Part shown: piece after piece, positions 1-64,000 of the stretch | How the letters are laid out: each line of letters begins with the position of its first letter | Numbering within the stretch: position 1 is the stretch's first letter | Assembly: GCF_041080625.1 (NCBI RefSeq) | Contig: NZ_CP163518.1 | Span: 7,247,501 to 7,311,500, forward strand | DNA from: Streptomyces sp. CG1 | GTDB lineage: Bacteria; Actinomycetota; Actinomycetes; Streptomycetales; Streptomycetaceae | Direction of reading: 5' to 3' | DNA length: 64,000 bases | Notes under the pieces: model-generated | What the model saw: only the letters and a program-made list of their open reading frames with translations | The model's database searches: none | Told to the model about the DNA's origin: nothing | Made by a program: the position numbers and the translations under genes

Positions 1-306
1 TGCGCGGAGATGTTCTTCCTGCTCGACGGCGCCGCCGACATCCTCTCCGGCGAGGACGTCGTCACCGCCGGCCCCGGCGACCTCGTCGTCGTCCCGCCCG
101 GCAAGCCGCACGCCTTCGCCGCCGTACCGGGAGCGGACGCGGATCTGCTCATCGTGATCACACCCGGTGTCGAGCGCTTCGAGTACTTCCGCCATCTGCG
201 GCGCATCGCCCTCGGCGAGGCCACACCGGAAAGCCTCCTGGAGGTGCAGGAGCTGTACGACAACCACTTCCTCGAGAGCGCCGTGTGGGACGCCCGGCGC
301 CACTGA
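1..306 (+). CDS. Cupin-domain protein, C-terminal part (5' end outside window)
   Basis: The reading frame is open from the first base and ends at a TGA at 304-306, so the gene starts upstream of the window. An ATG at base 10 is internal to the fold and is not a convincing start. About 101 residues are visible. The run [16 protein letters not shown] is the second cupin motif (G..P.G..H), placing the metal or ligand site in a small beta barrel. A helical tail follows ([19 protein letters not shown]), typical of actinobacterial single-cupin proteins of unknown substrate. No partner gene can be inferred because the upstream side is not visible. Substrate and role are unknown. Confidence 0.75.
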
Positions 307-433
307 GGGCGGAGGCTTCGGCGAACCGCGGACGAGCGGGGGGAGCGGGGACCCGGTAAACCGTTTCACGGGCACCCGCCGCCGACCCATAGGATTGGGG
401 CTAACCACACACACTCACCCAGAGGATCGCTGC

Positions 434-730
434 ATGCCTGGCATCACGCGCGAGGAGGTCGCCCACCTCGCCCGGCTGGCGCGTCTGGAGCTGAAGCCCG
501 AAGAACTCGACCACTTCGCGGGACAGCTGGACGACATCATCGGCGCGGTCGCCCGCGTCAGCGAGGTCGCCGACCAAGACGTACCGCCGACCTCGCACCC
601 GCTCCCGCTGACGAACGTCATGCGGCCGGACGAGGTCCGTCCCTCGCTCACCCCCGAGCAGGCGCTGTCCGGCGCCCCGGCCCAGGAGCAGCAGCGTTTC
701 AAGGTGCCGCAGATCCTGGGGGAGGAGTGA
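434..730 (+). CDS. gatC: Asp-tRNA(Asn)/Glu-tRNA(Gln) amidotransferase subunit C
   Basis: This 98-residue protein matches GatC in length and pattern ([18 protein letters not shown] near the start, LRPDEV-like [12 protein letters not shown] in the middle). GatC wraps around GatA and GatB and stabilises the GatCAB complex, which amidates mischarged Glu-tRNA(Gln) and Asp-tRNA(Asn). It is the first gene of a gatC-gatA-small ORF-gatB operon; its stop is 5 bases before the gatA ATG. The start ATG has only a weak purine-rich site upstream. A TAGGAT hexamer at 390-395 could be a -10 box, but its -35 spacing is poor, so no promoter is called. Confidence 0.95.
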
Positions 731-735
731 CCGAC

Positions 736-2235
736 ATGACCGACAGCAACATCATCAAGCTCACGGCCGCGCAGATCGCCGAGAAGATCGCCTCCGGCGA
801 GCTGACGGCCGTCGAGGTCACCGAGGCCCACCTCGCCCGCATCGAGGCCGTCGACGAGAAGGTGCACGCCTTCCTGTACGTCGACCGCGAAGGCGCCCTC
901 GCCCAGGCCCGCGCCGTGGACGCGAAGCGGGAGCGAGGGGAGAAGCTCGGGCCGCTGGCCGGCGTTCCGCTCGCGCTCAAGGACATCTTCACCACCGAGG
1001 GCGTGCCCACGACCGTCGGCTCGAAGATCCTGGAAGGGTGGATCCCGCCGTATGACGCCACCCTCACCAAGAAGCTGAAGGCCGCCGACGTCGTCATCCT
1101 CGGCAAGACCAACATGGACGAGTTCGCCATGGGGTCCTCCACCGAGAACAGCGCGTACGGGCCGACCGGCAACCCCTGGGATCTCACCAAGATCCCCGGC
1201 GGATCGGGTGGCGGTTCCTCCGCCGCGCTCGCCTCCTTCGAGGCGCCGCTCGCCATCGGCACCGACACCGGCGGTTCCATCCGCCAGCCGGCCGCCGTCA
1301 CCGGCACGGTCGGCGTGAAGCCGACGTACGGCGCGGTGTCCCGCTTCGGCATGGTCGCCTTCTCGTCCTCCCTGGACCAGGGCGGTCCCTGCGCCCGTAC
1401 GGTCCTGGATGCCGCCCTGCTGCACGAGGTGATCGCCGGGCACGACCCGCTCGACTCCACCTCCGTCGACGCCCCGGTCCCGCCGGTGGTCGAGGCCGCG
1501 CGCAACGGCTCCGTGGCCGGCATGCGCGTCGGCGTGGTCAAGCAGTTCCGCGGCGAGGGCTACCAGGCCGGTGTCATCCAGCGCTTCGACGAGTCCGTCG
1601 CGCTGCTGAAGGAGCTGGGCGCCGAGATCGTCGAGCTGGACTGCCCGTCCTTCGATCTCGGTCTGTCGGCGTACTACCTGATCGCGCCCTCCGAGTGCTC
1701 CTCCAACCTCGCCCGCTTCGACGGCCTGCGCTACGGCCTGCGGACCGGCGACGACGGCGGCCACTCGGCCGAGGAGGTCACCTCCCTCACCCGCGAGGCC
1801 GGCTTCGGCCCCGAGGTGAAGCGCCGGATCATGCTCGGCACGTACGCGCTGTCGAGCGGCTACTACGACGCGTACTACGGTTCCGCGCAGAAGGTCCGCA
1901 CGCTCATCACGCGTGACTTCGAGAAGGCCTTCGAGCAGGTGGACGTCATCGTCTCGCCGACGACGCCCACCACCGCCTTCCCGATCGGCGAGCGCGCCGA
2001 CGACCCGATGGCGATGTACCTCGCGGACCTGTGCACCATCCCGACCAACCTGGCGGGCAACGCGGCCATGTCCCTGCCCTGCGGTCTCGCCCCGGAGGAC
2101 AACCTCCCGGTGGGCCTGCAGATCATCGCCCCGGCGATGCAGGACGACCGCCTGTACAAGGTGGGCGCCGCCGTCGAGGCCGCCTTCGTGGAAAAGTGGG
2201 GACACCCGCTGCTGGAGGAGGCTCCGTCGCTGTGA
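736..2235 (+). CDS. gatA: Asp-tRNA(Asn)/Glu-tRNA(Gln) amidotransferase subunit A
   Basis: This 499-residue amidase-signature protein is the glutaminase subunit of GatCAB. It hydrolyses glutamine and passes ammonia to GatB. The Ser-cisSer-Lys triad is visible: Lys82 in [10 protein letters not shown], Ser157 in PGGSGGGSS and Ser181 in [12 protein letters not shown]. The ATG at 736 is chosen because GGGGGAGGAG lies at the right distance upstream; a GTG at 727 overlapping the gatC stop would add three residues and is possible. Its last four bases overlap the GTG of the next small gene, a sign of translational coupling. Confidence 0.96.
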
Positions 2236-2471
2236 GCAAGCTGTCCAAGGCCAAGGACTTCAAGAAGTCCAAGTCCGGTACGTACCTGTCGATGGCCACG
2301 ACCGCGTTCGGCGCGATCGGTGTCGCCAAGCAGATCAAGAAGGCCCGCGCCGAGCACGACACGCTGCGGCTGGTCGACGCCACGGTCTCCGCCGTGGCGA
2401 TCGTGACCGGCCTCGCGATCCTCTACCGCGAGCTGAAGCGGCTGGGCGACGACGACGTCCTGCTGGGCTGA
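2232..2471 (+). CDS. Small membrane protein inside the gat operon
   Basis: A 79-residue basic protein starts with GTG overlapping the gatA stop (GTGA) and ends 16 bases before gatB. The N-terminus is lysine-rich ([15 protein letters not shown]). A hydrophobic stretch near residues 45-65 ([20 protein letters not shown]) is followed by a charged tail, so one membrane helix is likely. I do not recognise a named family. The overlap with gatA and tight spacing to gatB mean it must be co-transcribed and probably translationally coupled. A link to tRNA amidation is only suggested by position. Confidence 0.8.
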
Positions 2472-2487
2472 GAGGGAAGTTTTCACC

Positions 2488-4002
2488 GTGACCACCACGA
2501 CTGACCTGGTGTCGTACGAGGACGCGCTGGCGTCGTACGACCCCGTCATGGGCCTCGAGGTCCATGTCGAACTCGGCACCAGGACCAAGATGTTCTGCGG
2601 GTGTTCGACCGAGCTGGGCGCCGAGCCCAACTCGCAGACCTGCCCGACCTGCCTCGGCCTGCCCGGCGCGCTCCCGGTCGTCAACGCGACCGGCGTCGAG
2701 TCCGCGATCAAGATCGGTCTCGCGCTGAACTGCGAGATCGCCGAGTGGTGCCGCTTCGCCCGGAAGAACTACTTCTATCCGGACATGCCGAAGAACTTCC
2801 AGACCTCCCAGTACGACGAGCCGATCGCCTTCAACGGCTACCTCGACGTACAGCTGGAGGACGGCGAGACCTTCCGCGTGGAGATCGAGCGCGCCCACAT
2901 GGAGGAGGACACCGGCAAGTCCACCCACGTGGGTGGCGCGACCGGTCGTATCCATGGCGCCTCGCACTCGCTGCTGGACTACAACCGCGCGGGCATCCCG
3001 CTCATCGAGATCGTCACCAAGCCGATCGTCGGTGCCGGTGAGCGCGCCCCCGAGGTGGCGAAGGCGTACGTCCGTGAGCTGCGCGAGCTCATCCGTGCCC
3101 TCGGCGTGTCCGAGGCCCGCATGGAGATGGGCCAGATGCGCTGCGACGTGAACCTGTCGCTGATGCCCAAGGACGCCGACAAGTTCGGCACGCGCTCCGA
3201 GACGAAGAACGTCAACTCGCTGCGCTCCGTGGAGCGTGCGGCCCGCTTCGAGATCATGCGGCACGCCGCCGTGCTCTCGTCCGGCGGCACGATCGTCCAG
3301 GAGACCCGCCACTTCCACGAGGACACCGGGTCCACGACCTCGGGCCGCGTGAAGGAGGAGGCCGAGGACTACCGGTACTTCCCGGAGCCCGATCTCGTGC
3401 CGGTCGCGCCCTCGCGTGAGTGGGTCGAGGAGATCCGCGCGGCCCTGCCCGAGATGCCGCTGGCCCGCCGTAACCGGCTGCTCGCGGACTGGGGTATTTC
3501 GGCCACGGACATGCAGGCGATCCTCAACGCCGGTGCGCTGGACCCGATCGTCGCCACGATCGAGGCCGGTGCCGACGCCGCCTCCGCCCGCAAGTGGTGG
3601 ATGGGCGAACTGGCGCGTAGCGCCAACGAGTCGGGCAAGGCGCTGGACGAGCTGGCCATCACCCCGGAGCAGGTGGCCCGGGTGACCTCGCTCGTCGCCG
3701 AGGGCTCCCTGAACGACAAGCTGGCCCGTCAGGTCATCGAGGGCGTCCTCGCGGGCGAAGGCACCCCGGACGAGGTCGTCGAGAAGCGCGGTCTCAAGGT
3801 CGTTTCCGACGATTCGGCCCTTGGCACGGCTGTCGACGAGGCCATCGCCGGCAACCCCGGTGTCGCAGACAAGATCCGCGGCGGCAAGGTGGCCGCGGCC
3901 GGCGCCCTGGTCGGCGCGGTCATGAAGGCGACCCGGGGCCAGGCCGACGCGGCCCGCGTCAAGGAACTGATCCTGGAGAAGCTGGGCGTGAGCGAGGGCT
4001 GA
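2488..4002 (+). CDS. gatB: Asp-tRNA(Asn)/Glu-tRNA(Gln) amidotransferase subunit B
   Basis: This 504-residue GatB is the kinase and tRNA-binding subunit. It phosphorylates the misacylated Glu or Asp and transfers ammonia supplied by GatA. The N-terminal cradle shows [10 protein letters not shown] and the zinc-site cysteines C37, C39, C52 and C55 (CGC...TCPTC). The signature [16 protein letters not shown] and the C-terminal YqeY-like helical domain (from about residue 350) are present. Length is normal for the family. GTG at 2488 follows GAGAGGGAAG. The gene ends the operon, and a strong hairpin follows 16 bases later. Confidence 0.97.
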
Positions 4003-4017
4003 GCCCGCACCGCGCAC

Positions 4018-4055
4018 CGTACGGCCCCGGAAGGCATCCCCTCCGGGGCCGTACG
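4018..4055 (+). terminator. Intrinsic terminator after gatB
   Basis: A perfect inverted repeat, CGTACGGCCCCGG at 4018-4030 and its complement at 4043-4055, encloses a 12-base loop (14 pairs if the flanking A-T pair is counted). No U tract follows, as is usual in Streptomyces. It lies just after the gatB stop and before the next promoter. Confidence 0.75.
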
Positions 4056-4111
4056 CATCTCCGGGTACCCTGCTCCCCATGCTCGCGGCGGACGTACTAC
4101 GCTCGCCCGCC

Positions 4112-4435
4112 ATGAGTGGACGCACCGATTCCGATACCGGACCCCCGATAGCAGAGGACACGGACCAGCAGATCGGGGAGGAGCCGATCGGGGAGGCCCG
4201 TCGAGCCCGTTGGATCGCGGCCGCCACCGGGGTGCTGCTGGCGCTCGCGGGGCTGGCCGCCGCGCTGGTGCGGTTCACCGGAACCGCACCGGTCCGCGTC
4301 CCTGCCTCCTTCGCCCTCGGCGCCGCCGTGTGCGCGCTCGCCGCGGTGCTCGGGGCCAAGGGCCGTACGCGCAGAGCCTTGTGGCTGTTGATCGTGGGGA
4401 CCATGGTCATGGCGTTCGGGGATCAGTCCGACTGA
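4112..4435 (+). CDS. Small two-helix membrane protein (DUF2530-like)
   Basis: A 107-residue protein has a charged N-terminus of about 35 residues and then two hydrophobic helices (IAAATGVLLALAGLAAALV, and LWLLIVGTMVMAFG near the end), with a third weaker one between them. This architecture fits the actinobacterial DUF2530 family; that assignment is from memory and tentative. I use the ATG at 4112 (MSGRTDSD). An in-frame ATG at 4079 would add 11 residues but shows no ribosome site. It sits alone between the gatB terminator and the MMPL gene. Function unknown. Confidence 0.7.
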   Translation: MSGRTDSDTGPPIAEDTDQQIGEEPIGEARRARWIAAATGVLLALAGLAAALVRFTGTAPVRVPASFALGAAVCALAAVLGAKGRTRRALWLLIVGTMVMAFGDQSD

Positions 4436-4666
4436 AACGGGCGAAGTGCCGCCCGAAGCCCGCGAAATGCCTCTCGTGGCGACAGAGTTCGCGGGAATGT
4501 CCTGTGACGTCCCTCCCACTCTTGTGAATAAGCCCACGAACACGGCAAACGATCACTTTCCCCTGCAAGAGTGTCCTGCGATTGCTTATACGTTCTTTGC
4601 GGGCTGTTCACTTTTGGACGATCGTTCCCGGTCAAAGATCCACACATCGTCCCTGGGAGCACGTCC

Positions 4667-6898
4667 GTGGCAGACCTCGCCCGTTGGTGTGTCCGGCATC
4701 GGCTGATCGCGGTGCTGCTGTGGCTCCTCGCCTTCGGCGGGGTCACCGCTGCCGCCGCCGTGGCCGGTACGGCGTACTCGAACGACTACGAGGTCCCCGG
4801 CACCGAGTCCGGCCGCGCGACACAGCTGCTCGAAGAGGGGTTCCCAGGCCTCGGCGGGGACAGCGACACCGTGGTCTGGCACACCGCCACCGGCACCGTC
4901 CGCGCCGCAGACGTCGAGCAGACCATGACCCAGACCCTGGACCGGATCGCCGCGCTGCCCGGCGTCGCCTCGGTGACCGGCCCGTACCGCGGCCAGGGCG
5001 GGCACCGGATCAGCGCCGACGGCCACACGGCCTACGCCACCGTCAGCTTCACCCAGTCCGCCGAGCACATCGGCGCCTCCGAGGCGCGGGCCGTGGTGCG
5101 TACCGCCAAGGCCGCCGAGGCCGACGGACTCCAGGTCGAGCTGGGTGGCAGCGCGATCGGGCTCACCGCGTCCCCGCGCGAGCACACCGCCGAGCTGGTC
5201 GGCGTGCTCGTCGCCGCCGTCGTGCTGTTCCTGGCCTTCGGCTCGCTCGCCGCCTCACTGCTGCCGATCGCCACCGCGCTGGTCGGCGTCGGCACCGCCT
5301 ACGCCGGTATCGGGCTGCTCGGACACGCCATGACGGTCGCCGACTTCGCACCCATGCTCGGCATGCTGATCGGCCTCGGCGTCGGTATCGACTACGCGCT
5401 GTTCATCGTGACCCGGCACCGGCGCGGACTGAAACGCGGCCTGAGCGTCACCGAGGCCGCCGTGAACGCCGTGGCCACCACCGGACGCGCGGTCGTCTTC
5501 GCGGGTGCGACGGTGTGCATAGCCCTGCTGGGGATGCTGACCCTGCGGCTGGGCTTCCTCAACGGGGTCGCCGTGGCCGCCTCGCTGACGGTCGTGCTCA
5601 CCGTCGCCGCCTCGGTCACCCTGCTGCCCGCCCTGCTGTCGTACCTCGGCCCCCGCGCCCTCAGCCGCCGTGAACGGCGCCGGCTCGCCGAGCACGGGCC
5701 GCGCCCGGAACTGCCCACCGGTCTCGCCGCCCGCTGGTCGGCGCTCGTGGAACGCCGCCCCAAGCTGCTCGCCGGGCTCGCCGTCGCCGTCATCGCCGTA
5801 CTCGCCCTGCCGACCCTCTCCCTCCACCTCGGCACCTCCGACCAGGGCAACGACCCGCGCACCGCCACCACCCGCAAGGCCTACGACCTGCTCGCCGAGG
5901 GCTTCGGACCCGGGGTGAACGGGCCGCTCACCCTGGTGACCCGGGTGGACGGCGCCACCGACAAGCTCGCCCTGGACAACCTCGACACGACCCTGCGCGA
6001 CACCCAGGGCGTCGCCTCTGTCACCCCGGCCGTCTACGACACCGGCGGCGGCACCGCCTACCTCACCGTCGTCCCCGACTCCGCGCCCCAGTCGCAGAGC
6101 ACCAGTGACCTCGTGGACCGGCTGCGCACCGAGGTGCTGCCGCGCGCGGAGACCGGCACCTCCCTCGACATCCAGGTCGGCGGGGTCACCGCAGGCTACG
6201 ACGACTTCGCGGATGTGATCGTCGGCAAACTGCCACTGTTCATCGGCGCGGTCATCGGGCTCGGCTGTCTGCTGCTGCTCGTCGCGTTCCGCTCGCTCGG
6301 CATCCCGCTGAAGGCCGCGGTGATGAACATCGCCGCCGTGGCCGCCGCGTTCGGTGTAGTCGTCGCCGTCTTCCAGTGGGGCTGGGGCAGCGAACTGCTG
6401 GGTCTGGGCCGGGCGGGTCCCATCGAACCGTTCCTGCCGGTCATCATGGTGTCGGTGTTGTTCGGCCTCTCCATGGACTACCAGGTGTTCCTGGTCAGCC
6501 GGATGTATGAGGAGTGGCTTGAGACCGGCGACAACCGGCGCGCCGTGCGCGTGGGCCTCGCCGAGACCAGCCGGGTCATCAACTCCGCCGCGGTCATCAT
6601 GATCTCGGTCTTCCTCGCCTTCGTGCTCAGCGGCGACCGCGTCATCGCGATGTTCGGCATCGCGCTGGCCGCCGCCGTCGCCCTGGACGCCTTCGTCCTG
6701 CGCACTCTGCTCGTGCCCGCGCTGATGCATCTGCTCGGCGCCGCCACCTGGTGGCTGCCCGCCTGGCTCGAACGCCGGCTGCCCCGGGTCAGCATCGAGC
6801 CGCCCGAGTGCCGCGCCGCACATGAGAGGCTCGGCAGGATGCCGGTGGAGGAACTGCGGAAGGAAGGCCACCCCGATGTACGCGATATCCCTGGGTGA
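4667..6898 (+). CDS. MMPL/RND-family membrane transporter
   Basis: A 743-residue, 12-helix transporter with the duplicated MMPL layout: helix 1, a large extracytoplasmic loop (about residues 35-165), helices 2-6, a cytoplasmic linker, then the same again. Both proton-relay Asp-Tyr pairs are visible, GVGIDYALF near residue 240 and GLSMDYQVF near 602. Relatives export lipids or drugs using the proton gradient; the substrate here is unknown. GTG at 4667 is chosen because CTGGGAGC is upstream and the first helix follows directly; longer in-frame starts would add an unrelated leader. The end overlaps the next acetyltransferase gene by 23 bases. Confidence 0.92.
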   Translation: MADLARWCVRHRLIAVLLWLLAFGGVTAAAAVAGTAYSNDYEVPGTESGRATQLLEEGFPGLGGDSDTVVWHTATGTVRAADVEQTMTQTLDRIAALPGVASVTGPYRGQGGHRISADGHTAYATVSFTQSAEHIGASEARAVVRTAKAAEADGLQVELGGSAIGLTASPREHTAELVGVLVAAVVLFLAFGSLAASLLPIATALVGVGTAYAGIGLLGHAMTVADFAPMLGMLIGLGVGIDYALFIVTRHRRGLKRGLSVTEAAVNAVATTGRAVVFAGATVCIALLGMLTLRLGFLNGVAVAASLTVVLTVAASVTLLPALLSYLGPRALSRRERRRLAEHGPRPELPTGLAARWSALVERRPKLLAGLAVAVIAVLALPTLSLHLGTSDQGNDPRTATTRKAYDLLAEGFGPGVNGPLTLVTRVDGATDKLALDNLDTTLRDTQGVASVTPAVYDTGGGTAYLTVVPDSAPQSQSTSDLVDRLRTEVLPRAETGTSLDIQVGGVTAGYDDFADVIVGKLPLFIGAVIGLGCLLLLVAFRSLGIPLKAAVMNIAAVAAAFGVVVAVFQWGWGSELLGLGRAGPIEPFLPVIMVSVLFGLSMDYQVFLVSRMYEEWLETGDNRRAVRVGLAETSRVINSAAVIMISVFLAFVLSGDRVIAMFGIALAAAVALDAFVLRTLLVPALMHLLGAATWWLPAWLERRLPRVSIEPPECRAAHERLGRMPVEELRKEGHPDVRDIPG

Positions 6899-7451
6899 CG
6901 ACGGCGCCGAGCTGCGGCCCCTGGAGGTCTGGCACGCCGGGGAACTCCTCGCCGGTATCGACCGGGGACGGGAGTTCATCGGCCGGCACATCGGGCTGCC
7001 GGACGTGGTGTCCGACCTGGCGGGCGCCCGTTCCTGGCTGAAGTCGTACGCCGACAAGCGCGGCGCCGACGCCGGCAGCCTGCACGGCATCTGGCTGGAC
7101 GGGAAGCTGGTCGGTGGTCTGCTGTTCCGGGTCTGGGACACCCCGACCGGCGTGTGCGAGGCCGGGTGCTGGCTGGAGCCCGCGGCGGCCGGGCGCGGGC
7201 TGGTCACGCGGGGCATGCGGGTGCTGCTGGACTGGGCCTTCGAGGAACGCGGCATGCACCGCGTGGAGTGGCACGTGTCCTCCGCCAACGAGCCCAGCAT
7301 CAACGTGGCCCGGCGGCTCGGCATGACCCGCGAGGGCGTGCTCCGCGAGAACTTCCCGCACCGGGGTGTGCGGACCAGCACCGAGATCTGGTCCGTACTC
7401 GCCCCGGAATGGCGCGCGGCACGCGCGCGTACGGCGCGCAACGATCATTGA
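6876..7451 (+). CDS. GNAT N-acetyltransferase (RimJ/RimL type)
   Basis: A 191-residue GNAT-fold protein. The acetyl-CoA loop is seen as GRGLVTRGMRVLLDWAF, followed by GMHRVEWHVSSANEPSINVARRLG, the typical RimJ/RimL end where the N...A..LG segment binds CoA. Such enzymes acetylate ribosomal protein N-termini or small amines; the substrate is not evident. The ATG at 6876 has GGAAGG 9-14 bases upstream and lies inside the 3' end of the MMPL gene, so the two are co-transcribed and probably coupled. The stop lies within a direct repeat of ACGATCATT. Confidence 0.9.
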   Translation: MYAISLGDDGAELRPLEVWHAGELLAGIDRGREFIGRHIGLPDVVSDLAGARSWLKSYADKRGADAGSLHGIWLDGKLVGGLLFRVWDTPTGVCEAGCWLEPAAAGRGLVTRGMRVLLDWAFEERGMHRVEWHVSSANEPSINVARRLGMTREGVLRENFPHRGVRTSTEIWSVLAPEWRAARARTARNDH

Positions 7452-7496
7452 CGATCATTAAGGGACTTCTCATACAGCGTCCGTACGGTGCCTGGC

Positions 7497-8123
7497 ATGG
7501 CTACGAAGACTGAGGAAGGCGCCGGGGCCGGCACCACGGCCGGAACCGAGACGCACAACGACGACGAGACGAGGGCGAAGACCGGGACGGCCGGGGAGAC
7601 CGAAGGGGCCGAGGACGCCAAGGCCGCCGAAGCGGCCGACGAGGCCGAAGGGGCTGAGCACTCCGAGGGCCTCGATGCCGAAGAGGACGCCGACGACGCC
7701 GGCGACGGTGATGGTGAGGCCGAGGTGTCCTCCGGGGTCGGTCAGGGCGCCGGTGCCGTCGTGTCCGCCGCGCTGGGCCTCGTCTCGCTCAGCGGTGGCT
7801 GGATCGGCACCGTGGCGGGCGCCCGCGAGCAGCTCGTCGGCCAGCTGCGGACCCCCTCCACGGCGAGCGTCGCCACCCAGATCAAGGCGGTCTACGGCAA
7901 TGCCTGGCACAGCACGGCCCTGTGGGCCGGCCTGTTCGCGCTGGCCGCGCTGTTCACCGGCGTGGTCGTGCTCGCCCGGCCCGCCTTCGGCGCGCCCGGC
8001 CGTCCGCAGGCCCCCTGGATCAAGTCGGTCGCCTGGGCGGGTGTCTGCCTCGGTGCCATCGGCCTGCTGCTGGCCGTCCTGAAGTACTCCGACGCACTTC
8101 TGGGCCTGCCCTCGACCGGCTGA
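7497..8123 (+). CDS. Membrane protein with acidic, disordered N-terminus
   Basis: About 208 residues. The first 80 are almost entirely Ala, Glu, Asp, Gly and Thr, with no predicted fold. The rest is hydrophobic: VVSAALGLVSLSGGWIGTVA, then LWAGLFALAALFTGVVVLA, and a third helix (WAGVCLGAIGLLLAVL). Three membrane helices are likely, with the acidic tail on one side. I do not recognise the family. The ATG at 7497 is used; a GTG at 7488 would add three residues. There is no strong ribosome site. A very strong hairpin follows 16 bases after the stop. Confidence 0.75.
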   Translation: MATKTEEGAGAGTTAGTETHNDDETRAKTGTAGETEGAEDAKAAEAADEAEGAEHSEGLDAEEDADDAGDGDGEAEVSSGVGQGAGAVVSAALGLVSLSGGWIGTVAGAREQLVGQLRTPSTASVATQIKAVYGNAWHSTALWAGLFALAALFTGVVVLARPAFGAPGRPQAPWIKSVAWAGVCLGAIGLLLAVLKYSDALLGLPSTG

Positions 8124-8139
8124 GAACCCGCAGTTCACC

Positions 8140-8186
8140 GGGGCCTTAGGGAGTCCATGAGCACCTCATGGACTCCCTAAGGCCCC
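8140..8186 (+). terminator. Perfect 22-bp hairpin, transcription terminator
   Basis: GGGGCCTTAGGGAGTCCATG and two further bases (8140-8161) are exactly complementary to 8165-8186, leaving only a three-base loop. This is the most stable short palindrome in the window. It lies 16 bases after a stop codon, and it would terminate transcription from either side. Confidence 0.75.
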
Positions 8187-8318
8187 TTACGCGCGCGTGC
8201 GGCCCGTACGCCGCCCGAAGATGCGGAACTCTCCCCATGTGGCGCACCCCCCTGGGAGACGAAGGTGGAGGCATCGCAGAAAGCGACGCACCACACCGAC
8301 TCTCCTCGAAGGACCGCC

Positions 8319-8510
8319 ATGATCGAGCTCGAATACCACAAGATGCGCTCCGCCCAGCTGATCCTCGAGGCCGAGCAGCAGCGCCTGGCCCGCGAGGCCG
8401 CCCGGGCCCGGCGCGCCGCCCGCCACGAGGCCGCAGCCGGCCACGACGGCACGGCCGCCGAGTCCCATACCGGCCGCCCCCGGCGGCGCCGGATCCCGCG
8501 CACCGCGTGA
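8319..8510 (+). CDS. Small basic helical protein
   Basis: A 63-residue protein beginning MIELEYHKMRSAQLILEAEQ and continuing as an Arg/Ala-rich helix, ending in a basic tail (GRPRRRRIPRTA). The ATG has GAAGGA 3-8 bases upstream. It lies alone between two strong hairpins, so it is its own transcription unit. I do not recognise a family. The charge pattern suggests one long amphipathic helix and possible nucleic-acid or membrane contact; that is only inference. Confidence 0.65.
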   Translation: MIELEYHKMRSAQLILEAEQQRLAREAARARRAARHEAAAGHDGTAAESHTGRPRRRRIPRTA

Positions 8511-8586
8511 ACCCCGGACCGCCGGACCGGGGTGGGACGGAGGGCGGTCGCACGGGGGTCGGCCGCCTTCCGGACCTTCCCGGCCA

Positions 8587-8621
8587 GGGCCGTACGACCG
8601 CCCCGCGCGGTCGTACGGCCC
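8587..8621 (+). terminator. Inverted repeat, likely terminator
   Basis: GGGCCGTACGACCGC (8587-8601) pairs perfectly with 8607-8621 around a five-base loop. It follows the small basic gene by 76 bases and lies about 100 bases before the LuxR gene, so it should isolate the two. Confidence 0.6.
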
Positions 8622-8722
8622 GTCCGTCCGTTCCGTCTGTGGATACGACTCTTCCTGCCTCCGGTACGACGATCGGACCGGAGCTGTGGAAAACGGGTGC
8701 CCTGCCGTCCGGACCTCGTGCG

Positions 8723-11700
8723 ATGCTCGGGCCCGTGGAGACCAGGTCCGTCAGTCCCGTGTTCGTCGGCCGCACCGACGAACTGGACACGTTGAACGAC
8801 AAGCTCGCCCGCGCCCGCGCCGGCGAGCCGCAGGCACTGCTGCTCGGCGGCGAGGCCGGGGTCGGCAAGACCCGCCTCGTCGAGGAGTTCGCCACGGCCG
8901 CCGCCCGGCATGCGGTCGTCGCCGTCGGCGGCTGCGTGGAGATCGGCGCCGACGGGCTGCCGTTCGCCCCCTTCTCCACCGCGCTGCGCGCCCTGCGCGA
9001 CGCCCTGCCCGACGAGTTCGCCGCCGCCGCGCGGGGACAGGAGGAGGAACTGGCCCGCCTCCTGCCCGACCTGGGCGAGGCCGGCGCCGGGCGCCATGAC
9101 GAGCAGGGCATGGCCCGCCTGTTCGAACTCACCGTCCGCCTGCTGGAACAGGTCGCCGCCGCACAGCCGGTCGTGCTGGTCCTGGAGGACCTGCACTGGG
9201 CCGACGCCTCCACCCGCCACCTCCTCGCCTACCTCTTCCGCACGCTGCGCGCCGGCCGGCTCCTCGTCCTCGCCAGCTACCGCTCCGACGACATCCACCG
9301 CCGCCACCCGCTGCGCCCCCTGCTCGCCGAACTCGACCGGCTGCGCACCGTCCGCCGTATCGAACTCGACCGCTTCACCCGCGAGGAGGTCGGCCGCCAG
9401 ATCGCCGGCATCCTCGCCGCCGAACCCGACCCCGCCCGCGTGGACGAGATCTTCGAACGCTCCGACGGCAACGCCTTCTTCGTCGAGGAACTCGCCGTCG
9501 CGGCCTCGGAGGGCTGCTGCACCGGCCTGACCGACTCCCTGCGCGACCTGCTGCTGGTCCGGGTCGAGGCGCTGCCCGAGAGCGCCCAGCGGGTCGCCCG
9601 GATCGTCGCCGAGGGCGGCTCCACCGTGGAGTACCGGCTGATCGCCGCCGTCGCCGGGCTCACCGAGGACGACCTCATCGAGGCGCTGCGGGCCGCGGTC
9701 GGCGCCAATCTCCTCACCGCCACCCAGGCCGGCGACGGCTACCGCTTCCGGCACTCCCTGGTCCGCGAGGCCGTCGCCGACGACCTGCTGCCCGGCGAGC
9801 GCTCCCGGCTCAACCGCCGCTACGCCGAAGCCCTGGAGGCCGACCCCGCGCTCGTCCCGGCCGACGCGCGCGTGATGCGGCTGGCCAGCTACTGGTACCA
9901 CGCCCATGACGCCGCCAAGGCCCTGCCCGCAGTCCTGGACGCCTCCGTCGTCGCCCGCCGCCGGCACGCCTACACCGAGCAACTCGGGCTCCTGGAGCGG
10001 GCGATGGAGCTGTGGGACAGCGCCCCCGAGGACGTGCGCTCCGCCCTGCGCCCGGTCGACTACACCGAGGTCTACCCTCCGTGCGGCTGCGACCCGGCCA
10101 CCACTGCGCTGCGCTATCTCGACCTGATGGCCGAGGCCGCCGTCGCGGGCCGCTTCGGCGGGGAACGCGAACGCGCGCTGAAGATCACCAAGCGAGCGCT
10201 GCGCCTCCTCGAGGACGACCCGGACCCCCTGCGTGCCGCCTGGTTCTGGGTGCAGCGCTCCCGGCTCGTCCAGGCCCAGGCCCGCGGCGACGGCTGGCAG
10301 GAACTGGGCACCGCCCAGGACCTGGTGCGCGGCCTGCCCCCGTCCGAGGTGCACGCCGAGGTGCTGGCCCTCGCCGCCGGCTGGTCCATGCTGCACCGGC
10401 CCGGACCCGAGGCCTTCGCCGCCGCCGAGCGCGCCGTGGAGTACGCGCGCATGGTCGGCGCCCGCCACATCGAGCTGCACGCCCGCCTCACCCTCGGCGG
10501 CCTCCGGGTGGACTCCGGTGACTACGAAACGGGCCTGGCGGAGATGCGGCAGGTGCTGCGGGACACCCTCGCGGAGGGCGTGCACGATGTCGCGGGCCGC
10601 GCCTATGTGAACCTGCCGTCCGAGCTGCAGAGCGTCGGCCGCGACCGGGAGGCCGCCCCCCTCCTGCACGACGGCATCGCCTTCGCCCGCAGATACGGGC
10701 TGATGGACTCCGAGGCGTGGATGCGGGGCAATCTGTCCGAGGCGCTCTACTCGACCGGACAGTGGGCCGAGGCCGCCGAGGCCGCCACCCACGCGACCGG
10801 GGTCGGCCACAGCGCCAAGCCGCGCGGCGCGGGCGCCCTGCGCCTGGCCCACCTCGCCCTGGCCCGCGGCGACCTCGCCGAGGCGGCCCGGCAGCTCGCC
10901 GCCGCCCGCGCCCACTGGGGCACGCACGACCCCATGCCCCAGCAGTCCCTGCCGCTGGCCCGGGTCGCCCTCGGCGTCGCCGCCGAGGAGGGCCGCATCG
11001 GCGACGCCCGCGCCGAACTGCTCCAGGCCCTGGACGCCGGTTTCCCGCCGGGCACCCACCGCTACGGCTGGCCGCTGCTGCGGGCCGCCGCCACCGCGGA
11101 GGCCGAGGCCCGCACCCTGCCCGCCGCCCAGGACGGCCGCGCCGAGATCCTCGACCGCCTCCGCGACACCGCACGGTCCCTCGCCACCGGCGCCCCGCTC
11201 TGGCAGGCCTACGACCACTGGACCCGCGCCGAACTGCGCCGCGCCGAGGCCACGGACACCGCCGACGACTGGTCGCCGGTCGTCACCGCCTTCGAGTGCC
11301 TGGACCGCCCCTACGAACTCGCCCGGGTCCGCCACCGCCTCGCCGCGGCACTCCTTGCCGCCGGCGGCGACGACGAGCGCGACCGCGCGGTGGAACTGCT
11401 CCGGCTGGCCGCGGCGGTCGCCGGCCACCTCGACGCCCGATCCCTCGCCGATGCCGTTGCCCGGCTCGCCCAGCGCGCCCGTCTCACCCTGACCCGAGCC
11501 TCCCGGGAGGCCCTCGCCCCCGCCGACCCGGCCGCGGCCCTCGGCCTCACCAGCCGGGAGCGGGACGTGCTGCGCCTGGTCACGGCAGGCCGCACCAACC
11601 GCCAGATCGCCGAGGAACTGTTCATCTCCCCGAAGACCGCGAGCGTCCACGTCTCCAACATCCTGAGCAAGCTCGGCGTCTCGGGCCGGGGCGAGGCAGC

Positions 11701-11752
11701 GGCGATGGCGCACCGGCTGGAGCTGTTCCCGGCCGAGACGCTCACTGCCTGA
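8723..11752 (+). CDS. LuxR-family regulator with AAA ATPase (LAL type)
   Basis: About 1009 residues. The N-terminal AAA/NTPase part has a Walker A loop GEAGVGKT (residues 43-50) and a Walker B VVLVLEDLHWAD near 160. The middle, about 450-900, is helical and TPR-like. The C-terminus is a LuxR helix-turn-helix (LTSRERDVLRLVTAGRTNRQ and ISPKTASVHVSNIL). This is the large ATP-binding LuxR (LAL) architecture, whose members often activate secondary metabolism or sugar use after ligand and ATP binding. ATG at 8723 is used; GTG at 8735 is an alternative and neither has a clear ribosome site. No obvious target operon adjoins it. Confidence 0.92.
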   Translation: MLGPVETRSVSPVFVGRTDELDTLNDKLARARAGEPQALLLGGEAGVGKTRLVEEFATAAARHAVVAVGGCVEIGADGLPFAPFSTALRALRDALPDEFAAAARGQEEELARLLPDLGEAGAGRHDEQGMARLFELTVRLLEQVAAAQPVVLVLEDLHWADASTRHLLAYLFRTLRAGRLLVLASYRSDDIHRRHPLRPLLAELDRLRTVRRIELDRFTREEVGRQIAGILAAEPDPARVDEIFERSDGNAFFVEELAVAASEGCCTGLTDSLRDLLLVRVEALPESAQRVARIVAEGGSTVEYRLIAAVAGLTEDDLIEALRAAVGANLLTATQAGDGYRFRHSLVREAVADDLLPGERSRLNRRYAEALEADPALVPADARVMRLASYWYHAHDAAKALPAVLDASVVARRRHAYTEQLGLLERAMELWDSAPEDVRSALRPVDYTEVYPPCGCDPATTALRYLDLMAEAAVAGRFGGERERALKITKRALRLLEDDPDPLRAAWFWVQRSRLVQAQARGDGWQELGTAQDLVRGLPPSEVHAEVLALAAGWSMLHRPGPEAFAAAERAVEYARMVGARHIELHARLTLGGLRVDSGDYETGLAEMRQVLRDTLAEGVHDVAGRAYVNLPSELQSVGRDREAAPLLHDGIAFARRYGLMDSEAWMRGNLSEALYSTGQWAEAAEAATHATGVGHSAKPRGAGALRLAHLALARGDLAEAARQLAAARAHWGTHDPMPQQSLPLARVALGVAAEEGRIGDARAELLQALDAGFPPGTHRYGWPLLRAAATAEAEARTLPAAQDGRAEILDRLRDTARSLATGAPLWQAYDHWTRAELRRAEATDTADDWSPVVTAFECLDRPYELARVRHRLAAALLAAGGDDERDRAVELLRLAAAVAGHLDARSLADAVARLAQRARLTLTRASREALAPADPAAALGLTSRERDVLRLVTAGRTNRQIAEELFISPKTASVHVSNILSKLGVSGRGEAAAMAHRLELFPAETLTA

Positions 11753-11813
11753 AGGGCGGGCCGGGACTTACGCTGAGGAAAAGCCGCAAGGGGGAGAAAG
11801 CGGGGGAGGGGAC

Positions 11814-12032
11814 GTGTTCAACGCCTTCGAGGACCTGTTCGCGCCTGGTCGCAAACACACCCGGGACGAGCAGAACCGTCTGGAACTGACCCGCGAGGAC
11901 GTGGGGGACGCCGACCCCGGGCGGGGTCCCATAGACCTGGCGTCCGGCAAGGCGGTCGTACGTCTCTCCGGCCCGCCGCCCGCCGAGGAGGAGCCGGCGG
12001 ACGGCCGACGAGAGGACGCCGAACAGGCGTGA
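11814..12032 (+). CDS. Small acidic protein (DUF6191-like)
   Basis: A 72-residue hydrophilic protein starting FNAFEDLFAPGRKHTRDEQ. GTG at 11814 has GGGGGAGGGGA just upstream, a very good ribosome site. The remainder (RLELTREDVGDADPGRGPID) resembles a small actinobacterial family that I recall as DUF6191; this is a memory-based match. It follows the LuxR regulator by 61 bases on the same strand and is convergent with the next gene. Function unknown. Confidence 0.75.
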   Translation: MFNAFEDLFAPGRKHTRDEQNRLELTREDVGDADPGRGPIDLASGKAVVRLSGPPPAEEEPADGRREDAEQA

Positions 12033-12047
12033 GCGGTCCGGTGGGCG

Positions 12048-13211
12048 CTACTTCACCTCCACCTCCAGGACCCTGTCGTCGCCCTTCGCCGGGTGTCCCC
12101 GGCCGTCGGTGTTGCTCGTCACCAGCCACACCCTGTCGTCGCCCGCCGCGACCACCGTGCGCAGGCGGCCGTACGTCCCGGTGAGGAAGGCCTGGGGCGG
12201 CGCCGAGGCCTCCGTGTCGCGCAGCGGGACGCGCCACAGGCGCCGGCCCTTCAGGCCCGCCGTCCAGATCACGCCGTTGACATAGGCGATGCCGCTGGGG
12301 GAGGCGTCGTCGGTGTGCCACTGGGCTGTCGGGTTCTGGAGGGCGGCGTCGGAGGACCTGCCCTCGGCCTGCGGCCAGCCGTAGTTCCCGCCCGGTTTGA
12401 TCGCGTTCAGCTCGTCCCAGGTGTCCTGGCCGAACTCCGAGGCGAACAGCCGCTGTTCGCCGTCCCAGGCGAGGCCCTGGACGTCGTGGTGGCCGTACGA
12501 GTACACCGGGGAGCCCGGGAACGGGTTGCCCGGAGCCGGTTCGCCCTCCGGGGTCAGGCGCAGGATCTTGCCGCCCAGGGACTGCTTGTCCTGGGCCAGG
12601 CCGCGCCGGCCGCTGTCGCCGGTGCCCGCGTACAGCATCCCGTCGGGGCCGAACGCGATCCGGCCGCCGTTGTGGAGGGAGTCCTTGGGGATGCCCTTGA
12701 ACACGGTGTCCGGAGCGCCCAGTTGCTCACCGGCCGGCTTGCGCTCGTCGTACAGCATCCGGACGATGCGGTTGTCCGAGGCGGAGGTGAAGTAGGCGTA
12801 GATCATGTGGTCCGAGGCGTAGTCGGGGGAGAGGGCGATGCCCAGCAGTCCGCCCTCGCCGCCCGGGGCGGCGCCGGAGACCTTGCCCAGCTCGGTCGTG
12901 CGGCCCGTCCTCGCGTCGATCCGGAGGACCGTCCCGTCGTCGCGGGAGGACACCAGCAGACCGCCGCCGGGCAGCGGGGCCAGCCCCCACGGTGTCCTCA
13001 GGCCCTCGGCGACGGTGCGCAGCACCCGCACCGAGCCCTTGGCCGGCGGGACCGGTTCGGTGGCCCGGCCGGAGGGCGACGCGCCCGCCGCCGTACCCGG
13101 GGACGCCGTCCGCCCGGGACCGATCGGGAAGTGTCCTCCGCCGGAGGAGCAGCCGGCCGTGAGCAGGAGGGCGGCCACGGCCGACACGGCCGGTACAGCT
13201 CGACGTCGCAC
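12048..13211 (-). CDS. PQQ-type sugar dehydrogenase, lipoprotein
   Basis: A 387-residue soluble glucose/sorbosone dehydrogenase (GSDH) beta propeller. The N-terminus is a lipoprotein signal with lipobox LLTAGC, so the protein should be anchored outside the membrane. Family landmarks include GLRTPWGLAPLPGGGLLVS, GGLLGIALSPDY, LHNGGRIAFGPDG, where His is the expected catalytic base, and YSYGHHDVQGLAWD. It would oxidise an aldose using PQQ, although some relatives may not bind PQQ. GTG at 13211 follows AAGGGA on the minus strand. The next gene upstream is an aldo/keto reductase on the same strand, 104 bases away. Confidence 0.9.
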   Translation of the reverse strand: MRRRAVPAVSAVAALLLTAGCSSGGGHFPIGPGRTASPGTAAGASPSGRATEPVPPAKGSVRVLRTVAEGLRTPWGLAPLPGGGLLVSSRDDGTVLRIDARTGRTTELGKVSGAAPGGEGGLLGIALSPDYASDHMIYAYFTSASDNRIVRMLYDERKPAGEQLGAPDTVFKGIPKDSLHNGGRIAFGPDGMLYAGTGDSGRRGLAQDKQSLGGKILRLTPEGEPAPGNPFPGSPVYSYGHHDVQGLAWDGEQRLFASEFGQDTWDELNAIKPGGNYGWPQAEGRSSDAALQNPTAQWHTDDASPSGIAYVNGVIWTAGLKGRRLWRVPLRDTEASAPPQAFLTGTYGRLRTVVAAGDDRVWLVTSNTDGRGHPAKGDDRVLEVEVK

Positions 13212-13315
13212 GATCAGGGTCCCTTCGGGGCGGTGGTCCAGCGGCAGGTGCTACTTCTCATACACCGCCCGCCCGGCCCGGGTTCCCGTTCCCCGCGACC
13301 GGTCTCCGGAACCGG

Positions 13316-14314
13316 TCAGTCCCACGACCCCTGGGCCGCCGGCAACCGGGACACCTCCGCCAAGTCCGCCTCGGTCAGGCGCAGCTCGGCCGCCGCCGCG
13401 TTCTCCACGGCCCAGCGTTCCTGTTTCGTGCCCGGAAGGGCGATCACATGGCGGCCCTGGGCCAGGACCCAGGCCAGGGCCACCTGGGCAGGGGTGACCT
13501 GCTCGCCGTGGCGGCGCGCGATGCGGCGCAGGCCCGCGACGATCGGCTGGTTGGCCGCCATCATCTCGGCCGTGAAACGGGGATGGCGGGCCCGGATGTC
13601 GTCCCGCTCGAAGCCCTCGCCGGGGGTCAGCGTGCCGCTCAGGAAGCCGTTGCCCAGCGGCATCGCCGCGAGGAGACCCACGCCCCGCGCCTCGCACCAC
13701 GGCAGCAGCGCCCGCAGGGCCTCCGGCGACCACACCGACAGCTCCGCCTCCACCGCGGCCACCGGGAACACCTGCTGCACCCGCTGCAGCTGGCGCAGGG
13801 TGCCGTCGTGCAGCCCGGCCCCGGAGCGGCGGCCGCCGCGCGCGCCCATCGCGCACAGGCCCAGCGCCCGCACCTTGCCGGCCCGCACCAGCTCGGCCAT
13901 CGCACCCCAGGTCTCCTCGACCGGGACCTCGGGGTCGGCGCGGTGCAGCTGGTAGAGGTCGATCACGTCCGTCTGCAGGCGCCGCAGCGAGGCGTCGCAG
14001 GCCCGCTTCACATACCCGGGGCGGCCGTTGGCCACGATGTGCTGCTCGCCCACCAGCAGCCCCACCTTCGTGGAGACGAAGGCGTCCGCGCGCCGCTCCT
14101 TCAACACCCGGCCCAGAAGCAGCTCGTTGGTGAACGGGCCGTACATGTCCGCCGTGTCGAGGAGGGTCGAGCCCAGGTCCAGCGCCCGGTGCACGGCCCT
14201 GACCGATGCCTCGCCCCGCTGCCGCGACCCGCTGTACGCCCAGCTCATCGGCATGCACCCGAGTCCGACGGCCCCCACCCCGAGCGCCCCCGCGCCGATC
14301 GTCCTGCGCTCCAC
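13316..14314 (-). CDS. Aldo/keto reductase
   Basis: A 332-residue NADPH-dependent TIM-barrel oxidoreductase. The catalytic tetrad can be placed: Asp in LLDTADMYGPFT with the following Tyr, Lys in FVSTKVGLLVG, and His in IDLYQLHRADP. The C-terminal cofactor motif is seen as VIALPGTKQ, where the usual Pro-Gly-x-Arg/Lys contact lies. GTG at 14314 is selected because GGGAGGG stands at the right distance on the minus strand; a longer frame to 14347 lacks that support. Substrate unknown. Its promoter region is next to the MITE-like repeat. Confidence 0.88.
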   Translation of the reverse strand: MERRTIGAGALGVGAVGLGCMPMSWAYSGSRQRGEASVRAVHRALDLGSTLLDTADMYGPFTNELLLGRVLKERRADAFVSTKVGLLVGEQHIVANGRPGYVKRACDASLRRLQTDVIDLYQLHRADPEVPVEETWGAMAELVRAGKVRALGLCAMGARGGRRSGAGLHDGTLRQLQRVQQVFPVAAVEAELSVWSPEALRALLPWCEARGVGLLAAMPLGNGFLSGTLTPGEGFERDDIRARHPRFTAEMMAANQPIVAGLRRIARRHGEQVTPAQVALAWVLAQGRHVIALPGTKQERWAVENAAAAELRLTEADLAEVSRLPAAQGSWD

Positions 14315-14376
14315 CTGCTCGTGACCCTCCCTCTGCCCGGCTCCCAACCTAACCTCTGCACGCGCGCGTACCTGAC

Positions 14377-14498
14377 CTAGGGCCTGCCCGGCCGGTCATG
14401 CCGAAGACGCGGGGCACGGCACCTCCATGGTCCCCGCTCACCTGCGCTGATCAGCTGGTGCAGACGTTCTTCGGCCAGACCCGCCGGGCAGGCCCTAG
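14377..14498 (+). mobile_element. 122-bp MITE-like element with terminal inverted repeats
   Basis: The ends CTAGGGCCTGCCCGGC (14377-14392) and its exact complement (14483-14498) are 16 bases. With three mismatches the match continues to about 30 bases on each side (GGTC..GCCGAAGA). The inside holds further foldbacks, including GCTGATCAGC at about 14445. No gene fits. Both outer ends are CTAG, which could be a target duplication of the IS5-family kind, although CTAG is itself palindromic and so not proof. It lies between divergent genes and ends 10 bases before the dehydrogenase ATG. Confidence 0.55.
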
Positions 14499-14508
14499 CC
14501 TCCATGCC

Positions 14509-15462
14509 ATGAGCGAAGACGTGTGGCTTCCCATCGCGCCGGAGGAGATCGAGGGGCTTCCCGAGGGGCCCCGGTATCTGTTCTGGGACGGTGGCAAGGA
14601 CGGTGACCAGCCCTTTCCCGGCGACCCGGCGGACTGCGTCCTGTACGTGGTGCCGTACATGAAGCGATGGCCGGTCAAGGTGCGCCCGCTGGAGCAGCTG
14701 ACCAACGTCCGGGTCATCCAGACGCTGACGGCCGGCGTCGACGACGTCACCGCGCGGTTGTCGGCCATCCGGCCGGGCGTCCAGCTGTGCAACGCGCGCG
14801 GGGTGCACGAGGCGAGCACCGCCGAACTCGCCCTCACCCTGACCCTCGCCTCCCTGCGCGGCATCCCCGGATTCGTCCGCGCCCAGCAACAGGAGCGCTG
14901 GGAGAGCGCGTTCCGTCCCGCCCTCGCCGACAAGACCGTCCTCATCGTCGGCTACGGCTCGATCGGCGCCGCCATCGAAGACCGGCTCGCGCCCTTTGAA
15001 CTCGCGCGGGTGGCGCGCGTCGCGCGCTCTGAGCGCACCACGGCGCGCGGTCCGGTGCACCCGCTCACCGAATTGCCCTCCCTGCTTCCACAAGCCGACG
15101 TCGTGATCCTGTCCACGCCCTTGACGGAGGCGACGCGAGGGCTGGTGGACGCCGAATTCCTCGGGCGGATGAAGGACGGGGCGCTGCTCGTGAACGTGGC
15201 GCGCGGGCCCGTCGTCGACACCAAGGCGCTGCTCGCGGAGCTGGAGAGCGGCCGTATCGGCGCGGCCCTCGACGTCACCGATCCCGAGCCGCTGCCGCCC
15301 GGACACCCGCTCTGGCAGGCCCCCGGCGTGCTCATCAGCCCCCATGTGGGCGGGCCCTCCTCGGCCTTCCTGCCACGCGCCAGGCGGCTCCTCGCCGACC
15401 AGCTGACCCGGTTCGTGAACCACGAGCCGTTGCGCAATGTGGTCCTCACGACGGGCGCGTAA
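14509..15462 (+). CDS. D-isomer-specific 2-hydroxyacid dehydrogenase
   Basis: A 317-residue NAD(P)-dependent reductase of 2-oxoacids. The Rossmann loop is VLIVGYGSIGAAI near residue 145. The catalytic Arg is in VNVARGPVVD, the Glu in DVTDPEPLPPGHP, and the His in LISPHVGGPSS. The size and short N-terminal half suit the glyoxylate/hydroxypyruvate reductase side of the family; the exact substrate is open. ATG at 14509 (MSEDVW) is used. Its leader is occupied by the MITE-like repeat, so its promoter may lie inside that element. Confidence 0.9.
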   Translation: MSEDVWLPIAPEEIEGLPEGPRYLFWDGGKDGDQPFPGDPADCVLYVVPYMKRWPVKVRPLEQLTNVRVIQTLTAGVDDVTARLSAIRPGVQLCNARGVHEASTAELALTLTLASLRGIPGFVRAQQQERWESAFRPALADKTVLIVGYGSIGAAIEDRLAPFELARVARVARSERTTARGPVHPLTELPSLLPQADVVILSTPLTEATRGLVDAEFLGRMKDGALLVNVARGPVVDTKALLAELESGRIGAALDVTDPEPLPPGHPLWQAPGVLISPHVGGPSSAFLPRARRLLADQLTRFVNHEPLRNVVLTTGA

Positions 15463-15545
15463 ACCGTCTTTCGGCACCCTCCGCAACCCCTCGGACGCGG
15501 CCCGTACTTGCATCCTCGCTGGTCGTCACGGAGCGTAGAGAAGCT

Positions 15546-18500
15546 ATGTCCCTGAGTGACGATCCTGGTGTATCGTCCCGACAGGGGCTGCGCCGCCGAC
15601 GTACGGCGCCGGGGATGGACATTTCAGATTTTGTGAGGGGGGCGACGGGCGATGCACGGCCTATGGACGAACGATCCGACGCGGCGGAGCCGCCGACGGC
15701 GGCCCTGGCGCACGGCCGCGCGCAGGCGCGGCCACCACACCAGCCATCACCAGCGGAGGCACAGCGCCCGCAGGAGGCACACGCACCCAGCGCACCGGGA
15801 CCGTCGGGGCCCGGGAGCGGCGCGGACCGGGAGGCCCCGGTGAGCGCGCCGCCCTCGATGACGACCGCCCTCGACGGAGCGGTGCGCGCACCGCTCCCGC
15901 AGGAGGCGTCGCCCCGCCGGCCGGCCGCCGGCGAGGGCACCCGCACGAGGGAGCAACTCGTCCTCGCCCTGGTCTGCGCGGCCTACGCCGTCGGGGCCGC
16001 GTTCGACTGGGGTACGGGCGAAATGGCGCTGATCATGGGCGACTTCGGGCTGAGCGCCGCGGCGGGCACCGCCGCCGTCTCATGCTTCCTGTACGCCCGC
16101 AATCCGCGCACCCGCTTCCGCTCGGCCTGGCTGCTGTTCGCCGTCTCCTCGGCGATGGCGGCCCTCGGCAACGCGGTCTGGGGGTGGTACGAGGTCGTCC
16201 TCGGACAGCCCATGCCCAGCCCCTCCTACGCCGACCTGTTCTTCCTGTGCTTCGCGCCGCCCGCCATCGTGGGCCTGCTCGTGCTCGCCAAACGGCCGGT
16301 GACCAAGGCCGGCTGGATCTGCCTGGGGCTCGACGCCTGGCTGATCGGCGGCTCGCTGCTCACGCTGTCGTGGAGCCTCGCGCTCGCCCAGGCAGCCCGG
16401 TTCGACGGTCCGAGCGTGGCGCACACCGCGCTGTCGCTGGCGTACCCGCTGCTCGACATCGCGCTGGTCAGCATGGTGCTCGCGCTGCACTTCCGCCGCA
16501 CCCCGGGCAACCGCACCGCGGTGAACACCGCGATCGGCGCGCTCGCGCTGACCGTGATGTGCGACGCGCTGTTCACCTCGCCGCTGCTGCACAGCAGCTA
16601 CCACTCCGGTCAGCTGCTGGACGCCGGCTGGTTCGCCGGTTCACTGCTGCTCGCCTACGCCCCCTGGGCCGCACCGCGCGGCACGGGCGCGCAGGCGGCA
16701 CACGTACCGGACGGGCACACGCGCGTGGTCCACGAGCACCTGCCCGGACAGCGCGGCACGGGCCACCAGCACGTGTCCGTGCCCGCACCGGGAGGGGAGC
16801 ACAGCCGGTATCTGTCCGGCCGGCCGCTCACCGGCTCCATCGCCGCACTCACCCCGTACCTGGCCGCCGCCGTGTGCACCCTGGGCATCCTGTACAACGT
16901 CCTCAATGGCCGCCGACCCGACCACGTGGTCCTCATCACCGCGGGCGCCGTCGTGCTCGCACTCGTCATCCGGCAGGGCATCATGCTGCTGGACAACATC
17001 ACACTCACCCAGGAACTGGCACAGAAGGAGAACCACTTCCGCTCCCTGGTGCAGGGCTCCAGCGACGTGATCATGATCGCGGCGCCCAACGGCATCCTGC
17101 GCTACGTCTCCCCGGCCGCCGCCGGGGTCTACGGCCGGCCCGCCGAGGAACTCGTGGGCGGAGAGCTGGCCGGTCTGATCCATCCGGAGGACCTGGGCTG
17201 CGTGGTGCACGAGGTGCGCCGCTTCCTCGCCGCCAGTCCGCTGGAGGAACCCACCACCCGCATCGAATGCCGCTTCCGGTCCGGCGACGGCGGCTGGCTC
17301 AACGTGGAGTCGACCGTCAACCGGCACCACGGCGGCCTGATCTTCAACAGCCGGGACGTGACCGAACGGGTGCGTCTGCAGGCACAGTTGCAGCACAACG
17401 CCGAGCACGACCCGCTGACCGACCTGCCCAACCGCGCCCTGTTCACCCGGCGCGTGCAGCAGGCCCTGTCCGGCCGCCGGGCCACCGACCGGGGCGCAGC
17501 ACTGCGCAACACGGCGGTGCTCTTCATCGACCTGGACGGCTTCAAGGCCGTCAACGACACGATCGGGCACCAGGCCGGGGACGAACTGCTCGTCCAGGCC
17601 GCCCGCAGGCTCCAGGAAGCGGTCCGGCAGGGCGACACCGCCTCCCGGCTGGGCGGCGACGAGTTCGCGGCCCTGATCGTCGGGGACGGCACCCGTGACC
17701 GTGCCGCCCGGGAGCGGAACATCCAGGAGCTGGCCGAACGCCTGAGGGTGACCCTCTCCCAGCCGTACCCGATCGACGGCAATGACGTCCGGGTCAACGC
17801 CTCCATCGGTGTCGCCTTCGCCGAGCCGGGCCTCGGCGCGGGCGAGCTGCTGCGCAACGCCGACCTGGCGATGTACCGCGCGAAAGCGGCCGGAAAGGGC
17901 CGGGTCGAGCTGTACAAGCCGCAGATGCAGCAGGACGTCGTACGCAAGGCGGAGCTGGCCACCCGGCTGCGTGCCGCGCTGCACGACGGCGAGTTCACCC
18001 TGCTGCACCAGCCGGTGGTGTGCCTGGACGGCGGCCGGATCACGGCGGTCTCGGCGCAGGCACGCTGGCGCTCCTCGCAGGGGGTGCTGTTCACCCCGGC
18101 GGAGTTCCTGCGGGTGGCCGAGGACGGCGACAAGACCGCCGAACTGGACCGCTGGATCCTGCAGGAGGCCGTCGAGCAGGCCGCCGAGCGGGCGGCCACC
18201 GGGGTCGTCGTCCCGGTGACCGTACGGATGAGCGCTCGACGGCTGCTGGACCGCTCCATGCCGCTGAGCTCGGTGGAGGCGCTGCTGACCCGGGCCGGGC
18301 TGCCGCCCGGCGCGCTGGTGGTCGAGCTGTCCGAGACCGATCCGCGGATCTCCCTGGACGAGCTGGAGCGCCGGCTGACCTCGCTCAGCCGGCTCGGGGT
18401 GCGGATCGCGCTGGACGGCTTCGGCAGCGGCCACGCGGCCATCACGGCACTCAGAAGGCTCCCCGTCGACATCCTCAAGCTCGACCGCAGTCTGGTCGAG

Positions 18501-18866
18501 GGTGTCGTGGAGTCCGCGCGGCTGCACAAGATCACCAGCGGTCTGCTGCGGATCGCCGGGGATCTCGGGCTGCAGTCCATGGCCGACGGTGTGGACCTGC
18601 CGGAGCAGGTGGTCGCGCTGCGCGCGATGGGCTGCACACAGGGGCAGGGCATGGCGTTCGCCGGGCCGCTGGACGAGTACCGGCTGCGCCGGGCGCTGGG
18701 AACCGGCCACTATCCGGTCCCGCACGCTCCGGCGGAACCGGCGTTCGCCGGCAGTCTCAGGGAGCCGCAGGGGCGCGCGGGGGTGTACACAGGGGGTGTA
18801 CCCGCTGTCCTGGGAGGCGGTAGTGCCCTGCGTTCACATTCTGAGACTCCTGTCCCACCCACTTGA
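15546..18866 (+). CDS. Membrane PAS-GGDEF-EAL cyclic-di-GMP protein
   Basis: Up to 1106 residues. A Pro/Ala-rich segment (about 1-135) is followed by eight or more membrane helices (about 140-480), PAS (about 495-600), GGDEF (about 620-780) and EAL (about 800-1045). The GGDEF active site is intact (RLGGDEF near 701), with an inhibitory RxxD site (RQGD) five residues ahead. The EAL domain is altered: the EAL Glu motif reads SAQARW and DDFG reads DGFG, so phosphodiesterase activity is doubtful. It is probably a diguanylate cyclase; it recalls S. coelicolor SCO5511. ATG at 15546 is used but later starts (ATG 15663) are possible. The stop overlaps a TTGACA box at 18863. Confidence 0.9.
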   Translation: MSLSDDPGVSSRQGLRRRRTAPGMDISDFVRGATGDARPMDERSDAAEPPTAALAHGRAQARPPHQPSPAEAQRPQEAHAPSAPGPSGPGSGADREAPVSAPPSMTTALDGAVRAPLPQEASPRRPAAGEGTRTREQLVLALVCAAYAVGAAFDWGTGEMALIMGDFGLSAAAGTAAVSCFLYARNPRTRFRSAWLLFAVSSAMAALGNAVWGWYEVVLGQPMPSPSYADLFFLCFAPPAIVGLLVLAKRPVTKAGWICLGLDAWLIGGSLLTLSWSLALAQAARFDGPSVAHTALSLAYPLLDIALVSMVLALHFRRTPGNRTAVNTAIGALALTVMCDALFTSPLLHSSYHSGQLLDAGWFAGSLLLAYAPWAAPRGTGAQAAHVPDGHTRVVHEHLPGQRGTGHQHVSVPAPGGEHSRYLSGRPLTGSIAALTPYLAAAVCTLGILYNVLNGRRPDHVVLITAGAVVLALVIRQGIMLLDNITLTQELAQKENHFRSLVQGSSDVIMIAAPNGILRYVSPAAAGVYGRPAEELVGGELAGLIHPEDLGCVVHEVRRFLAASPLEEPTTRIECRFRSGDGGWLNVESTVNRHHGGLIFNSRDVTERVRLQAQLQHNAEHDPLTDLPNRALFTRRVQQALSGRRATDRGAALRNTAVLFIDLDGFKAVNDTIGHQAGDELLVQAARRLQEAVRQGDTASRLGGDEFAALIVGDGTRDRAARERNIQELAERLRVTLSQPYPIDGNDVRVNASIGVAFAEPGLGAGELLRNADLAMYRAKAAGKGRVELYKPQMQQDVVRKAELATRLRAALHDGEFTLLHQPVVCLDGGRITAVSAQARWRSSQGVLFTPAEFLRVAEDGDKTAELDRWILQEAVEQAAERAATGVVVPVTVRMSARRLLDRSMPLSSVEALLTRAGLPPGALVVELSETDPRISLDELERRLTSLSRLGVRIALDGFGSGHAAITALRRLPVDILKLDRSLVEGVVESARLHKITSGLLRIAGDLGLQSMADGVDLPEQVVALRAMGCTQGQGMAFAGPLDEYRLRRALGTGHYPVPHAPAEPAFAGSLREPQGRAGVYTGGVPAVLGGGSALRSHSETPVPPT

Positions 18867-18899
18867 CACCTGGTGTGCGTCAGGGGGAGGGTCAGTGCC

Positions 18900-18941
18900 A
18901 TGCGCACCCGAATTCTCGTACTTGGACAGCGCGTCGGCTGA
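18900..18941 (+). CDS. ilvB leader peptide
   Basis: A 13-residue ORF, MRTRILVLGQRVG, begins at ATG 18900 with GGGGGAGGG eight bases upstream. It contains Ile-Leu-Val-Leu and a later Val, read by ATT, CTC, GTA and CTT; ATT, GTA and CTT are rare in this genome. Ribosome stalling here under branched-chain amino acid shortage is the classical attenuation signal. It starts 33 bases after the GGDEF gene stop. TTGACA at 18863-18868 could be a -35 box but no good -10 is seen. Confidence 0.8.
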   Translation: MRTRILVLGQRVG

Positions 18942-18995
18942 GCTGGGACCCACCGGAGGACGATCCGGAATCCCCAGCGACCACACCGGCGCGCT

Positions 18996-19029
18996 CCCCT
19001 CGCTTGCCCTACGGCACGAGGGGTTTTTT
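18996..19029 (+). terminator. ilvB attenuator hairpin with U tract
   Basis: CCCCTCG (18996-19002) pairs with CGAGGGG (19017-19023), with four more pairs inside (TGCC/GGCA), and is followed at once by six T residues (19024-19029). Such a U tract is rare in this GC-rich sequence. It lies between the leader peptide and ilvB. A second hairpin follows at 19033-19051 (GCACGAG/CTCGTGC). Because GCACGAG also occurs at 19014-19020, CTCGTGC can pair with either copy. Confidence 0.82.
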
Positions 19030-19109
19030 GTTGCACGAGTGCCGCTCGTGCAGCGCTTGAACTCCGCACAAACCTCGCAAAAACCCTCAGCATCGAGAAG
19101 AGAATGCCG

Positions 19110-20957
19110 ATGACCGAGCAGGCCACCGGGGCCCATCCGCAGCCGCGGCCCCGATCCGGAGGACAGCAGTCCGCCCCCGTCGAGCACGTCACGGGTGCGC
19201 AGTCCCTGATCCGCTCCCTCGAGGAGGTCGGCGCTGAGACGGTATTCGGTATCCCCGGCGGCGCGATCCTGCCGGCGTACGACCCGCTGATGGACTCCAC
19301 CCGGGTGCGCCACGTCCTGGTCCGCCACGAGCAGGGCGCCGGCCACGCGGCCACCGGCTATGCGCAGGCCACCGGCAAGGTCGGCGTGTGCATGGCGACG
19401 AGCGGCCCGGGCGCCACCAACCTGGTCACGCCGATCGCCGACGCGCACATGGACTCCGTCCCGCTGGTCGCGATCACCGGTCAGGTCGCCTCGAAGTCGA
19501 TCGGCACGGACGCCTTCCAGGAGGCGGACATCGTCGGCATCACCATGCCGATCACCAAGCACAACTTCCTCGTCACCAAGGCGGAGGACATCCCCCGGGT
19601 CATCGCGCAGGCGTTCCACATCGCCTCCACCGGCCGCCCTGGCCCGGTCCTGGTCGACATCGCCAAGGACGCCCTCCAGGCGAAGACGACCTTCTCCTGG
19701 CCGCCCACCATGGACCTGCCCGGCTACCGCCCGGTGACCAAGCCGCACGCCAAGCAGATCCGCGAGGCGGCCAAGCTGATCACCTCCGCCAGGCGGCCCG
19801 TCCTCTACGTCGGCGGCGGCGTCCTCAAGGCGCAGGCCACCGCCGAGCTGAAGGTCCTCGCCGAACTCACCGGAGCGCCCGTCACCACCACCCTGATGGC
19901 GCTCGGCGCGTTCCCCGACAGCCACCCGCTGCACGTGGGAATGCCGGGCATGCACGGTGCGGTCACCGCCGTCACCGCGCTGCAGAAGGCCGACCTGATC
20001 GTCGCCCTCGGCGCCCGCTTCGACGACCGCGTCACCGGCAAGCTGGACAGCTTCGCCCCGTACGCCAAGATCGTCCACGCCGACATCGACCCGGCGGAGA
20101 TCGGCAAGAACCGCGCCGCCGACGTGCCGATCGTCGGTGACGCCCGCGAGGTCATCGCCGACCTGGTCCAGGCCGTGCAGAAGGAGCACAGCGAGGGCCA
20201 CAAGGGCGACTACACCGCCTGGTGGAGCGACCTGAACCGCTGGCGCGAGACCTACCCGCTCGGCTACGACCAGCCCGAGGACGGCTCGCTCTCCCCGCAG
20301 CAGGTCATCGAGCGCATCGGCCAACTCGCGCCCGAGGGCACGATCTTCGCGGCGGGCGTCGGCCAGCATCAGATGTGGTCCGCGCACTTCATCCAGTACG
20401 AGAAGCCCGCCACCTGGCTCAACTCCGGCGGCGCCGGAACCATGGGCTACGCGGTCCCGGCCGCCATGGGTGCCAAGGCCGGACAGCCGGAGCACACGGT
20501 CTGGGCGATCGACGGCGACGGCTGCTTCCAGATGACCAACCAGGAACTGACCACCTGCGCGCTGAACAACATCCCGATCAAGGTCGCCATCATCAACAAC
20601 GGCGCCCTCGGGATGGTCCGCCAGTGGCAGACCCTGTTCTACAACCAGCGCTACTCCAACACCGTGCTGCACAGCGGTCCGGAGGACATCAACCCGGACG
20701 CGAAGGGCACGCGCGTGCCGGACTTCGTGAAGCTGTCCGAGGCGATGGGCTGTGTGGGCCTGCGCTGCGAGCGCCCGGAGGACCTGGACAAGGTCATCGA
20801 AGAGGCGAACTCCATCAACGACCGCCCGGTCGTCATCGACTTCATCGTGCACGAGGACGCGATGGTGTGGCCGATGGTCGCCGCCGGCACCTCCAACGAC
20901 GAGATCATGGCCGCCCGGGACGTTCGCCCCGACTTCGGCGACAACGAAGACGACTGA
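19110..20957 (+). CDS. ilvB: Acetolactate synthase, catalytic subunit
   Basis: A 615-residue ThDP enzyme that condenses two pyruvates to acetolactate (Val/Leu) or pyruvate with 2-ketobutyrate to acetohydroxybutyrate (Ile). The activating Glu is in [17 protein letters not shown]. The ThDP-Mg motif runs from [14 protein letters not shown] to IINNGALGM near the C-terminus. The length fits the AHAS I/III type. ATG at 19110 is preferred to 19104 because GAGAAGAGA is then better spaced. It is the first structural gene of ilvB-ilvN, 22 bases ahead of ilvN, and is probably controlled by the upstream attenuator. Confidence 0.97.
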
Positions 20958-20978
20958 GCGAGAGAGACGTAAAAGACC

Positions 20979-22672
<1,694 letters not shown>

Positions 22673-22683
22673 GCCTCACGTCA

Positions 22684-22712
22684 GGGGGCCGGGGCAGACT
22701 GCTCCGGCCCCC
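22684..22712 (+). terminator. Intrinsic terminator after ilvC
   Basis: GGGGGCCGG (22684-22692) pairs with CCGGCCCCC (22704-22712) around an 11-base loop, then a pyrimidine-rich CCTCTTCC run. It lies 11 bases after the ilvC stop and separates ilvC from serA. Confidence 0.75.
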
Positions 22713-22914
22713 CTCTTCCATCTGTTGTCCACCCCGTCCAGCACCGGACGGGTGATCCTTCCGCAGAGGCGCAAGACGGACTGCTCAGCGCCACTACACT
22801 GCTGCACAACACGCGTCAGGCCCACAGCGTCGTGCGTCTTCCGCAGCTAGCCCCTCCTCCGCCTGCGGCCGTCGGGACGGCCGTCCGCATGCTCTGGACT
22901 TGTGAGGACCTCAC

Positions 22915-24504
22915 GTGAGCTCGAAACCCGTCGTACTCATCGCTGAAGAGCTGTCGCCCGCGACCGTGGACGCACTCGGCCCGGACTTCGAGATCCGGCA
23001 CACCAACGGAGCGGACCGAGCCGAACTGCTCCCCGCCATCGCCGACGTCGACGCGATCCTGATCCGTTCTGCCACCAAGGTCGACGCCGAGGCCGTCGCC
23101 GCGGCGAAGAAGCTCAAGGTCGTCGCCCGCGCCGGCGTCGGCCTGGACAACGTCGACGTCTCGGCCGCCACCAAGGCCGGCGTGATGGTCGTCAACGCCC
23201 CGACCTCCAACATCGTGACCGCCGCCGAGCTGGCCTGCGGTCTGATCCTCGCCACCGCCCGCAACATCCCGCAGGCCAACGCCGCGCTGAAGAACGGCGA
23301 GTGGAAGCGCAGCAAGTACACGGGCGTCGAGCTGGCCGAGAAGACCCTCGGTGTCGTCGGCCTCGGCCGCATCGGCGCCCTGGTCGCCCAGCGGATGTCC
23401 GCCTTCGGCATGAAGGTCGTCGCCTACGACCCCTATGTGCAGCCCGCGCGGGCCGCGCAGATGGGCGTCAAGGTGCTGTCCCTGGACGAGCTGCTCGAGG
23501 TCTCCGACTTCATCACCGTCCACCTGCCCAAGACCCCCGAGACCCTCGGCCTCATCGGCGACGAGGCGCTGCGCAAGGTCAAGCCGAGCGTGCGCATCGT
23601 CAACGCCGCGCGCGGTGGCATCGTCGACGAGGAGGCGCTGTACGCGGCGCTGAAGGAGGGCCGGGTCGCCGGCGCCGGCCTCGACGTGTACGCCAAGGAG
23701 CCCTGCACCGACTCCCCGCTCTTCGAGCTCGACCAGGTGGTCTGCACCCCGCACCTCGGCGCCTCCACGGACGAGGCCCAGGAGAAGGCGGGTATCGCCG
23801 TCGCCAAGTCGGTGCGCCTCGCGCTCGCCGGTGAGCTGGTCCCGGACGCGGTGAACGTCCAGGGCGGTGTCATCGCCGAGGACGTCAAGCCCGGTCTGCC
23901 GCTCGCCGAGCGCCTCGGCCGTATCTTCACGGCGCTCGCCGGCGAGGTCGCCCACCGCCTCGATGTCGAGGTCTACGGCGAGATCACCCAGCACGACGTG
24001 AAGGTGCTGGAGCTGTCCGCGCTCAAGGGTGTCTTCGAGGACGTCGTCGACGAGACGGTGTCGTACGTCAACGCGCCGCTGTTCGCGCAGGAGCGTGGCG
24101 TCGAGGTTCGGCTGACCACCAGCTCCGAGGCGAACGAGCACCGCAACGTCGTCACCGTGCGCGGCACCCTCGCCAGCGGCGAGGAGGTGTCGGTCTCCGG
24201 CACGCTGGCCGGCCCGAAGCACCTCCAGAAGATCGTCGCGGTCGGCGACTACGACGTCGACCTCGCCCTCGCCGACCACATGGTCGTCCTGCGCTACGAG
24301 GACCGTCCCGGTGTCGTCGGCACCGTCGGTCGCATCCTCGGCGAGGCGGGCATCAACATCGCCGGCATGCAGGTCGCTCGCGCAGCGGTGGGCGGTGAAG
24401 CGTTGGCTGTGCTTACTGTCGATGACACGGTGGCCGCCGGTGTGCTGGCCGAGGTGGCTTCCGAGATCGGTGCGACGTCCGCCCGCTCGGTGAACCTGGT
24501 CTAA
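22915..24504 (+). CDS. serA: D-3-phosphoglycerate dehydrogenase
   Basis: A 529-residue long-form enzyme that starts serine synthesis by oxidising 3-phosphoglycerate with NAD. The NAD loop is LGVVGLGRIGALVAQ; catalytic Arg is in NAARGGIVDEEAL and His in PHLGASTDEAQEKAG. The long form carries an intervening (ASB) domain at about 315-450 and a C-terminal ACT domain (RYEDRPGVVGTVGRILGEAG), the expected serine-feedback site. GTG at 22915 follows GTGAGGACC. It has its own 242-base leader after the ilvC terminator, and a perfect 21-bp hairpin follows it. Confidence 0.96.
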   Translation: MSSKPVVLIAEELSPATVDALGPDFEIRHTNGADRAELLPAIADVDAILIRSATKVDAEAVAAAKKLKVVARAGVGLDNVDVSAATKAGVMVVNAPTSNIVTAAELACGLILATARNIPQANAALKNGEWKRSKYTGVELAEKTLGVVGLGRIGALVAQRMSAFGMKVVAYDPYVQPARAAQMGVKVLSLDELLEVSDFITVHLPKTPETLGLIGDEALRKVKPSVRIVNAARGGIVDEEALYAALKEGRVAGAGLDVYAKEPCTDSPLFELDQVVCTPHLGASTDEAQEKAGIAVAKSVRLALAGELVPDAVNVQGGVIAEDVKPGLPLAERLGRIFTALAGEVAHRLDVEVYGEITQHDVKVLELSALKGVFEDVVDETVSYVNAPLFAQERGVEVRLTTSSEANEHRNVVTVRGTLASGEEVSVSGTLAGPKHLQKIVAVGDYDVDLALADHMVVLRYEDRPGVVGTVGRILGEAGINIAGMQVARAAVGGEALAVLTVDDTVAAGVLAEVASEIGATSARSVNLV

Positions 24505-24515
24505 AACATTCTGAA

Positions 24516-24559
24516 AACGCGCCGGACGGGCTGAGAGATCTCAGCCCGTCCGGCGCGTT
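24516..24559 (+). terminator. Bidirectional terminator between serA and MFS gene
   Basis: A perfect inverted repeat of 21 bases per arm (24516-24536 and 24539-24559; AACGCGCCGGACGGGCTGAG on the left) separates two convergent genes. Runs of A on the left and T on the right suit termination in both directions. Confidence 0.88.
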
Positions 24560-24567
24560 CTCGTGCC

Positions 24568-26109
24568 CTACTTCTCGTCCCGCACCTCGATCCTCCGCAG
24601 CGTCACCGCCGCCCCCACCGCCGCCAGCGTCACCACCACCGCCCCGGCGATCGCCGCGCCCTGGAAGCCGTCGGTGAACGCCTGCCGGGCCGTGGCGAGG
24701 AGGGACGCACCGGCCCCGCCGGGGAGTTGCGCGGCCGTGGCGAGGGCGTCGCCCAGGGATTCGCGCGCCCCGGCCGGGGCGGAGGCCCGCATCTCCTGGC
24801 GGTAGACCGCCGTACCGATGGAACCGAGGACGGCCATGCCGAGCGCGCCGCCGAACTGGGTGCCGGTCTCCAGCAGTGAGGAGGCCGTGCCCGCCCGCTC
24901 CACCGGGGCGCTGCGCATGGCCAGATCGACCAGCTGGGACGTGATCGCGACCATCCCGCAGGCGAGCACGCCTGCCCCGGCGAGCACCAGCCACAGCGAG
25001 TCCGTGCCGAGGAAGGCCAGCATCGAGAAACCGGCCGTCATGGCCACGAAGCCGCCGGCGACGACGTAACCCCGGTTGACGCCCCGCTGGACGAGCTGTG
25101 CGGTGACCGGACCGGCGAAGCCGATGAACACCGAGGGCAGCAGGCTCCACAGGGCCGCCGCCAGCGGACCCTTGCCGAGGACCGACTGCAGGTACTGCGT
25201 GGTGAAGATGGCCGAGCCCATCATGGCGAGGGCGGCGACGAGGTTCAGGACCAGCGCCGGGGCGAAACCGTGGCCCTTCAGCAGGGCCGGCGGGATCAGC
25301 GGAGAGGCCCCCCTGCGCTGCCGGCGGACGAACAGGGCCGCGAAGAGCAGGCCGACGGTGATCGAGACGATGTACAGCGGGTGCCAGCCTTCGGAGGGGA
25401 TCTCCTTCAGGCCGTAGATCACGGGGAGTACGGCGGCCATCGACAGCGGGACGCTCAGCCAGTCGAAACGGCCCGGGTCCGGGTCCTTCGACTCCGGCAG
25501 CAGCACCGGGCCGAGGAGCAGCAGGAGCACCATCGCGGGCAGGTTGACCAGGAAGACCGAGCCCCACCAGAAGTGCTCGACGAGCAGGCCGCTCATCACC
25601 GAGCCGAGCGCGATACCGCCGGTCATCACGCCGGACCACAGGCCGATCGCCTTCGCCCGCTGGCCCGGGTCGGTGAACATCGTGCGCAGCAGCGCCATCG
25701 TGGACGGCATCAGGGTCGCGCCGCCGATGCCGAGGATCGCGCGGGCCGCGATCAGGGCCTCCGCGCTGTTCGCGTAGGCCGCGAGGAGCGAGGCGGTGCC
25801 GAAGGCGGCGGCGCCCATGAGGAGGAGCCTGCGACGGCCGATGCGGTCGCCGAGCGAGCCCATCGTCATCAGCAGGCCGGCCAGGACGAAGCCGTAGATG
25901 TCGTAGATCCACAGCTGCTGGGTGCCGCTCGGGTGTAGGTCCGCGCTGATCGCGGGGGTCGCGAAGTACAGGACGGAGACGTCCATCGAGACCAGCAGCA
26001 GCGGCAGCATCAGCACGCCGAGAGCGGTCCACTCGCGCCGTCCGGCGCGGGCGGGGGCGGCGTTGCCGGCGCCGACAGAGGGCGTGGTGCCCGTCGAGTT
26101 CGTCGTCAT
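24568..26109 (-). CDS. MFS multidrug efflux transporter, DHA2 family
   Basis: A 513-residue, 14-helix proton antiporter. The DHA2 landmarks are seen: VSMDVSVLYFATPAI in helix 1, the loop GSLGDRIGRRRLL after helix 2, and SGVMTGGIALGSVMSG (motif C, antiporter) in helix 5. It probably exports a toxic compound. ATG at 26109 is used. It is divergent from a TetR gene with a 110-base gap that carries direct repeats, so control by that TetR is the natural reading. Confidence 0.92.
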   Translation of the reverse strand: MTTNSTGTTPSVGAGNAAPARAGRREWTALGVLMLPLLLVSMDVSVLYFATPAISADLHPSGTQQLWIYDIYGFVLAGLLMTMGSLGDRIGRRRLLLMGAAAFGTASLLAAYANSAEALIAARAILGIGGATLMPSTMALLRTMFTDPGQRAKAIGLWSGVMTGGIALGSVMSGLLVEHFWWGSVFLVNLPAMVLLLLLGPVLLPESKDPDPGRFDWLSVPLSMAAVLPVIYGLKEIPSEGWHPLYIVSITVGLLFAALFVRRQRRGASPLIPPALLKGHGFAPALVLNLVAALAMMGSAIFTTQYLQSVLGKGPLAAALWSLLPSVFIGFAGPVTAQLVQRGVNRGYVVAGGFVAMTAGFSMLAFLGTDSLWLVLAGAGVLACGMVAITSQLVDLAMRSAPVERAGTASSLLETGTQFGGALGMAVLGSIGTAVYRQEMRASAPAGARESLGDALATAAQLPGGAGASLLATARQAFTDGFQGAAIAGAVVVTLAAVGAAVTLRRIEVRDEK

Positions 26110-26139
26110 GCCAGCGACTGTACGGGCGTCCTAAACGAT

Positions 26140-26196
26140 TGTCTAGAACGGATGTATAAGTCGATCGTATAAGTCATCTGTCTAGGACGGCCGTAT
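26140..26196 (+). promoter_or_regulatory. Candidate TetR operator region (direct repeats)
   Basis: Two 18-base copies, TGTCTAGAACGGATGTAT (26140-26157) and TGTCTAGGACGGCCGTAT (26179-26196), lie 39 bases apart. Between them GTATAAGTC occurs twice (26154-26162 and 26167-26175). The stretch is AT-rich against its surroundings and lies exactly between the divergent efflux and TetR genes. It probably holds both promoters and the repressor sites. Confidence 0.6.
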
Positions 26197-26219
26197 GGAT
26201 CGACGGTAGGGTGATGCGC

Positions 26220-26816
26220 ATGGGACACCGTGAGGATCTGCTCGAAGGCGCCAAGCGCTGCCTGCTGGAGAAGGGGTTTCTGCGCACGACCGCGCGGGAC
26301 ATCGTCAAGGAGTCGGGCACCAACCTGGCGTCGATCGGCTACCACTACGGGTCGAAGGCGGAGTTGCTGGTGCAGGCCTACATCTCGCTGATCGAGGGTG
26401 TGGGGGAGCGGTTCGACCCGGGGCTCGGCGGGAAGGTGACGCAGCCTCCCGGGTCGCTGGAGCGCTTCCGGGAGGTGTGGACGAGCATCATCCGTACGGT
26501 GCCCGAGTCGCGGGCGATCTGGCTGCTCAGCTTCGAGCTGATGTTCCAGGACGAGCGGCTGGAGGAGGTGCGCAAGCTGCTGGCCGAGGCGCAGAAGGAA
26601 GGCCGCTCGGGCCTCGCGGCCATGTTCAGTGGTGTCCCGGAGGCCGACCTCGACCAGGAGGCGGCGGAGACCGAGGGCCGCCTCTACCAGACCCTGCTCA
26701 ACGGCCTCATGGTCCAGTGGCTCTTCGACCCCGACTCGGCCACCACCGCCGAGCAGCTCACGGAGGGCCTGCGCAGGGTCATCGAGGCAGCGAGCAACTT
26801 TTCAGCCCGGGCCTGA
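26220..26816 (+). CDS. TetR/AcrR-family regulator
   Basis: About 198 residues. The N-terminal helix-turn-helix is canonical (AKRCLLEKGFLRTTARDIVKE, recognition helix near NLASIGYHYGSKAELL). The C-terminal ligand domain is all-helical. ATG at 26220 is preferred because GGTAGGG stands about eight bases upstream; GTG 26211 and ATG 26214 are in frame. It is divergent from the DHA2 pump and is the obvious repressor of it. The 175 bases after the stop hold no gene or hairpin that I could see. Confidence 0.9.
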   Translation: MGHREDLLEGAKRCLLEKGFLRTTARDIVKESGTNLASIGYHYGSKAELLVQAYISLIEGVGERFDPGLGGKVTQPPGSLERFREVWTSIIRTVPESRAIWLLSFELMFQDERLEEVRKLLAEAQKEGRSGLAAMFSGVPEADLDQEAAETEGRLYQTLLNGLMVQWLFDPDSATTAEQLTEGLRRVIEAASNFSARA

Positions 26817-26991
26817 GGTGCCCAGCCGCGCCCGTACCGTCCTGCCGACCTCCGCCCCGCTCCAACTCGGCCAGCCGCAGCCACCGAACTGGCTCCTGAG
26901 CACGCTTGGTTCAAGTCCTCCTGCAGCCCCGCCCTCCTCCCCTCCCGCGCCTGGGCGGAGTTCATCGGCCACCTCGCCGGGAACTGAGAAC

Positions 26992-28224
26992 TCAGAGCCG
27001 CGCCCGCTTCAGCGCCATGTGCAGCAGCAGCCGGTCCTCGCCGTCGTCCAGGTCGAGGCCGGTCAGCTGCTCCACGCGGGACAGGCGGTAGTACAGCGTC
27101 TGCCGGTGGATGCCCAGCGCAGCGGCCGCGCGGCCGGCCTGGCCCGCGCAGTCGAGGTAGACCTCGGCGGTGCGGGCCAGCTCCCGATGGGCGGGGGAGA
27201 GGAGCGCGCCGACCACGGAATCGTGCGCGGCCTGCGGTGGCAGCGCGGTCAGCAGCCGGTACGGCCCGATGCGCGCCCACTCCGCGACCGGCCCGAACCG
27301 CGGCTCGGCCAGCGCGGCGCGCGCGGCGGCGGACGCCTCCTGCCACACCGTCCAGAGGTCGGCGAGGCCGACGCGGGGATCTCCGATGCCGGCCGCGCAC
27401 ACGGCACCCGCGGCGGCCCGGACCCCGGCCCCGCGCGCCCCCTCGGCCTCCTTCAGCAACCGCGCGGCCGCTGCCTGCACGGGGGTGCTCACCTCCGTGG
27501 TCCGCAGCCGGAGCAGCACCGCGAGGCTCTGCCCCGACGCACCCCACGGGAGCGTGCACAGCGCCGCGGCATGCGGGATCGTACGGGCGGCCGGGGCGTC
27601 GTCCGGGTCGGCCGACGGCCACGGGGCGACGCACACCAGGGTGAGCGGGCCGTCGGCGCGGGGGCCGAGCGCGGTGCGGAGTTCAGCCACCGCCATGTCC
27701 CGCTGCCAGCCGCGCTCCGCGGTGAGCACCGCCCGCAGCTCCCGGCTCAGCCCGGCCCCGGCCTCCGCCTCGTCCGCGAGCAGCGCGCCGATCCGGCCGG
27801 CCACCTCCATCGCGGCGGCCAGCTGTGTGTCCGTCGGCCCCGGATCGCCCTCCAGCAGCCAGACGTAGCCGAGTACGACTCCCCGATGGCGTACCGGGAG
27901 GCAGATCCGGCCGCGGTAGACCCCGGCCTCCGTGCTCGGCGGAATCCGCACCGGGCCGGTCGCGCGGGTGATGCCGAAGCCCTCGAACCACGCCCGGACG
28001 GTCGCCGTGGAGCGCCGGGTCAGGATCGAGCGGGTGCGCACCGGGTCCAGTGCGCTGGGATCCAGCTCGTCGTCGCTGTCGTACGCGCCGAAGGCGATCA
28101 GCTCGAAGTCGCGGTTCTCCAGGGTCGCCGGGACGCCCAGCAGCTCCGAGATCTCGTCGACCAGCTCCTGGTAGTCACCCTTGAACGCCTTGAAATCCGC
28201 CGCCACTCGGGCATTCTCTCTCAT
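26992..28224 (-). CDS. PucR-type regulator of proline catabolism genes
   Basis: About 410 residues. The C-terminus carries the PucR helix-turn-helix ([20 protein letters not shown]) and the GGDEF-like middle part expected in this family; the N-terminal half resembles a GAF-like sensor ([13 protein letters not shown]). ATG at 28224 ([11 protein letters not shown]) follows GAAGG at fair distance; GTG at 28293 would add 23 residues. It is divergent from proline dehydrogenase. From its position it likely activates the two proline genes when proline is present; that role is inference. Confidence 0.85.
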
Positions 28225-28389
28225 TTCCTGACGGCCTTCATACAGCTGTCTGAGATCCAGGGCACGGATGCGTGACAGCTGTCGATGGCTCACGATCGGA
28301 GTGATCCTTAGGTTTCACGGTGGTTCTCCGTGCCGTACCCGAATCGTCGGGTGACGGCCGTATTTGGTGCTTGTCTGTGGAGGTGCCCC

Positions 28390-29316
28390 GTGCTGGGTCC
28401 CGTGATTCTCGCCGCGTCGCGCAGCGACCGGATGCGACGCCTGATCTCGGCGGCCCCGGTGACCAAGCAGGTCGTCGACCGCTTCATCCCCGGTGAGACC
28501 GTCGACGACATCGTGCCGATCATCAAGGACCTCACGGCCAAGGGCCTGGAGCTGACGATGGACGTCGTCGGCGAGGACATCACCACCCCGGAGCAGGCCG
28601 GCGCCGCCCGCGACGCCTACCTGGCGCTGATCGACCACCTCAAGGAGCTGGAGCTCGGCGAGCGCGTCGAGATGTCCGTCAAGCTGTCGATGTTCGGCCA
28701 GGCGCTCCCCGGTGGCCATGAGCTTGCCCTCGCCAACGTCCGGCCGGTCGTCGCGGCCGCCGCCGCCATCGGTACGACCGTCACGCTGGACGCCGAGGAC
28801 CACACCACCCTCGACTCGATGTTCGCCATCCACGAGCAGCTGCGGAAGGACTTCCCGCAGACCGGCTGTGTCATCCAGGCCTATCTCTTCCGCACCGAGG
28901 CCGACGCCCGCCGCCTCGCCGCCGCCGGCAGCCGCGTCCGCCTGGTGAAGGGCGCCTACAAGGAGCCCGCCGAGGTCGCCTACCAGCAGAAGCACGAGAT
29001 AGACAAGGCGTACGTCCGGGTGCTGCGCATCCTCATGGAGGGCGAGGGGTACCCGATGATCGGGTCCCACGACCCGCGCCTGATCGCCATCGCCCAGGAG
29101 CTGGCCCACAAGGCCGGCCGCAAGCTCGACGAGTACGAGTTCCAGATGCTGTACGGCATCCGCAGCGACGAGCACCTGCGGCTGGCCGCCGAGGGCCACC
29201 GCATGCGCGTCTACACCGCCTACGGCACCGACTGGTACGGCTACTTCATGCGCCGTCTGGCGGAGAAGCCGGCCAACCTCCGGTTCTTCCTCCGCAGCAT
29301 GGTCAGCAAGGGCTGA
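28390..29316 (+). CDS. putB: Proline dehydrogenase
   Basis: A 308-residue monofunctional FAD enzyme that oxidises proline to pyrroline-5-carboxylate and passes electrons to quinones. The barrel motifs are present: LDAEDHTTLDSM, VRLVKGAYKEPAE and, near the end, FQMLYGIRSDEHLRL with YGTDWYGYFMRRLAEKPAN. GTG at 28390 has TGGAGG at 28377-28382, so it is a firm start. It is followed after 39 bases by P5C dehydrogenase and together they convert proline to glutamate. The name putB follows usage in Gram-positive bacteria. Confidence 0.94.
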   Translation: MLGPVILAASRSDRMRRLISAAPVTKQVVDRFIPGETVDDIVPIIKDLTAKGLELTMDVVGEDITTPEQAGAARDAYLALIDHLKELELGERVEMSVKLSMFGQALPGGHELALANVRPVVAAAAAIGTTVTLDAEDHTTLDSMFAIHEQLRKDFPQTGCVIQAYLFRTEADARRLAAAGSRVRLVKGAYKEPAEVAYQQKHEIDKAYVRVLRILMEGEGYPMIGSHDPRLIAIAQELAHKAGRKLDEYEFQMLYGIRSDEHLRLAAEGHRMRVYTAYGTDWYGYFMRRLAEKPANLRFFLRSMVSKG

Positions 29317-29355
29317 ACCCGAACACCCGCTCAAGATCAAGGAGTCAAGGATCTC

Positions 29356-30987
29356 ATGGACGCTGTGACCCAGGTCCCCACCCCCGTCAACGAGCCGGTG
29401 CACGGCTACGCCCCCGGCTCGCCCGAGCGTGCCCGGCTGGAGGCCAAGCTCAAGGAGCTGGCCGAGAACCCGATCGACCTGCCGATGACCATCGGCGGCG
29501 AGAAGCGGATGGGCGGCGGCGAGCCGTTCCAGGTGGTCCAGCCGCACAACCACAAGGCCGTCATCGGCACCCTGCGCAACGCCACCCGGCAGGACGCGCA
29601 GGACGCCATCGACGCGGCTCTGGCCGCCGCGCCGGCCTGGCGTGCGATGTCCTTCGACGACCGCGCCGCGATCATCCTGCGCGCCGCCGAGCTGCTGGCC
29701 GGCCCGTGGCGCGAGACGATCGCCGCCTCCACCATGCTCGGCCAGTCGAAGACCGCCCAGCAGGCGGAGATCGACACCCCCTGTGAGCTGATCGACTTCT
29801 GGCGCTTCAACGTCCACTACGCCCGCCAGATCCTGGCCGAGCAGCCCCCGGCCAACTCCCCGGGCGTCTGGAACCGCATGGACCACCGTCCGCTGGAGGG
29901 CTTCGTCTACGCGATCACGCCGTTCAACTTCAGCGCCATCGCGGGCAATCTGCCGACGGCTCCGGCCCTCATGGGCAACGTCGTCGTCTGGAAGCCGTCC
30001 CCGACCCAGACCCACGCCGCCGTCCTCCTCATGCAGTTGCTGGAAGAGGCGGGCCTGCCGAAGGGTGTCATCAACCTGGTGACGGGTGACGGCATCGAGG
30101 TGTCGAACGTCGCCCTGGCCCACCGCGACCTGGCCGGCATCCACTTCACCGGCTCGACCAAGACCTTCCAGTACCTGTGGAAGACGGTCGGCAACAACAT
30201 CGACAAGTACCGCTCGTACCCGCGTCTGGTCGGTGAGACCGGCGGCAAGGACTTCCTGGTCGCCCACCCGAGCGCCGATCGTGCCGTCCTGAAGACGGCC
30301 CTGACCCGGGGCGCCTTCGAGTACCAGGGCCAGAAGTGCAGCGCGACTTCCCGGGCCTACATCCCGGCGTCGATCTGGAACAGCGGCTTCAAGGAGGAGT
30401 TCGCCGCCGAGGTCGACTACCTCACCATGGGTGACGTCACCGACCTGTCGAACTTCATCGGCGCCGTGATCGACGACCGTGCCTTCGCCAAGAACAAGGC
30501 CGCGATCGACCGCGCCAAGGAGGACCCGGCCTGCACGATCGTCGCGGGCGGCAGCTACGACGACTCGGTCGGCTACTTCGTCCGCCCGACCGTCGTCGAG
30601 TGCACCGACCCGGAGAACGAGGTCTTCCGCACCGAGTACTTCGGCCCGTTCCTCGCCGTCCACGTCTACGAGGACGACCAGTACGACGAGATGCTGACCC
30701 AGATGGAGTCGGTGTCGGACTACGCCCTGACCGGCTCGGTCATCTCCAACGACCGCGCGGCGGCCGCCCACACGATGGAGAAGCTCCGCTTCGCGGCGGG
30801 CAACTTCTACATCAACGACAAGTCGACCGGCGCCGTCGTCGGCCAGCAGCCCTTCGGCGGCGGCCGCGCCTCCGGCACCAACGACAAGGCCGGCGCCCCG
30901 CAGAACCTCCTGCGCTGGACCCTGACCCGCGCCATCAAGGAGACCCTGGTCGCGCCGACCGACTACACGTACCCGCACATGGGCTGA
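29356..30987 (+). CDS. pruA: 1-Pyrroline-5-carboxylate dehydrogenase
   Basis: A 543-residue aldehyde dehydrogenase of the P5CDH group that oxidises glutamate semialdehyde to glutamate with NAD. The oxyanion Asn lies in ITPFNFSAIAGNLP, the Glu in LVGETGGKDFLVAHP and the catalytic Cys in YQGQKCSATSRAY. The length is typical for the stand-alone form. ATG at 29356 follows CAAGGAGTCAAGG. It is co-transcribed with proline dehydrogenase and ends at a strong hairpin. Confidence 0.95.
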   Translation: MDAVTQVPTPVNEPVHGYAPGSPERARLEAKLKELAENPIDLPMTIGGEKRMGGGEPFQVVQPHNHKAVIGTLRNATRQDAQDAIDAALAAAPAWRAMSFDDRAAIILRAAELLAGPWRETIAASTMLGQSKTAQQAEIDTPCELIDFWRFNVHYARQILAEQPPANSPGVWNRMDHRPLEGFVYAITPFNFSAIAGNLPTAPALMGNVVVWKPSPTQTHAAVLLMQLLEEAGLPKGVINLVTGDGIEVSNVALAHRDLAGIHFTGSTKTFQYLWKTVGNNIDKYRSYPRLVGETGGKDFLVAHPSADRAVLKTALTRGAFEYQGQKCSATSRAYIPASIWNSGFKEEFAAEVDYLTMGDVTDLSNFIGAVIDDRAFAKNKAAIDRAKEDPACTIVAGGSYDDSVGYFVRPTVVECTDPENEVFRTEYFGPFLAVHVYEDDQYDEMLTQMESVSDYALTGSVISNDRAAAAHTMEKLRFAAGNFYINDKSTGAVVGQQPFGGGRASGTNDKAGAPQNLLRWTLTRAIKETLVAPTDYTYPHMG

Positions 30988-31004
30988 CCTCGCCCCCGAG
31001 CAAC

Positions 31005-31041
31005 GGGCCGGGAAGCCTGCCACGAGCAGGCTCCCCGGCCC
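31005..31041 (+). terminator. Terminator after P5C dehydrogenase
   Basis: GGGCCGGGAAGCCTGC (31005-31020) pairs with 31026-31041 with one mismatch and a five-base loop, followed by GTTTCCC. It closes the proline operon. Confidence 0.78.
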
Positions 31042-31082
31042 GTTTCCCATCCCGCGGGTTTCCTGTCGGTCACACTGGGTCC

Positions 31083-31622
31083 ATGACCAGCGGACTGCGT
31101 CTCGCCCACACCGCCGACCTCGAACCCTCCGAACTCCGGGCCGCCCGCGCCCTGTTGGACGCGGCGTTCGACGGTGGCTTCTCCGCCGAGGACTGGGATC
31201 ACGGGCTCGGTGGGCTGCATGTCCTCGTGCAGGACGGCACCGGACTCGCCGCGCACGGGGCCGTGGTGATGCGGCGCATCCGGCACCGGGGGCGCTGGCT
31301 GCGGGCCGGATACGTGGAGGCCGTCGCCGTACGTCCCGACGCGCGGCGGAAGGGGTTCGGCGGGCGGGTGCTGGGGGAGCTGGAGCGGGTGATCGGGCGG
31401 GCGTACGACCTCGGCGCGCTCTCGGCGAGCCCGGAGGGGGCCCTGCTGTACACCGCCCGGGGCTGGCAGCAGTGGGGTGGGCAGGTGCACGGACTGTCCC
31501 CGGACGGGATCGTACGGCTGCCGGAGGAGGAGGGGGGCATGTATGTCCGGCCCGCACTCGCCGGGGCGCTCGACCCCGCCGGGGAGTTCGTACTCGACTG
31601 GCGGGACGGGGACGTGGCCTGA
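31083..31622 (+). CDS. GNAT acetyltransferase of the AAC(2')-I type
   Basis: A 179-residue protein resembling mycobacterial aminoglycoside 2'-N-acetyltransferases (AAC(2')-Ic) along its whole length. Shared landmarks are RLAHTADL at the start, DWDHGLGGLHVLV, RAGYVEAVAVRPDARR with the acetyl-CoA loop RRKGFGGRVL, YDLGALSAS, LYTARGWQQWGG and the end VLDWRDGDVA. Such enzymes acetylate the 2' amine of aminoglycosides; many are intrinsic chromosomal genes and may have another natural substrate. ATG at 31083 is used. It stands alone downstream of the proline operon terminator. Comparison is from memory of the family. Confidence 0.82.
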   Translation: MTSGLRLAHTADLEPSELRAARALLDAAFDGGFSAEDWDHGLGGLHVLVQDGTGLAAHGAVVMRRIRHRGRWLRAGYVEAVAVRPDARRKGFGGRVLGELERVIGRAYDLGALSASPEGALLYTARGWQQWGGQVHGLSPDGIVRLPEEEGGMYVRPALAGALDPAGEFVLDWRDGDVA

Positions 31623-31912
31623 TCCGCACCCTGCGCTCCCTCGAACTGCCGTCCCCCGAACGCACGAAGACCCAGCTCAGAGCTGTGTGACGGGAGCCGC
31701 CGTCTCAGATAGTAGGAAGTCCGAGTAATTGTGGAGACAGGAGCAGGCCGCTCCCTTACGTTTGTAGGAGCCGAACGTCTCGCTCGATCAAGCGAATGGC
31801 GGTCGTGAGCCGGACCCGCGCAGGCAACCCCTGTGGTCCGCCGCTCCCCGCCCCTTCCGGCGCCTCGCACCCCTCTTGCCGTGCTTCGCGTTTGCCGAAG
31901 GAGTCGATTTCC

Positions 31913-32044
31913 ATGGCCGAGACGACCGTCCGCCGCCGAGTCCGCCACGTGTCCCGGACGAGCGAGTCCGACCGCAAGAACGCCGCCGCCGCCCTGCAGC
32001 GCGCCCTCGACCGCCGTGACAACGGTGGCGAAACCGGCCACTGA
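31913..32044 (+). CDS. Very small basic protein
   Basis: A 43-residue Arg-rich protein (MAETTVRRRVRHVSRTSESD). GAAGGAG lies 10 bases upstream of ATG 31913; an in-frame ATG at 31796 lacks a ribosome site. No family recognised. The 290 bases before it hold no convincing gene. They contain an unusually AT-rich stretch (31707-31770) with AGTAGGAAGTCCGAGTAATT at 31711-31730 and small foldbacks (GGAGC/GCTCC at 31740-31754), which probably serve as promoter or leader. Confidence 0.6.
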   Translation: MAETTVRRRVRHVSRTSESDRKNAAAALQRALDRRDNGGETGH

Positions 32045-32124
32045 CCGTCCGGATCCGGACTCCTACGGCGTCCGTATGGTGGACACGTCGTGTCATCACC
32101 TGGGACGAGGAGTAGGGTGCCCGC

Positions 32125-33168
32125 ATGTCTCGCAGCCTCAATCTCGCAGTGATTCCCGGTGACGGCATCGGCCAGGAGGTCGTGTCCGAGGGTCTGAAGG
32201 TCCTCTCCGCCGTGCTCCCGCAGGACGTGAAGCTGGAGACGAAGGAGTACGACTTCGGCGCCAAGCGCTACCACGCCACCGGTGAGACCCTCACCGACGC
32301 CGACCTCGACGCGCTGAAGCAGCACGACGCCATCCTGCTCGGCGCCATCGGCGACCCGTCGGTGCCGTCCGGCGTCCTGGAGCGCGGTTTCCTGCTCAAG
32401 CTCCGCTTCGCCTTCGACCACCACGTCAACCTGCGGCCGAGCAAGCTGCTCCCCGGTGTGGCGACCCCGCTCGCCGGCCAGCCGGAGATCGACTTCGTGG
32501 TCGTCCGCGAGGGCACCGAGGGCCCGTACACCGGCAACGGCGGCACCATCCGCAAGGGCACCGAGCACGAGGTCGCCACCGAGGTCTCCGTCAACACGGC
32601 CTACGGTGTCGAGCGCGTGGTCCGCGACGCCTTCGCCCGCGCCCAGGCCCGCCCGCGCAAGAAGCTCACGCTGGTCCACAAGAACAACGTGCTGACCTTC
32701 GCCGGGCATCTGTGGACGAACATCTTCAACAAGGTGGCCAAGGAGTTCCCCGAGGTCACCACCGACTACATCCACGTCGACGCGGCCACCATCTACCTGG
32801 TCACCGACCCTGCCCGGTTCGACGTGATCGTCACCGACAACCTCTTCGGTGACATCATCACCGACCTCGCCGCGGCCGTCTCCGGCGGCATCGGCGTGGC
32901 CGCCTCCGGCAACATCAACCCCAGCCGCGAGTTCCCGTCCATGTTCGAGCCGGTCCACGGCTCGGCCCCGGACATCGCCGGACAGGGCAAGGCCGACCCC
33001 ACCGCCACGGTCCTGTCCGTCGGCCTGCTGCTGCGCCACCTCGGCTACACCGGCGAGGCCGACCGTATCGACGCGGCCGTCGCCGCCGACCTCACCGAGC
33101 GCGCCGCGCTGGGAACCCGCAGCACCTCGCAGATCGGCGACGCACTCGCCGCCCGAGTAGCCGGCTGA
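32125..33168 (+). CDS. leuB: 3-Isopropylmalate dehydrogenase
   Basis: A 347-residue NAD-dependent enzyme of leucine synthesis, making 2-ketoisocaproate. Metal and substrate motifs are visible: [28 protein letters not shown], and [20 protein letters not shown] with the NAD-selective end [22 protein letters not shown] at 32125 follows GAGGAGTAGGG. It is 80 bases after the small basic gene. A perfect 12-bp hairpin follows the stop by 18 bases. Confidence 0.96.
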
Positions 33169-33186
33169 CCCGGCGCTCCACCACGA

Positions 33187-33221
33187 GAAGCCGCCGGGTC
33201 GGACGACCGCCCGGCGGCTTC
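33187..33221 (+). terminator. Terminator after leuB
   Basis: GAAGCCGCCGGG (33187-33198) pairs perfectly with CCCGGCGGCTTC (33210-33221) with an 11-base loop, 18 bases after the leuB stop. Confidence 0.8.
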
Positions 33222-33321
33222 CGCATGTCCCCGCCGGGTGCCACCATCGACCCCTGGGCCGCTGTCACCCCCATTCCGTCCACCGCAGCCTCCGCGCGAT
33301 AATCGAACGCGGAGCCGCGGT

Positions 33322-33375
33322 ATGAGGGAAAGCTCGGACGTCCTAACACTGGCGAGTCGCAGTGACGGGGCGTGA
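33322..33375 (+). CDS. Possible leader peptide before ilvE
   Basis: A 17-residue [20 protein letters not shown], begins at ATG 33322 about 20 bases after a GATAAT box (33298-33303) that could be a -10 element. It holds Val-Leu-Thr-Leu and uses the very rare CTA Leu codon. However, there is no terminator hairpin between it and ilvE, and its ribosome site (GCGGAG) is weak. Treat as tentative. Confidence 0.25.
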
Positions 33376-33415
33376 GCGCGGCCCGTCACAACGACCGGTG
33401 AAGGACACATCACTC

Positions 33416-34504
33416 ATGACGACGCCCACGATCGAGCTCAAGCCCTCCGCCAGCCCTCTCGCCGCCGCCGAGCGCGAGGCGATCCTGGCCAACCCCGGGT
33501 TCGGCCGCCACTTCACCGACCACATGGTGACGATCAAGTGGACCGAGGGCCGCGGTTGGCACGACGGCCAGCTCGTCCCGTACGGCCCGATCTCCCTCGA
33601 CCCCTCCACCCACGTCCTGCACTACGGCCAGGAGATCTTCGAGGGGCTGAAGGCCTACCGCCAGCCCGACGGCTCGGTCGCGCTGTTCCGCCCCGAGGCG
33701 AACGCCCGCCGCTTCCGCAACTCCGCCCGCCGCATGGCCATGGCCGAGCTGCCCGAGGAGCTGTTCATCGCCGCGTTGGACGCGCTGCTCACCCAGGACG
33801 CCGCCTGGGTCCCGCCGCACGGTGGCGAAGAGTCCCTGTATCTGCGCCCGTTCATGTTCGCCACCGAGGCCGCGCTCGGTGTGCACCCGGCGAACGAGTA
33901 CCTGTTCATGCTCATCGCCTCGCCCTCCGGCGCGTACTTCGCCGGTGGTGTGAAGCCGGTCACCATCTGGGTCTCCGAGGACCACGTCCGCGCCGTCCCC
34001 GGCGGCACCGGAGACGCCAAGACCGGCGGCAACTACGCCGCGTCCCTGCTGCCGCAGGCCGAGGCCGCCGCGCACGGCTGCGACCAGGTCGTCTACCTCG
34101 ACGCGGTCACCCGCACCAAGGTCGAGGAGAGCGGCAGCATGAACGTCGCCTTCGTCTACGGCGACCGGATCGTCACCCCGGAGCTGACCGGCTCGATCCT
34201 GGAGGGCATCACCCGTGACTCGCTGCTCCAGGTCGCGCGTGACCTCGGCTACACCGCCGAGGAAGGTGTGATCACCCTGGAGCAGTGGCGCGCGGACGCG
34301 GCCTCCGGTGCCCTCACCGAGGTCTTCGCCTGTGGCACGGCCGCCGTGGTCACCCCGATCGGCCACGTCAAGACCAGGACCGACGAGTGGACCCACGGCG
34401 ACGGCGCCCCCGGCGAGGTCACCGTCCGCCTGCGCCAGGCCCTGCTGGACCTCCAGCGGGGGACCGCCGAGGACCAGCACGGCTGGATGCACAAGATCGG
34501 TTAA
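33416..34504 (+). CDS. ilvE: Branched-chain amino acid aminotransferase
   Basis: A 362-residue class IV PLP aminotransferase that carries out the last step of Val, Leu and Ile synthesis and the first of their breakdown. The PLP lysine is in [20 protein letters not shown]; other marks are [16 protein letters not shown] and [16 protein letters not shown] at 33416 follows GAAGGAC. Its TAA stop overlaps the stop codon of the convergent permease gene (34501-34504). Confidence 0.96.
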
Positions 34505-35970
34505 GCGCGCGGTTCGAGGTGCCGCGAAGGGGCGTCGGGTGTCTGCGGGTCTGTTGTGGCTGATCGCGCAGTTCCCCGCGCCCCTTCGCGGCGCTCAGCG
34601 AGCGTCAGCACCCCATACACCGCCCCGCCGACCGCTCCCGACAGCAGGAAGCTGCAGTCCACCCCGCCGGTCAGGTGCAGCAGCGGGCCCTGGTACGTCG
34701 GCAGGGACACGGCCAGCAGGCCGACGCCGGCGCCCAGGGCCCAGGAGACGGTGGCGCGGATGTTCCAGCCCGCCCGGTACCAGTAGATCCCGCCCCGCGA
34801 GCGGCGGTTGAAGACCTGCAGGGCGTCCGCGTCGTACACCCCGCGGCAGCGGGCGAAGCCGATGAGGGTGATGACGGCCCACGGGGTGCCGATGGCGGTG
34901 AGCAGCAGCACGAAGGACGTCATCGCGGACTGCGCGTTCCAGGCGTAGTGGCCGACGAAGACACAGGCTGTGGCGACGACGGCGACGGTGTAAGTGGCCC
35001 GCGCCCGGGAGGCCTTGGGCAGGATCGCGTCCAGGTCCAGGCCCATGGAGTACAGCATCAGGCCCGCGTTGCCGACCGAGCCCGCCGAGGCGGACAGCAG
35101 CAGCGGAACCAGATACCAGGTGGGGGACGCGCTGACCAGCGGGCCCGCGTACTCGGTGGCCGCGTGGGCCGCGTACGCCGTGAAGGTGCCGAAGAGCTGC
35201 GGGACCAGCAGTCCGAGGACCAGGCCCAGCCAGGTGGCGTGCAGCACGCGGCGGCTGGAGTGGCGCGAGGGGGAGATGTAGCGGGTGTAGTCGCCCAGGA
35301 GCGTGATGAAGGCGATGGGGCCGGACAGGCCCGCCGCCACGGCCGCCAGGAACCAGGTCGGCCAGAACGAGCCCAGCAGATAGCCGCCCGTGCCGGACAG
35401 CGCCGAGGTCGTGAAGTGCGGGGCGTAGGCGAGGATGCCGAGGACCAGCAAGGCCGTCATGCCGATCGCGAGGACGCGGGACATGGCGAGCAGCACCCGG
35501 TAGCCGTAGACCGCGCCGGCGACCGTCGCCGCCGCGAGCACCGCGTAGACGACGGCGTACGACACCCCGTCCGCGGGCAGCCCGACCATCCGGCCGAGCA
35601 CGCCGATCATCACGTCCCCGCCGATCCACACGGTCAGCGCCGTGTAGCCGAGGGCGAGGAGCAGGCCGACGATCGAGCCGACCAGCCGGCCCCGGACACC
35701 GAACTGGGCGCCGGAGGACGTGGACAGGTTGGTCGCGGTGCGCAGTGAGACCAGCGCGAGCGGCGCCGTGAACAGGGTGCCGATCACCGTGCCCGCGACG
35801 ATCGCGCTCACCGACGCCCACCAGCCGAGCCCGAAGGACGGCGGCAGCCATCCGAAGATGATCACCCCGAGGCAGAGGTTGGAGCCGAGCAGGATCGAGA
35901 CGAGGTCGCGCGGACCACTGGTCCGCTCCTCGTCCGGGATGGTGTCGACACCGCGCTGTTCAATCGGCAT
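34501..35970 (-). CDS. NCS1-family permease (cytosine/allantoin type)
   Basis: A 489-residue, 12-helix sodium or proton symporter of the nucleobase-cation-symport-1 family. Conserved stretches include [44 protein letters not shown] and [21 protein letters not shown]. Such proteins import cytosine, purines, allantoin or hydantoins. ATG at 35970 is used. It is divergent from the urease operon, which suggests uptake of a nitrogen source. The last 30 or so residues (about from EGARGTARS) are Arg/Pro-rich and are encoded by a dispersed palindromic repeat, so this tail is probably recent. Confidence 0.88.
34521..34592 (+). repeat. REP-like palindromic repeat in the permease 3' end
   Basis: GCCGCGAAGGGGCG (34521-34534) is exactly complementary to 34579-34592, with 44 bases between. 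The inner part has GATCGCGCAGTTCCCCGCGC (34562-34581), which I recall as a very common intergenic motif in Streptomyces genomes. Here it overlaps the end of the permease frame. The copy number in this genome cannot be known from one window. Confidence 0.55.
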
Positions 35971-36001
35971 GGGTGGGTCTCCTTCGACTACCGCCAGAGA
36001 G

Positions 36002-36086
36002 TTAGAGCGACGTTCAATGTCTGCGAAGCTTTGCCCGCAGTCAATGCTTCTGTTTCATGAATTCTGTGTTTAGAGTGATGTTCTAA
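36002..36086 (+). promoter_or_regulatory. Two candidate TetR-type operators, permease-urease gap
   Basis: TTAGAGCGACGTTCAA (36002-36017) and TTAGAGTGATGTTCTAA (36070-36086) are clearly related. The second is a near-palindrome with TTAGA/TCTAA arms. They lie in an AT-rich 144-base gap between the divergent permease and ureAB genes. The urease operon encodes its own TetR (39629-40237), the simplest candidate to bind them. Binding is inference. Confidence 0.5.
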
Positions 36087-36114
36087 CTTGGGGATGGCAA
36101 GGAGGTGCCGCGAC

Positions 36115-36813
36115 GTGAGACTGACCCCCACGGAACGTGACCGGCTGCTGCTCTTCGGAGCGGCCGAGCTGGCCCGGGCCCGCCGGGCGCGCGGCCTCAG
36201 GCTGAACGTGCCGGAGGCGACCGCGCTGATCGCGGACACCGTGTGCGAGGCCGCGCGGGACGGCAGGCGGCTCGCCGAGGCCATCGAGGCGGCCCGGTCC
36301 GTGCTCGGCCCCGAGGACGTGCTGCCGGGCGTCGCCGACGTCGTCACCGAGGTGATGGTCGAGGCCGTCTTCGACGACGGCTCCCGGCTCGCGGTGGTCT
36401 CCGAGCCCATCGGCGGCGGCCTCGGCGAGCGGGCGCCGGGCGCGCTGCTGCCCGGACCCGAGCACGCCGACCCCGGGCCCGCCGTCCGGCTCACGGTCAC
36501 CAACACCGCGACCGTGCCGGTCTCCGTCACCTCCCACTTCCACTTCTTCGAGGCCAACCCGCGCCTGGACTTCGACCGCGCCCGCGCCTACGGCATGCGG
36601 CTCGCCGTACCCGCCGGATCCTCGGTCCGCTTCGGGCCGGGCGAGAACGAGGAGGTCGGCCTGGTGCCGATCGGCGGCGAGCGGATCGCGATCGGCTTCG
36701 CCGGACTGGTCGACGGGCCGCTGGACGCGCCCGGAGCGAAGGAAGAGGCCTTGCGCAGGGCCGCCGCATGCGGATACCTCGGAACGGCACCGGAAGGAGG
36801 CGAGGAGCGATGA
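36115..36813 (+). CDS. ureAB: Urease gamma/beta fusion subunit
   Basis: A 232-residue fusion. Residues 1-100 match urease gamma (RLTPTERDRLLLFGAAELAR, LNVPEATALIADTVCEAARD) and residues 105-225 urease beta (VTNTATVPVSVTSHFHFFEA, NPRLDFDRARAYGMRLAVPA). Such fusions occur in Streptomyces and in Helicobacter. GTG at 36115 follows AAGGAGG, a firm start. The stop overlaps the ureC ATG by four bases (ATGA), so the two are coupled. Nickel binding and catalysis lie in the partner UreC. Confidence 0.93.
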   Translation: MRLTPTERDRLLLFGAAELARARRARGLRLNVPEATALIADTVCEAARDGRRLAEAIEAARSVLGPEDVLPGVADVVTEVMVEAVFDDGSRLAVVSEPIGGGLGERAPGALLPGPEHADPGPAVRLTVTNTATVPVSVTSHFHFFEANPRLDFDRARAYGMRLAVPAGSSVRFGPGENEEVGLVPIGGERIAIGFAGLVDGPLDAPGAKEEALRRAAACGYLGTAPEGGEER

Positions 36814-38552
36814 GCCGCTCGAAGGGACGCGAGGTGAGCCGGGCGATCCACGTCGACCCGTATGCCTACGCCGCCACCCACGGCCCCCGCGCCGGCGACC
36901 GCATCCGCCTCGGCGACTCCGGGCTCACCGTCCGCGTGGAGTCCGACTCCCAGCGCTACGGCGACGAGTTCCTGGCCGGCTTCGGCAAGACCGCCCGGGA
37001 CGGACTGCACCTGAAGGCAGCCGCTGTCCGCGAGACCTGTGACGTGGTCATCAGCAACGTGGTCGTGATCGACGCCGTGCAGGGCATCCGCAAAGTCTCC
37101 ATCGGCATCCGGGAAGGCCGGATCTGCTCGATCGGGCGCGCCGGCAACCCGGACACCCTCGACGGTGTCGACGTCGTCGTCGGCACGGGCACCTCGATCG
37201 TCTCCGGCGAGGGGCTCATCGCCACCGCCGGGGCCGTCGACACCCATGTCCATCTGCTGTCGCCGCGCATCATGGAGGCCTCCCTCGCCTCCGGCGTGAC
37301 CACGGTCATCGGGCAGGAGTTCGGCCCGGTGTGGGGCGTCGGCGTCAACTCGCCCTGGGCCCTCAGGCACGCCTTCAACGCCTTCGACGCCTGGCCGGTC
37401 AACATCGGCTTCCTGGGCCGGGGTTCGTCCTCCTCCGACGCGCCGCTCATCGAGGCGCTGGCCGAGGGCGGGGCGTCCGGCTTCAAGGTGCACGAGGACA
37501 TGGGCGCCCATACGCGGGCCCTGGACACGGCCCTGCGCGTCGCCGAGGAGCACGACGTCCAGGTCGCCCTGCACAGCGACGGCCTGAACGAGTGCCTGTC
37601 GGTCGAGGACACCCTGCGCGTCCTCGAAGGCCGGACGATCCACGCCTTCCACATCGAGGGCTGCGGCGGCGGACACGTCCCCAACGTGCTGAAGATGGCC
37701 GGCGTCCCGAACGTCATCGGCTCCTCCACCAACCCCACCCTGCCCTTCGGCCGGGACGCGGTCGCCGAGCACTACGGCATGATCGTCTCCGTCCACGACC
37801 TCAAGCCCGACCTCCCCGGCGACGCCGCGATGGCCCGCGACCGCATCCGCGCCGGCACCATGGGCGCCGAGGACGTGCTGCACGACCTGGGTGCGATCGG
37901 CATCACCTCCTCCGACGCCCAGGGCATGGGCCGCGCCGGTGAGACCGTCCGCCGTACGTTCGCCATGGCAGGCAAGATGAAGGCCGAGCTGGGGCCCCTG
38001 CTTCCCCATGACGGGGAGGGCGGCGACAGCGAGGGCGACGACAACGCCCGCGTCCTGCGCTACATGGCCAAGCTGACGATCAACCCGGCCATCGCGCACG
38101 GCCTCGCCCACGAGGTCGGCTCGATCGAGGCCGGCAAGCTCGCCGACATCGTGCTGTGGCGCCCGGAGTACTTCGGCGCCAAGCCGCAGCTCGTCCTCAA
38201 GTCCGGCTTCCCGGCGTACGGCGTGGTCGGCGACCCCAACGCGGCCACCGACACCTGCGAACCCCTCGTACTGGGCCCGCAGTTCGGCTCGTACGGCGCC
38301 ACGGCCGCCGACATCTCCGTCGCGTTCGTCGCCCAGGCCGCCGTCGACCAGGGGGGCGACCAGATGCCCACCCGGCGCAGGAGGGTCGCCGTGCGCGGCA
38401 CCCGGGGCATCGGCCCCGCCGATCTGCGGCTGAACGCCCGGGTCGGAGCGGTCGACGTCGACCAGCGCACCGGTCTGGTCACCCTCGACGGCGACCCGCT
38501 GCGCTCCGCGCCCGCCGACTCCGTCTCCCTCAACCGCCTCTACTTCCTCTAA
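36810..38552 (+). CDS. ureC: Urease alpha-like subunit with altered substrate pocket
   Basis: A 580-residue urease alpha homologue. All nickel ligands are present: His pair in DTHVHLL (about 143), carbamylated Lys and His in GFKVHED (about 225), His in ALHSDGLNE and in FHIEGCGGGH, Asp in SSDAQGMGR (about 366). The catalytic His of the flap is kept. Differences from textbook urease: the flap CHH reads VHD (MIVSVHDLKP), HSDTLNE reads HSDGLNE, and the GGGTGPAAGTHATTCTPGP loop is replaced by a shorter GQEFGPVWGVGVNSPW. Metal centre intact, substrate side changed. No accessory gene (ureD, E, F, G) is near. It may be a urease paralogue for a substituted urea. Confidence 0.88.
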   Translation: MSRSKGREVSRAIHVDPYAYAATHGPRAGDRIRLGDSGLTVRVESDSQRYGDEFLAGFGKTARDGLHLKAAAVRETCDVVISNVVVIDAVQGIRKVSIGIREGRICSIGRAGNPDTLDGVDVVVGTGTSIVSGEGLIATAGAVDTHVHLLSPRIMEASLASGVTTVIGQEFGPVWGVGVNSPWALRHAFNAFDAWPVNIGFLGRGSSSSDAPLIEALAEGGASGFKVHEDMGAHTRALDTALRVAEEHDVQVALHSDGLNECLSVEDTLRVLEGRTIHAFHIEGCGGGHVPNVLKMAGVPNVIGSSTNPTLPFGRDAVAEHYGMIVSVHDLKPDLPGDAAMARDRIRAGTMGAEDVLHDLGAIGITSSDAQGMGRAGETVRRTFAMAGKMKAELGPLLPHDGEGGDSEGDDNARVLRYMAKLTINPAIAHGLAHEVGSIEAGKLADIVLWRPEYFGAKPQLVLKSGFPAYGVVGDPNAATDTCEPLVLGPQFGSYGATAADISVAFVAQAAVDQGGDQMPTRRRRVAVRGTRGIGPADLRLNARVGAVDVDQRTGLVTLDGDPLRSAPADSVSLNRLYFL

Positions 38553-38568
38553 GGATCCGGGAATTCAC

Positions 38569-39609
38569 ATGACCACCCCCGCCGCCGACGGCTTCCGTAT
38601 GCCCGCCGAGTGGACCCCGCACGAGCGCACCTGGATGGCGTGGCCGGGTCCCAACCCCACCTTCGACGACCCCGAGGACCTCGCCGCCTCCCGGATCGCC
38701 TGGGCGTCCGTGGCCCGTGCGATCCGCCGCTTCGAGCCGGTGACCGTGGTGTGCGGCCCCGGCCAGTCCGCCGAGGCGCAGACGCTGCTCGGCCCCGGCA
38801 TCGACACCGTCGAGCGGGAGCTGGACGACGCCTGGATGCGGGACATCGGCCCCACCTTCCTCACCAACGGCCAGGGCGGACTGGCCGCCGTGGACTGGAC
38901 GTTCAACGGCTGGGGCGCCCAGGACTGGGCCCGCTGGGAGCACGACTCGAAGATCGCGGCGTATGTCTGCGACCTCGCGGGCGTGAAGACGTACGCCTCG
39001 AAGCTGGTCAACGAGGGCGGCGCGATCCACGTCGACGGCGAGGGCACCGTACTGCTCACGGAGACCGTGCAGCTCGGCCCCGAGCGCAACCCGCACTGGT
39101 CGCGCGCGGAGGTGGAGGCCGAGATCCACGCCCACCTCGGTACGGAGAAGGCGATCTGGCTGCCGCGCGGCCTCACCGGTGACTACCCTCCCTACGGCTT
39201 CGGCACCCTCGGCCACGTCGACATCGTCGCCGCGTTCGCCCGCCCCGGCGTGGTCGTCGCCCACCACCAGCCGGACCCCGCGCACCCCGACTTCGAGGTC
39301 ACCAAGGAGGTCATCGGCCTGCTGAAGTCGGCGACCGACGCGCGCGGCCGCAAGCTGGAGGTCGTGGAGGTCCCCGCGCCGACCGTTCTGGAGTCCGACG
39401 GCCACTGGGCCGACTACTCCTACATCAACCACTACATCTGCAACGGCGGCCTGGTGCTGTGCGGCTTCGACGACCCGCGCGACGAGATCGCCGCCGGGAT
39501 CTTCCGCCGGCTGTTCCCCGGGCGGACGGTCACCCTGGTGGACGCGCGTACGATCTTTGCGGGTGGGGGCGGCATCCACTGCATCACCCAGCAGCAGCCG
39601 AAGGCATGA
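38569..39609 (+). CDS. aguA: Agmatine deiminase
   Basis: A 346-residue peptidyl-arginine-deiminase-fold enzyme that converts agmatine to N-carbamoylputrescine and ammonia. Active-site elements are seen: WMRDIGPTFL, LVNEGGAIHVDGEGT, the His in LGHVDIVAAF and the nucleophilic Cys (about 338) in GGGGIHCITQQQP. It starts 16 bases after ureC. The usual next enzyme, N-carbamoylputrescine amidohydrolase (AguB), is not in the window, which makes the neighbouring divergent urease of interest. ATG at 38569 is used. Confidence 0.94.
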   Translation: MTTPAADGFRMPAEWTPHERTWMAWPGPNPTFDDPEDLAASRIAWASVARAIRRFEPVTVVCGPGQSAEAQTLLGPGIDTVERELDDAWMRDIGPTFLTNGQGGLAAVDWTFNGWGAQDWARWEHDSKIAAYVCDLAGVKTYASKLVNEGGAIHVDGEGTVLLTETVQLGPERNPHWSRAEVEAEIHAHLGTEKAIWLPRGLTGDYPPYGFGTLGHVDIVAAFARPGVVVAHHQPDPAHPDFEVTKEVIGLLKSATDARGRKLEVVEVPAPTVLESDGHWADYSYINHYICNGGLVLCGFDDPRDEIAAGIFRRLFPGRTVTLVDARTIFAGGGGIHCITQQQPKA

Positions 39610-39628
39610 ACATGTAGGAGAGTCACAG

Positions 39629-40237
39629 ATGGCCGGTGCGGCACGGGCGCGGAAGAACGCGCCGCCGCGCGAGGAGGTACTCGCCGCCGCCATGGACATG
39701 ATCGCCGAGCGCGGTCTGGAGAAGCTCACCATGGCGGCGCTCGGCCGTGAGGTGGGCATGAGCAGCGGCCATCTCCTCTACTACTTCCGCTCCAAGGACG
39801 AACTGCTGCTGCAGACCCTGGAGTGGAGCGAGGGCCGGCTGGGCGCCGAGCGCGGCCGTCTGCTCGACCGTCCCGGGACGGCCCGGGAGCGCCTGTCCGC
39901 GTACGTCGACCTGTACGTGCCCGACGGCCACCGCGATCCGCACTGGACGCTGTGGCTGGAGGTGTGGAACCGCTCGCAGAACGCGGACGACGAGGCGCGA
40001 GCCCGCCAGGCCGCGATCGAGGGGGCCTGGCATCGCGACCTGGTCGCGCTGATCGCCGAGGGGATTTCGCGGGGGGAGTTCCGCAGGGTGGACGCCGATC
40101 GCTTCGCGGCGCGGTTGCGTGCGCTGCTCGACGGCTTCTCGATCCACGTCGCCATCGGCCTGCGCGGTACCGACCGTGGGCAAGTACTGGCGCATGTGCG
40201 GGAGTTCATCGCGGACGGACTCCTCGCCGGCACCTGA
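39629..40237 (+). CDS. TetR-family regulator of the urease/agmatine module
   Basis: A 202-residue TetR protein with a clear N-terminal helix-turn-helix (MIAERGLEKLTMAALGREVG, HLLYYFRSKDELLL) and an all-helical ligand domain. ATG at 39629 follows GTAGGAGAG. It lies 19 bases after aguA and 54 before the transporter, so it is part of the operon. The role as local repressor is inferred from position and from two matching palindromes upstream of ureAB. A short AAAGGA/TCCTTT palindrome (40252-40264) lies in the gap to the next gene. Confidence 0.9.
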   Translation: MAGAARARKNAPPREEVLAAAMDMIAERGLEKLTMAALGREVGMSSGHLLYYFRSKDELLLQTLEWSEGRLGAERGRLLDRPGTARERLSAYVDLYVPDGHRDPHWTLWLEVWNRSQNADDEARARQAAIEGAWHRDLVALIAEGISRGEFRRVDADRFAARLRALLDGFSIHVAIGLRGTDRGQVLAHVREFIADGLLAGT

Positions 40238-40291
40238 GACCCGGACCGGGTAAAGGAATCCTTTCCTCCAGCGCCGGGCAGGTTACCGCGC

Positions 40292-41614
40292 ATGGGACGA
40301 CAACACTGGAAGAAGATCTGGGTCGGGTCGGCGGGGAACATGGTCGAGTGGTTCGACTGGTTCGTGTACGCGAGCTTCGCCACCTATTTCGCCGGCGCGT
40401 TCTTCCCGAGTGGCAACCCCACCGCCCAGCTGATGAACACCGCCGGCATCTTCGCCGTCGGCTTCTTCATGCGCCCGGTGGGCGGCTGGCTGCTGGGCCG
40501 GGTCGGCGACCGCAAGGGCCGCAAGGCGGCGCTGATGCTGACCGTCACGCTGATGTCGGCCTCGGCGATCCTCATCGCCGCCGCCCCGACCTACGCGGTC
40601 GCCGGCTACGGCGGCGCGTTCGTGCTACTCGTCGCCCGCCTGCTGCAGGGCCTGTCGGTGGGCGGTGAGTACGCGGCCAGCGCCACGTATCTCACGGAGG
40701 CCTCGGACCCGAAGCGGCGCGGATTCGCCTCCAGCTTCCAGTACGTCTCCATGACCGCCGGCCAGATCGTCGGCCTCGGACTGCAGATCATCCTGCAGCG
40801 GACCATGTCCGACAGCGCGCTGCACAGTTACGGCTGGCGCATCCCGTTCATCGTAGGCGCGCTCGGCGCGGCGATCATCTTCTATCTGCGCCGCACCATG
40901 CTGGAGACAGAGGTGTACGAGGAGGACGCCTCCCACGCCGAGGAGCGCGGCACCCTGCGCGCGCTGTGGCAGCACAAGCGGGAGGCGTTCCTGGTCATCG
41001 CCCTCACCATGGGCGGCACGGTCGCGTACTACACGTACACCACCTATCTGACGAAGTACCTGTCCAACTCGGCCGGCCTGTCCAAACAGACGGCGACGCT
41101 CGTCTCCTTCGCCGCGCTGATCGTCTTCGCCTGTCTGCAGCCGCTCGCCGGCGCGCTGTCGGACCGGATCGGCCGCCGTCCGCTGCTCATCACCTTCGCG
41201 GTCGGCTCCACCTTCCTCACCGTGCCGATCATGACCCTGCTCAAGCACGCGGACAGCTTCTGGCCGGCGTTCGGGCTCGCCCTGCTCGCGCTGGTCGTCG
41301 TCACCGGCTACACCTCGATCAACGCCTGTGTGAAGGCCGAGCTGTTCCCGACCGGCGTCCGCGCGCTCGGCGTGGCCCTGCCGTACGCCATCGGCAACGC
41401 GCTCTTCGGCGGCACCGCGGAGTACATCGCCCTGTGGTTCAAGAAGGCCGGGATCGAGTCGGGCTTCTTCTGGTACGTGGCGGGCTGCGCCGCCGTATCC
41501 CTTGTGGTGTACGTCACCATGCGCGAGACGAAGGACCTGCATCTGGCCCGGGTGACGGCCGGTCAGGAAGCCGGAGCGGGCTCCGGGGAGTCCAGTCTGA
41601 CGACCGCATCCTGA
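40292..41614 (+). CDS. MFS transporter, metabolite:H+ symporter (MHS) type
   Basis: A 440-residue, 12-helix carrier like ProP/KgtP. The family marks are strong: GNMVEWFDWFVYASFATYFA in helix 1, FFMRPVGGWLLGRVGDRKGR, RLLQGLSVGGEYAASATYLT and the loop SDRIGRRPLL. MHS transporters import dicarboxylates, betaine-type solutes, or other small organic ions. As last gene of the urease/agmatine unit, it may import agmatine, putrescine or a ureido compound; that is inference. ATG at 40292 is used; no strong ribosome site. Confidence 0.9.
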   Translation: MGRQHWKKIWVGSAGNMVEWFDWFVYASFATYFAGAFFPSGNPTAQLMNTAGIFAVGFFMRPVGGWLLGRVGDRKGRKAALMLTVTLMSASAILIAAAPTYAVAGYGGAFVLLVARLLQGLSVGGEYAASATYLTEASDPKRRGFASSFQYVSMTAGQIVGLGLQIILQRTMSDSALHSYGWRIPFIVGALGAAIIFYLRRTMLETEVYEEDASHAEERGTLRALWQHKREAFLVIALTMGGTVAYYTYTTYLTKYLSNSAGLSKQTATLVSFAALIVFACLQPLAGALSDRIGRRPLLITFAVGSTFLTVPIMTLLKHADSFWPAFGLALLALVVVTGYTSINACVKAELFPTGVRALGVALPYAIGNALFGGTAEYIALWFKKAGIESGFFWYVAGCAAVSLVVYVTMRETKDLHLARVTAGQEAGAGSGESSLTTAS

Positions 41615-41657
41615 GACGGTCGGTGAGCCGGGGGCGAGGCTGTGCCAGACTGCCCCC

Positions 41658-41708
41658 GTGCTCTCGTTCGCCATGATTATGGGCAGCAGGCGCGCCGGTC
41701 CGCAGTGA
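41658..41708 (+). CDS. Possible leader peptide before cimA
   Basis: A 16-residue ORF, VLSFAMIMGSRRAGPQ, runs from GTG 41658 to TGA 41708; an internal ATG at 41673 would give MIMGSRRAGPQ. It has a Leu and an Ile read by the rare ATT codon. GGGGGCGAGG lies about 20 bases upstream, so the ribosome site is not ideal. A terminator with a U tract follows. The arrangement matches attenuation of an isoleucine-pathway gene. Confidence 0.45.
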   Translation: MLSFAMIMGSRRAGPQ

Positions 41709-41763
41709 CCACCTCGTACGACCAGGTGCGGGTGGCCACCGTCGTCCTCGACCCGCGCGCAGA

Positions 41764-41789
41764 CCTCTCGCACCCGCGAGGGGTTTTTT
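41764..41789 (+). terminator. cimA attenuator hairpin with U tract
   Basis: CCTCTCGC (41764-41771) pairs with GCGAGGGG (41776-41783) with one G-U pair and a four-base loop, followed by six T (41784-41789). It lies 114 bases before cimA. GCGGGTG at 41728-41734 can pair instead with CACCCGC at 41771-41777, which would break the terminator: a natural antiterminator. The GAGGGGTTTTTT end is the same as in the ilvB attenuator. Confidence 0.75.
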
Positions 41790-41902
41790 CGTTTTCCGGC
41801 CCACCTTCAGCCGCGAGAACGGAAGCGCGAGGGACCATTGGGGGACGGTGGAGCCGGTCATTCCGGTAAGACCGAAGATCCACATTCAGGAGCCTTGAGA
41901 CC

Positions 41903-43513
41903 ATGACCGAGACGGCAACCAGCGAGCTCGACGACTCGTTCCACGTCTTCGACACGACGCTGCGCGACGGCGCGCAGCGCGAGGGCATCAACCTCACCGT
42001 CGCGGACAAGCTCGCCATCGCACGGCACCTGGACGACTTCGGCGTCGGCTTCATCGAGGGCGGCTGGCCCGGCGCGAACCCCCGGGACACCGAGTTCTTC
42101 GCCCGAGCGCAGGCCGAGATCGACTTCCGGCACGCCCAGCTGGTCGCCTTCGGCGCCACCCGGCGCGCCGGCGCCAAGGCCGCCGATGACCCCCAGGTCA
42201 ACGCCCTGCTGGAGTCCGGCGCCCCGGTGATCACGCTGGTCGCCAAGTCGCACGACCGGCATGTGGAGCTGGCGCTGCGCACCACGCTGGACGAGAACCT
42301 GGAGATGGTCCGCGACACGGTGTCGTACCTGAAGGACCAGGGCCGCCGGGTCTTCGTGGACTGCGAGCACTTCTTCGACGGCTACCGCGCCAACCCCGAG
42401 TACGCGAAGGCGGTCGTACGGGCCGCTTCGGAGGCCGGCGCGGACGTGGTCGTCCTGTGCGACACCAACGGCGGCATGCTCCCCGCCCAGATCCACGCGG
42501 TCGTCGCCACGGTCCTCGCCGACACCGGCGCCCGGCTAGGCATCCACGCCCAGGACGACACCGGCTGCGCGGTGGCGAACACGCTGGCGGCCGTGGACGC
42601 CGGCGCGACCCACGTGCAGTGCACGGCCAACGGCTACGGCGAGCGTGTCGGCAACGCCAACCTCTTCCCGGTCGTCGCGGCCCTGGAGCTGAAGTACGGC
42701 AAGAAGGTGCTGCCCGACGGCAAGCTCCGCGAGACGACGCGGATCTCGCACGCCATCGCCGAGGTCGTCAACCTCACGCCGTCGACGCACCAGCCGTACG
42801 TAGGAGTGTCCGCCTTCGCGCACAAGGCCGGTCTGCACGCCTCCGCGATCAAGGTCGACCCGGACCTGTACCAGCACATCGACCCCGAGCTGGTCGGCAA
42901 CACCATGCGCATGCTGGTCTCCGACATGGCGGGCCGTGCGTCGGTGGAGCTGAAGGGCAAGGAGCTGGGCGTCGACCTGGGCGGCGACCGCGAGCTGGTC
43001 GGCCGGGTGGTGGAACGCGTCAAGGAACGCGAGCTCAAGGGCTACACGTACGAAGCGGCGGACGCCAGCTTCGAACTGCTGCTGCGGGCCGAGGTCGAGG
43101 GGAGGCCCCTGAAGTACTTCGACGTGGAGTCCTGGCGGGCCATCGTCGAGGACCGTCCCGACGGCACCCACGCCAACGAGGCCACGGTGAAGCTGTGGGC
43201 CAAGAGCGAGCGGATCGTCGCCACGGCGGAGGGCAACGGCCCGGTGAACGCCCTCGACCGCGCCCTGCGCGTGGCGCTCGAAAAGATCTACCCCCAGCTC
43301 GCCAAGCTGGACCTGGTCGACTACAAGGTCCGCATCCTGGAGGGCAAGCACGGCACCCAGTCCACGACCCGGGTGCTGATCTCCACCTCGGACGGCTCCG
43401 GCGAGTGGTCCACGGTGGGCGTCGCCGAGAACGTCATCGCCGCCTCCTGGCAGGCCCTGGAGGACGCGTACACGTACGGACTGCTGCGGGCGGGCGTGGA
43501 ACCGGCCGAGTAG
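41903..43513 (+). CDS. cimA: (R)-Citramalate synthase
   Basis: A 536-residue HMGL/isopropylmalate-synthase-type enzyme. The barrel begins VFDTTLRDGAQREGINLT, metal site and lid region are LCDTNGGMLP and GIHAQDDTGCAVANTL, NGYGERVGNANL. The C-terminal LeuA-type regulatory domain (about residues 400-530) is present. The sequence type (GAQREGIN, EGGWPGANPRD) is that of citramalate synthases, which condense pyruvate and acetyl-CoA to give 2-ketobutyrate for isoleucine. Often annotated as 2-isopropylmalate synthase. ATG at 41903 follows AGGAGCC. Confidence 0.92.
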   Translation: MTETATSELDDSFHVFDTTLRDGAQREGINLTVADKLAIARHLDDFGVGFIEGGWPGANPRDTEFFARAQAEIDFRHAQLVAFGATRRAGAKAADDPQVNALLESGAPVITLVAKSHDRHVELALRTTLDENLEMVRDTVSYLKDQGRRVFVDCEHFFDGYRANPEYAKAVVRAASEAGADVVVLCDTNGGMLPAQIHAVVATVLADTGARLGIHAQDDTGCAVANTLAAVDAGATHVQCTANGYGERVGNANLFPVVAALELKYGKKVLPDGKLRETTRISHAIAEVVNLTPSTHQPYVGVSAFAHKAGLHASAIKVDPDLYQHIDPELVGNTMRMLVSDMAGRASVELKGKELGVDLGGDRELVGRVVERVKERELKGYTYEAADASFELLLRAEVEGRPLKYFDVESWRAIVEDRPDGTHANEATVKLWAKSERIVATAEGNGPVNALDRALRVALEKIYPQLAKLDLVDYKVRILEGKHGTQSTTRVLISTSDGSGEWSTVGVAENVIAASWQALEDAYTYGLLRAGVEPAE

Positions 43514-43526
43514 CCACAGTGGAGGT

Positions 43527-43952
43527 ATGACCACAGACCGCACCGATCCGCTGTCCCGGGCCCGTGTCGCGACCCGGCTGCCCGCCGGGGACCTGGACCG
43601 GGCCCGGCGCTTCTACGCCGAGAAACTCGGCCTGGACCCGGTGGACGAACGCCCCGGCGGGCTGCTGTACCGCTGCGGTGGCGTCGACTTCGTCGTCTTC
43701 CGCTCCACCGGAGCCTCACCCGGCACCTTCACCCAGATGGCGTTCGAGGTCGACGACCTGGAGTCGGTGGTGACGGAGCTGCGGCGCCGGGGCGTGGTCT
43801 TCGAGGACGTGGACGCCCCCGGCTTCCACACCCGCAACGGCATCGCCGAGATCGAGGGCAACTACCCGAGCAAGGGCGCCCGCGGCGAGCGCGCGGTCTG
43901 GTTCCGGGACAGCGAGGGCAACCTGATGGGGATCGGCGAGCCGACGCGATAG
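43527..43952 (+). CDS. VOC-fold (glyoxalase/bleomycin-resistance) protein
   Basis: A 141-residue small metal- or ligand-binding protein with the beta-alpha-beta-beta-beta repeats of the vicinal oxygen chelate fold (RLPAGDLDRARRFYAEKLGL, and WFRDSEGNLMGIGEP at the end, where E-G-N-L is the second metal-side motif). It starts 14 bases after cimA and may be read through from it. Such proteins are glyoxalases, dioxygenases or drug binders; this one cannot be assigned. ATG at 43527 follows GTGGAGG. Confidence 0.88.
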   Translation: MTTDRTDPLSRARVATRLPAGDLDRARRFYAEKLGLDPVDERPGGLLYRCGGVDFVVFRSTGASPGTFTQMAFEVDDLESVVTELRRRGVVFEDVDAPGFHTRNGIAEIEGNYPSKGARGERAVWFRDSEGNLMGIGEPTR

Positions 43953-44001
43953 CCGGATGCTGAATTCGGGGCGCCTGCCATGTGCTGTACTCACGGTGTG
44001 C

Positions 44002-44601
44002 TCACGGCGCCCGCCAGATGTTGTCGAAGGCGGCGTTCTCGATGCGGCGCCGCTCGCGCACGGCCCCCAGCTCGGTCACCGCGTCGCCGACGGCGACCAG
44101 AACGGTGACGACCGCCTCGTCGCCGGGCTCCTCCTCGGGTGGCCGCTCGCCCTGGACGCCCAGGGGGGCGGCGAGCCCGGCGAGCACCGGTTCGCGGGAC
44201 CACCAGCGATCGGCGGCGTGCCGCCGCGCCGGGGTGTCGGCCACCGCTGCCTTTTCCGCCCTCAGGGGCCAGCGACGGGGCTTCCCGGAGAGCTGCCCGG
44301 CGGCGTCCAGGGCATCGCGATAGGCCACGGCCAGCCCCTCGCCCCGGCGCCACAGCCAGTCCTCGACCGTCTCGTACGGCTCCTGCCGCACGAGCGCCGC
44401 CTCGGCCGCGTCCAGCATCCGGTCACCGGTGGTCAGCACCGGCCCGGGCACGATGCGCGCACCGTCCAGCCGGAGCGCCCGGGCCCCGAGAAGATCGATC
44501 AACTCGGCCCCCGCGAGCGCCAGCGACAGATCCCCCTGCTCGACAGGCCGCTCACCGGGCACGTCCAGGCTGACGAGGAACAGATCCTGCGGTGTGGTCA
44601 T
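44002..44601 (-). CDS. GPP34 (GOLPH3-like) family protein
   Basis: A 199-residue protein with the helical start MTTPQDLFLVSLDVPGERPV and the later stretch LALAGAELIDLLGARALRLD. This pattern is the actinobacterial GPP34 family, related to eukaryotic Golgi phosphoprotein 3, which binds phosphoinositides; the bacterial role is unknown. ATG at 44601 follows GGTAGGAG closely. The frame remains open far upstream through the tandem repeat array to about 45855, but no start or ribosome site supports an extended protein. Confidence 0.8.
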   Translation of the reverse strand: MTTPQDLFLVSLDVPGERPVEQGDLSLALAGAELIDLLGARALRLDGARIVPGPVLTTGDRMLDAAEAALVRQEPYETVEDWLWRRGEGLAVAYRDALDAAGQLSGKPRRWPLRAEKAAVADTPARRHAADRWWSREPVLAGLAAPLGVQGERPPEEEPGDEAVVTVLVAVGDAVTELGAVRERRRIENAAFDNIWRAP

Positions 44602-44988
44602 ACTCCTACCATGTGCCGCCCACGACCGAACCGCAGCACAGCGACACCCATGTACGACTGGCCTTCCCAGCCGAGTCCGCCTCCGCAGGCCCCCCTGCCG
44701 CCCGAGCCGGCCTTCTCCCGCGCCCAGGGCCTCTCTTTCGCCTCTTGCCGGTGTCGCGGTCCCCGGCACGCACCCCCCAGAGGGGGCATCCCCAGCCGCG
44801 TTGTCGTCGGTCGCCGACGCTCCGCCACGCTCGACTGGAAGGCGCGGTCGCCGGGAGCCGGCCTGATCCGAAAGAAAGGCCCCAGCGCCCGACCTTGCCT
44901 TCCCCCAACGATCAGCACCCGACCACCCTCCTTCGCAGGCCCCCAGCATCCAAGTCCGTCCGCGCGCCCCTCCAGCAGACCGAGCCAA

Positions 44989-45555
44989 CTCTCGTCTGCC
45001 GCCCCCGGCTGCTCGGTCCGTCTTTGCCCACTCGTCGGCTGGCTGGGCGGGCTCTCGTCCGCCGCCCCCGGCTGCTCGGTCCGTCTTCGCCCACTCGTCG
45101 GCTGGCTGGGTCGGCTCTCGCCTGCCGTCCTCGGCTGCTTGGTTTGTCTTTGCCCGCCCGTGGGCTGGCTGGGCGGGCTCTCGCCTGCCGTCCTCGGCTG
45201 CTTGGTTTGTCTTTGCCCGCCCGTGGGCTGGCTGGGCGGGCTCTCGCCTGCCGTCCTCGGCTGCTCGGTCCGTCCTCGCCCACTCGTCGGCTGACTGAGC
45301 CAACTCTCGCCTGCCGCCTATAGCCGCTCGGTTTGCCTTTGCCCACTCGTCGGCTGACTGAGCCGCCTCTCGTCCGTCGCCCCCGGCCGCTCGGTCCGTC
45401 CTCGCCCATCCGCCGGCCGACTGGGCCAACTCTCGCCCGCCGCACCCCAGCCGCTCGGTTCGTCTTCGCCGACCCGTCGGCCGACCGAGCTGGTTCTCGC
45501 TCCCCCAGCTGCGCCACTCCGTCCTTGCCCACCCCCCGGCCGACCGAGCTGGCTC
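44989..45555 (+). repeat. 63-bp tandem repeat array, about nine copies
   Basis: The marker CTCTCG recurs at 44989, 45052, 45115, 45178, 45241, 45304, 45367 and 45430, exactly 63 bases apart, and as a diverged copy near 45493; more decayed units run to about 45690. Copies at 45115-45177 and 45178-45240 are identical, and each includes CCCGCCC...GGGCGGG able to form a hairpin. Since 63 is a multiple of 3, reading frames stay open on both strands, but no frame shows the strong GC3 bias of real genes here. The array fills most of the 1157-base gap between GPP34 and GH30 genes. The part from 44602 to 44988 holds nothing that I can identify beyond a CCCCCCAGAGGGGG foldback at about 44773. Confidence 0.85.
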
Positions 45556-45758
45556 TCGCTCCCCCAGCTGCGCCAGTCCGCCCACGCCCGCCCTCCGGCC
45601 GATCGAGTCGGCCCGCACCCCCAGCCCCCCCGCGTCCGCCCACCCCCACCCCCCGGCCGACCGAACCCGTCCCGCGCCCGCCCTCCAGCCGAGCGAGACG
45701 GGTGGTGGGTGGGCATAGGGCGGGGGGCCAGGGGGCGGGGCCCCTGGTGGGGCGGCGG

Positions 45759-47627
45759 CTACTGCAGGTGCCACTTCTGGTTGGCGGCGCCTGTGCAGGA
45801 CCAGATCTGTGCCCGCGCCCCGTTCGCCGACGAGTTGTCCGTCACGTCCAGACACTTGTTCGCGGCGAGGTTCACGACGTCACCGGTGGACGCGTTGTAG
45901 GACCACTGCTGCGCACCGGTGCCGTTGCAGTCGTACAGCTGGACCTTCGCCCCGTCCGCAGTCGAACCCGACGTCACGTCCAGGCACTTGCCGAGTGCTC
46001 GTACGGATCCGTCGCCCTGTACCGTCCACTGCTGGGCGCCGCTGCCGTTGCAGTCGTAGAGCTGCACCGCCGTACCGTTGGCGCTCGAACCGCCCGCCGC
46101 ATCCAGGCACTTGCCGGCCAGCCCGATGAAGGAGCCGGTCTGCGCGCCGTTGCCGGACTGGGTTCCGGACCAGGTGAAGGTCGCCGAGGTCTTGCCGGGG
46201 AGTGAGTAAGTGGCGTGCTGCGAACCCCAGTTGATCGTCGCCGTCTGGGCGGAGGGCGAGTCGTTGTACGCGATCAGCGCCTTGCTGCCGTCCGGGTTGC
46301 GCCACGCCACGTTGGGCACGGTCGTGGACGCCGTCGACGCGATCCGCTGGGCGCCCGGCCGGACGAACTTGGTCAGGTGGCCCATGTCGTAGTACTCGAC
46401 GGTGTAGTCCACGGTGCCGCTCGCGCCGTCCCCGTCGTGCACGGTGATCAGCCCGGTGCAGGTGCCGCATCCCCCGTTGTGCGGGCCCATGTTCTGGTCC
46501 ACGGCGAGCGACCACTTGGTCACCGACTTCGCCCAGTTGCGGGTGTAGTCGATGATGTTGGACATGTCCTCGCGCTGCTGGTCGGCGATCCAGGTGCCGC
46601 CGGAGTGCTCGGTGCCGAACGCGTCCAGCGTGGGGTACTGGTCGTGCACGGTGGACTGCTTGGTGACGTCACCGCCGTACCCGTGCCAGGCGATCCCGCC
46701 GAAGTTGGGGTGGTTGCGGATCGCGGCGTCGTCCACGGCCTGGGCCGCGTAGGAGTCGTAGGTGTCCCAGTTCCAGTCGTGGGCCAGGACCTTCGTCGAC
46801 AGGCCCGCCGACTGCAGCTGCGGCAGCAGGTCGTTCTTGAGGAAGTAGTCGATCCCGCTCGCGTTCCAGCTCATCGACGGATAGCCGGAGCAGCAGGTCG
46901 GCTCGTTCTGCGGGGTCACGTACGAGACATTGACCCCCTGGTCCTTGTACCCCTGGAGGTACTTCACGAAGTAGCCGGCGTACGCCCCGTAGTCCTCGGC
47001 CTTGAGCCAGCCGCCGTTGAGTGAACCGCTGTCCTTCATCCAGGCCGGGGCCGTCCACGGCGAGGCCATCACCGTCAGCGAGGGATTCAGCTGAAGCGCC
47101 TGCTTGGTGAGCGGGACCACGTCCGCCAGGTCGTGCGCGATCGAGAACTGTGACAGAGACGGGTCCGTCTGCCCGGACGGCATGTCGTCGTACGTGTAGC
47201 CGTACCGGGCCAGGTCCGAGGCGCCCATCGGATTGCGCAGGAACGACAGCCCGATGCCGTCCGTCGGCGAGAACAGCTTGCTCATGGTCGTGTCCCGCGT
47301 GGCCTGGGACAGCGCGCCGCTGCTGTTCATCAGCCAGGCCGCGGTGTCCGTGAAGGACGCGCCGCCGCCGGTGAAGGTCTGGTAGCGGGTGTTCTCGTCG
47401 ACGGTGATGTTCGTGCCGCCGCCGCCCGTGCCGGACTGGAAGGCGAACGGCGTCTGCGCCTCCAGGCCCCGTACGACATGCCGGCCGCCGGAGTCGTCGG
47501 TGGTGGTGAGCCAGGGGGTGACCTGCTCGCCGGCCGCGTGCGCGGCGTCGGGCACGGCGGCCGTGAATCCGGCGGCGGAGAGCAGCCCGGCCAGCAGCAG
47601 CCGGACCGTGCGGGGGGTTCTCCTCAT
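45759..47627 (-). CDS. Secreted GH30 glycosidase with ricin-B lectin domain
   Basis: A 622-residue exported enzyme. A signal peptide (RRTPRTVRLLLAGLLSAAGF, ending near AHA) precedes a GH30 (glucosylceramidase-type) barrel. The acid/base Glu lies in VTPQNEPTCCSG (about 239) and the nucleophile Glu in FGTEHSGGTW (about 340). A beta-sandwich follows, then a ricin B trefoil (about 500-622) with three Q-x-W repeats (GAQQWTV, GAQQWSY, NQKWHLQ). It probably cleaves a beta-glucan or beta-1,6-glucan. ATG at 47627 follows GAAGGGCGA. It is divergent from a GH3 gene, and shared control is likely. Confidence 0.92.
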   Translation of the reverse strand: MRRTPRTVRLLLAGLLSAAGFTAAVPDAAHAAGEQVTPWLTTTDDSGGRHVVRGLEAQTPFAFQSGTGGGGTNITVDENTRYQTFTGGGASFTDTAAWLMNSSGALSQATRDTTMSKLFSPTDGIGLSFLRNPMGASDLARYGYTYDDMPSGQTDPSLSQFSIAHDLADVVPLTKQALQLNPSLTVMASPWTAPAWMKDSGSLNGGWLKAEDYGAYAGYFVKYLQGYKDQGVNVSYVTPQNEPTCCSGYPSMSWNASGIDYFLKNDLLPQLQSAGLSTKVLAHDWNWDTYDSYAAQAVDDAAIRNHPNFGGIAWHGYGGDVTKQSTVHDQYPTLDAFGTEHSGGTWIADQQREDMSNIIDYTRNWAKSVTKWSLAVDQNMGPHNGGCGTCTGLITVHDGDGASGTVDYTVEYYDMGHLTKFVRPGAQRIASTASTTVPNVAWRNPDGSKALIAYNDSPSAQTATINWGSQHATYSLPGKTSATFTWSGTQSGNGAQTGSFIGLAGKCLDAAGGSSANGTAVQLYDCNGSGAQQWTVQGDGSVRALGKCLDVTSGSTADGAKVQLYDCNGTGAQQWSYNASTGDVVNLAANKCLDVTDNSSANGARAQIWSCTGAANQKWHLQ

Positions 47628-47776
47628 GGTGCGTCGCCCTTCCTCTCGGGTCGACAGAGCGTGGATCGACAAAGAGCGGCACAACTGACGTGCCGTCTTG
47701 ACGGGTTGGGGAGCCGTTAGTTAACTCACGGCGTGATCTAAGCCATGAGTGAACCACGAGAGCCGAGGGAAGGTCC

Positions 47777-50700
47777 ATGCCAAGAACCGCCCTGCTCGTC
47801 TCCGGCGCCTTGCTCGCCGCCCTGCTGCCCCTGTCCGCCACTTCCGGTGCCGCCCACGCCGCCGGCGACCCGGCGCCCACGCCTGTCGACCGCTTCGAGG
47901 GCGAGGTCCCCTTCGCTGCCCAGCCCGCCGACGGCATCTTCACCTGGGGAAGCGACGCCGACGACCCGCCCACCCTGCACCTGACCGAACGCGCCGACGC
48001 CCCCGAGGGCGCCAAGGTCCTCACCGGCAGCTACGACATCAGCGGCTACGGCGGCTTCACCCATGACTTCGCCGCCGGTCAGCCCGCCCACGACTGGTCC
48101 GCCCACCAGGGCATCCGCTTCTGGTGGGAGGGCCGGAACAACGGCCGCAAGATCGCCTTCGAGATCAAGGACGGCGGTGCGAACGGCGAGGCCTCCGAGC
48201 TGTGGACGACCTCCTTCACCGACGACTTCAGCGGCTGGAAGCGGATCGAGATCCCCTTCACCGACTTCACCTACCGCACCGACTACCAGCCGGTCGGCGG
48301 CATCGACCACGTCCTCGGGCTCACCCGGATGTGGGGCTACGCGGTCACGCTCCCCGCCGGCACCAAGGGCGACTTCGCCATGGACGACGTCGAGTTGTAC
48401 GGCAGGGCAGACCAGTCGCTGCGCGCCTCCGTCACCACCGACGCGCCCGTCTATCCGGTCGAGCAGGGCGGCACCGCCCGGGTGAAGGTCACCCTGGCCA
48501 CGACCGGCGACCGGCCCGTCGACGACCCGGTGACGGTCACGTACACGACGGACGGCGGCACCGCCACCGCCGGACAGGACTACACCCCGGCCGAAGGCAC
48601 CCTCACCTTCCCGGCCGGCACCGCCTCGGGGGCGACGCGGACCATCGAGGTGCCCACCCGGAAGGCCAAGGCCCCCGCCCCCGCCAGGACCATCCCGCTC
48701 AAGCTCACGGTCACCGGCGCCAAGGCCCCCGCCGAGCCCCCGCAGATCGTCGTCGACGCGCACGGACTGCCGTATCTGAACGCCAAGTTGCCCGTGCGGA
48801 GGCGCGTCGCGGATCTGCTGTCCCGGATGTCCCTGGCGGAGAAGGCCGGGCAGATGACCCAGGCCGAGCGGGGCGCCGTCGGCGGCGGGGGCGACATCGC
48901 GGCGTACACCCTCGGCTCGCTCCTGTCCGGCGGCGGCTCCACGCCCACGCCCAACACCCCCGCGGCCTGGGCGAAGATGATCGACGGCTTCCAGCTCCGC
49001 ACCCGGGCGACCCGCCTCCAGATCCCGCTGGTCTACGGCGTCGACGCGGTCCACGGCCACAACAACCTGGCCGGCGCCACGATCATGCCGCACAACATCG
49101 GCATCGGCGCCACCCGCGACCCCCAACTCGCACAGAAGGCAGGCTCGGTGACGGCCTCCGAAGTCCGCGCCACCGGCATCCCCTGGGACTTCGCGCCCTG
49201 TCTGTGCGTGAGCCGCGACGAACGCTGGGGCCGCTCCTACGAGTCCTTCGGCGAGGACCCCGCCCTCGTGCAGTCCATGGAGACCGTGATCCAGGGCCTT
49301 CAGGGCCGGGCCGACGGCCGGGACCTGAGCCGGAACGACAAGGTGCTGGCCACCGCCAAGCACTTCGTCGGTGACGGCGGCACCGCCTACGGCTCCTCCA
49401 CCACCGGCACCTACACCATCGACCAGGGCGTCACCACGGTCACCCGGCAGCAGCTGGAGGACATCCACCTGGCGCCGTACCGGACCGCCGTCCAGCGGGG
49501 CATCGGCACGGTCATGCCGTCGTACTCCTCCCTTGACATCGCCGGCGACGGCAAGGGCGCGGTGAAGATGCACGCCCGCGGCGACATGGTCAATGGCGAG
49601 CTGAAGGGCCGCATGGGCTTCGGCGGCTTCGTCATCAGCGACTGGAACGCCATCGACCAGCTCCCCGGCGACTACGCGGCCCACGTCCGCACGGCGGTGA
49701 ACGCGGGCGTCGACATGATGATGGTGCCGTACGGCTACAAGGACTTCGGAGCCACGCTCGTCGACGAGGTGAAGGCCGGCCGGATCAGCGAGGCGCGGAT
49801 CGACGACGCGGTCTCCCGCATCCTCACCCAGAAGTTCAGGCTGGGCCTCTTCGAGCACCCCTACGCCGACACCAGTGGCGCCGCAGCGATCGGCTCCCCG
49901 GCCCACCGCGCGGTCGCCCGCCGGGCCGCCGCCGAGTCGCAGGTGCTGCTGAAGAACTCCGGCGGGCTGCTGCCGCTGAAGAAGAGCGAGAAGGTGTACG
50001 TCGCCGGGTCCAACGCCGATGACCTCGGCAACCAGACCGGCGGCTGGACCCTCACCTGGCAGGGCGCGTCCGGCACCCACACCCGGGGAACGACCATCCT
50101 GCAGGGCATGCGCGAGGCCGGCGGGAACGTCACCTACTCCAAGGACGCCTCCGCGCCGACCGGCGGCTACGACGTCGGTGTGGTCGTCGTCGGCGAGACC
50201 CCTTACGCCGAGGGCGTCGGCGATGTCGGCAACGGCCACAGCCTGCGGCTGTCCGCCGCCGATCAGGCGGCCGTGGACAAGGTGTGCGCGGCCATGAAGT
50301 GCGCGGTGCTGATCGTCTCCGGCCGCCCGCAGCTCGTCGGCGACCGGCTCGGCAAGATCGACGCGCTCGTGGCGTCCTGGCTGCCCGGCACCGAGGGTGA
50401 GGGCGTCGCCGACGTCCTTTACGGCGCGCGCCCCTTCACCGGACAGCTCCCCGTCACCTGGCCGAAGTCCGAGTCCCAGCTCCCGATCAACGTCGGCGAC
50501 ACGTCGTACGACCCGCAGTTCCCCTACGGCTGGGGGCTGACCACGCTCACCGACGTGCCGCGCGGCGGTACGGCCACCCTGAGGGCACTGGGCGCGGCGG
50601 CGACGGCGGCCGAGCGGAGGGGCGACGACCGGGCAGGCCGTGTGCTGGTGACCGAGGCACGGCTGCTCGTCCAGGAGAAGGCGGGCGAGCGGATGATCCA

Positions 50701-50800
50701 GGCGGTGGCGAAGCCCTTCGCCGACGCCGGCCATCTGCTGCTGACCGGCCGGTACGGGAAGGCGGTGGAGAAGCTGACGGAGGCGTACCGGGCCGCGTAG
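47777..50800 (+). CDS. Secreted GH3 beta-glucosidase, multidomain
   Basis: A 1007-residue exported enzyme. It has a signal peptide (about 1-28), a CBM11-like beta-sandwich (about 35-215, FEGEVPFAAQPADG to DFAMDDVELYG), a Calx-beta domain (about 220-320), then GH3 N- and C-terminal domains. The nucleophile Asp lies in GFVISDWNAIDQL. Marks such as YGVDAVHGHNN and AKHFVGDGGT are typical. A C-terminal extension of about 80 residues is helical and Arg-rich. It likely releases glucose from beta-glucan together with the divergent GH30 enzyme. ATG at 47777 is used. Confidence 0.93.
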   Translation: MPRTALLVSGALLAALLPLSATSGAAHAAGDPAPTPVDRFEGEVPFAAQPADGIFTWGSDADDPPTLHLTERADAPEGAKVLTGSYDISGYGGFTHDFAAGQPAHDWSAHQGIRFWWEGRNNGRKIAFEIKDGGANGEASELWTTSFTDDFSGWKRIEIPFTDFTYRTDYQPVGGIDHVLGLTRMWGYAVTLPAGTKGDFAMDDVELYGRADQSLRASVTTDAPVYPVEQGGTARVKVTLATTGDRPVDDPVTVTYTTDGGTATAGQDYTPAEGTLTFPAGTASGATRTIEVPTRKAKAPAPARTIPLKLTVTGAKAPAEPPQIVVDAHGLPYLNAKLPVRRRVADLLSRMSLAEKAGQMTQAERGAVGGGGDIAAYTLGSLLSGGGSTPTPNTPAAWAKMIDGFQLRTRATRLQIPLVYGVDAVHGHNNLAGATIMPHNIGIGATRDPQLAQKAGSVTASEVRATGIPWDFAPCLCVSRDERWGRSYESFGEDPALVQSMETVIQGLQGRADGRDLSRNDKVLATAKHFVGDGGTAYGSSTTGTYTIDQGVTTVTRQQLEDIHLAPYRTAVQRGIGTVMPSYSSLDIAGDGKGAVKMHARGDMVNGELKGRMGFGGFVISDWNAIDQLPGDYAAHVRTAVNAGVDMMMVPYGYKDFGATLVDEVKAGRISEARIDDAVSRILTQKFRLGLFEHPYADTSGAAAIGSPAHRAVARRAAAESQVLLKNSGGLLPLKKSEKVYVAGSNADDLGNQTGGWTLTWQGASGTHTRGTTILQGMREAGGNVTYSKDASAPTGGYDVGVVVVGETPYAEGVGDVGNGHSLRLSAADQAAVDKVCAAMKCAVLIVSGRPQLVGDRLGKIDALVASWLPGTEGEGVADVLYGARPFTGQLPVTWPKSESQLPINVGDTSYDPQFPYGWGLTTLTDVPRGGTATLRALGAAATAAERRGDDRAGRVLVTEARLLVQEKAGERMIQAVAKPFADAGHLLLTGRYGKAVEKLTEAYRAA

Positions 50801-50848
50801 CCCCGCCCGTATATCGAATTATGGGAGGCTTCGGGTAGTTTCGGGGGC

Positions 50849-52198
50849 ATGAAGGCCCTGCGGAACCGAAGCCTCCCAGCACTGCTGCTGGCCGCCCTCG
50901 CCCTGGTCCTGGCGACCGCGTTCGCGCCCGGGGCGAGCGCGGACACGAGTATCTCCTCCGTCGCCCAGGCCCTCCGCAAGAGCCCGGTCTACGTCGACCC
51001 GGCCGCCTCGGCCCAGCTGCCCGAGGCGGACGCCGACGCGCTCGCCAAACGCATCAAGGACGCGAACAAACCCCTGTTCATCGCGGTCCTCCCGGCCGGC
51101 TACCCGACCGCGAACCTCTTCGCCGACCTGCGCGCGGCGACCGGCATCACCGGCCTGTACGGCATCCGCCTCGGCGACCGCTTCGACGCCCGCGCCGACT
51201 CCTCCGTCATGTCGGCGACGGCCCGGCAGAACCTGGTCACGAGCGTCCAGGGCGAGCCGGCCAAGGCCCAGCTCACCGACTTCACCGACCGCGCGCTCGC
51301 GAACATGGGCGGCCACGCCCCGAAGAGCTGGGGCGGCGGCGGTTCCGGCGGCGGGACACCCACCGCGGCTCTGATCGCGGTCGGCGCGGTGGTGGTCGTC
51401 GGCGGTGCGGGCGCATATGCGCTGGTCAGGCGTAATCGCCGGCGTCACGAGGAGGAGCAGCGGGCCGCCCTGGACCGCTTGCGGGTGGTCGTGGACGAGG
51501 ACATCACCGCCTTCGGCGAGGAACTGGACCGCCTCGACTTCCAGCCGGGGGACCCCGGCGCCGACGACGCGATGCGCGCCGACTACGAGCACGCCCTGGA
51601 CGCCTACGAGACCGCCAAGCAGCGCATGGCCGCCGCGGGCCGCCCGGAGGACGTCCGCACGGTCACCGAGGCGCTGGAGGACGGCCGCTTCTCGCTGGCC
51701 CGGCTGGCCGCCCGCCGCGAGGGCCGCCCCCTGCCCGAACGCCGCCCGCCCTGCTTCTTCGACCCGCGCCACGGTCCCTCGGTGAGCGACGCCACCTGGA
51801 CCCCGCCCGGCGGCGCCCCGCGCCAGGTCCCCGTCTGCGCGGCCGACGCCGCCCGGCTCGCCGACGGCCGCGACCCGGTGATCCGCGAGGTCGACACGGA
51901 CCAGGGCCGCCGCCCCTACTGGGACGCGGGCCCCGCCTACGGCCCTTGGGCGGGCGGCTACTTCGGCGGCGGCATCCTGCCCGGCCTGCTCGTCGGCACC
52001 CTTCTGGGCAGCATGATGGCGACCCCGTCGTACGCGGCCGACTACGGCGCCGGTTACGGCGACTTCGGGGCCGACTACCAGGGCGGTGACGTGTCCGGCA
52101 CGGACTTCGATGCCGGTGACTTCGGGGGCGGGTTCGGGGACGGCGGAGGGTTCGACGGGGGCGGGGGCGACGGCGGCGACTTCGGCGGGGGCTTCTGA
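50849..52198 (+). CDS. Membrane protein with TPM-like domain and Gly-rich tail
   Basis: About 449 residues. A Sec signal peptide (about 1-31) and a 130-residue extracytoplasmic domain (RIKDANKPLFIAVLPAGYPT) precede one membrane helix (about 170-192, AALIAVGAVVVVGGAGAYAL), a cytoplasmic coiled region, a hydrophobic segment (GGILPGLLVGTLLGSMM) and a tail of Gly/Asp/Phe repeats (GDFGGGFGDGGGFDGGGG). I recognise no confirmed family; the outer part recalls TPM-type domains. It is convergent with the S9 peptidase, 16 bases away. ATG at 50849 follows a GGGTAG stretch. Confidence 0.78.
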   Translation: MKALRNRSLPALLLAALALVLATAFAPGASADTSISSVAQALRKSPVYVDPAASAQLPEADADALAKRIKDANKPLFIAVLPAGYPTANLFADLRAATGITGLYGIRLGDRFDARADSSVMSATARQNLVTSVQGEPAKAQLTDFTDRALANMGGHAPKSWGGGGSGGGTPTAALIAVGAVVVVGGAGAYALVRRNRRRHEEEQRAALDRLRVVVDEDITAFGEELDRLDFQPGDPGADDAMRADYEHALDAYETAKQRMAAAGRPEDVRTVTEALEDGRFSLARLAARREGRPLPERRPPCFFDPRHGPSVSDATWTPPGGAPRQVPVCAADAARLADGRDPVIREVDTDQGRRPYWDAGPAYGPWAGGYFGGGILPGLLVGTLLGSMMATPSYAADYGAGYGDFGADYQGGDVSGTDFDAGDFGGGFGDGGGFDGGGGDGGDFGGGF

Positions 52199-52214
52199 CC
52201 GCCGGACCCACCGC

Positions 52215-54491
52215 TCAGGCGAACAGGTCGCCGAGCAGCTCGGGGCCGATGACGATGGGGGCGGGGCGGTAGGCTGGCGGCTGGGTGCCCGTCAGCTCGC
52301 GCACCAGGAAGTCCCAGCAGCGCTTGCGGACGTAGGCCAGGCAGTCGATGAACATGTGCTCGGCCCCCGGCACGATGAGCAGCTCGAAGTCCTTGTCGGC
52401 GGCGATGAGCCGGTCGGCCAGCCGCAGCGTGTGGTCCGGGTGGACCTGGTCGTCCAGTTCGCCGTGGATGAGCAGCAGCTTGCCCGCCAACCGGTCCGCG
52501 ATGTCCACGTTGGAGGTACGGGCCCAGGCCTCGGGGTTGTCCGCGCCGTCGTAGGCCTCGATGAAGGCCTGGTTGAAGAAGCGGGCGTCGTGGTATCCGG
52601 AGAGGGCGACTCCGGTCCGGTACACCTCGGGGAAGTCCAGCAGCGCCCGCACCGCGGCGAACCCGCCTCCGGAGTGGCCGAACGCGGCCACCCGGTCCAG
52701 GTCCAGCCACGGCCGGGTCTCGGCCAGCTGCCGCAGCGCCGCGACATGGTCGTCCAGGCAGCCCGCGTCGGCCAGACGGCCGTAGGAGGCGTCGTGGAAG
52801 GGCTTGCTCCGCCCCGGCGTGCCTCGCCCGTCCACCGCCACCACCACGAAGCCCAGCGCCGCGAGGGGTTCCGCGTCGAGGCCCATCCCGCCGGGGTCGA
52901 AGCACGGTGCGACCCGGTTGACCTGCGGGCCGGGGTAGATGGTGTCCACCACCGGGTAGCGCCGGGCGGGGTCGAACCCCCGCGGCCGGTACAGCACCCC
53001 GTAGATGTCCGTCACCCCGTCGGCCGCCTTGACGCGGAACCGTTCCGGCGGGGTCCATCCGAGGGCGGTGAGCTTGCCGATGTCGGCGCGCTCCAGCTCG
53101 ACCAGCACCCGCCCGGCCCAGTCGCGGACGCGGGTCACCGGCGGGGTGTCGACGGCGGACGCGGAGTCGATGAAGAACTCCGGGTGGTCCGGCACGGTGA
53201 CGACGTGGTCCAGCCCGTCGTCGGTGACCTTGGCGAAGCCGGAGCCGTCCAGGCCGACCCGGCACACCGTGCGCCGGTACGGATCCTCCGCGACCAGCCC
53301 GGAGGCGGTGAAGTACACCACCCGCTCGGCCTCGTCGACGTACAGGATCTGCCGTACCGCCCACTGCCCGGAGGTGACCTGTCCGAGCAGTGCGCCGGTG
53401 CGCAGGTCGTACCGGTACAGGTGGCCCCAGCCGTCCCGCTGCGAGTACCACAGCACCTCGCCGGCCAGCCCCCGCACGATCGGCGGCTCGTACAGCCACT
53501 GGTTGGGCTCCACCCGGGTGGCCCCGGTCTCGCTGAGCACGCTGGTGACCTCGCCGGTGGCCGCGTCCAGCCGGTGCAGGGTGAGCGTGCGCATGTCGCG
53601 GGGCTGGCTGAGAAAGTAGACGGCCGAGCCGTCGTCCGCCCACCACGCCCACTTGGCCGTGATCGGCGACAACTGCGGCATGAGCAGCGGCTCGGTCCGC
53701 GCACGGACCACCGTGCCCTCGGCGACGTCCAGTACGACCAGTTCGGCCTGCGGGATGTTCTCGTCCCCGGCGTAGGCGTACCGCTGGGTGCGCACCAGGG
53801 GCGCGCCGCCGTCGGCGGGCCTGGCCTCCACGAGGTGGGTCTGCCGGACGCCGCGCTCGTCGGTCCGATGCGCCAGCACCTTCGTGGAGTCGGGCGACCA
53901 GGCCACCGCGGGCGGCAGGTGCGGCAGGCCGAACTTGCGCAGCAGGGTGGCGTTGCTCATGCAGTCCGGGCCGTACCCGTACCCGTGATCGGGCTCGCCG
54001 TCGGTGGTCAGCGCCCACTCACGGCCGTCGGACAGCGAGCGCGCCCACAGGTCGTGCCCCCGCCGGGACACCGCGACCTTCTTGTCGGGTGACGGCACCT
54101 CCAGCGGGTTGCCCGGCGGTGTGAACTCGGCCCGCTCGCAGGCGTAGTCGTCCAGGCGGCAGCGCCAGTGCTCGCCGAACGCGTCGAACTCCACAGCGCC
54201 CACGGCCAGTTCGATGGCCAGGAACGGCAGGCCCTCGGGGTCGACCTGGTGCCCGGAGGCGGCGGCCAGCGCGGCGGCGAGCCGGGCGTGGTCGAAGGCC
54301 GGCTCGCGGGTGCCGGCCGCCGGGTCGACCAGCACGAACCGCCGGCCGACGCCGTTGCTCACCGCGTACCAGAAACGGGCGCCCGAGTCGATCCACTGCG
54401 GCCTGACCCTGTCGCCGACGACGAGCTCGCCAGGGCGGGCGGGGCGGCGGAGTAGCTGCTCCGCGGCCTGGTAGTCCTGAGTGGTGCTCAT
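52215..54491 (-). CDS. S9 (DPP IV-type) prolyl oligopeptidase
   Basis: A 758-residue serine peptidase. An N-terminal beta-propeller (about 1-500) is followed by the alpha/beta hydrolase domain. The triad can be placed: Ser in AAFGHSGGGFAAVR, Asp in LIHGELDDQVHPDHT and His in VPGAEHMFIDC. No signal peptide is seen, so it is cytoplasmic. Such enzymes cleave X-Pro or broader dipeptides. ATG at 54491 has AAGGA about nine bases upstream; a longer frame adds basic residues without support. A strong hairpin lies just upstream, between it and DUF4097. Confidence 0.9.
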   Translation of the reverse strand: MSTTQDYQAAEQLLRRPARPGELVVGDRVRPQWIDSGARFWYAVSNGVGRRFVLVDPAAGTREPAFDHARLAAALAAASGHQVDPEGLPFLAIELAVGAVEFDAFGEHWRCRLDDYACERAEFTPPGNPLEVPSPDKKVAVSRRGHDLWARSLSDGREWALTTDGEPDHGYGYGPDCMSNATLLRKFGLPHLPPAVAWSPDSTKVLAHRTDERGVRQTHLVEARPADGGAPLVRTQRYAYAGDENIPQAELVVLDVAEGTVVRARTEPLLMPQLSPITAKWAWWADDGSAVYFLSQPRDMRTLTLHRLDAATGEVTSVLSETGATRVEPNQWLYEPPIVRGLAGEVLWYSQRDGWGHLYRYDLRTGALLGQVTSGQWAVRQILYVDEAERVVYFTASGLVAEDPYRRTVCRVGLDGSGFAKVTDDGLDHVVTVPDHPEFFIDSASAVDTPPVTRVRDWAGRVLVELERADIGKLTALGWTPPERFRVKAADGVTDIYGVLYRPRGFDPARRYPVVDTIYPGPQVNRVAPCFDPGGMGLDAEPLAALGFVVVAVDGRGTPGRSKPFHDASYGRLADAGCLDDHVAALRQLAETRPWLDLDRVAAFGHSGGGFAAVRALLDFPEVYRTGVALSGYHDARFFNQAFIEAYDGADNPEAWARTSNVDIADRLAGKLLLIHGELDDQVHPDHTLRLADRLIAADKDFELLIVPGAEHMFIDCLAYVRKRCWDFLVRELTGTQPPAYRPAPIVIGPELLGDLFA

Positions 54492-54526
54492 TCCATGTGT
54501 CCTTCCTCGGTTTCGGTCCTGAGCCC

Positions 54527-54556
54527 GCCGTGATGGCACGGTGGTGCCATCACGGC
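54527..54556 (-). terminator. Hairpin between DUF4097 gene and S9 peptidase
   Basis: GCCGTGATGGCAC (54527-54539) pairs perfectly with GTGCCATCACGGC (54544-54556) with a four-base loop. It lies 42 bases beyond the DUF4097 stop and 36 bases before the S9 start, on the minus strand, so it probably ends the DUF4097 transcript. Confidence 0.7.
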
Positions 54557-54598
54557 AGGGGTGATGAGGCCGGGTCGGCGGGCCATGAGGGGTGCTGC

Positions 54599-55264
54599 TC
54601 AGAGGCTGCGGGCGGTGATGTCGCCGTGGGAGGTGGTGGCGCGGATGTCGAGTTCGGCGGTGCCGTCGTTCTTGAGGGCGTTGCTGACGCGGCCGTAGCT
54701 GGTGCCGGCGTCCAGGGAGGCGGAGACCCCGGTGGCCGCGGTGACCGAGATGTCGCCGGACTGGGTGCGCAGCACGACCGTGCCGCGCACGGCCTCGGCG
54801 ATCCGGATGTCGCCCCTCGCGGTGCTGATCTCCGCGGGGCCGCCCAGCCGGCCGACCTCGACGTCGCCGTCGACCGCGGTGAGGCGGATGCTCGCGGCCT
54901 CGTCGATCTTGATCTGGCGGTACGCGCCTTCGAAGGCGACGTCGCCGAGGCGGCCGACGCCACGCAGTTCGCAGGCGGCGGTCCTGGCCTCGATGCGGGA
55001 GCCCGCGGGCAGCTGGATGGTCACATCGATGGATCCGGTGTTGCCGAGGACCTGGTTCTTCGCCTCCGGGGCCTCGATCCGCAGGACGCCGTCGCCGTAT
55101 TCGACCTTGGTCTGCTCCGCCGCCTTCACATCGCGGCCCTTCGCGGCGTTGGCGGGCCGGACCTCGACCGTGGTGTCGCCTCGGTCGGCGGCGATGAACT
55201 GGACGCGCCCCGCGGGGATGTCGAGGACGGCGGCGATCGGGGTGGGGGTGTCGAACTTCTGCAT
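54599..55264 (-). CDS. DUF4097-family beta-repeat protein
   Basis: A 221-residue protein rich in short beta strands with repeated Ser/Thr-x-G-D-I/V turns (ATTSHGDITARSL, STARGDIRIAEAV, TQSGDISVTAATG), the DUF4097 signature of a right-handed beta-helix-like adhesin fold. No signal peptide. ATG at 55264 follows CAGGAGGAG. In other Streptomyces, such genes often follow a PadR or TetR regulator; here only decayed gene remnants lie upstream. Function unknown. Confidence 0.88.
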   Translation of the reverse strand: MQKFDTPTPIAAVLDIPAGRVQFIAADRGDTTVEVRPANAAKGRDVKAAEQTKVEYGDGVLRIEAPEAKNQVLGNTGSIDVTIQLPAGSRIEARTAACELRGVGRLGDVAFEGAYRQIKIDEAASIRLTAVDGDVEVGRLGGPAEISTARGDIRIAEAVRGTVVLRTQSGDISVTAATGVSASLDAGTSYGRVSNALKNDGTAELDIRATTSHGDITARSL

Positions 55265-55381
55265 CGTGCTCTCCTCCTGCGGTCGTTGTTTCTGACGCAG
55301 GAAACGCTACGTTGCGTTCAAGAATCGAGCAACAATGGCGTCGCGCGTAATCAGCATCGATGCAGGTAGAGGGCGAGAAAT

Positions 55382-55433
55382 CATTGCAACGGTTTTGAAT
55401 CTAACGCAACAGCTCTCTTTGTTCGTTGCAATG
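55382..55433 (+). promoter_or_regulatory. AT-rich inverted repeat upstream of DUF4097
   Basis: CATTGCAACG (55382-55391) is exactly complementary to CGTTGCAATG (55424-55433). Similar half-sites (GTTGCG, GAGCAAC, ACGCAAC) occur at about 55312, 55329 and 55404. The region is far more AT-rich than its surroundings and lies upstream of the DUF4097 gene. It looks like a regulator-binding zone; the regulator is unknown. Confidence 0.5.
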
Positions 55434-55448
55434 GATTGAGAGTGAACG

Positions 55449-55575
55449 CTATGCCCCAAGGCGCTCCATCAGCCCGGCCGCCAGCGCCGGCACCCCGCGC
55501 TCCTGCCGCAGCCGCCGGTTGAGCCGGACGACGGCACGGCGGAGAGCGGCGGCTTCGTCGGGGCCGAAGGGACGT
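55449..55575 (-). pseudogene. Possible MarR-type regulator remnant
   Basis: On the minus strand a frame ending at TAG 55449 reads DEAAALRRAVVRLNRRLRQE and then RGVPALAAGLMERLGA. This looks like the first helices of a MarR-family regulator, but it stops where the recognition domain should continue and has no clear start. About 40 residues survive. Similarity is by eye only. Confidence 0.3.
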
Positions 55576-55801
55576 ACTGCGCAAGGGGGTTGAGCGATTC
55601 GTCGGCGCGAAGTTCGCGATCCTCGCCGCCGCGCTGTGGCTGCGCCCGCTCAACTACGCCTACCGGGCGGCCGGGGTAACGACCGCCCTGTCCCTGCTCC
55701 TCGGCTACTTCGGCCAGGACGCGGTGAGTCTGCTACCGAGCGCGACCCTGTCCATCACGGCGGCGTGGTGGCTGATGCCGGTTCAGCGCCCGAAGCGGTG
55801 A
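55574..55801 (+). pseudogene. Membrane-protein C-terminal remnant
   Basis: A plus-strand frame of 75 codons, without a start, ends at TGA 55799-55801. It reads VLRKGVERFVGAKFAILAAA, then LWLRPLNYAYRAAGVTTALS and further hydrophobic residues to WWLMPVQRPKR. Two or three membrane helices are evident, with resemblance to the end of fusaric-acid-resistance (FUSC) type exporters. It abuts the MarR-like fragment at about 55574, and its last 19 bases overlap the DUF397 gene. It is probably the relic of a deleted gene. Confidence 0.45.
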
Positions 55802-56028
55802 AGGAAGTTGCTCCAGGTGCCGGGGGAGAGGGTGAGGATGGGGCCGGTGGGGTTCTTGGAGTCGCGGATGTGGATGGCGGCGGGGTGGGTGGCTACCTCG
55901 ACGCAGTTGCCGCCCTCATCGCTGCTGTAGCTGGACTTGCGCCAGGAGCAGGCGACTTCGAGGCAGTCGCCGCCCTGGCTGCCGCTGTAGCTGGACTTGA
56001 ACCATGCGAGTGCTGCTGCGGTTTTCAT
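55783..56028 (-). CDS. DUF397 protein, partner of the XRE regulator
   Basis: An 81-residue protein with two copies of the DUF397 motif: WFKSSYSGSQGGDCLEVA and WRKSSYSSDEGGNCVEVATH, followed by the usual end IHIRDSKNPTGPILTLSPGT. Its ATG overlaps the XRE stop (ATGA). In Streptomyces such proteins sit beside WhiJ-like regulators and antagonise them during development. The first motif copy is shortened, an internal duplication. Confidence 0.92.
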   Translation of the reverse strand: MKTAAALAWFKSSYSGSQGGDCLEVACSWRKSSYSSDEGGNCVEVATHPAAIHIRDSKNPTGPILTLSPGTWSNFLHRFGR

Positions 56029-56846
56029 GACCCTCCTAGCAGTCCTTCCAGCAGGCGCACGCTCTCGTCAGGTGAGAGGGCCTGTGACCGCAGCATTCCA
56101 TACTGGAGGTGATAGTCGCTGACGTCGTCGGGATCATCTACGAGGAAGCTGGCGCGCTGCACCTCGAGGTAGACCAGACGCTCGTACTCGGGTGTCTCCA
56201 GCAGCACCATGGGGCCGTCGAGACAGGCGTGTGGCGTGCGGCTCTCGGGCATGATCTGGAAGCTCATGTGGACGGGCTCGGTGTACTCCAGGATCTGCCG
56301 AATCTGTTCCCGCATGACCTCGGGCCCGCCGACCTCCCGCCGCAGGATGCTCTCCTCCAGGACGAAGTGGCCCACAGGTGGCCGATCCCGTTGCCAGATC
56401 AACTGCCGTTCCATGCGGGCGCTCACCCACTGCTCGGCTGTCTCGCTCCCGAGTGCCGGATAGCGGTAGTCGAACACGGCGCGGCAGTAGTCCCTCGTCT
56501 GGAGGAGCCCCGGAACCACCAGGCCTTGGTACGACAGGATGCTCACGGCCTCCTGCTCGTGATCCACCAGCCCCTGCGCGAACTGAACGATCTTTTCCCG
56601 CACCGGCATCTTCTCCACCAGCACCCCCAACGCCCCGCCCGTATCGAGCAGTTCGTCGAACTGGTCGGCGCGATCCGGCTGAAGTGCCATCCTCCCCTGC
56701 TCGATCGACCGCACCGTGTCGACGGAGAGGCTTGCCAGCTCCGCGAACTGTTCCTGCGTGAGACGGGCCTTCTTCCTGAAGTGCGCCACGAGCGCACCGA
56801 CCGCGTGCCAGGAACCGACCTTCCTGGGCTTCATCGCCACGTGCAT
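56025..56846 (-). CDS. XRE-family regulator with DUF5753 (WhiJ-like)
   Basis: A 273-residue regulator. The N-terminal helix-turn-helix is VGALVAHFRKKARLTQEQFA and SVDTVRSIEQGRMALQPDR. The C-terminal DUF5753 sensor (about 90-270) is typical: LSYQGLVVPGLLQTRDYCRA, and QIMPESRTPHACLDGP. These proteins form a Streptomyces-specific set with DUF397 and an ATPase partner. ATG at 56846 follows AAAGGGA; ATG 56834 (MKPRKV) is an alternative. It is divergent from the ATPase gene. Confidence 0.93.
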   Translation of the reverse strand: MHVAMKPRKVGSWHAVGALVAHFRKKARLTQEQFAELASLSVDTVRSIEQGRMALQPDRADQFDELLDTGGALGVLVEKMPVREKIVQFAQGLVDHEQEAVSILSYQGLVVPGLLQTRDYCRAVFDYRYPALGSETAEQWVSARMERQLIWQRDRPPVGHFVLEESILRREVGGPEVMREQIRQILEYTEPVHMSFQIMPESRTPHACLDGPMVLLETPEYERLVYLEVQRASFLVDDPDDVSDYHLQYGMLRSQALSPDESVRLLEGLLGGS

Positions 56847-56958
56847 GCGTGTCCCTTTCCCCCGGGCGCACCGAAACCGCTCGTAGTGGAGTCGTAGTAA
56901 TCAGAACTACGACTTCACTCACTGAGCCACTGTAGTGACGCACGGTGACACTGGCCCC

Positions 56959-57414
56959 ATGAACGCGGAACCCCAACACCCCCACACCCGCGAGGCGTTC
57001 TACCGCCGTGACCGTAGGTCGGTCCGCCTGGCCAGAGACTTCACGCGCTCGGCGCTGACGGACTGGGATCTCGCCTCACGCTCGGACGACGTACTCCTCT
57101 GCGTCAGCGAACTGGCGACGAACGCGCTGCTCCACGGCGTACCACCGGGCCGGGGCTTCGCTCTCCACCTGGCCCTCCACCTCGATGACGACACCCTGCG
57201 CATCGAAGTCCACGACAGCGGTCCCGGTGAGGTAGGCATCCCGGATGCCGCTCCGGAGTCGGAACACGGCCGGGGTCTGATGCTCGTCGCGGCGCTCGCG
57301 GACAAGTGGGGCGTCGGAGAGCGGAACCCGGGCAAGTTCGTGTGGGCCGAGTTCTCGTGTGACCGTGGGGCCGCCCGCTTCTTGCACGGTGCCGTGCTTC
57401 CGTGGCCCGAGTAG
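56959..57414 (+). CDS. Anti-sigma-type histidine-kinase-like ATPase
   Basis: A 151-residue GHKL ATPase of the RsbW/SpoIIAB type. The N box is VSELATNALLHGVPPG, the G1 box IEVHDSGPG, and a G2-like box GRGLMLVAALADKWGV is present. No kinase or membrane part exists. Such proteins may bind sigma factors or anti-anti-sigma factors. It completes the XRE-DUF397-ATPase triad, transcribed divergently. ATG at 56959 is used; a GTG at 56935 is in frame. A perfect 11-bp hairpin follows. Confidence 0.9.
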   Translation: MNAEPQHPHTREAFYRRDRRSVRLARDFTRSALTDWDLASRSDDVLLCVSELATNALLHGVPPGRGFALHLALHLDDDTLRIEVHDSGPGEVGIPDAAPESEHGRGLMLVAALADKWGVGERNPGKFVWAEFSCDRGAARFLHGAVLPWPE

Positions 57415-57419
57415 GAGGA

Positions 57420-57448
57420 CGGCCCCTCGCTGCGGAGGCGAGGGGCCG
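57420..57448 (+). terminator. Terminator after the ATPase gene
   Basis: CGGCCCCTCGC (57420-57430) pairs perfectly with GCGAGGGGCCG (57438-57448), with a seven-base loop, 5 bases after the stop. Confidence 0.82.
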
Positions 57449-57470
57449 GGCCCGGAGCTGGGGGCGGAGG

Positions 57471-57617
57471 TTACTGGGTGATGAACCAGTAGCCCGCGGG
57501 CTGGTCCCGCTGTTCTGATTCCATCCGGCGACCTGGATGCGGTTGGTGTCGCCCTGGTGTCGTAGAACTCCAGTTGCCGGCCGTTGGTGCCGGCGAAGGC
57601 GGAGCCGGAAGCGCCGC
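57471..57617 (-). pseudogene. Frameshifted C-terminal gene remnant
   Basis: Minus-strand frames read AFAGTNGRQLEFYDT, then in another frame GDTNRIQVAGWNQN, then in the third frame QPAGYWFITQ and TAA at 57471-57473. Together they look like one continuous protein end broken by at least two frameshifts. No start is present; the fragment adjoins the YceI stop. The family is not recognised. Confidence 0.45.
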
Positions 57618-58220
57618 TCACACGTTCTTGATCGCCGAGATGTCGAAGTTCAGCTTGATCTTGTCGGAGACCAGGACGCCGCCGGTCTCCAGCGCCGCGT
57701 TCCAGGTCAGACCCCACTCGGAGCGCAGGATCTCGGTCCTGCCCTCGAATCCGACGCGCTCGTTGCCGAACGGGTCGGTCGCGGCGCCGTTGAACTCGAG
57801 GTCGATGCTGATCGGCTTGGTCACGCCGAGCAGCGAGAGTTCGCCGGTGATGCGGTAGTCGTCGCCGCCCAGGGCCTCCGCCTTGGTGGAACGGAAGGTC
57901 ATGGTCGGGAACTCGTCGATCTTGAAGAAGTCGGACGACTTCAGATGACCGTCCCGGTCCGCGTTGCCCGTGGCGATGCTCTCCATCTTGACGTCGAGCG
58001 TGGCAGTCGACCTGCCGGGGTCCGCCCCGTCCAGGTGCAGCGTGCCCGTGAAGTCGTCGAAGCCGCCCTTGACGTTGGTGACCATGGCGTGCCGGGCGGT
58101 GAAACCGATCGTGGTGTGCGCAGGGTCGATCGTGTAGTCACCGGTCAGCGCGGTCAGGTCGGCGCCGGCCGGCGCGGCGGTGGTCTCGGGGGTGCTGTCC
58201 TTGCGGCTGAAGATGCCCAT
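57618..58220 (-). CDS. YceI-family lipid-binding protein
   Basis: A 200-residue lipocalin-like protein. Family marks are GDYTIDPAHTTIGFTARHAM, VKGGFDDFTGTLHLD, NADRDGHLKSSDFFKIDEFP and the end GVLVSDKIKLNFDISAI. YceI proteins bind isoprenoid quinones or fatty acids. Unlike Gram-negative relatives it lacks a signal peptide (starts MGIFSRKDST), so it is cytoplasmic. ATG at 58220 follows TGGAGC; a longer frame to 58286 adds an unlikely extension. Upstream is a GTTGAACATTAAAC stretch, AT-rich, probably promoter. Confidence 0.92.
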   Translation of the reverse strand: MGIFSRKDSTPETTAAPAGADLTALTGDYTIDPAHTTIGFTARHAMVTNVKGGFDDFTGTLHLDGADPGRSTATLDVKMESIATGNADRDGHLKSSDFFKIDEFPTMTFRSTKAEALGGDDYRITGELSLLGVTKPISIDLEFNGAATDPFGNERVGFEGRTEILRSEWGLTWNAALETGGVLVSDKIKLNFDISAIKNV

Positions 58221-58403
58221 GACGTGCTCCAGGAAAAGTGTCTGTTGAACATTAAACGAACCCGTTGAGTTCGAAGGTAGACCCATTCGGTTCAGTTTTC
58301 AACATCATCCGCTGCGTGTTTTCGACGTCGCAGGGAGTGACGTCGTGCGCCCTTCGCTGCTACAACTGCGGTGGCCGCCGAGCCGGAGGGAGCGAGGAGG
58401 GCG

Positions 58404-60740
58404 ATGACCGGTCCCCTGTGGATGCCCCGGCGGGCTCTGCTGGCCGCCGCTCTCCTCCCTGTCCTGGACTCGGTCCCGGCCCTGGCCCTGGCTCCCGACG
58501 CCCGGGCCGACGGCGGCTCCTGCGACACCCTGCGCCGCCGCTGGCTCGGCATCGCCCTCGGCACGGGCTACGACCCCGGCGTCGAGCCCTACGCCTCCCG
58601 GCTCGCCCAACTCGGCACCCGGGCACGCGAGTTCGCGGCAACCATGGCCCCGGCCGCCGGCTCCCTCTGGCCCGGACACCCCTTCGACCCGCCGTCCGGC
58701 ATCACCTTCAGCTACGACCGCCTGTGGACCCTGGCCCAGGCCTACGTCCAGCCCGCGACCGGCGCCACGGGCGACCCCGCGCTCCTCGCCGCCGTACTGC
58801 GCGGTCTCGACCATCTCTCCGCCACCGTCTACAACCCCTCGACCAGCCGCTACGGCAACTGGTGGGAGTGGCAGATCGGCAGCCCTCGCCTGCTCCTGGA
58901 CATCACCGCCGCCCTGTACGAGTGGCTTGGCGCCGACCGCGTCGACGCCGTGTGCGCGGCCGTGGACCACTTCATCCCGGACGCCCTGCTCACCGACTAC
59001 TCCGGTACCTCGACCGGCGCCAACCGCGTCGACCTGTGCCGCTGCGTCGCCCTGCGCGGCATCCTCGGCCGCGACGCCGGCCGCGTCTCCCTCGCCCGTG
59101 ACGCGCTCTCGCCCGTCTTCCCGTACGTCACCCGGGGTGACGGGCTCTACGCCGACGACTCCTTCGTCCAGCACATCTGGGTCGCCTACTCGGGGACGTA
59201 CGGCCAGGTCCTGCTCGACGGCCTCGGGCGGCTGTTCGCCCTCCTCGCCGGATCGCCGTGGGAGGTCACCGACCCCGCCCGGCAGCACATCCTCGACGCC
59301 GTCGAGCACGCCTTCGCGCCCCTGATCCATGACGGCCTGGTGATGGACTGCGTCAACGGCCGGGCCGTCAGCCGGGGTTACCTCCGCGGCGACGACCTGC
59401 ACCTCATGCGCAGCGACCACTTCCACGGGCAGGCGCTCATCGCCGCGATCGCGCTGCTCGCGGACGGGGCGGGACAGGAGCGGCGGGAGCGGTGGTACGG
59501 GCTGGTGAAGGGATGGATCCAACGGGACGCCGTGACACCTGTACTGACGGCTGGTCAGTTCGGAGTCGCCGATCTCGCGCGACTTCACGCCATCGCCGAC
59601 TCGTCCGTCCCGCCGGCCGCGGAACCCCTCGGCCACCGGCTCTTCCCGGCCATGGACCGCGCCGTCCACCGCGGGCCCCGCTTCACCGCCGCCCTCTCCA
59701 TGGCCAGCGACCGCATCGCCCACTACGAGTGCGGCAACGGCGAGAACCCGCGGGGCTGGCACACCGGATCCGGGATGCTGTACTGGTGGCCGCAGGGCTC
59801 CAGTGACCAGTACACCGACTGGTTCTGGCCGACCGTCGACTGGTACCGGCTGCCCGGCACCACCGTCTCCACCAAGCGGCTCGCCGACCGCGCCGGCGGC
59901 GAGTGGGGCGAGCCGAAGCCGGACGTGCGCTGGGTGGGCGGGGCCACCGATGGCCGGTACGCGGCCGTCGGACAGCATCTGAAAGGCCTCGGCTCCACCC
60001 TGCGGGCCCGCAAGTCCTGGTTCTTCCTCGACGACGCGGTGGTCTGCCTCGGTGCCGGGATCACCTGCGCCGACGGCGTCCCGGTCGAGACGGTCGTCGA
60101 TAACCGCAACCTGGGCGAGAGCGGCACCCGGACCTTCGTACGCGGCCCGAACTGGGCGCACTTGGCGGGCCACGGTGGCTGGATCCTGACGTCCGGAGGC
60201 GAGCTGCACACCCTGCGCGAGAACCGCACCGGCGCCTGGTCCGACATCAACACCGGGGGTACGACCGAGCGGCGCACCCGGCGCTGGCAGACCCTGTGGC
60301 TCGACCACGGCACCGATCCGGACGGCGCCGGCTATGTCTACGTCGTGCTGCCCGGCGCCTCCGCCGCCGAGACCGCCGCCCGCGCCACCGGCCGCCCCTG
60401 GCTGTGGGTCCTCGCCAACGATCCCGTGGCGCAGGCTGTCGCCGTGCCCCGGCTGGGGCTGACCGGGGCGAACTTCTGGCGGGCCGGTACGGTGGGGGAT
60501 CTGGCCGTCTCGGCGGGCGCGAGCGTGCTCGTCGTGTGCCGGGGCCGTACGGCCACCCTCCGGGTGAGCGAGCCGCCCCGAACGGGCGAGCCGCTGGAGA
60601 TCGTCTGGGACCGTCCGGTGCGGGCGGTGACCCGGGCCGGCGACGGCGTGGAGGTTCTGTCCGCGGGCCACTGTCTGAGGCTCCGTGTCACTCCGGGGAT
60701 GGCATGCGCCAGCCACGAATGTGAGGTGGCTCTCAGGTGA
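58404..60740 (+). CDS. Secreted polysaccharide lyase family 8 (hyaluronate lyase type)
   Basis: A 778-residue exported lyase. The N-terminus (MPRRALLAAALLPVLDSVPA) is a signal peptide, possibly Tat-like with its Arg pair. The alpha/alpha toroid carries the catalytic Asn in GNWWEWQIGSPR (about 151), His in DDSFVQHIWVAY (about 255) and Tyr in YSGTYGQVLLDGL. The beta-sandwich domains follow (GSGMLYWWPQGSSDQYTDWF). It breaks hyaluronan, chondroitin or xanthan by beta-elimination; the exact polymer is open. ATG at 58404 has GAGGAGG upstream, a firm start. Confidence 0.93.
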   Translation: MTGPLWMPRRALLAAALLPVLDSVPALALAPDARADGGSCDTLRRRWLGIALGTGYDPGVEPYASRLAQLGTRAREFAATMAPAAGSLWPGHPFDPPSGITFSYDRLWTLAQAYVQPATGATGDPALLAAVLRGLDHLSATVYNPSTSRYGNWWEWQIGSPRLLLDITAALYEWLGADRVDAVCAAVDHFIPDALLTDYSGTSTGANRVDLCRCVALRGILGRDAGRVSLARDALSPVFPYVTRGDGLYADDSFVQHIWVAYSGTYGQVLLDGLGRLFALLAGSPWEVTDPARQHILDAVEHAFAPLIHDGLVMDCVNGRAVSRGYLRGDDLHLMRSDHFHGQALIAAIALLADGAGQERRERWYGLVKGWIQRDAVTPVLTAGQFGVADLARLHAIADSSVPPAAEPLGHRLFPAMDRAVHRGPRFTAALSMASDRIAHYECGNGENPRGWHTGSGMLYWWPQGSSDQYTDWFWPTVDWYRLPGTTVSTKRLADRAGGEWGEPKPDVRWVGGATDGRYAAVGQHLKGLGSTLRARKSWFFLDDAVVCLGAGITCADGVPVETVVDNRNLGESGTRTFVRGPNWAHLAGHGGWILTSGGELHTLRENRTGAWSDINTGGTTERRTRRWQTLWLDHGTDPDGAGYVYVVLPGASAAETAARATGRPWLWVLANDPVAQAVAVPRLGLTGANFWRAGTVGDLAVSAGASVLVVCRGRTATLRVSEPPRTGEPLEIVWDRPVRAVTRAGDGVEVLSAGHCLRLRVTPGMACASHECEVALR

Positions 60741-60894
60741 CGCCTTTGTGGCGCCCCTACAACGCCGACGCCCTCTAAGCAGTCGGAAAGGCTGCACACG
60801 GCCATGGTTCTGTTCACTGGTACCAGGAAAACGGGCCGGAGACTGTACGGAGTCAACGGCTCGCTTTCCTTGGTGTCCTTCGTAAGGTCGCTAC

Positions 60895-62490
60895 ATGACC
60901 GTTTTGGAAGAGACGACGGGTGAGCCGACCGGCGAGCCGACGGACGCGCGCGGACGGGTCGCCGAGCTGCACGACATTCGTGCCCAGGCCGTGGCGGGCC
61001 CGAGCGAGAAGGCGACCGAGGCGCAGCACGCCAAGGGCAAGCTGACCGCGCGGGAGCGGATCGAGCTGCTCCTGGACCCGGGGTCCTTCCAGGAGGTCGA
61101 GCAGCTGCGTCGGCACCGGGCGACCGGTTTCGGCCTGGAGACGAAGAAGCCGTACACCGACGGTGTCATCACCGGCTGGGGCACGGTCGAGGGCCGCACG
61201 GTCTTCGTGTACGCCCATGACTTCCGGATCTTCGGCGGTGCGCTGGGCGAGGCCCACGCCACCAAGATCCACAAGATCATGGACATGGCCATCGCGGCCG
61301 GCGCGCCCCTGGTCTCCCTGAACGACGGCGCGGGCGCCCGTATCCAGGAGGGCGTCTCGGCGCTCGCCGGGTACGGCGGCATCTTCCAGCGCAACACCAA
61401 GGCGTCCGGCGTCATCCCGCAGATCAGCGTGATGCTCGGCCCGTGCGCGGGCGGCGCCGCGTACTCGCCCGCCCTGACGGACTTCGTCTTCATGGTCCGC
61501 GAGACGTCCCAGATGTTCATCACCGGCCCGGACGTGGTCAAGGCGGTCACCGGTGAGGAGATCTCACAGAACGGCCTGGGCGGCGCGGACGTCCACGCCG
61601 AAACCTCCGGCGTCTGCCACTTCGCGTACGACGACGAGGAGACCTGCATCGCCGAGGTGCGCTACCTCCTCTCGCTGCTCCCGCAGAACAACCGCGAGAA
61701 CCCCCCGCGGGTCGAGTGCTCCGACCCGGTCGACCGCCGCGGCGATGTGCTGCTGGACCTGGTCCCGGCGGACGGCAACCGCCCGTACGACATGGCCAAG
61801 GTCATCGAGGAGATCGTCGACGACGGCGAGTACCTGGAGGTCCACGAGCGCTGGGCGCGCAACATCATCTGCGCGCTGGCCCGCCTCGACGGCCAGGTGG
61901 TCGGCATCATCGCCAACCAGCCGCAGGTGCTGGCGGGCGTCCTGGACATCGAGGCATCGGAAAAAGCTGCACGCTTTGTCCAGATGTGTGACGCTTTCAA
62001 TGTCCCGATCGTCACCTTCCTGGACGTACCGGGGTTCCTCCCCGGTGTCGACCAGGAGCACGGCGGAATCATCCGCCACGGCGCGAAGCTGCTGTACGCC
62101 TACTGCAACGCGACCGTGCCGAGGATTTCGCTCATCCTGCGCAAGGCGTACGGAGGTGCCTACATCGTCATGGACTCCCAGTCGATCGGCGCCGACCTCA
62201 CCTACGCCTGGCCGACCAACGAGATCGCGGTGATGGGCGCGGAAGGTGCCGCGAACGTCATCTTCCGCCGCCAGATCGCCGATGCCGAGGACCCCGAGGC
62301 CATGCGGGCGCGCATGGTCAAGGAGTACAAGTCCGAGCTGATGCACCCGTACTACGCGGCCGAACGCGGCTTGGTGGACGACGTCATCGACCCGGCCGAG
62401 ACCCGCGAGGTCCTGGCGAAGTCCCTGGCGATGCTGCAGTCCAAGCACGCCGACCTGCCCTCCCGCAAGCACGGCAACCCCCCGCAGTAA
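60895..62490 (+). CDS. accB: Acyl-CoA carboxylase beta subunit (carboxyltransferase)
   Basis: A 531-residue biotin-dependent carboxyltransferase of the PccB/AccB type. It transfers CO2 from biotin to acetyl- or propionyl-CoA. Acyl-CoA and biotin sites are seen: NDGAGARIQEGVSALAGYGG, LGPCAGGAAYSPALTD and FLDVPGFLPGVDQEHGGIIR, KAYGGAYIVMDSQSIGADL. Asp in the last segment (D of IGADL) is the expected chain-length determinant. It is 58 bases ahead of accE. The symbol follows S. coelicolor usage (AccB), not E. coli. ATG at 60895. Confidence 0.94.
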   Translation: MTVLEETTGEPTGEPTDARGRVAELHDIRAQAVAGPSEKATEAQHAKGKLTARERIELLLDPGSFQEVEQLRRHRATGFGLETKKPYTDGVITGWGTVEGRTVFVYAHDFRIFGGALGEAHATKIHKIMDMAIAAGAPLVSLNDGAGARIQEGVSALAGYGGIFQRNTKASGVIPQISVMLGPCAGGAAYSPALTDFVFMVRETSQMFITGPDVVKAVTGEEISQNGLGGADVHAETSGVCHFAYDDEETCIAEVRYLLSLLPQNNRENPPRVECSDPVDRRGDVLLDLVPADGNRPYDMAKVIEEIVDDGEYLEVHERWARNIICALARLDGQVVGIIANQPQVLAGVLDIEASEKAARFVQMCDAFNVPIVTFLDVPGFLPGVDQEHGGIIRHGAKLLYAYCNATVPRISLILRKAYGGAYIVMDSQSIGADLTYAWPTNEIAVMGAEGAANVIFRRQIADAEDPEAMRARMVKEYKSELMHPYYAAERGLVDDVIDPAETREVLAKSLAMLQSKHADLPSRKHGNPPQ

Positions 62491-62547
62491 CCGGGCTGAC
62501 CATCCGCGGCAACCCCGCGGACCTCTCTCTCACGGAGACTGACACCC

Positions 62548-62742
62548 ATGAGCACTCCTGACATCCGCGTCGAGAAGGGCCACGCCGAGCCCGAGGAAGT
62601 CGCCGCCATCACGGCCGTCCTCCTGGCCCGCGCGGCCGCCCAGTCCGAGCCCTCGACCCAGACCCACCGCGGCCGCGCCAAGGCCGGCTGGCGCCGGCTG
62701 GAGCGCGAGGGCGGTTTCCGCGCGCCGCACAGCTGGCACTGA
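62548..62742 (+). CDS. accE: Acyl-CoA carboxylase epsilon subunit
   Basis: A 64-residue protein starting MSTPDIRVEKGHAEPEEVAA and ending GRAKAGWRRLEREGGF plus a short tail, the typical small epsilon subunit of actinobacterial acyl-CoA carboxylases. It binds the beta subunit and raises activity. ATG at 62548 follows CACGGAGAC. It is co-transcribed with accB. The biotinylated alpha subunit (AccA) is not in the window. Confidence 0.92.
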   Translation: MSTPDIRVEKGHAEPEEVAAITAVLLARAAAQSEPSTQTHRGRAKAGWRRLEREGGFRAPHSWH

Positions 62743-62763
62743 GTCTTGCATTGCTTGACCGCG

Positions 62764-62793
62764 GCCCCGCTTCTCCTTTCGGGAGGGCGGGGC
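62764..62793 (+). terminator. Bidirectional terminator after accE
   Basis: GCCCCGC (62764-62770) pairs with GCGGGGC (62787-62793) with further partial pairing inside (CTCC/GGGAG). It lies between accE and the convergent NACHT-type gene. Confidence 0.65.
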
Positions 62794-62803
62794 TGTGGTG
62801 TGT

Positions 62804-64000
62804 TCAGCGGAGGGTGACGGTGATGCCGGGGAGCTCGGGTTGTTGGGTGAGGGGGCCTTCGGTGGTCTTGCACCCCTCCAACTCCAGCCACCTCAGTCGG
62901 GGCAACCTGCCTAGGCCGTCCAGCCCGTCGTGCAGCAGACAATTGTTCAGGGTGAGCCCGACGAGTTCGGGGTATTGCGACATCAGCCGCTGGGCCAGGT
63001 CCCAGGTGTCGAAGTTGTAGAGCGACAGGTCTTGCAGGGCAGTCAGTGCGGACAGGGGTGTGAGGTCGGGCAGGCTGTTGCGCCGGACACCGACGAGGTA
63101 TAGATATTCGACGCCGCTGTGCTGGGCCAGGAAGCCCAGCCTGGTCTCCGCTCTCACTCTCGAGAGAGCCAGATGGAGAAGGCTCGGCAGGGCTGGGAGG
63201 CCCTCGACGCCATCCGTGCCGACGAGCGGCAACTGCAGCAGGCGCAGTGCGGGCAGATCCACGAGAGCTTCCGGATGCCGGAGTGAGGCGGCATGGACCA
63301 GTTGGAGGGTTTTGAGCCCGGGATGCCCCCTCAGCAACGACAGGTCGGCCGTGCCCTGTACGGCGCACACCAGCACCTGGAGTGGGGGGAGCTCGATGAG
63401 GAAGGACAGGTTCTGAAGCCTGAAATCGATCCTCAGCTTGGTCAGCGAGCTCAGCCGCGCTGCCGCCCGCAACTGCCCCGAATGCGTGAGCACCACCGAG
63501 TGCTCGTCCAGCGGAAGCCCGCCCACCACCCGATCGGCGTAGGCATCCGCATCGAAATACGCCCACGCGTCGATGAGCGCGCCGACCACATCCCGGCGCC
63601 GGTCCTCCGCATAACCCTCCAGCAGCCCAAGTGCCTCTTCCCCACCGATGAGCGCCACTGTCCGCACCGTCTGTACGGCCGCCTTCGAGGTGAGTTCGTC
63701 CAAGGAGCGCGGCAGCCTCCGTAACAGACTCGGCCCCACCGCGGCCAGCGCGGGCGGGTCCGTCTTCCGCCGTGGCGGCAGCAGCGCGGCCACCGCCTCC
63801 TCCAGGCGCCCGGCCAGCCCGTCGGAGACCGCCGGCACCGTCTCCTGGCAGGCCGCCGCAAGCAGCCGCAGGGTGCGGGCGTGCCGGGGTTCGTCACGGG
63901 CGCGGGTCAGGATGCCGTCGAGCAGTTCCTCCCGCTGGGGCGTGTTGGCATGTCCGGCCGCCATCACGATCGTCTCGCGCCACAGGTCGAGATGCGCCCG
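62804..64000 (-). CDS. NACHT-type STAND protein, C-terminal leucine-rich part (cut by window edge)
   Basis: The frame is open to the last base: RAHLDLWRETIVMAAGHAN is read from 64000, so the GTG at 63967 is internal and the start lies outside. About 398 residues are visible. The segment WRETIVMAAGHANTPQREEL is typical of the helical end of NACHT NTPases in actinobacteria. From about visible residue 180 to the end, leucine-rich repeats run (LSSLTKLRIDFRLQNLSFLI, LPALPSLLHLALSRV, LTALQDLSLYNFDTW, LPRLRWLELEGC). LRRs would act as sensor; the NTPase and N-terminal effector are not visible. Bacterial NACHT proteins are implicated in phage defence. Confidence 0.75.
   Translation of the reverse strand, partial: RAHLDLWRETIVMAAGHANTPQREELLDGILTRARDEPRHARTLRLLAAACQETVPAVSDGLAGRLEEAVAALLPPRRKTDPPALAAVGPSLLRRLPRSLDELTSKAAVQTVRTVALIGGEEALGLLEGYAEDRRRDVVGALIDAWAYFDADAYADRVVGGLPLDEHSVVLTHSGQLRAAARLSSLTKLRIDFRLQNLSFLIELPPLQVLVCAVQGTADLSLLRGHPGLKTLQLVHAASLRHPEALVDLPALRLLQLPLVGTDGVEGLPALPSLLHLALSRVRAETRLGFLAQHSGVEYLYLVGVRRNSLPDLTPLSALTALQDLSLYNFDTWDLAQRLMSQYPELVGLTLNNCLLHDGLDGLGRLPRLRWLELEGCKTTEGPLTQQPELPGITVTLR

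Follow-up and report, generated by a model that had tools for sequence, protein, structure and literature searches.

Urease is the standard example of an enzyme that is narrow in its action, depends on nickel and requires chaperones of its own. The hydrolase that usually follows agmatine deiminase, AguB, belongs to the nitrilase family. In the available extracts of two papers, Streptomyces coelicolor has a urease cluster consisting of ure(AB)C only (PMC2492869), SCO5525-5526 are described as urea-utilising genes and SCO5527 is listed as a homologue of a Pseudomonas arginine decarboxylase pathway gene (PMC3293853); an extract of a further paper treats SCO5526-SCO5524 as another operon (PMC4991794), a numbering conflict that was set aside. 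A study of cave Streptomyces, according to its available extract, included ure(AB)C among urease clusters and found all urease genes in 90% of strains and ureolysis in 15/31 isolates, a gap for which its authors offered other reasons (PMC5489568). In the titles and abstract openings returned by PMC searches, which cover neither subscription papers nor preprints, neither a link between a urease-like enzyme and N-carbamoylputrescine nor the operon described below was found.

The stretch of Streptomyces sp. CG1 DNA analysed here (the window, 64,000 nucleotides) contains a tight run of genes, UreAB-UreC2-AgDI, followed by genes for a TetR-family regulator and an MHS-type transporter, with an NCS1 permease gene lying divergently (Table 1). 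UreAB and UreC2 overlap by 4 bases (ATGA), and the subsequent gaps measure 16 bases (UreC2-AgDI), 19 bases (AgDI-TetR) and 54 bases (TetR-MHS). Reading the DNA confirmed the observation of an earlier note that urease-like genes and an agmatine-deiminase-family gene stand in one run; that note mentioned neither the TetR gene nor the operator-like sites and their conservation, nor that some carriers have no nickel-insertion genes.

Table 1. Features of the UreAB-UreC2-AgDI locus (positions within the window; profile scores in bits)
Feature	Position	Strand	Evidence
NCS1-family permease	34501..35970	-	PF02133 344.1 (cut-off 23.5)
Operator-like site 1, TTAGAGCGACGTTCAAT, degenerate copy	36002..36018	.	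Second-best site, same intergenic stretch
Operator-like palindrome 2, TTAGA-N7-TCTAA, candidate TetR operator	36070..36086	.	Motif scan
UreAB, fused urease gamma/beta, GTG start	36115..36813	+	PF00547 121.7, PF00699 108.7
UreC2, divergent urease alpha subunit, proposed ureido-amine hydrolase	36810..38552	+	Profiles, motifs, tree, predicted fold
AgDI, agmatine-deiminase-family enzyme, proposed ureido-compound maker	38569..39609	+	PF04371 366.3 (cut-off 25)
TetR-family regulator, BetI-type C-terminal domain	39629..40237	+	PF00440 52.7, PF13977 83.9
MHS-type MFS transporter, optional cluster member	40292..41614	+	PF00083 146.7 (over cut-off)

Profile searches and predicted folds indicate that gamma, beta and alpha subunits with the urease fold are all present at the locus, the predicted UreC2 structure matching solved ureases with a TM of about 0.9. 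UreAB scored 324.9 bits against the gamma/beta model NF009671 (cut-off 243); UreC2 passed the urease alpha subfamily model NF009686 (741.3 bits, cut-off 354) and missed the urease-alpha equivalog TIGR01792 (636.5 bits, cut-off 680). At E up to 0.001, both proteins matched urease and amidohydrolase-type models only, with no match to nitrilase models, including that of AguB (TIGR03381). The nickel ligands and the flap His, said in the earlier note to be kept in UreC2, are retained more widely: the His/Lys ligands and flap His occur in 53/53 DGLNE-type proteins at the positions that we take to be those of urease, as we do for the carbamylated Lys, likewise kept in UreC2, and the Arg (Arg345, 52/53, one Leu); Asp369 is found in 52/53, with one gap. 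The pocket changes listed in that note are also real. Where UreC2 has VHD and HSDGLNE, the genome's own ordinary UreC has CHH and HTDTLNE, and the loop replacing GTHATTCTPGP is 4 residues shorter than in that protein, so that UreC2 has neither the urea-pocket loop nor the flap CHH of urease; an additional change turns SDSQAMGR into SDAQGMGR.

These pocket changes were found again in the alignment of the 53 DGLNE-type proteins: the flap Cys is replaced in 50 of them, and the pocket loop has 34 or 27 residues versus 35-38 in 28 ordinary ureases. The Gly of HxDGLNE is no evidence in itself because it defines the group. A midpoint-rooted tree of 81 chosen rows, built by a quick method, parts the HxDGLNE relatives from ordinary ureases by one branch. 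UreC2 matches are present in 74/121 sampled Streptomyces genomes, a few of them partial or with a stop codon. In one genome without a match (G107), AgDI sits at a contig end, and UreC2 may thus be missing from the assembly only. The idea that UreC2 is a Streptomyces oddity was rejected, since other orders and uncultured actinobacteria have DGLNE-type genes as well. The database name of such proteins, where one is given, is urease subunit alpha.

The gene directly after UreC2, called agmatine deiminase in the earlier note, does belong to that family, but its product scored 320.2 bits against the agmatine deiminase equivalog TIGR03380 (cut-off 381.8). The same shortfall was observed in 11/11 tested genomes with a UreC2-adjacent AgDI, a set in which some matches are split in pieces and from which a twelfth genome, G224, was left out; agmatine is therefore not a certain substrate. 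The motifs WxRD, EGG, HxD and HCxT, presumably the catalytic motifs of guanidine-modifying enzymes, are all found in 100/101 AgDI matches, that of the window included, the one exception being a fragment of 155 residues where its locus ends. At six loci, UreC2 is surrounded by 3 to 5 AgDI matches, and some of those at L047 have signal-peptide-like N-termini.

In a 396-genome sample of the phylum, UreC was typed by its HxDxLNE motif, with 12/85 places left untyped for want of a locus or because the motif fell beyond the fragment. Of the DGLNE-type UreC genes in this sample, 13/23 have AgDI within 1 kb; of the other typed UreC genes, 0/50 have it within 10 kb (Fisher p 1.3e-8, with 10/13 linked loci from one genus). 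Eighty named loci, including those of Streptomyces, Kitasatospora, Streptacidiphilus, Actinospica and Streptosporangiaceae and some that end at contig ends, have AgDI within 3 kb of UreC2 in 72 cases. The adjacency is deep, as AgDI stands within 1 kb of UreC proteins only 47-51% identical to the query (G208, G007 and G224). An adjacent AgDI is absent at 10/23 DGLNE loci of the sample and 8/80 named loci, and 7 of the 23 belong to genomes without any AgDI match. The UreC2 operon of three related genomes that lack AgDI continues into transporter genes; in the one of them tested (L039), PotA was matched (TIGR01187, 382.8, cut-off 355.6), with PotB and PotD under cut-off. A further UreC2 relative without AgDI (L058) neighbours an amidohydrolase and an amino-acid permease, and a family-5 solute-binding protein is encoded at the UreC2 locus L119.

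Among 52 genomes with AgDI, the gene lies beside UreC2 in 12 (9 of them Streptomyces), beside an AguB-like nitrilase in another 12 actinobacteria (at 24-177 bases, 7/12 of these neighbours being under the AguB cut-off), beside both in none and beside neither in 28; the split has p 0.047 on these related genomes. AguB over cut-off was found in 0/28 UreC2 carriers searched (sets of 16 and 12, with nitrilase searches limited to E 1e-3 and 1e-40, respectively, the latter being a limit at which weaker neighbours would be missed) and in 5/39 other genomes, so 34/39 genomes without UreC2 also have no AguB over cut-off. The usual hydrolase is indeed missing from the profile search of the Streptomyces sp. 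CG1 genome: its two best AguB-like genes reach 262 and 255 bits (cut-off 410) and are accompanied by a dihydropyrimidinase (568.7, cut-off 393.25) and an aminotransferase-like gene, a setting in which pyrimidine catabolism can explain them. An overlooked dedicated AguB was rejected on these scores and neighbours, and the two enzymes may have a side activity on N-carbamoylputrescine. The earlier suggestion that the urease-like enzyme replaces AguB after the deiminase is partly supported by the deep AgDI adjacency, the split between UreC2 and AguB-like neighbours and the lack of an own AguB over cut-off.

Accessory genes are not near UreC2, as had been remarked: the genome's only UreG over cut-off (C1:2042149-2042721) and only UreD match (C1:2041472-2041984) are over 5 Mb away, beside the ordinary UreC (C1:2043588-2045294), with which they make up a second, full urease cluster. 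Neither UreG nor an intact UreD was found in the genomes of 14 other UreC2 carriers. The genomes of Kitasatospora phosalacinea NRRL B-16228 and Thermoactinospora rubra YIM 77501 each gave a single urease-alpha match and no match for UreG or UreD. Across the 121 Streptomyces genomes, UreG is present in 68/74 UreC2-positive versus 36/47 UreC2-negative ones (p 0.03), a co-occurrence above expectation that is compatible with UreC2 having to be loaded with nickel.

The view that NCS1 and MHS transporters supply the substrate holds better for the former, which is found at 37/80 named loci and is a plausible candidate importer of the guanidino substrate, than for the latter, which is only occasional (19/80); the MHS gene of the window scored 463.3 (NF007710) and 398.7 (TIGR00883), both under cut-off. 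PF02133 permeases also adjoin AgDI in L237 and L238, genomes where no UreC2 was found. The operator scan was confined to loci that have an NCS1 match and whose intergenic stretch measures 60-500 bases; in these 42, the window included, palindrome 2 agrees with the motif at 10/10 positions in 35 and at 9/10 in 7, and site 1 at 7 or 8 of 10, these being counts without a shuffle control. A promoter scan revealed no sigma-70-like site; a single terminator-like site follows the MHS gene, where 1.5 would be expected, and the scan was given no weight.

The AgDI product, most likely N-carbamoylputrescine, is probably hydrolysed by UreAB-UreC2 in place of AguB. UreAB-UreC2 would be a urease-fold metallohydrolase for which urea is no longer the main substrate. 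AgDI would act on a guanidino-amine, which is most likely agmatine, to give ammonia and the ureido form, N-carbamoylputrescine; UreC2, with the metal ligands, the carbamylated-Lys position and the catalytic His kept and the pocket altered, would then split this substituted urea into putrescine, ammonia and carbon dioxide, a role otherwise played by AguB, which belongs to an unrelated protein family. The substrate would enter through NCS1, and TetR would act at the TTAGA-N7-TCTAA sites to control the divergent promoters. Gene content, the residue changes and their conservation, the AguB-like neighbour elsewhere and the absence of UreG and intact UreD from some carriers are observed; substrate, reaction, transport, regulation and metal are inferred. 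A wider version, which we hold tentatively and at somewhat under even chances, is that the whole "urease" clade is a ureido-amine hydrolase that has replaced AguB, can assemble without UreG/UreD, maybe with another metal, and has spread across Actinomycetota in guanidino-compound catabolism.

UreC2 could instead be an ordinary urea-hydrolysing isoenzyme that receives its nickel from accessory proteins encoded in the main urease cluster, with AgDI only adding nitrogen scavenging. The urease fold, the retained ligands, flap His and Arg and the frequency of UreG in UreC2-positive Streptomyces fit such an enzyme, as do its annotation and the description of the presumed orthologues SCO5525-5526 as urea-utilising in the extract of PMC3293853; however, the shared pocket changes, the missed urease-alpha cut-off, the 14 carriers in which neither UreG nor an intact UreD was found, the lack of close AgDI linkage in all 50 ordinary UreC genes and the full urease cluster that the genome already has make this quite unlikely. 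It seems highly improbable that UreC2 is a paralogue without catalytic function or with a structural one: several pocket residues are unlike those of nearly all ordinary ureases compared, but the ligand His/Lys and the catalytic His persist in all 53 proteins, and the operon with UreAB and mostly AgDI is kept over deep divergence.

The substrate might also be another ureido compound, e.g., deiminated 4-guanidinobutyrate or another guanidino metabolite, or UreC2 might be a broad alkylurea hydrolase. The uniformly low agmatine-deiminase scores of AgDI, the loci with several AgDI matches, the N-termini at L047, the solute-binding protein at L119 and the different settings of relatives without AgDI, such as L058, all agree with this reading. 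Against it, the AguB-like neighbour of AgDI in other actinobacteria points to N-carbamoylputrescine chemistry, and a Pot-type transporter lies beside the one UreC2 tested; we regard it as unlikely.

Judging by its sequence, a urease relative that databases call urease probably removes the carbamoyl group that AgDI leaves on agmatine and similar small amines. Some genomes read as urea-degrading may therefore do something else; with UreC2-type proteins named urease, predictions of urea degradation and surveys based on ureC may run too high. If true, the UreC2 clade would show how a urease can be redirected to a different substrate, with the centre kept and the pocket, the partner and perhaps the metal changed, and UreC2 would account for the AguB step along the agmatine route in many Streptomyces. 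Metal choice in the urease fold would become directly testable, because some natural carriers lack the chaperones.

Compared with urease (EC 3.5.1.5; Sporosarcina pasteurii 6zny/1ie7, Klebsiella 2kau), UreC2 is alike in subunit make-up, fold (TM about 0.9), metal ligands, carbamylated-Lys position and catalytic His and Arg; it differs in the shorter, replaced loop, HxDGLNE for HxDTLNE, the absence of the flap Cys, SDxQGMGR for SDxQAMGR, the link to AgDI, the score under the urease-alpha cut-off and its occurrence in some genomes without UreG/intact UreD. The second urease of Helicobacter mustelae, UreAB2 (3qga, UreA2B2), which represents ureases active without nickel and accessory proteins, has a similar fold (TM 0.90); it differs in presumably keeping the ordinary urease pocket and in being reported as a urease, with no deiminase link mentioned in the available part of its description. 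SCO5525-SCO5527 of S. coelicolor are presumed orthologues of the UreAB-UreC2-AgDI genes by description, and the available part of their published description differs in drawing no link to N-carbamoylputrescine. AguB (TIGR03381) resembles UreC2 in its genomic place beside the deiminase and in the proposed reaction, but it is a nitrilase, whereas UreC2 is an amidohydrolase-type metal enzyme of an unrelated family.

The gene placement given in the earlier note was borne out, and the positions needed only minor corrections; the genes for a fused urease gamma/beta subunit (UreAB), a divergent urease alpha subunit (UreC2) and an agmatine-deiminase-family enzyme (AgDI) lie together in the window, which comes from a Streptomyces-type genome of 11.1 Mb. 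The second urease cluster that the note had suggested looking for is present in the same genome, more than 5 Mb away, with an ordinary UreC (C1:2043588-2045294) adjoined by the nickel-insertion accessory genes UreG and UreD.

Genes of the UreC2 cluster (window positions)
Gene	Position	Remark
NCS1 permease	34501-35970	divergent from the UreAB operon
UreAB	36115-36813	overlaps the UreC2 start by four bases
UreC2	36810-38552	alpha subunit, directly after UreAB
AgDI	38569-39609	16-base gap after UreC2
TetR gene	39629-40237	19-base gap after AgDI
MHS gene	40292-41614	54-base gap after the TetR gene

A phylum sample of 396 genomes contained 23 UreC places of the DGLNE type (UreC2-like, with the motif HxDGLNE instead of the ordinary HxDTLNE), 50 of other types and 12 untypable ones. 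AgDI was found within 1 kb of 13/23 DGLNE-type genes and within 10 kb of 0/50 other UreC genes (Fisher p 1.3e-8); the 13 linked loci are not independent events, since ten are from Streptomyces, the remaining three (G208, G007, G224) all being distant. Seven of the 23 DGLNE-type places belong to genomes without any AgDI match. Among the best 80 of the matches in public genomes (the named loci), UreAB was found in all 80, and AgDI was located within 3 kb in 72 and absent in eight.

A guanidino-amine to ureido-amine to amine route is the most likely one, where AgDI would convert a guanidino-amine to a ureido-amine and ammonia, and UreAB-UreC2 would release the amine, ammonia and carbon dioxide; with agmatine as the starting compound, the intermediate would be N-carbamoylputrescine and the end product putrescine. 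The earlier note had proposed N-carbamoylputrescine or another alkylurea as substrate; UreC2 probably acts on the AgDI product, mostly N-carbamoylputrescine. The place beside AgDI is consistent with such a role: among 52 sample genomes with an AgDI-family gene, UreC2 adjoins it in 12 (nine Streptomyces, G007, G208 and G224), a nitrilase like the N-carbamoylputrescine amidase AguB adjoins it in another 12 at a spacing of 24-177 bases, both in none and neither in 28 (p 0.047). The AguB cut-off was passed by five of the 12 adjoining nitrilases and missed by seven; AguB over the cut-off was found in 0/28 genomes with DGLNE-type UreC versus 5/39 without. The best AguB-like matches in the genome of the window adjoin an aminotransferase-like gene and a dihydropyrimidinase, and matches of similar strength (256-261 bits) occur in three Streptomyces genomes where UreC2 was not found. 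A clear agmatine deiminase (588 bits) is encoded near a contig end in G218, which carries a DGLNE-type UreC elsewhere; AguB over the cut-off was not found in this genome. In G257 (L235:5725-8468), where the UreC search gave no match, an amidase-signature protein (NF005127, 1037 bits) directly follows AgDI and is perhaps a third enzyme for the AguB step.

A total of 53 DGLNE-type alpha subunits, including that of the window, was compared with 28 others. No substitution affects the metal-ligand His and Lys residues or the flap His in any of the 53, and the predicted UreC2 model (mean pLDDT 83.6, pTM 0.89) matches solved ureases with a TM of about 0.9. The flap Cys, present in 26/28 others, is replaced by Val or Ala in 50/53; Asp369 occurs in 52/53 (one gap), Arg345 in 52/53 (one Leu), and the alanine of SDxQ(A)MGR is Gly in 52/53 (one gap) and in 2/28 others, while the Gly of HxDGLNE is fixed by definition, since it assigns the type. 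The pocket loop has 34 residues in 42 and 27 in 11, versus 35-38 in the others. This loop and the alanine line the urea pocket of urease, so these changes are as expected if a larger substrate must enter. When 81 rows were placed in an unrooted tree, a single branch (SH-aLRT 99) separated the DGLNE type from the rest. A further atypical pair, L041 (G218:C54, adjoined by UreG) and L015 (G074), has a changed pocket loop and QGMGR, yet keeps CHH and HTDTLNE.

Another ureido compound as substrate, or a broad specificity, is rather unlikely, and a plain urease activity of UreC2 slightly more so. In six loci (L047, L105, L115, L119, L120, L127) three to five AgDI matches surround UreAB-UreC2, one in L115 being cut by the locus end; some copies in L047 have, by inspection, signal-peptide-like N-termini, and the L119 island includes a family-5 solute-binding protein. 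Such islands perhaps handle several kinds of guanidino compound. DGLNE-type UreC without a nearby AgDI was observed at L058 (beside an amidohydrolase and an amino-acid permease), L099, L110 (beside XdhC-like and oxidase-like genes, by inspection only) and L114, the first three retaining the flap Cys as CHG; these four possibly have another substrate. A second DGLNE-type branch from uncultured actinobacteria (L054-L057, L034, L040), one a Thermoleophilia MAG, has AgDI nearby in L034 only, and many L034 relatives bear the urease name in public metagenome collections.

UreG over the cut-off was not found in the DGLNE carriers G208, G007, G022, G245, G037, G117 and G171, nor in 7/29 genomes behind named loci. 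An intact UreD is likewise missing from all 14: 13 gave no UreD match, and the one in G171 is a fragment that scores below the cut-off. In 13 of them only one urease-alpha match exceeds the cut-off, presumably UreC2, and G171 additionally holds a broken ordinary UreC. AgDI adjoins UreC2 in five (G208, G007, G171, L064, L131), of which L064 comes from Thermoactinospora rubra YIM 77501 and L131 from Kitasatospora phosalacinea NRRL B-16228, both isolates; most of the remaining carriers are metagenome drafts, the stated completeness being 84-96% for six non-Streptomyces carriers of the phylum sample. UreG is therefore dispensable for carrying UreC2, judged by gene presence. A positive association is still seen in 121 Streptomyces genomes (UreC2 matched in 74, UreG in 104), UreG missing in 6/74 UreC2-positive versus 11/47 UreC2-negative genomes (p 0.03); only G171 and G513 of those six have few contigs.

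The best 80 of the matches, some cut by contig ends, include NCS1 in 37 loci, TetR in 62 and MHS in 19. PF02133 permeases adjoin AgDI in two genomes where UreC2 was not found (L237, L238), and transporter genes follow the UreC2 operon in three genomes that are closely related and have no AgDI (L037, L039, L051); in L039, the one locus tested, these genes match PotA over its cut-off, and their PotB and PotD matches stay under the respective cut-offs. A TTAGA-N7-TCTAA-like palindrome occurs twice between NCS1 and UreAB (window 36002-36086), one copy being weaker; the pair is present in 42/42 checkable loci, the window included, the stronger copy matching at 10/10 positions in 35, and is a candidate site tied to the TetR gene.

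A published Streptomyces coelicolor study assigns SCO5525-5526 to urea utilisation and groups SCO5527 and SCO6414 with homologues of the Pseudomonas arginine decarboxylase pathway (PMC3293853); SCO5525-5527 is presumed to be equivalent to the window cluster. Titles and abstract beginnings in the PMC literature revealed no link of a urease-like enzyme to N-carbamoylputrescine or to such an operon. UreC2 is a variant within the urease family, its fold not being new; the step otherwise assigned to AguB would be solved by UreAB-UreC2 in a novel way.
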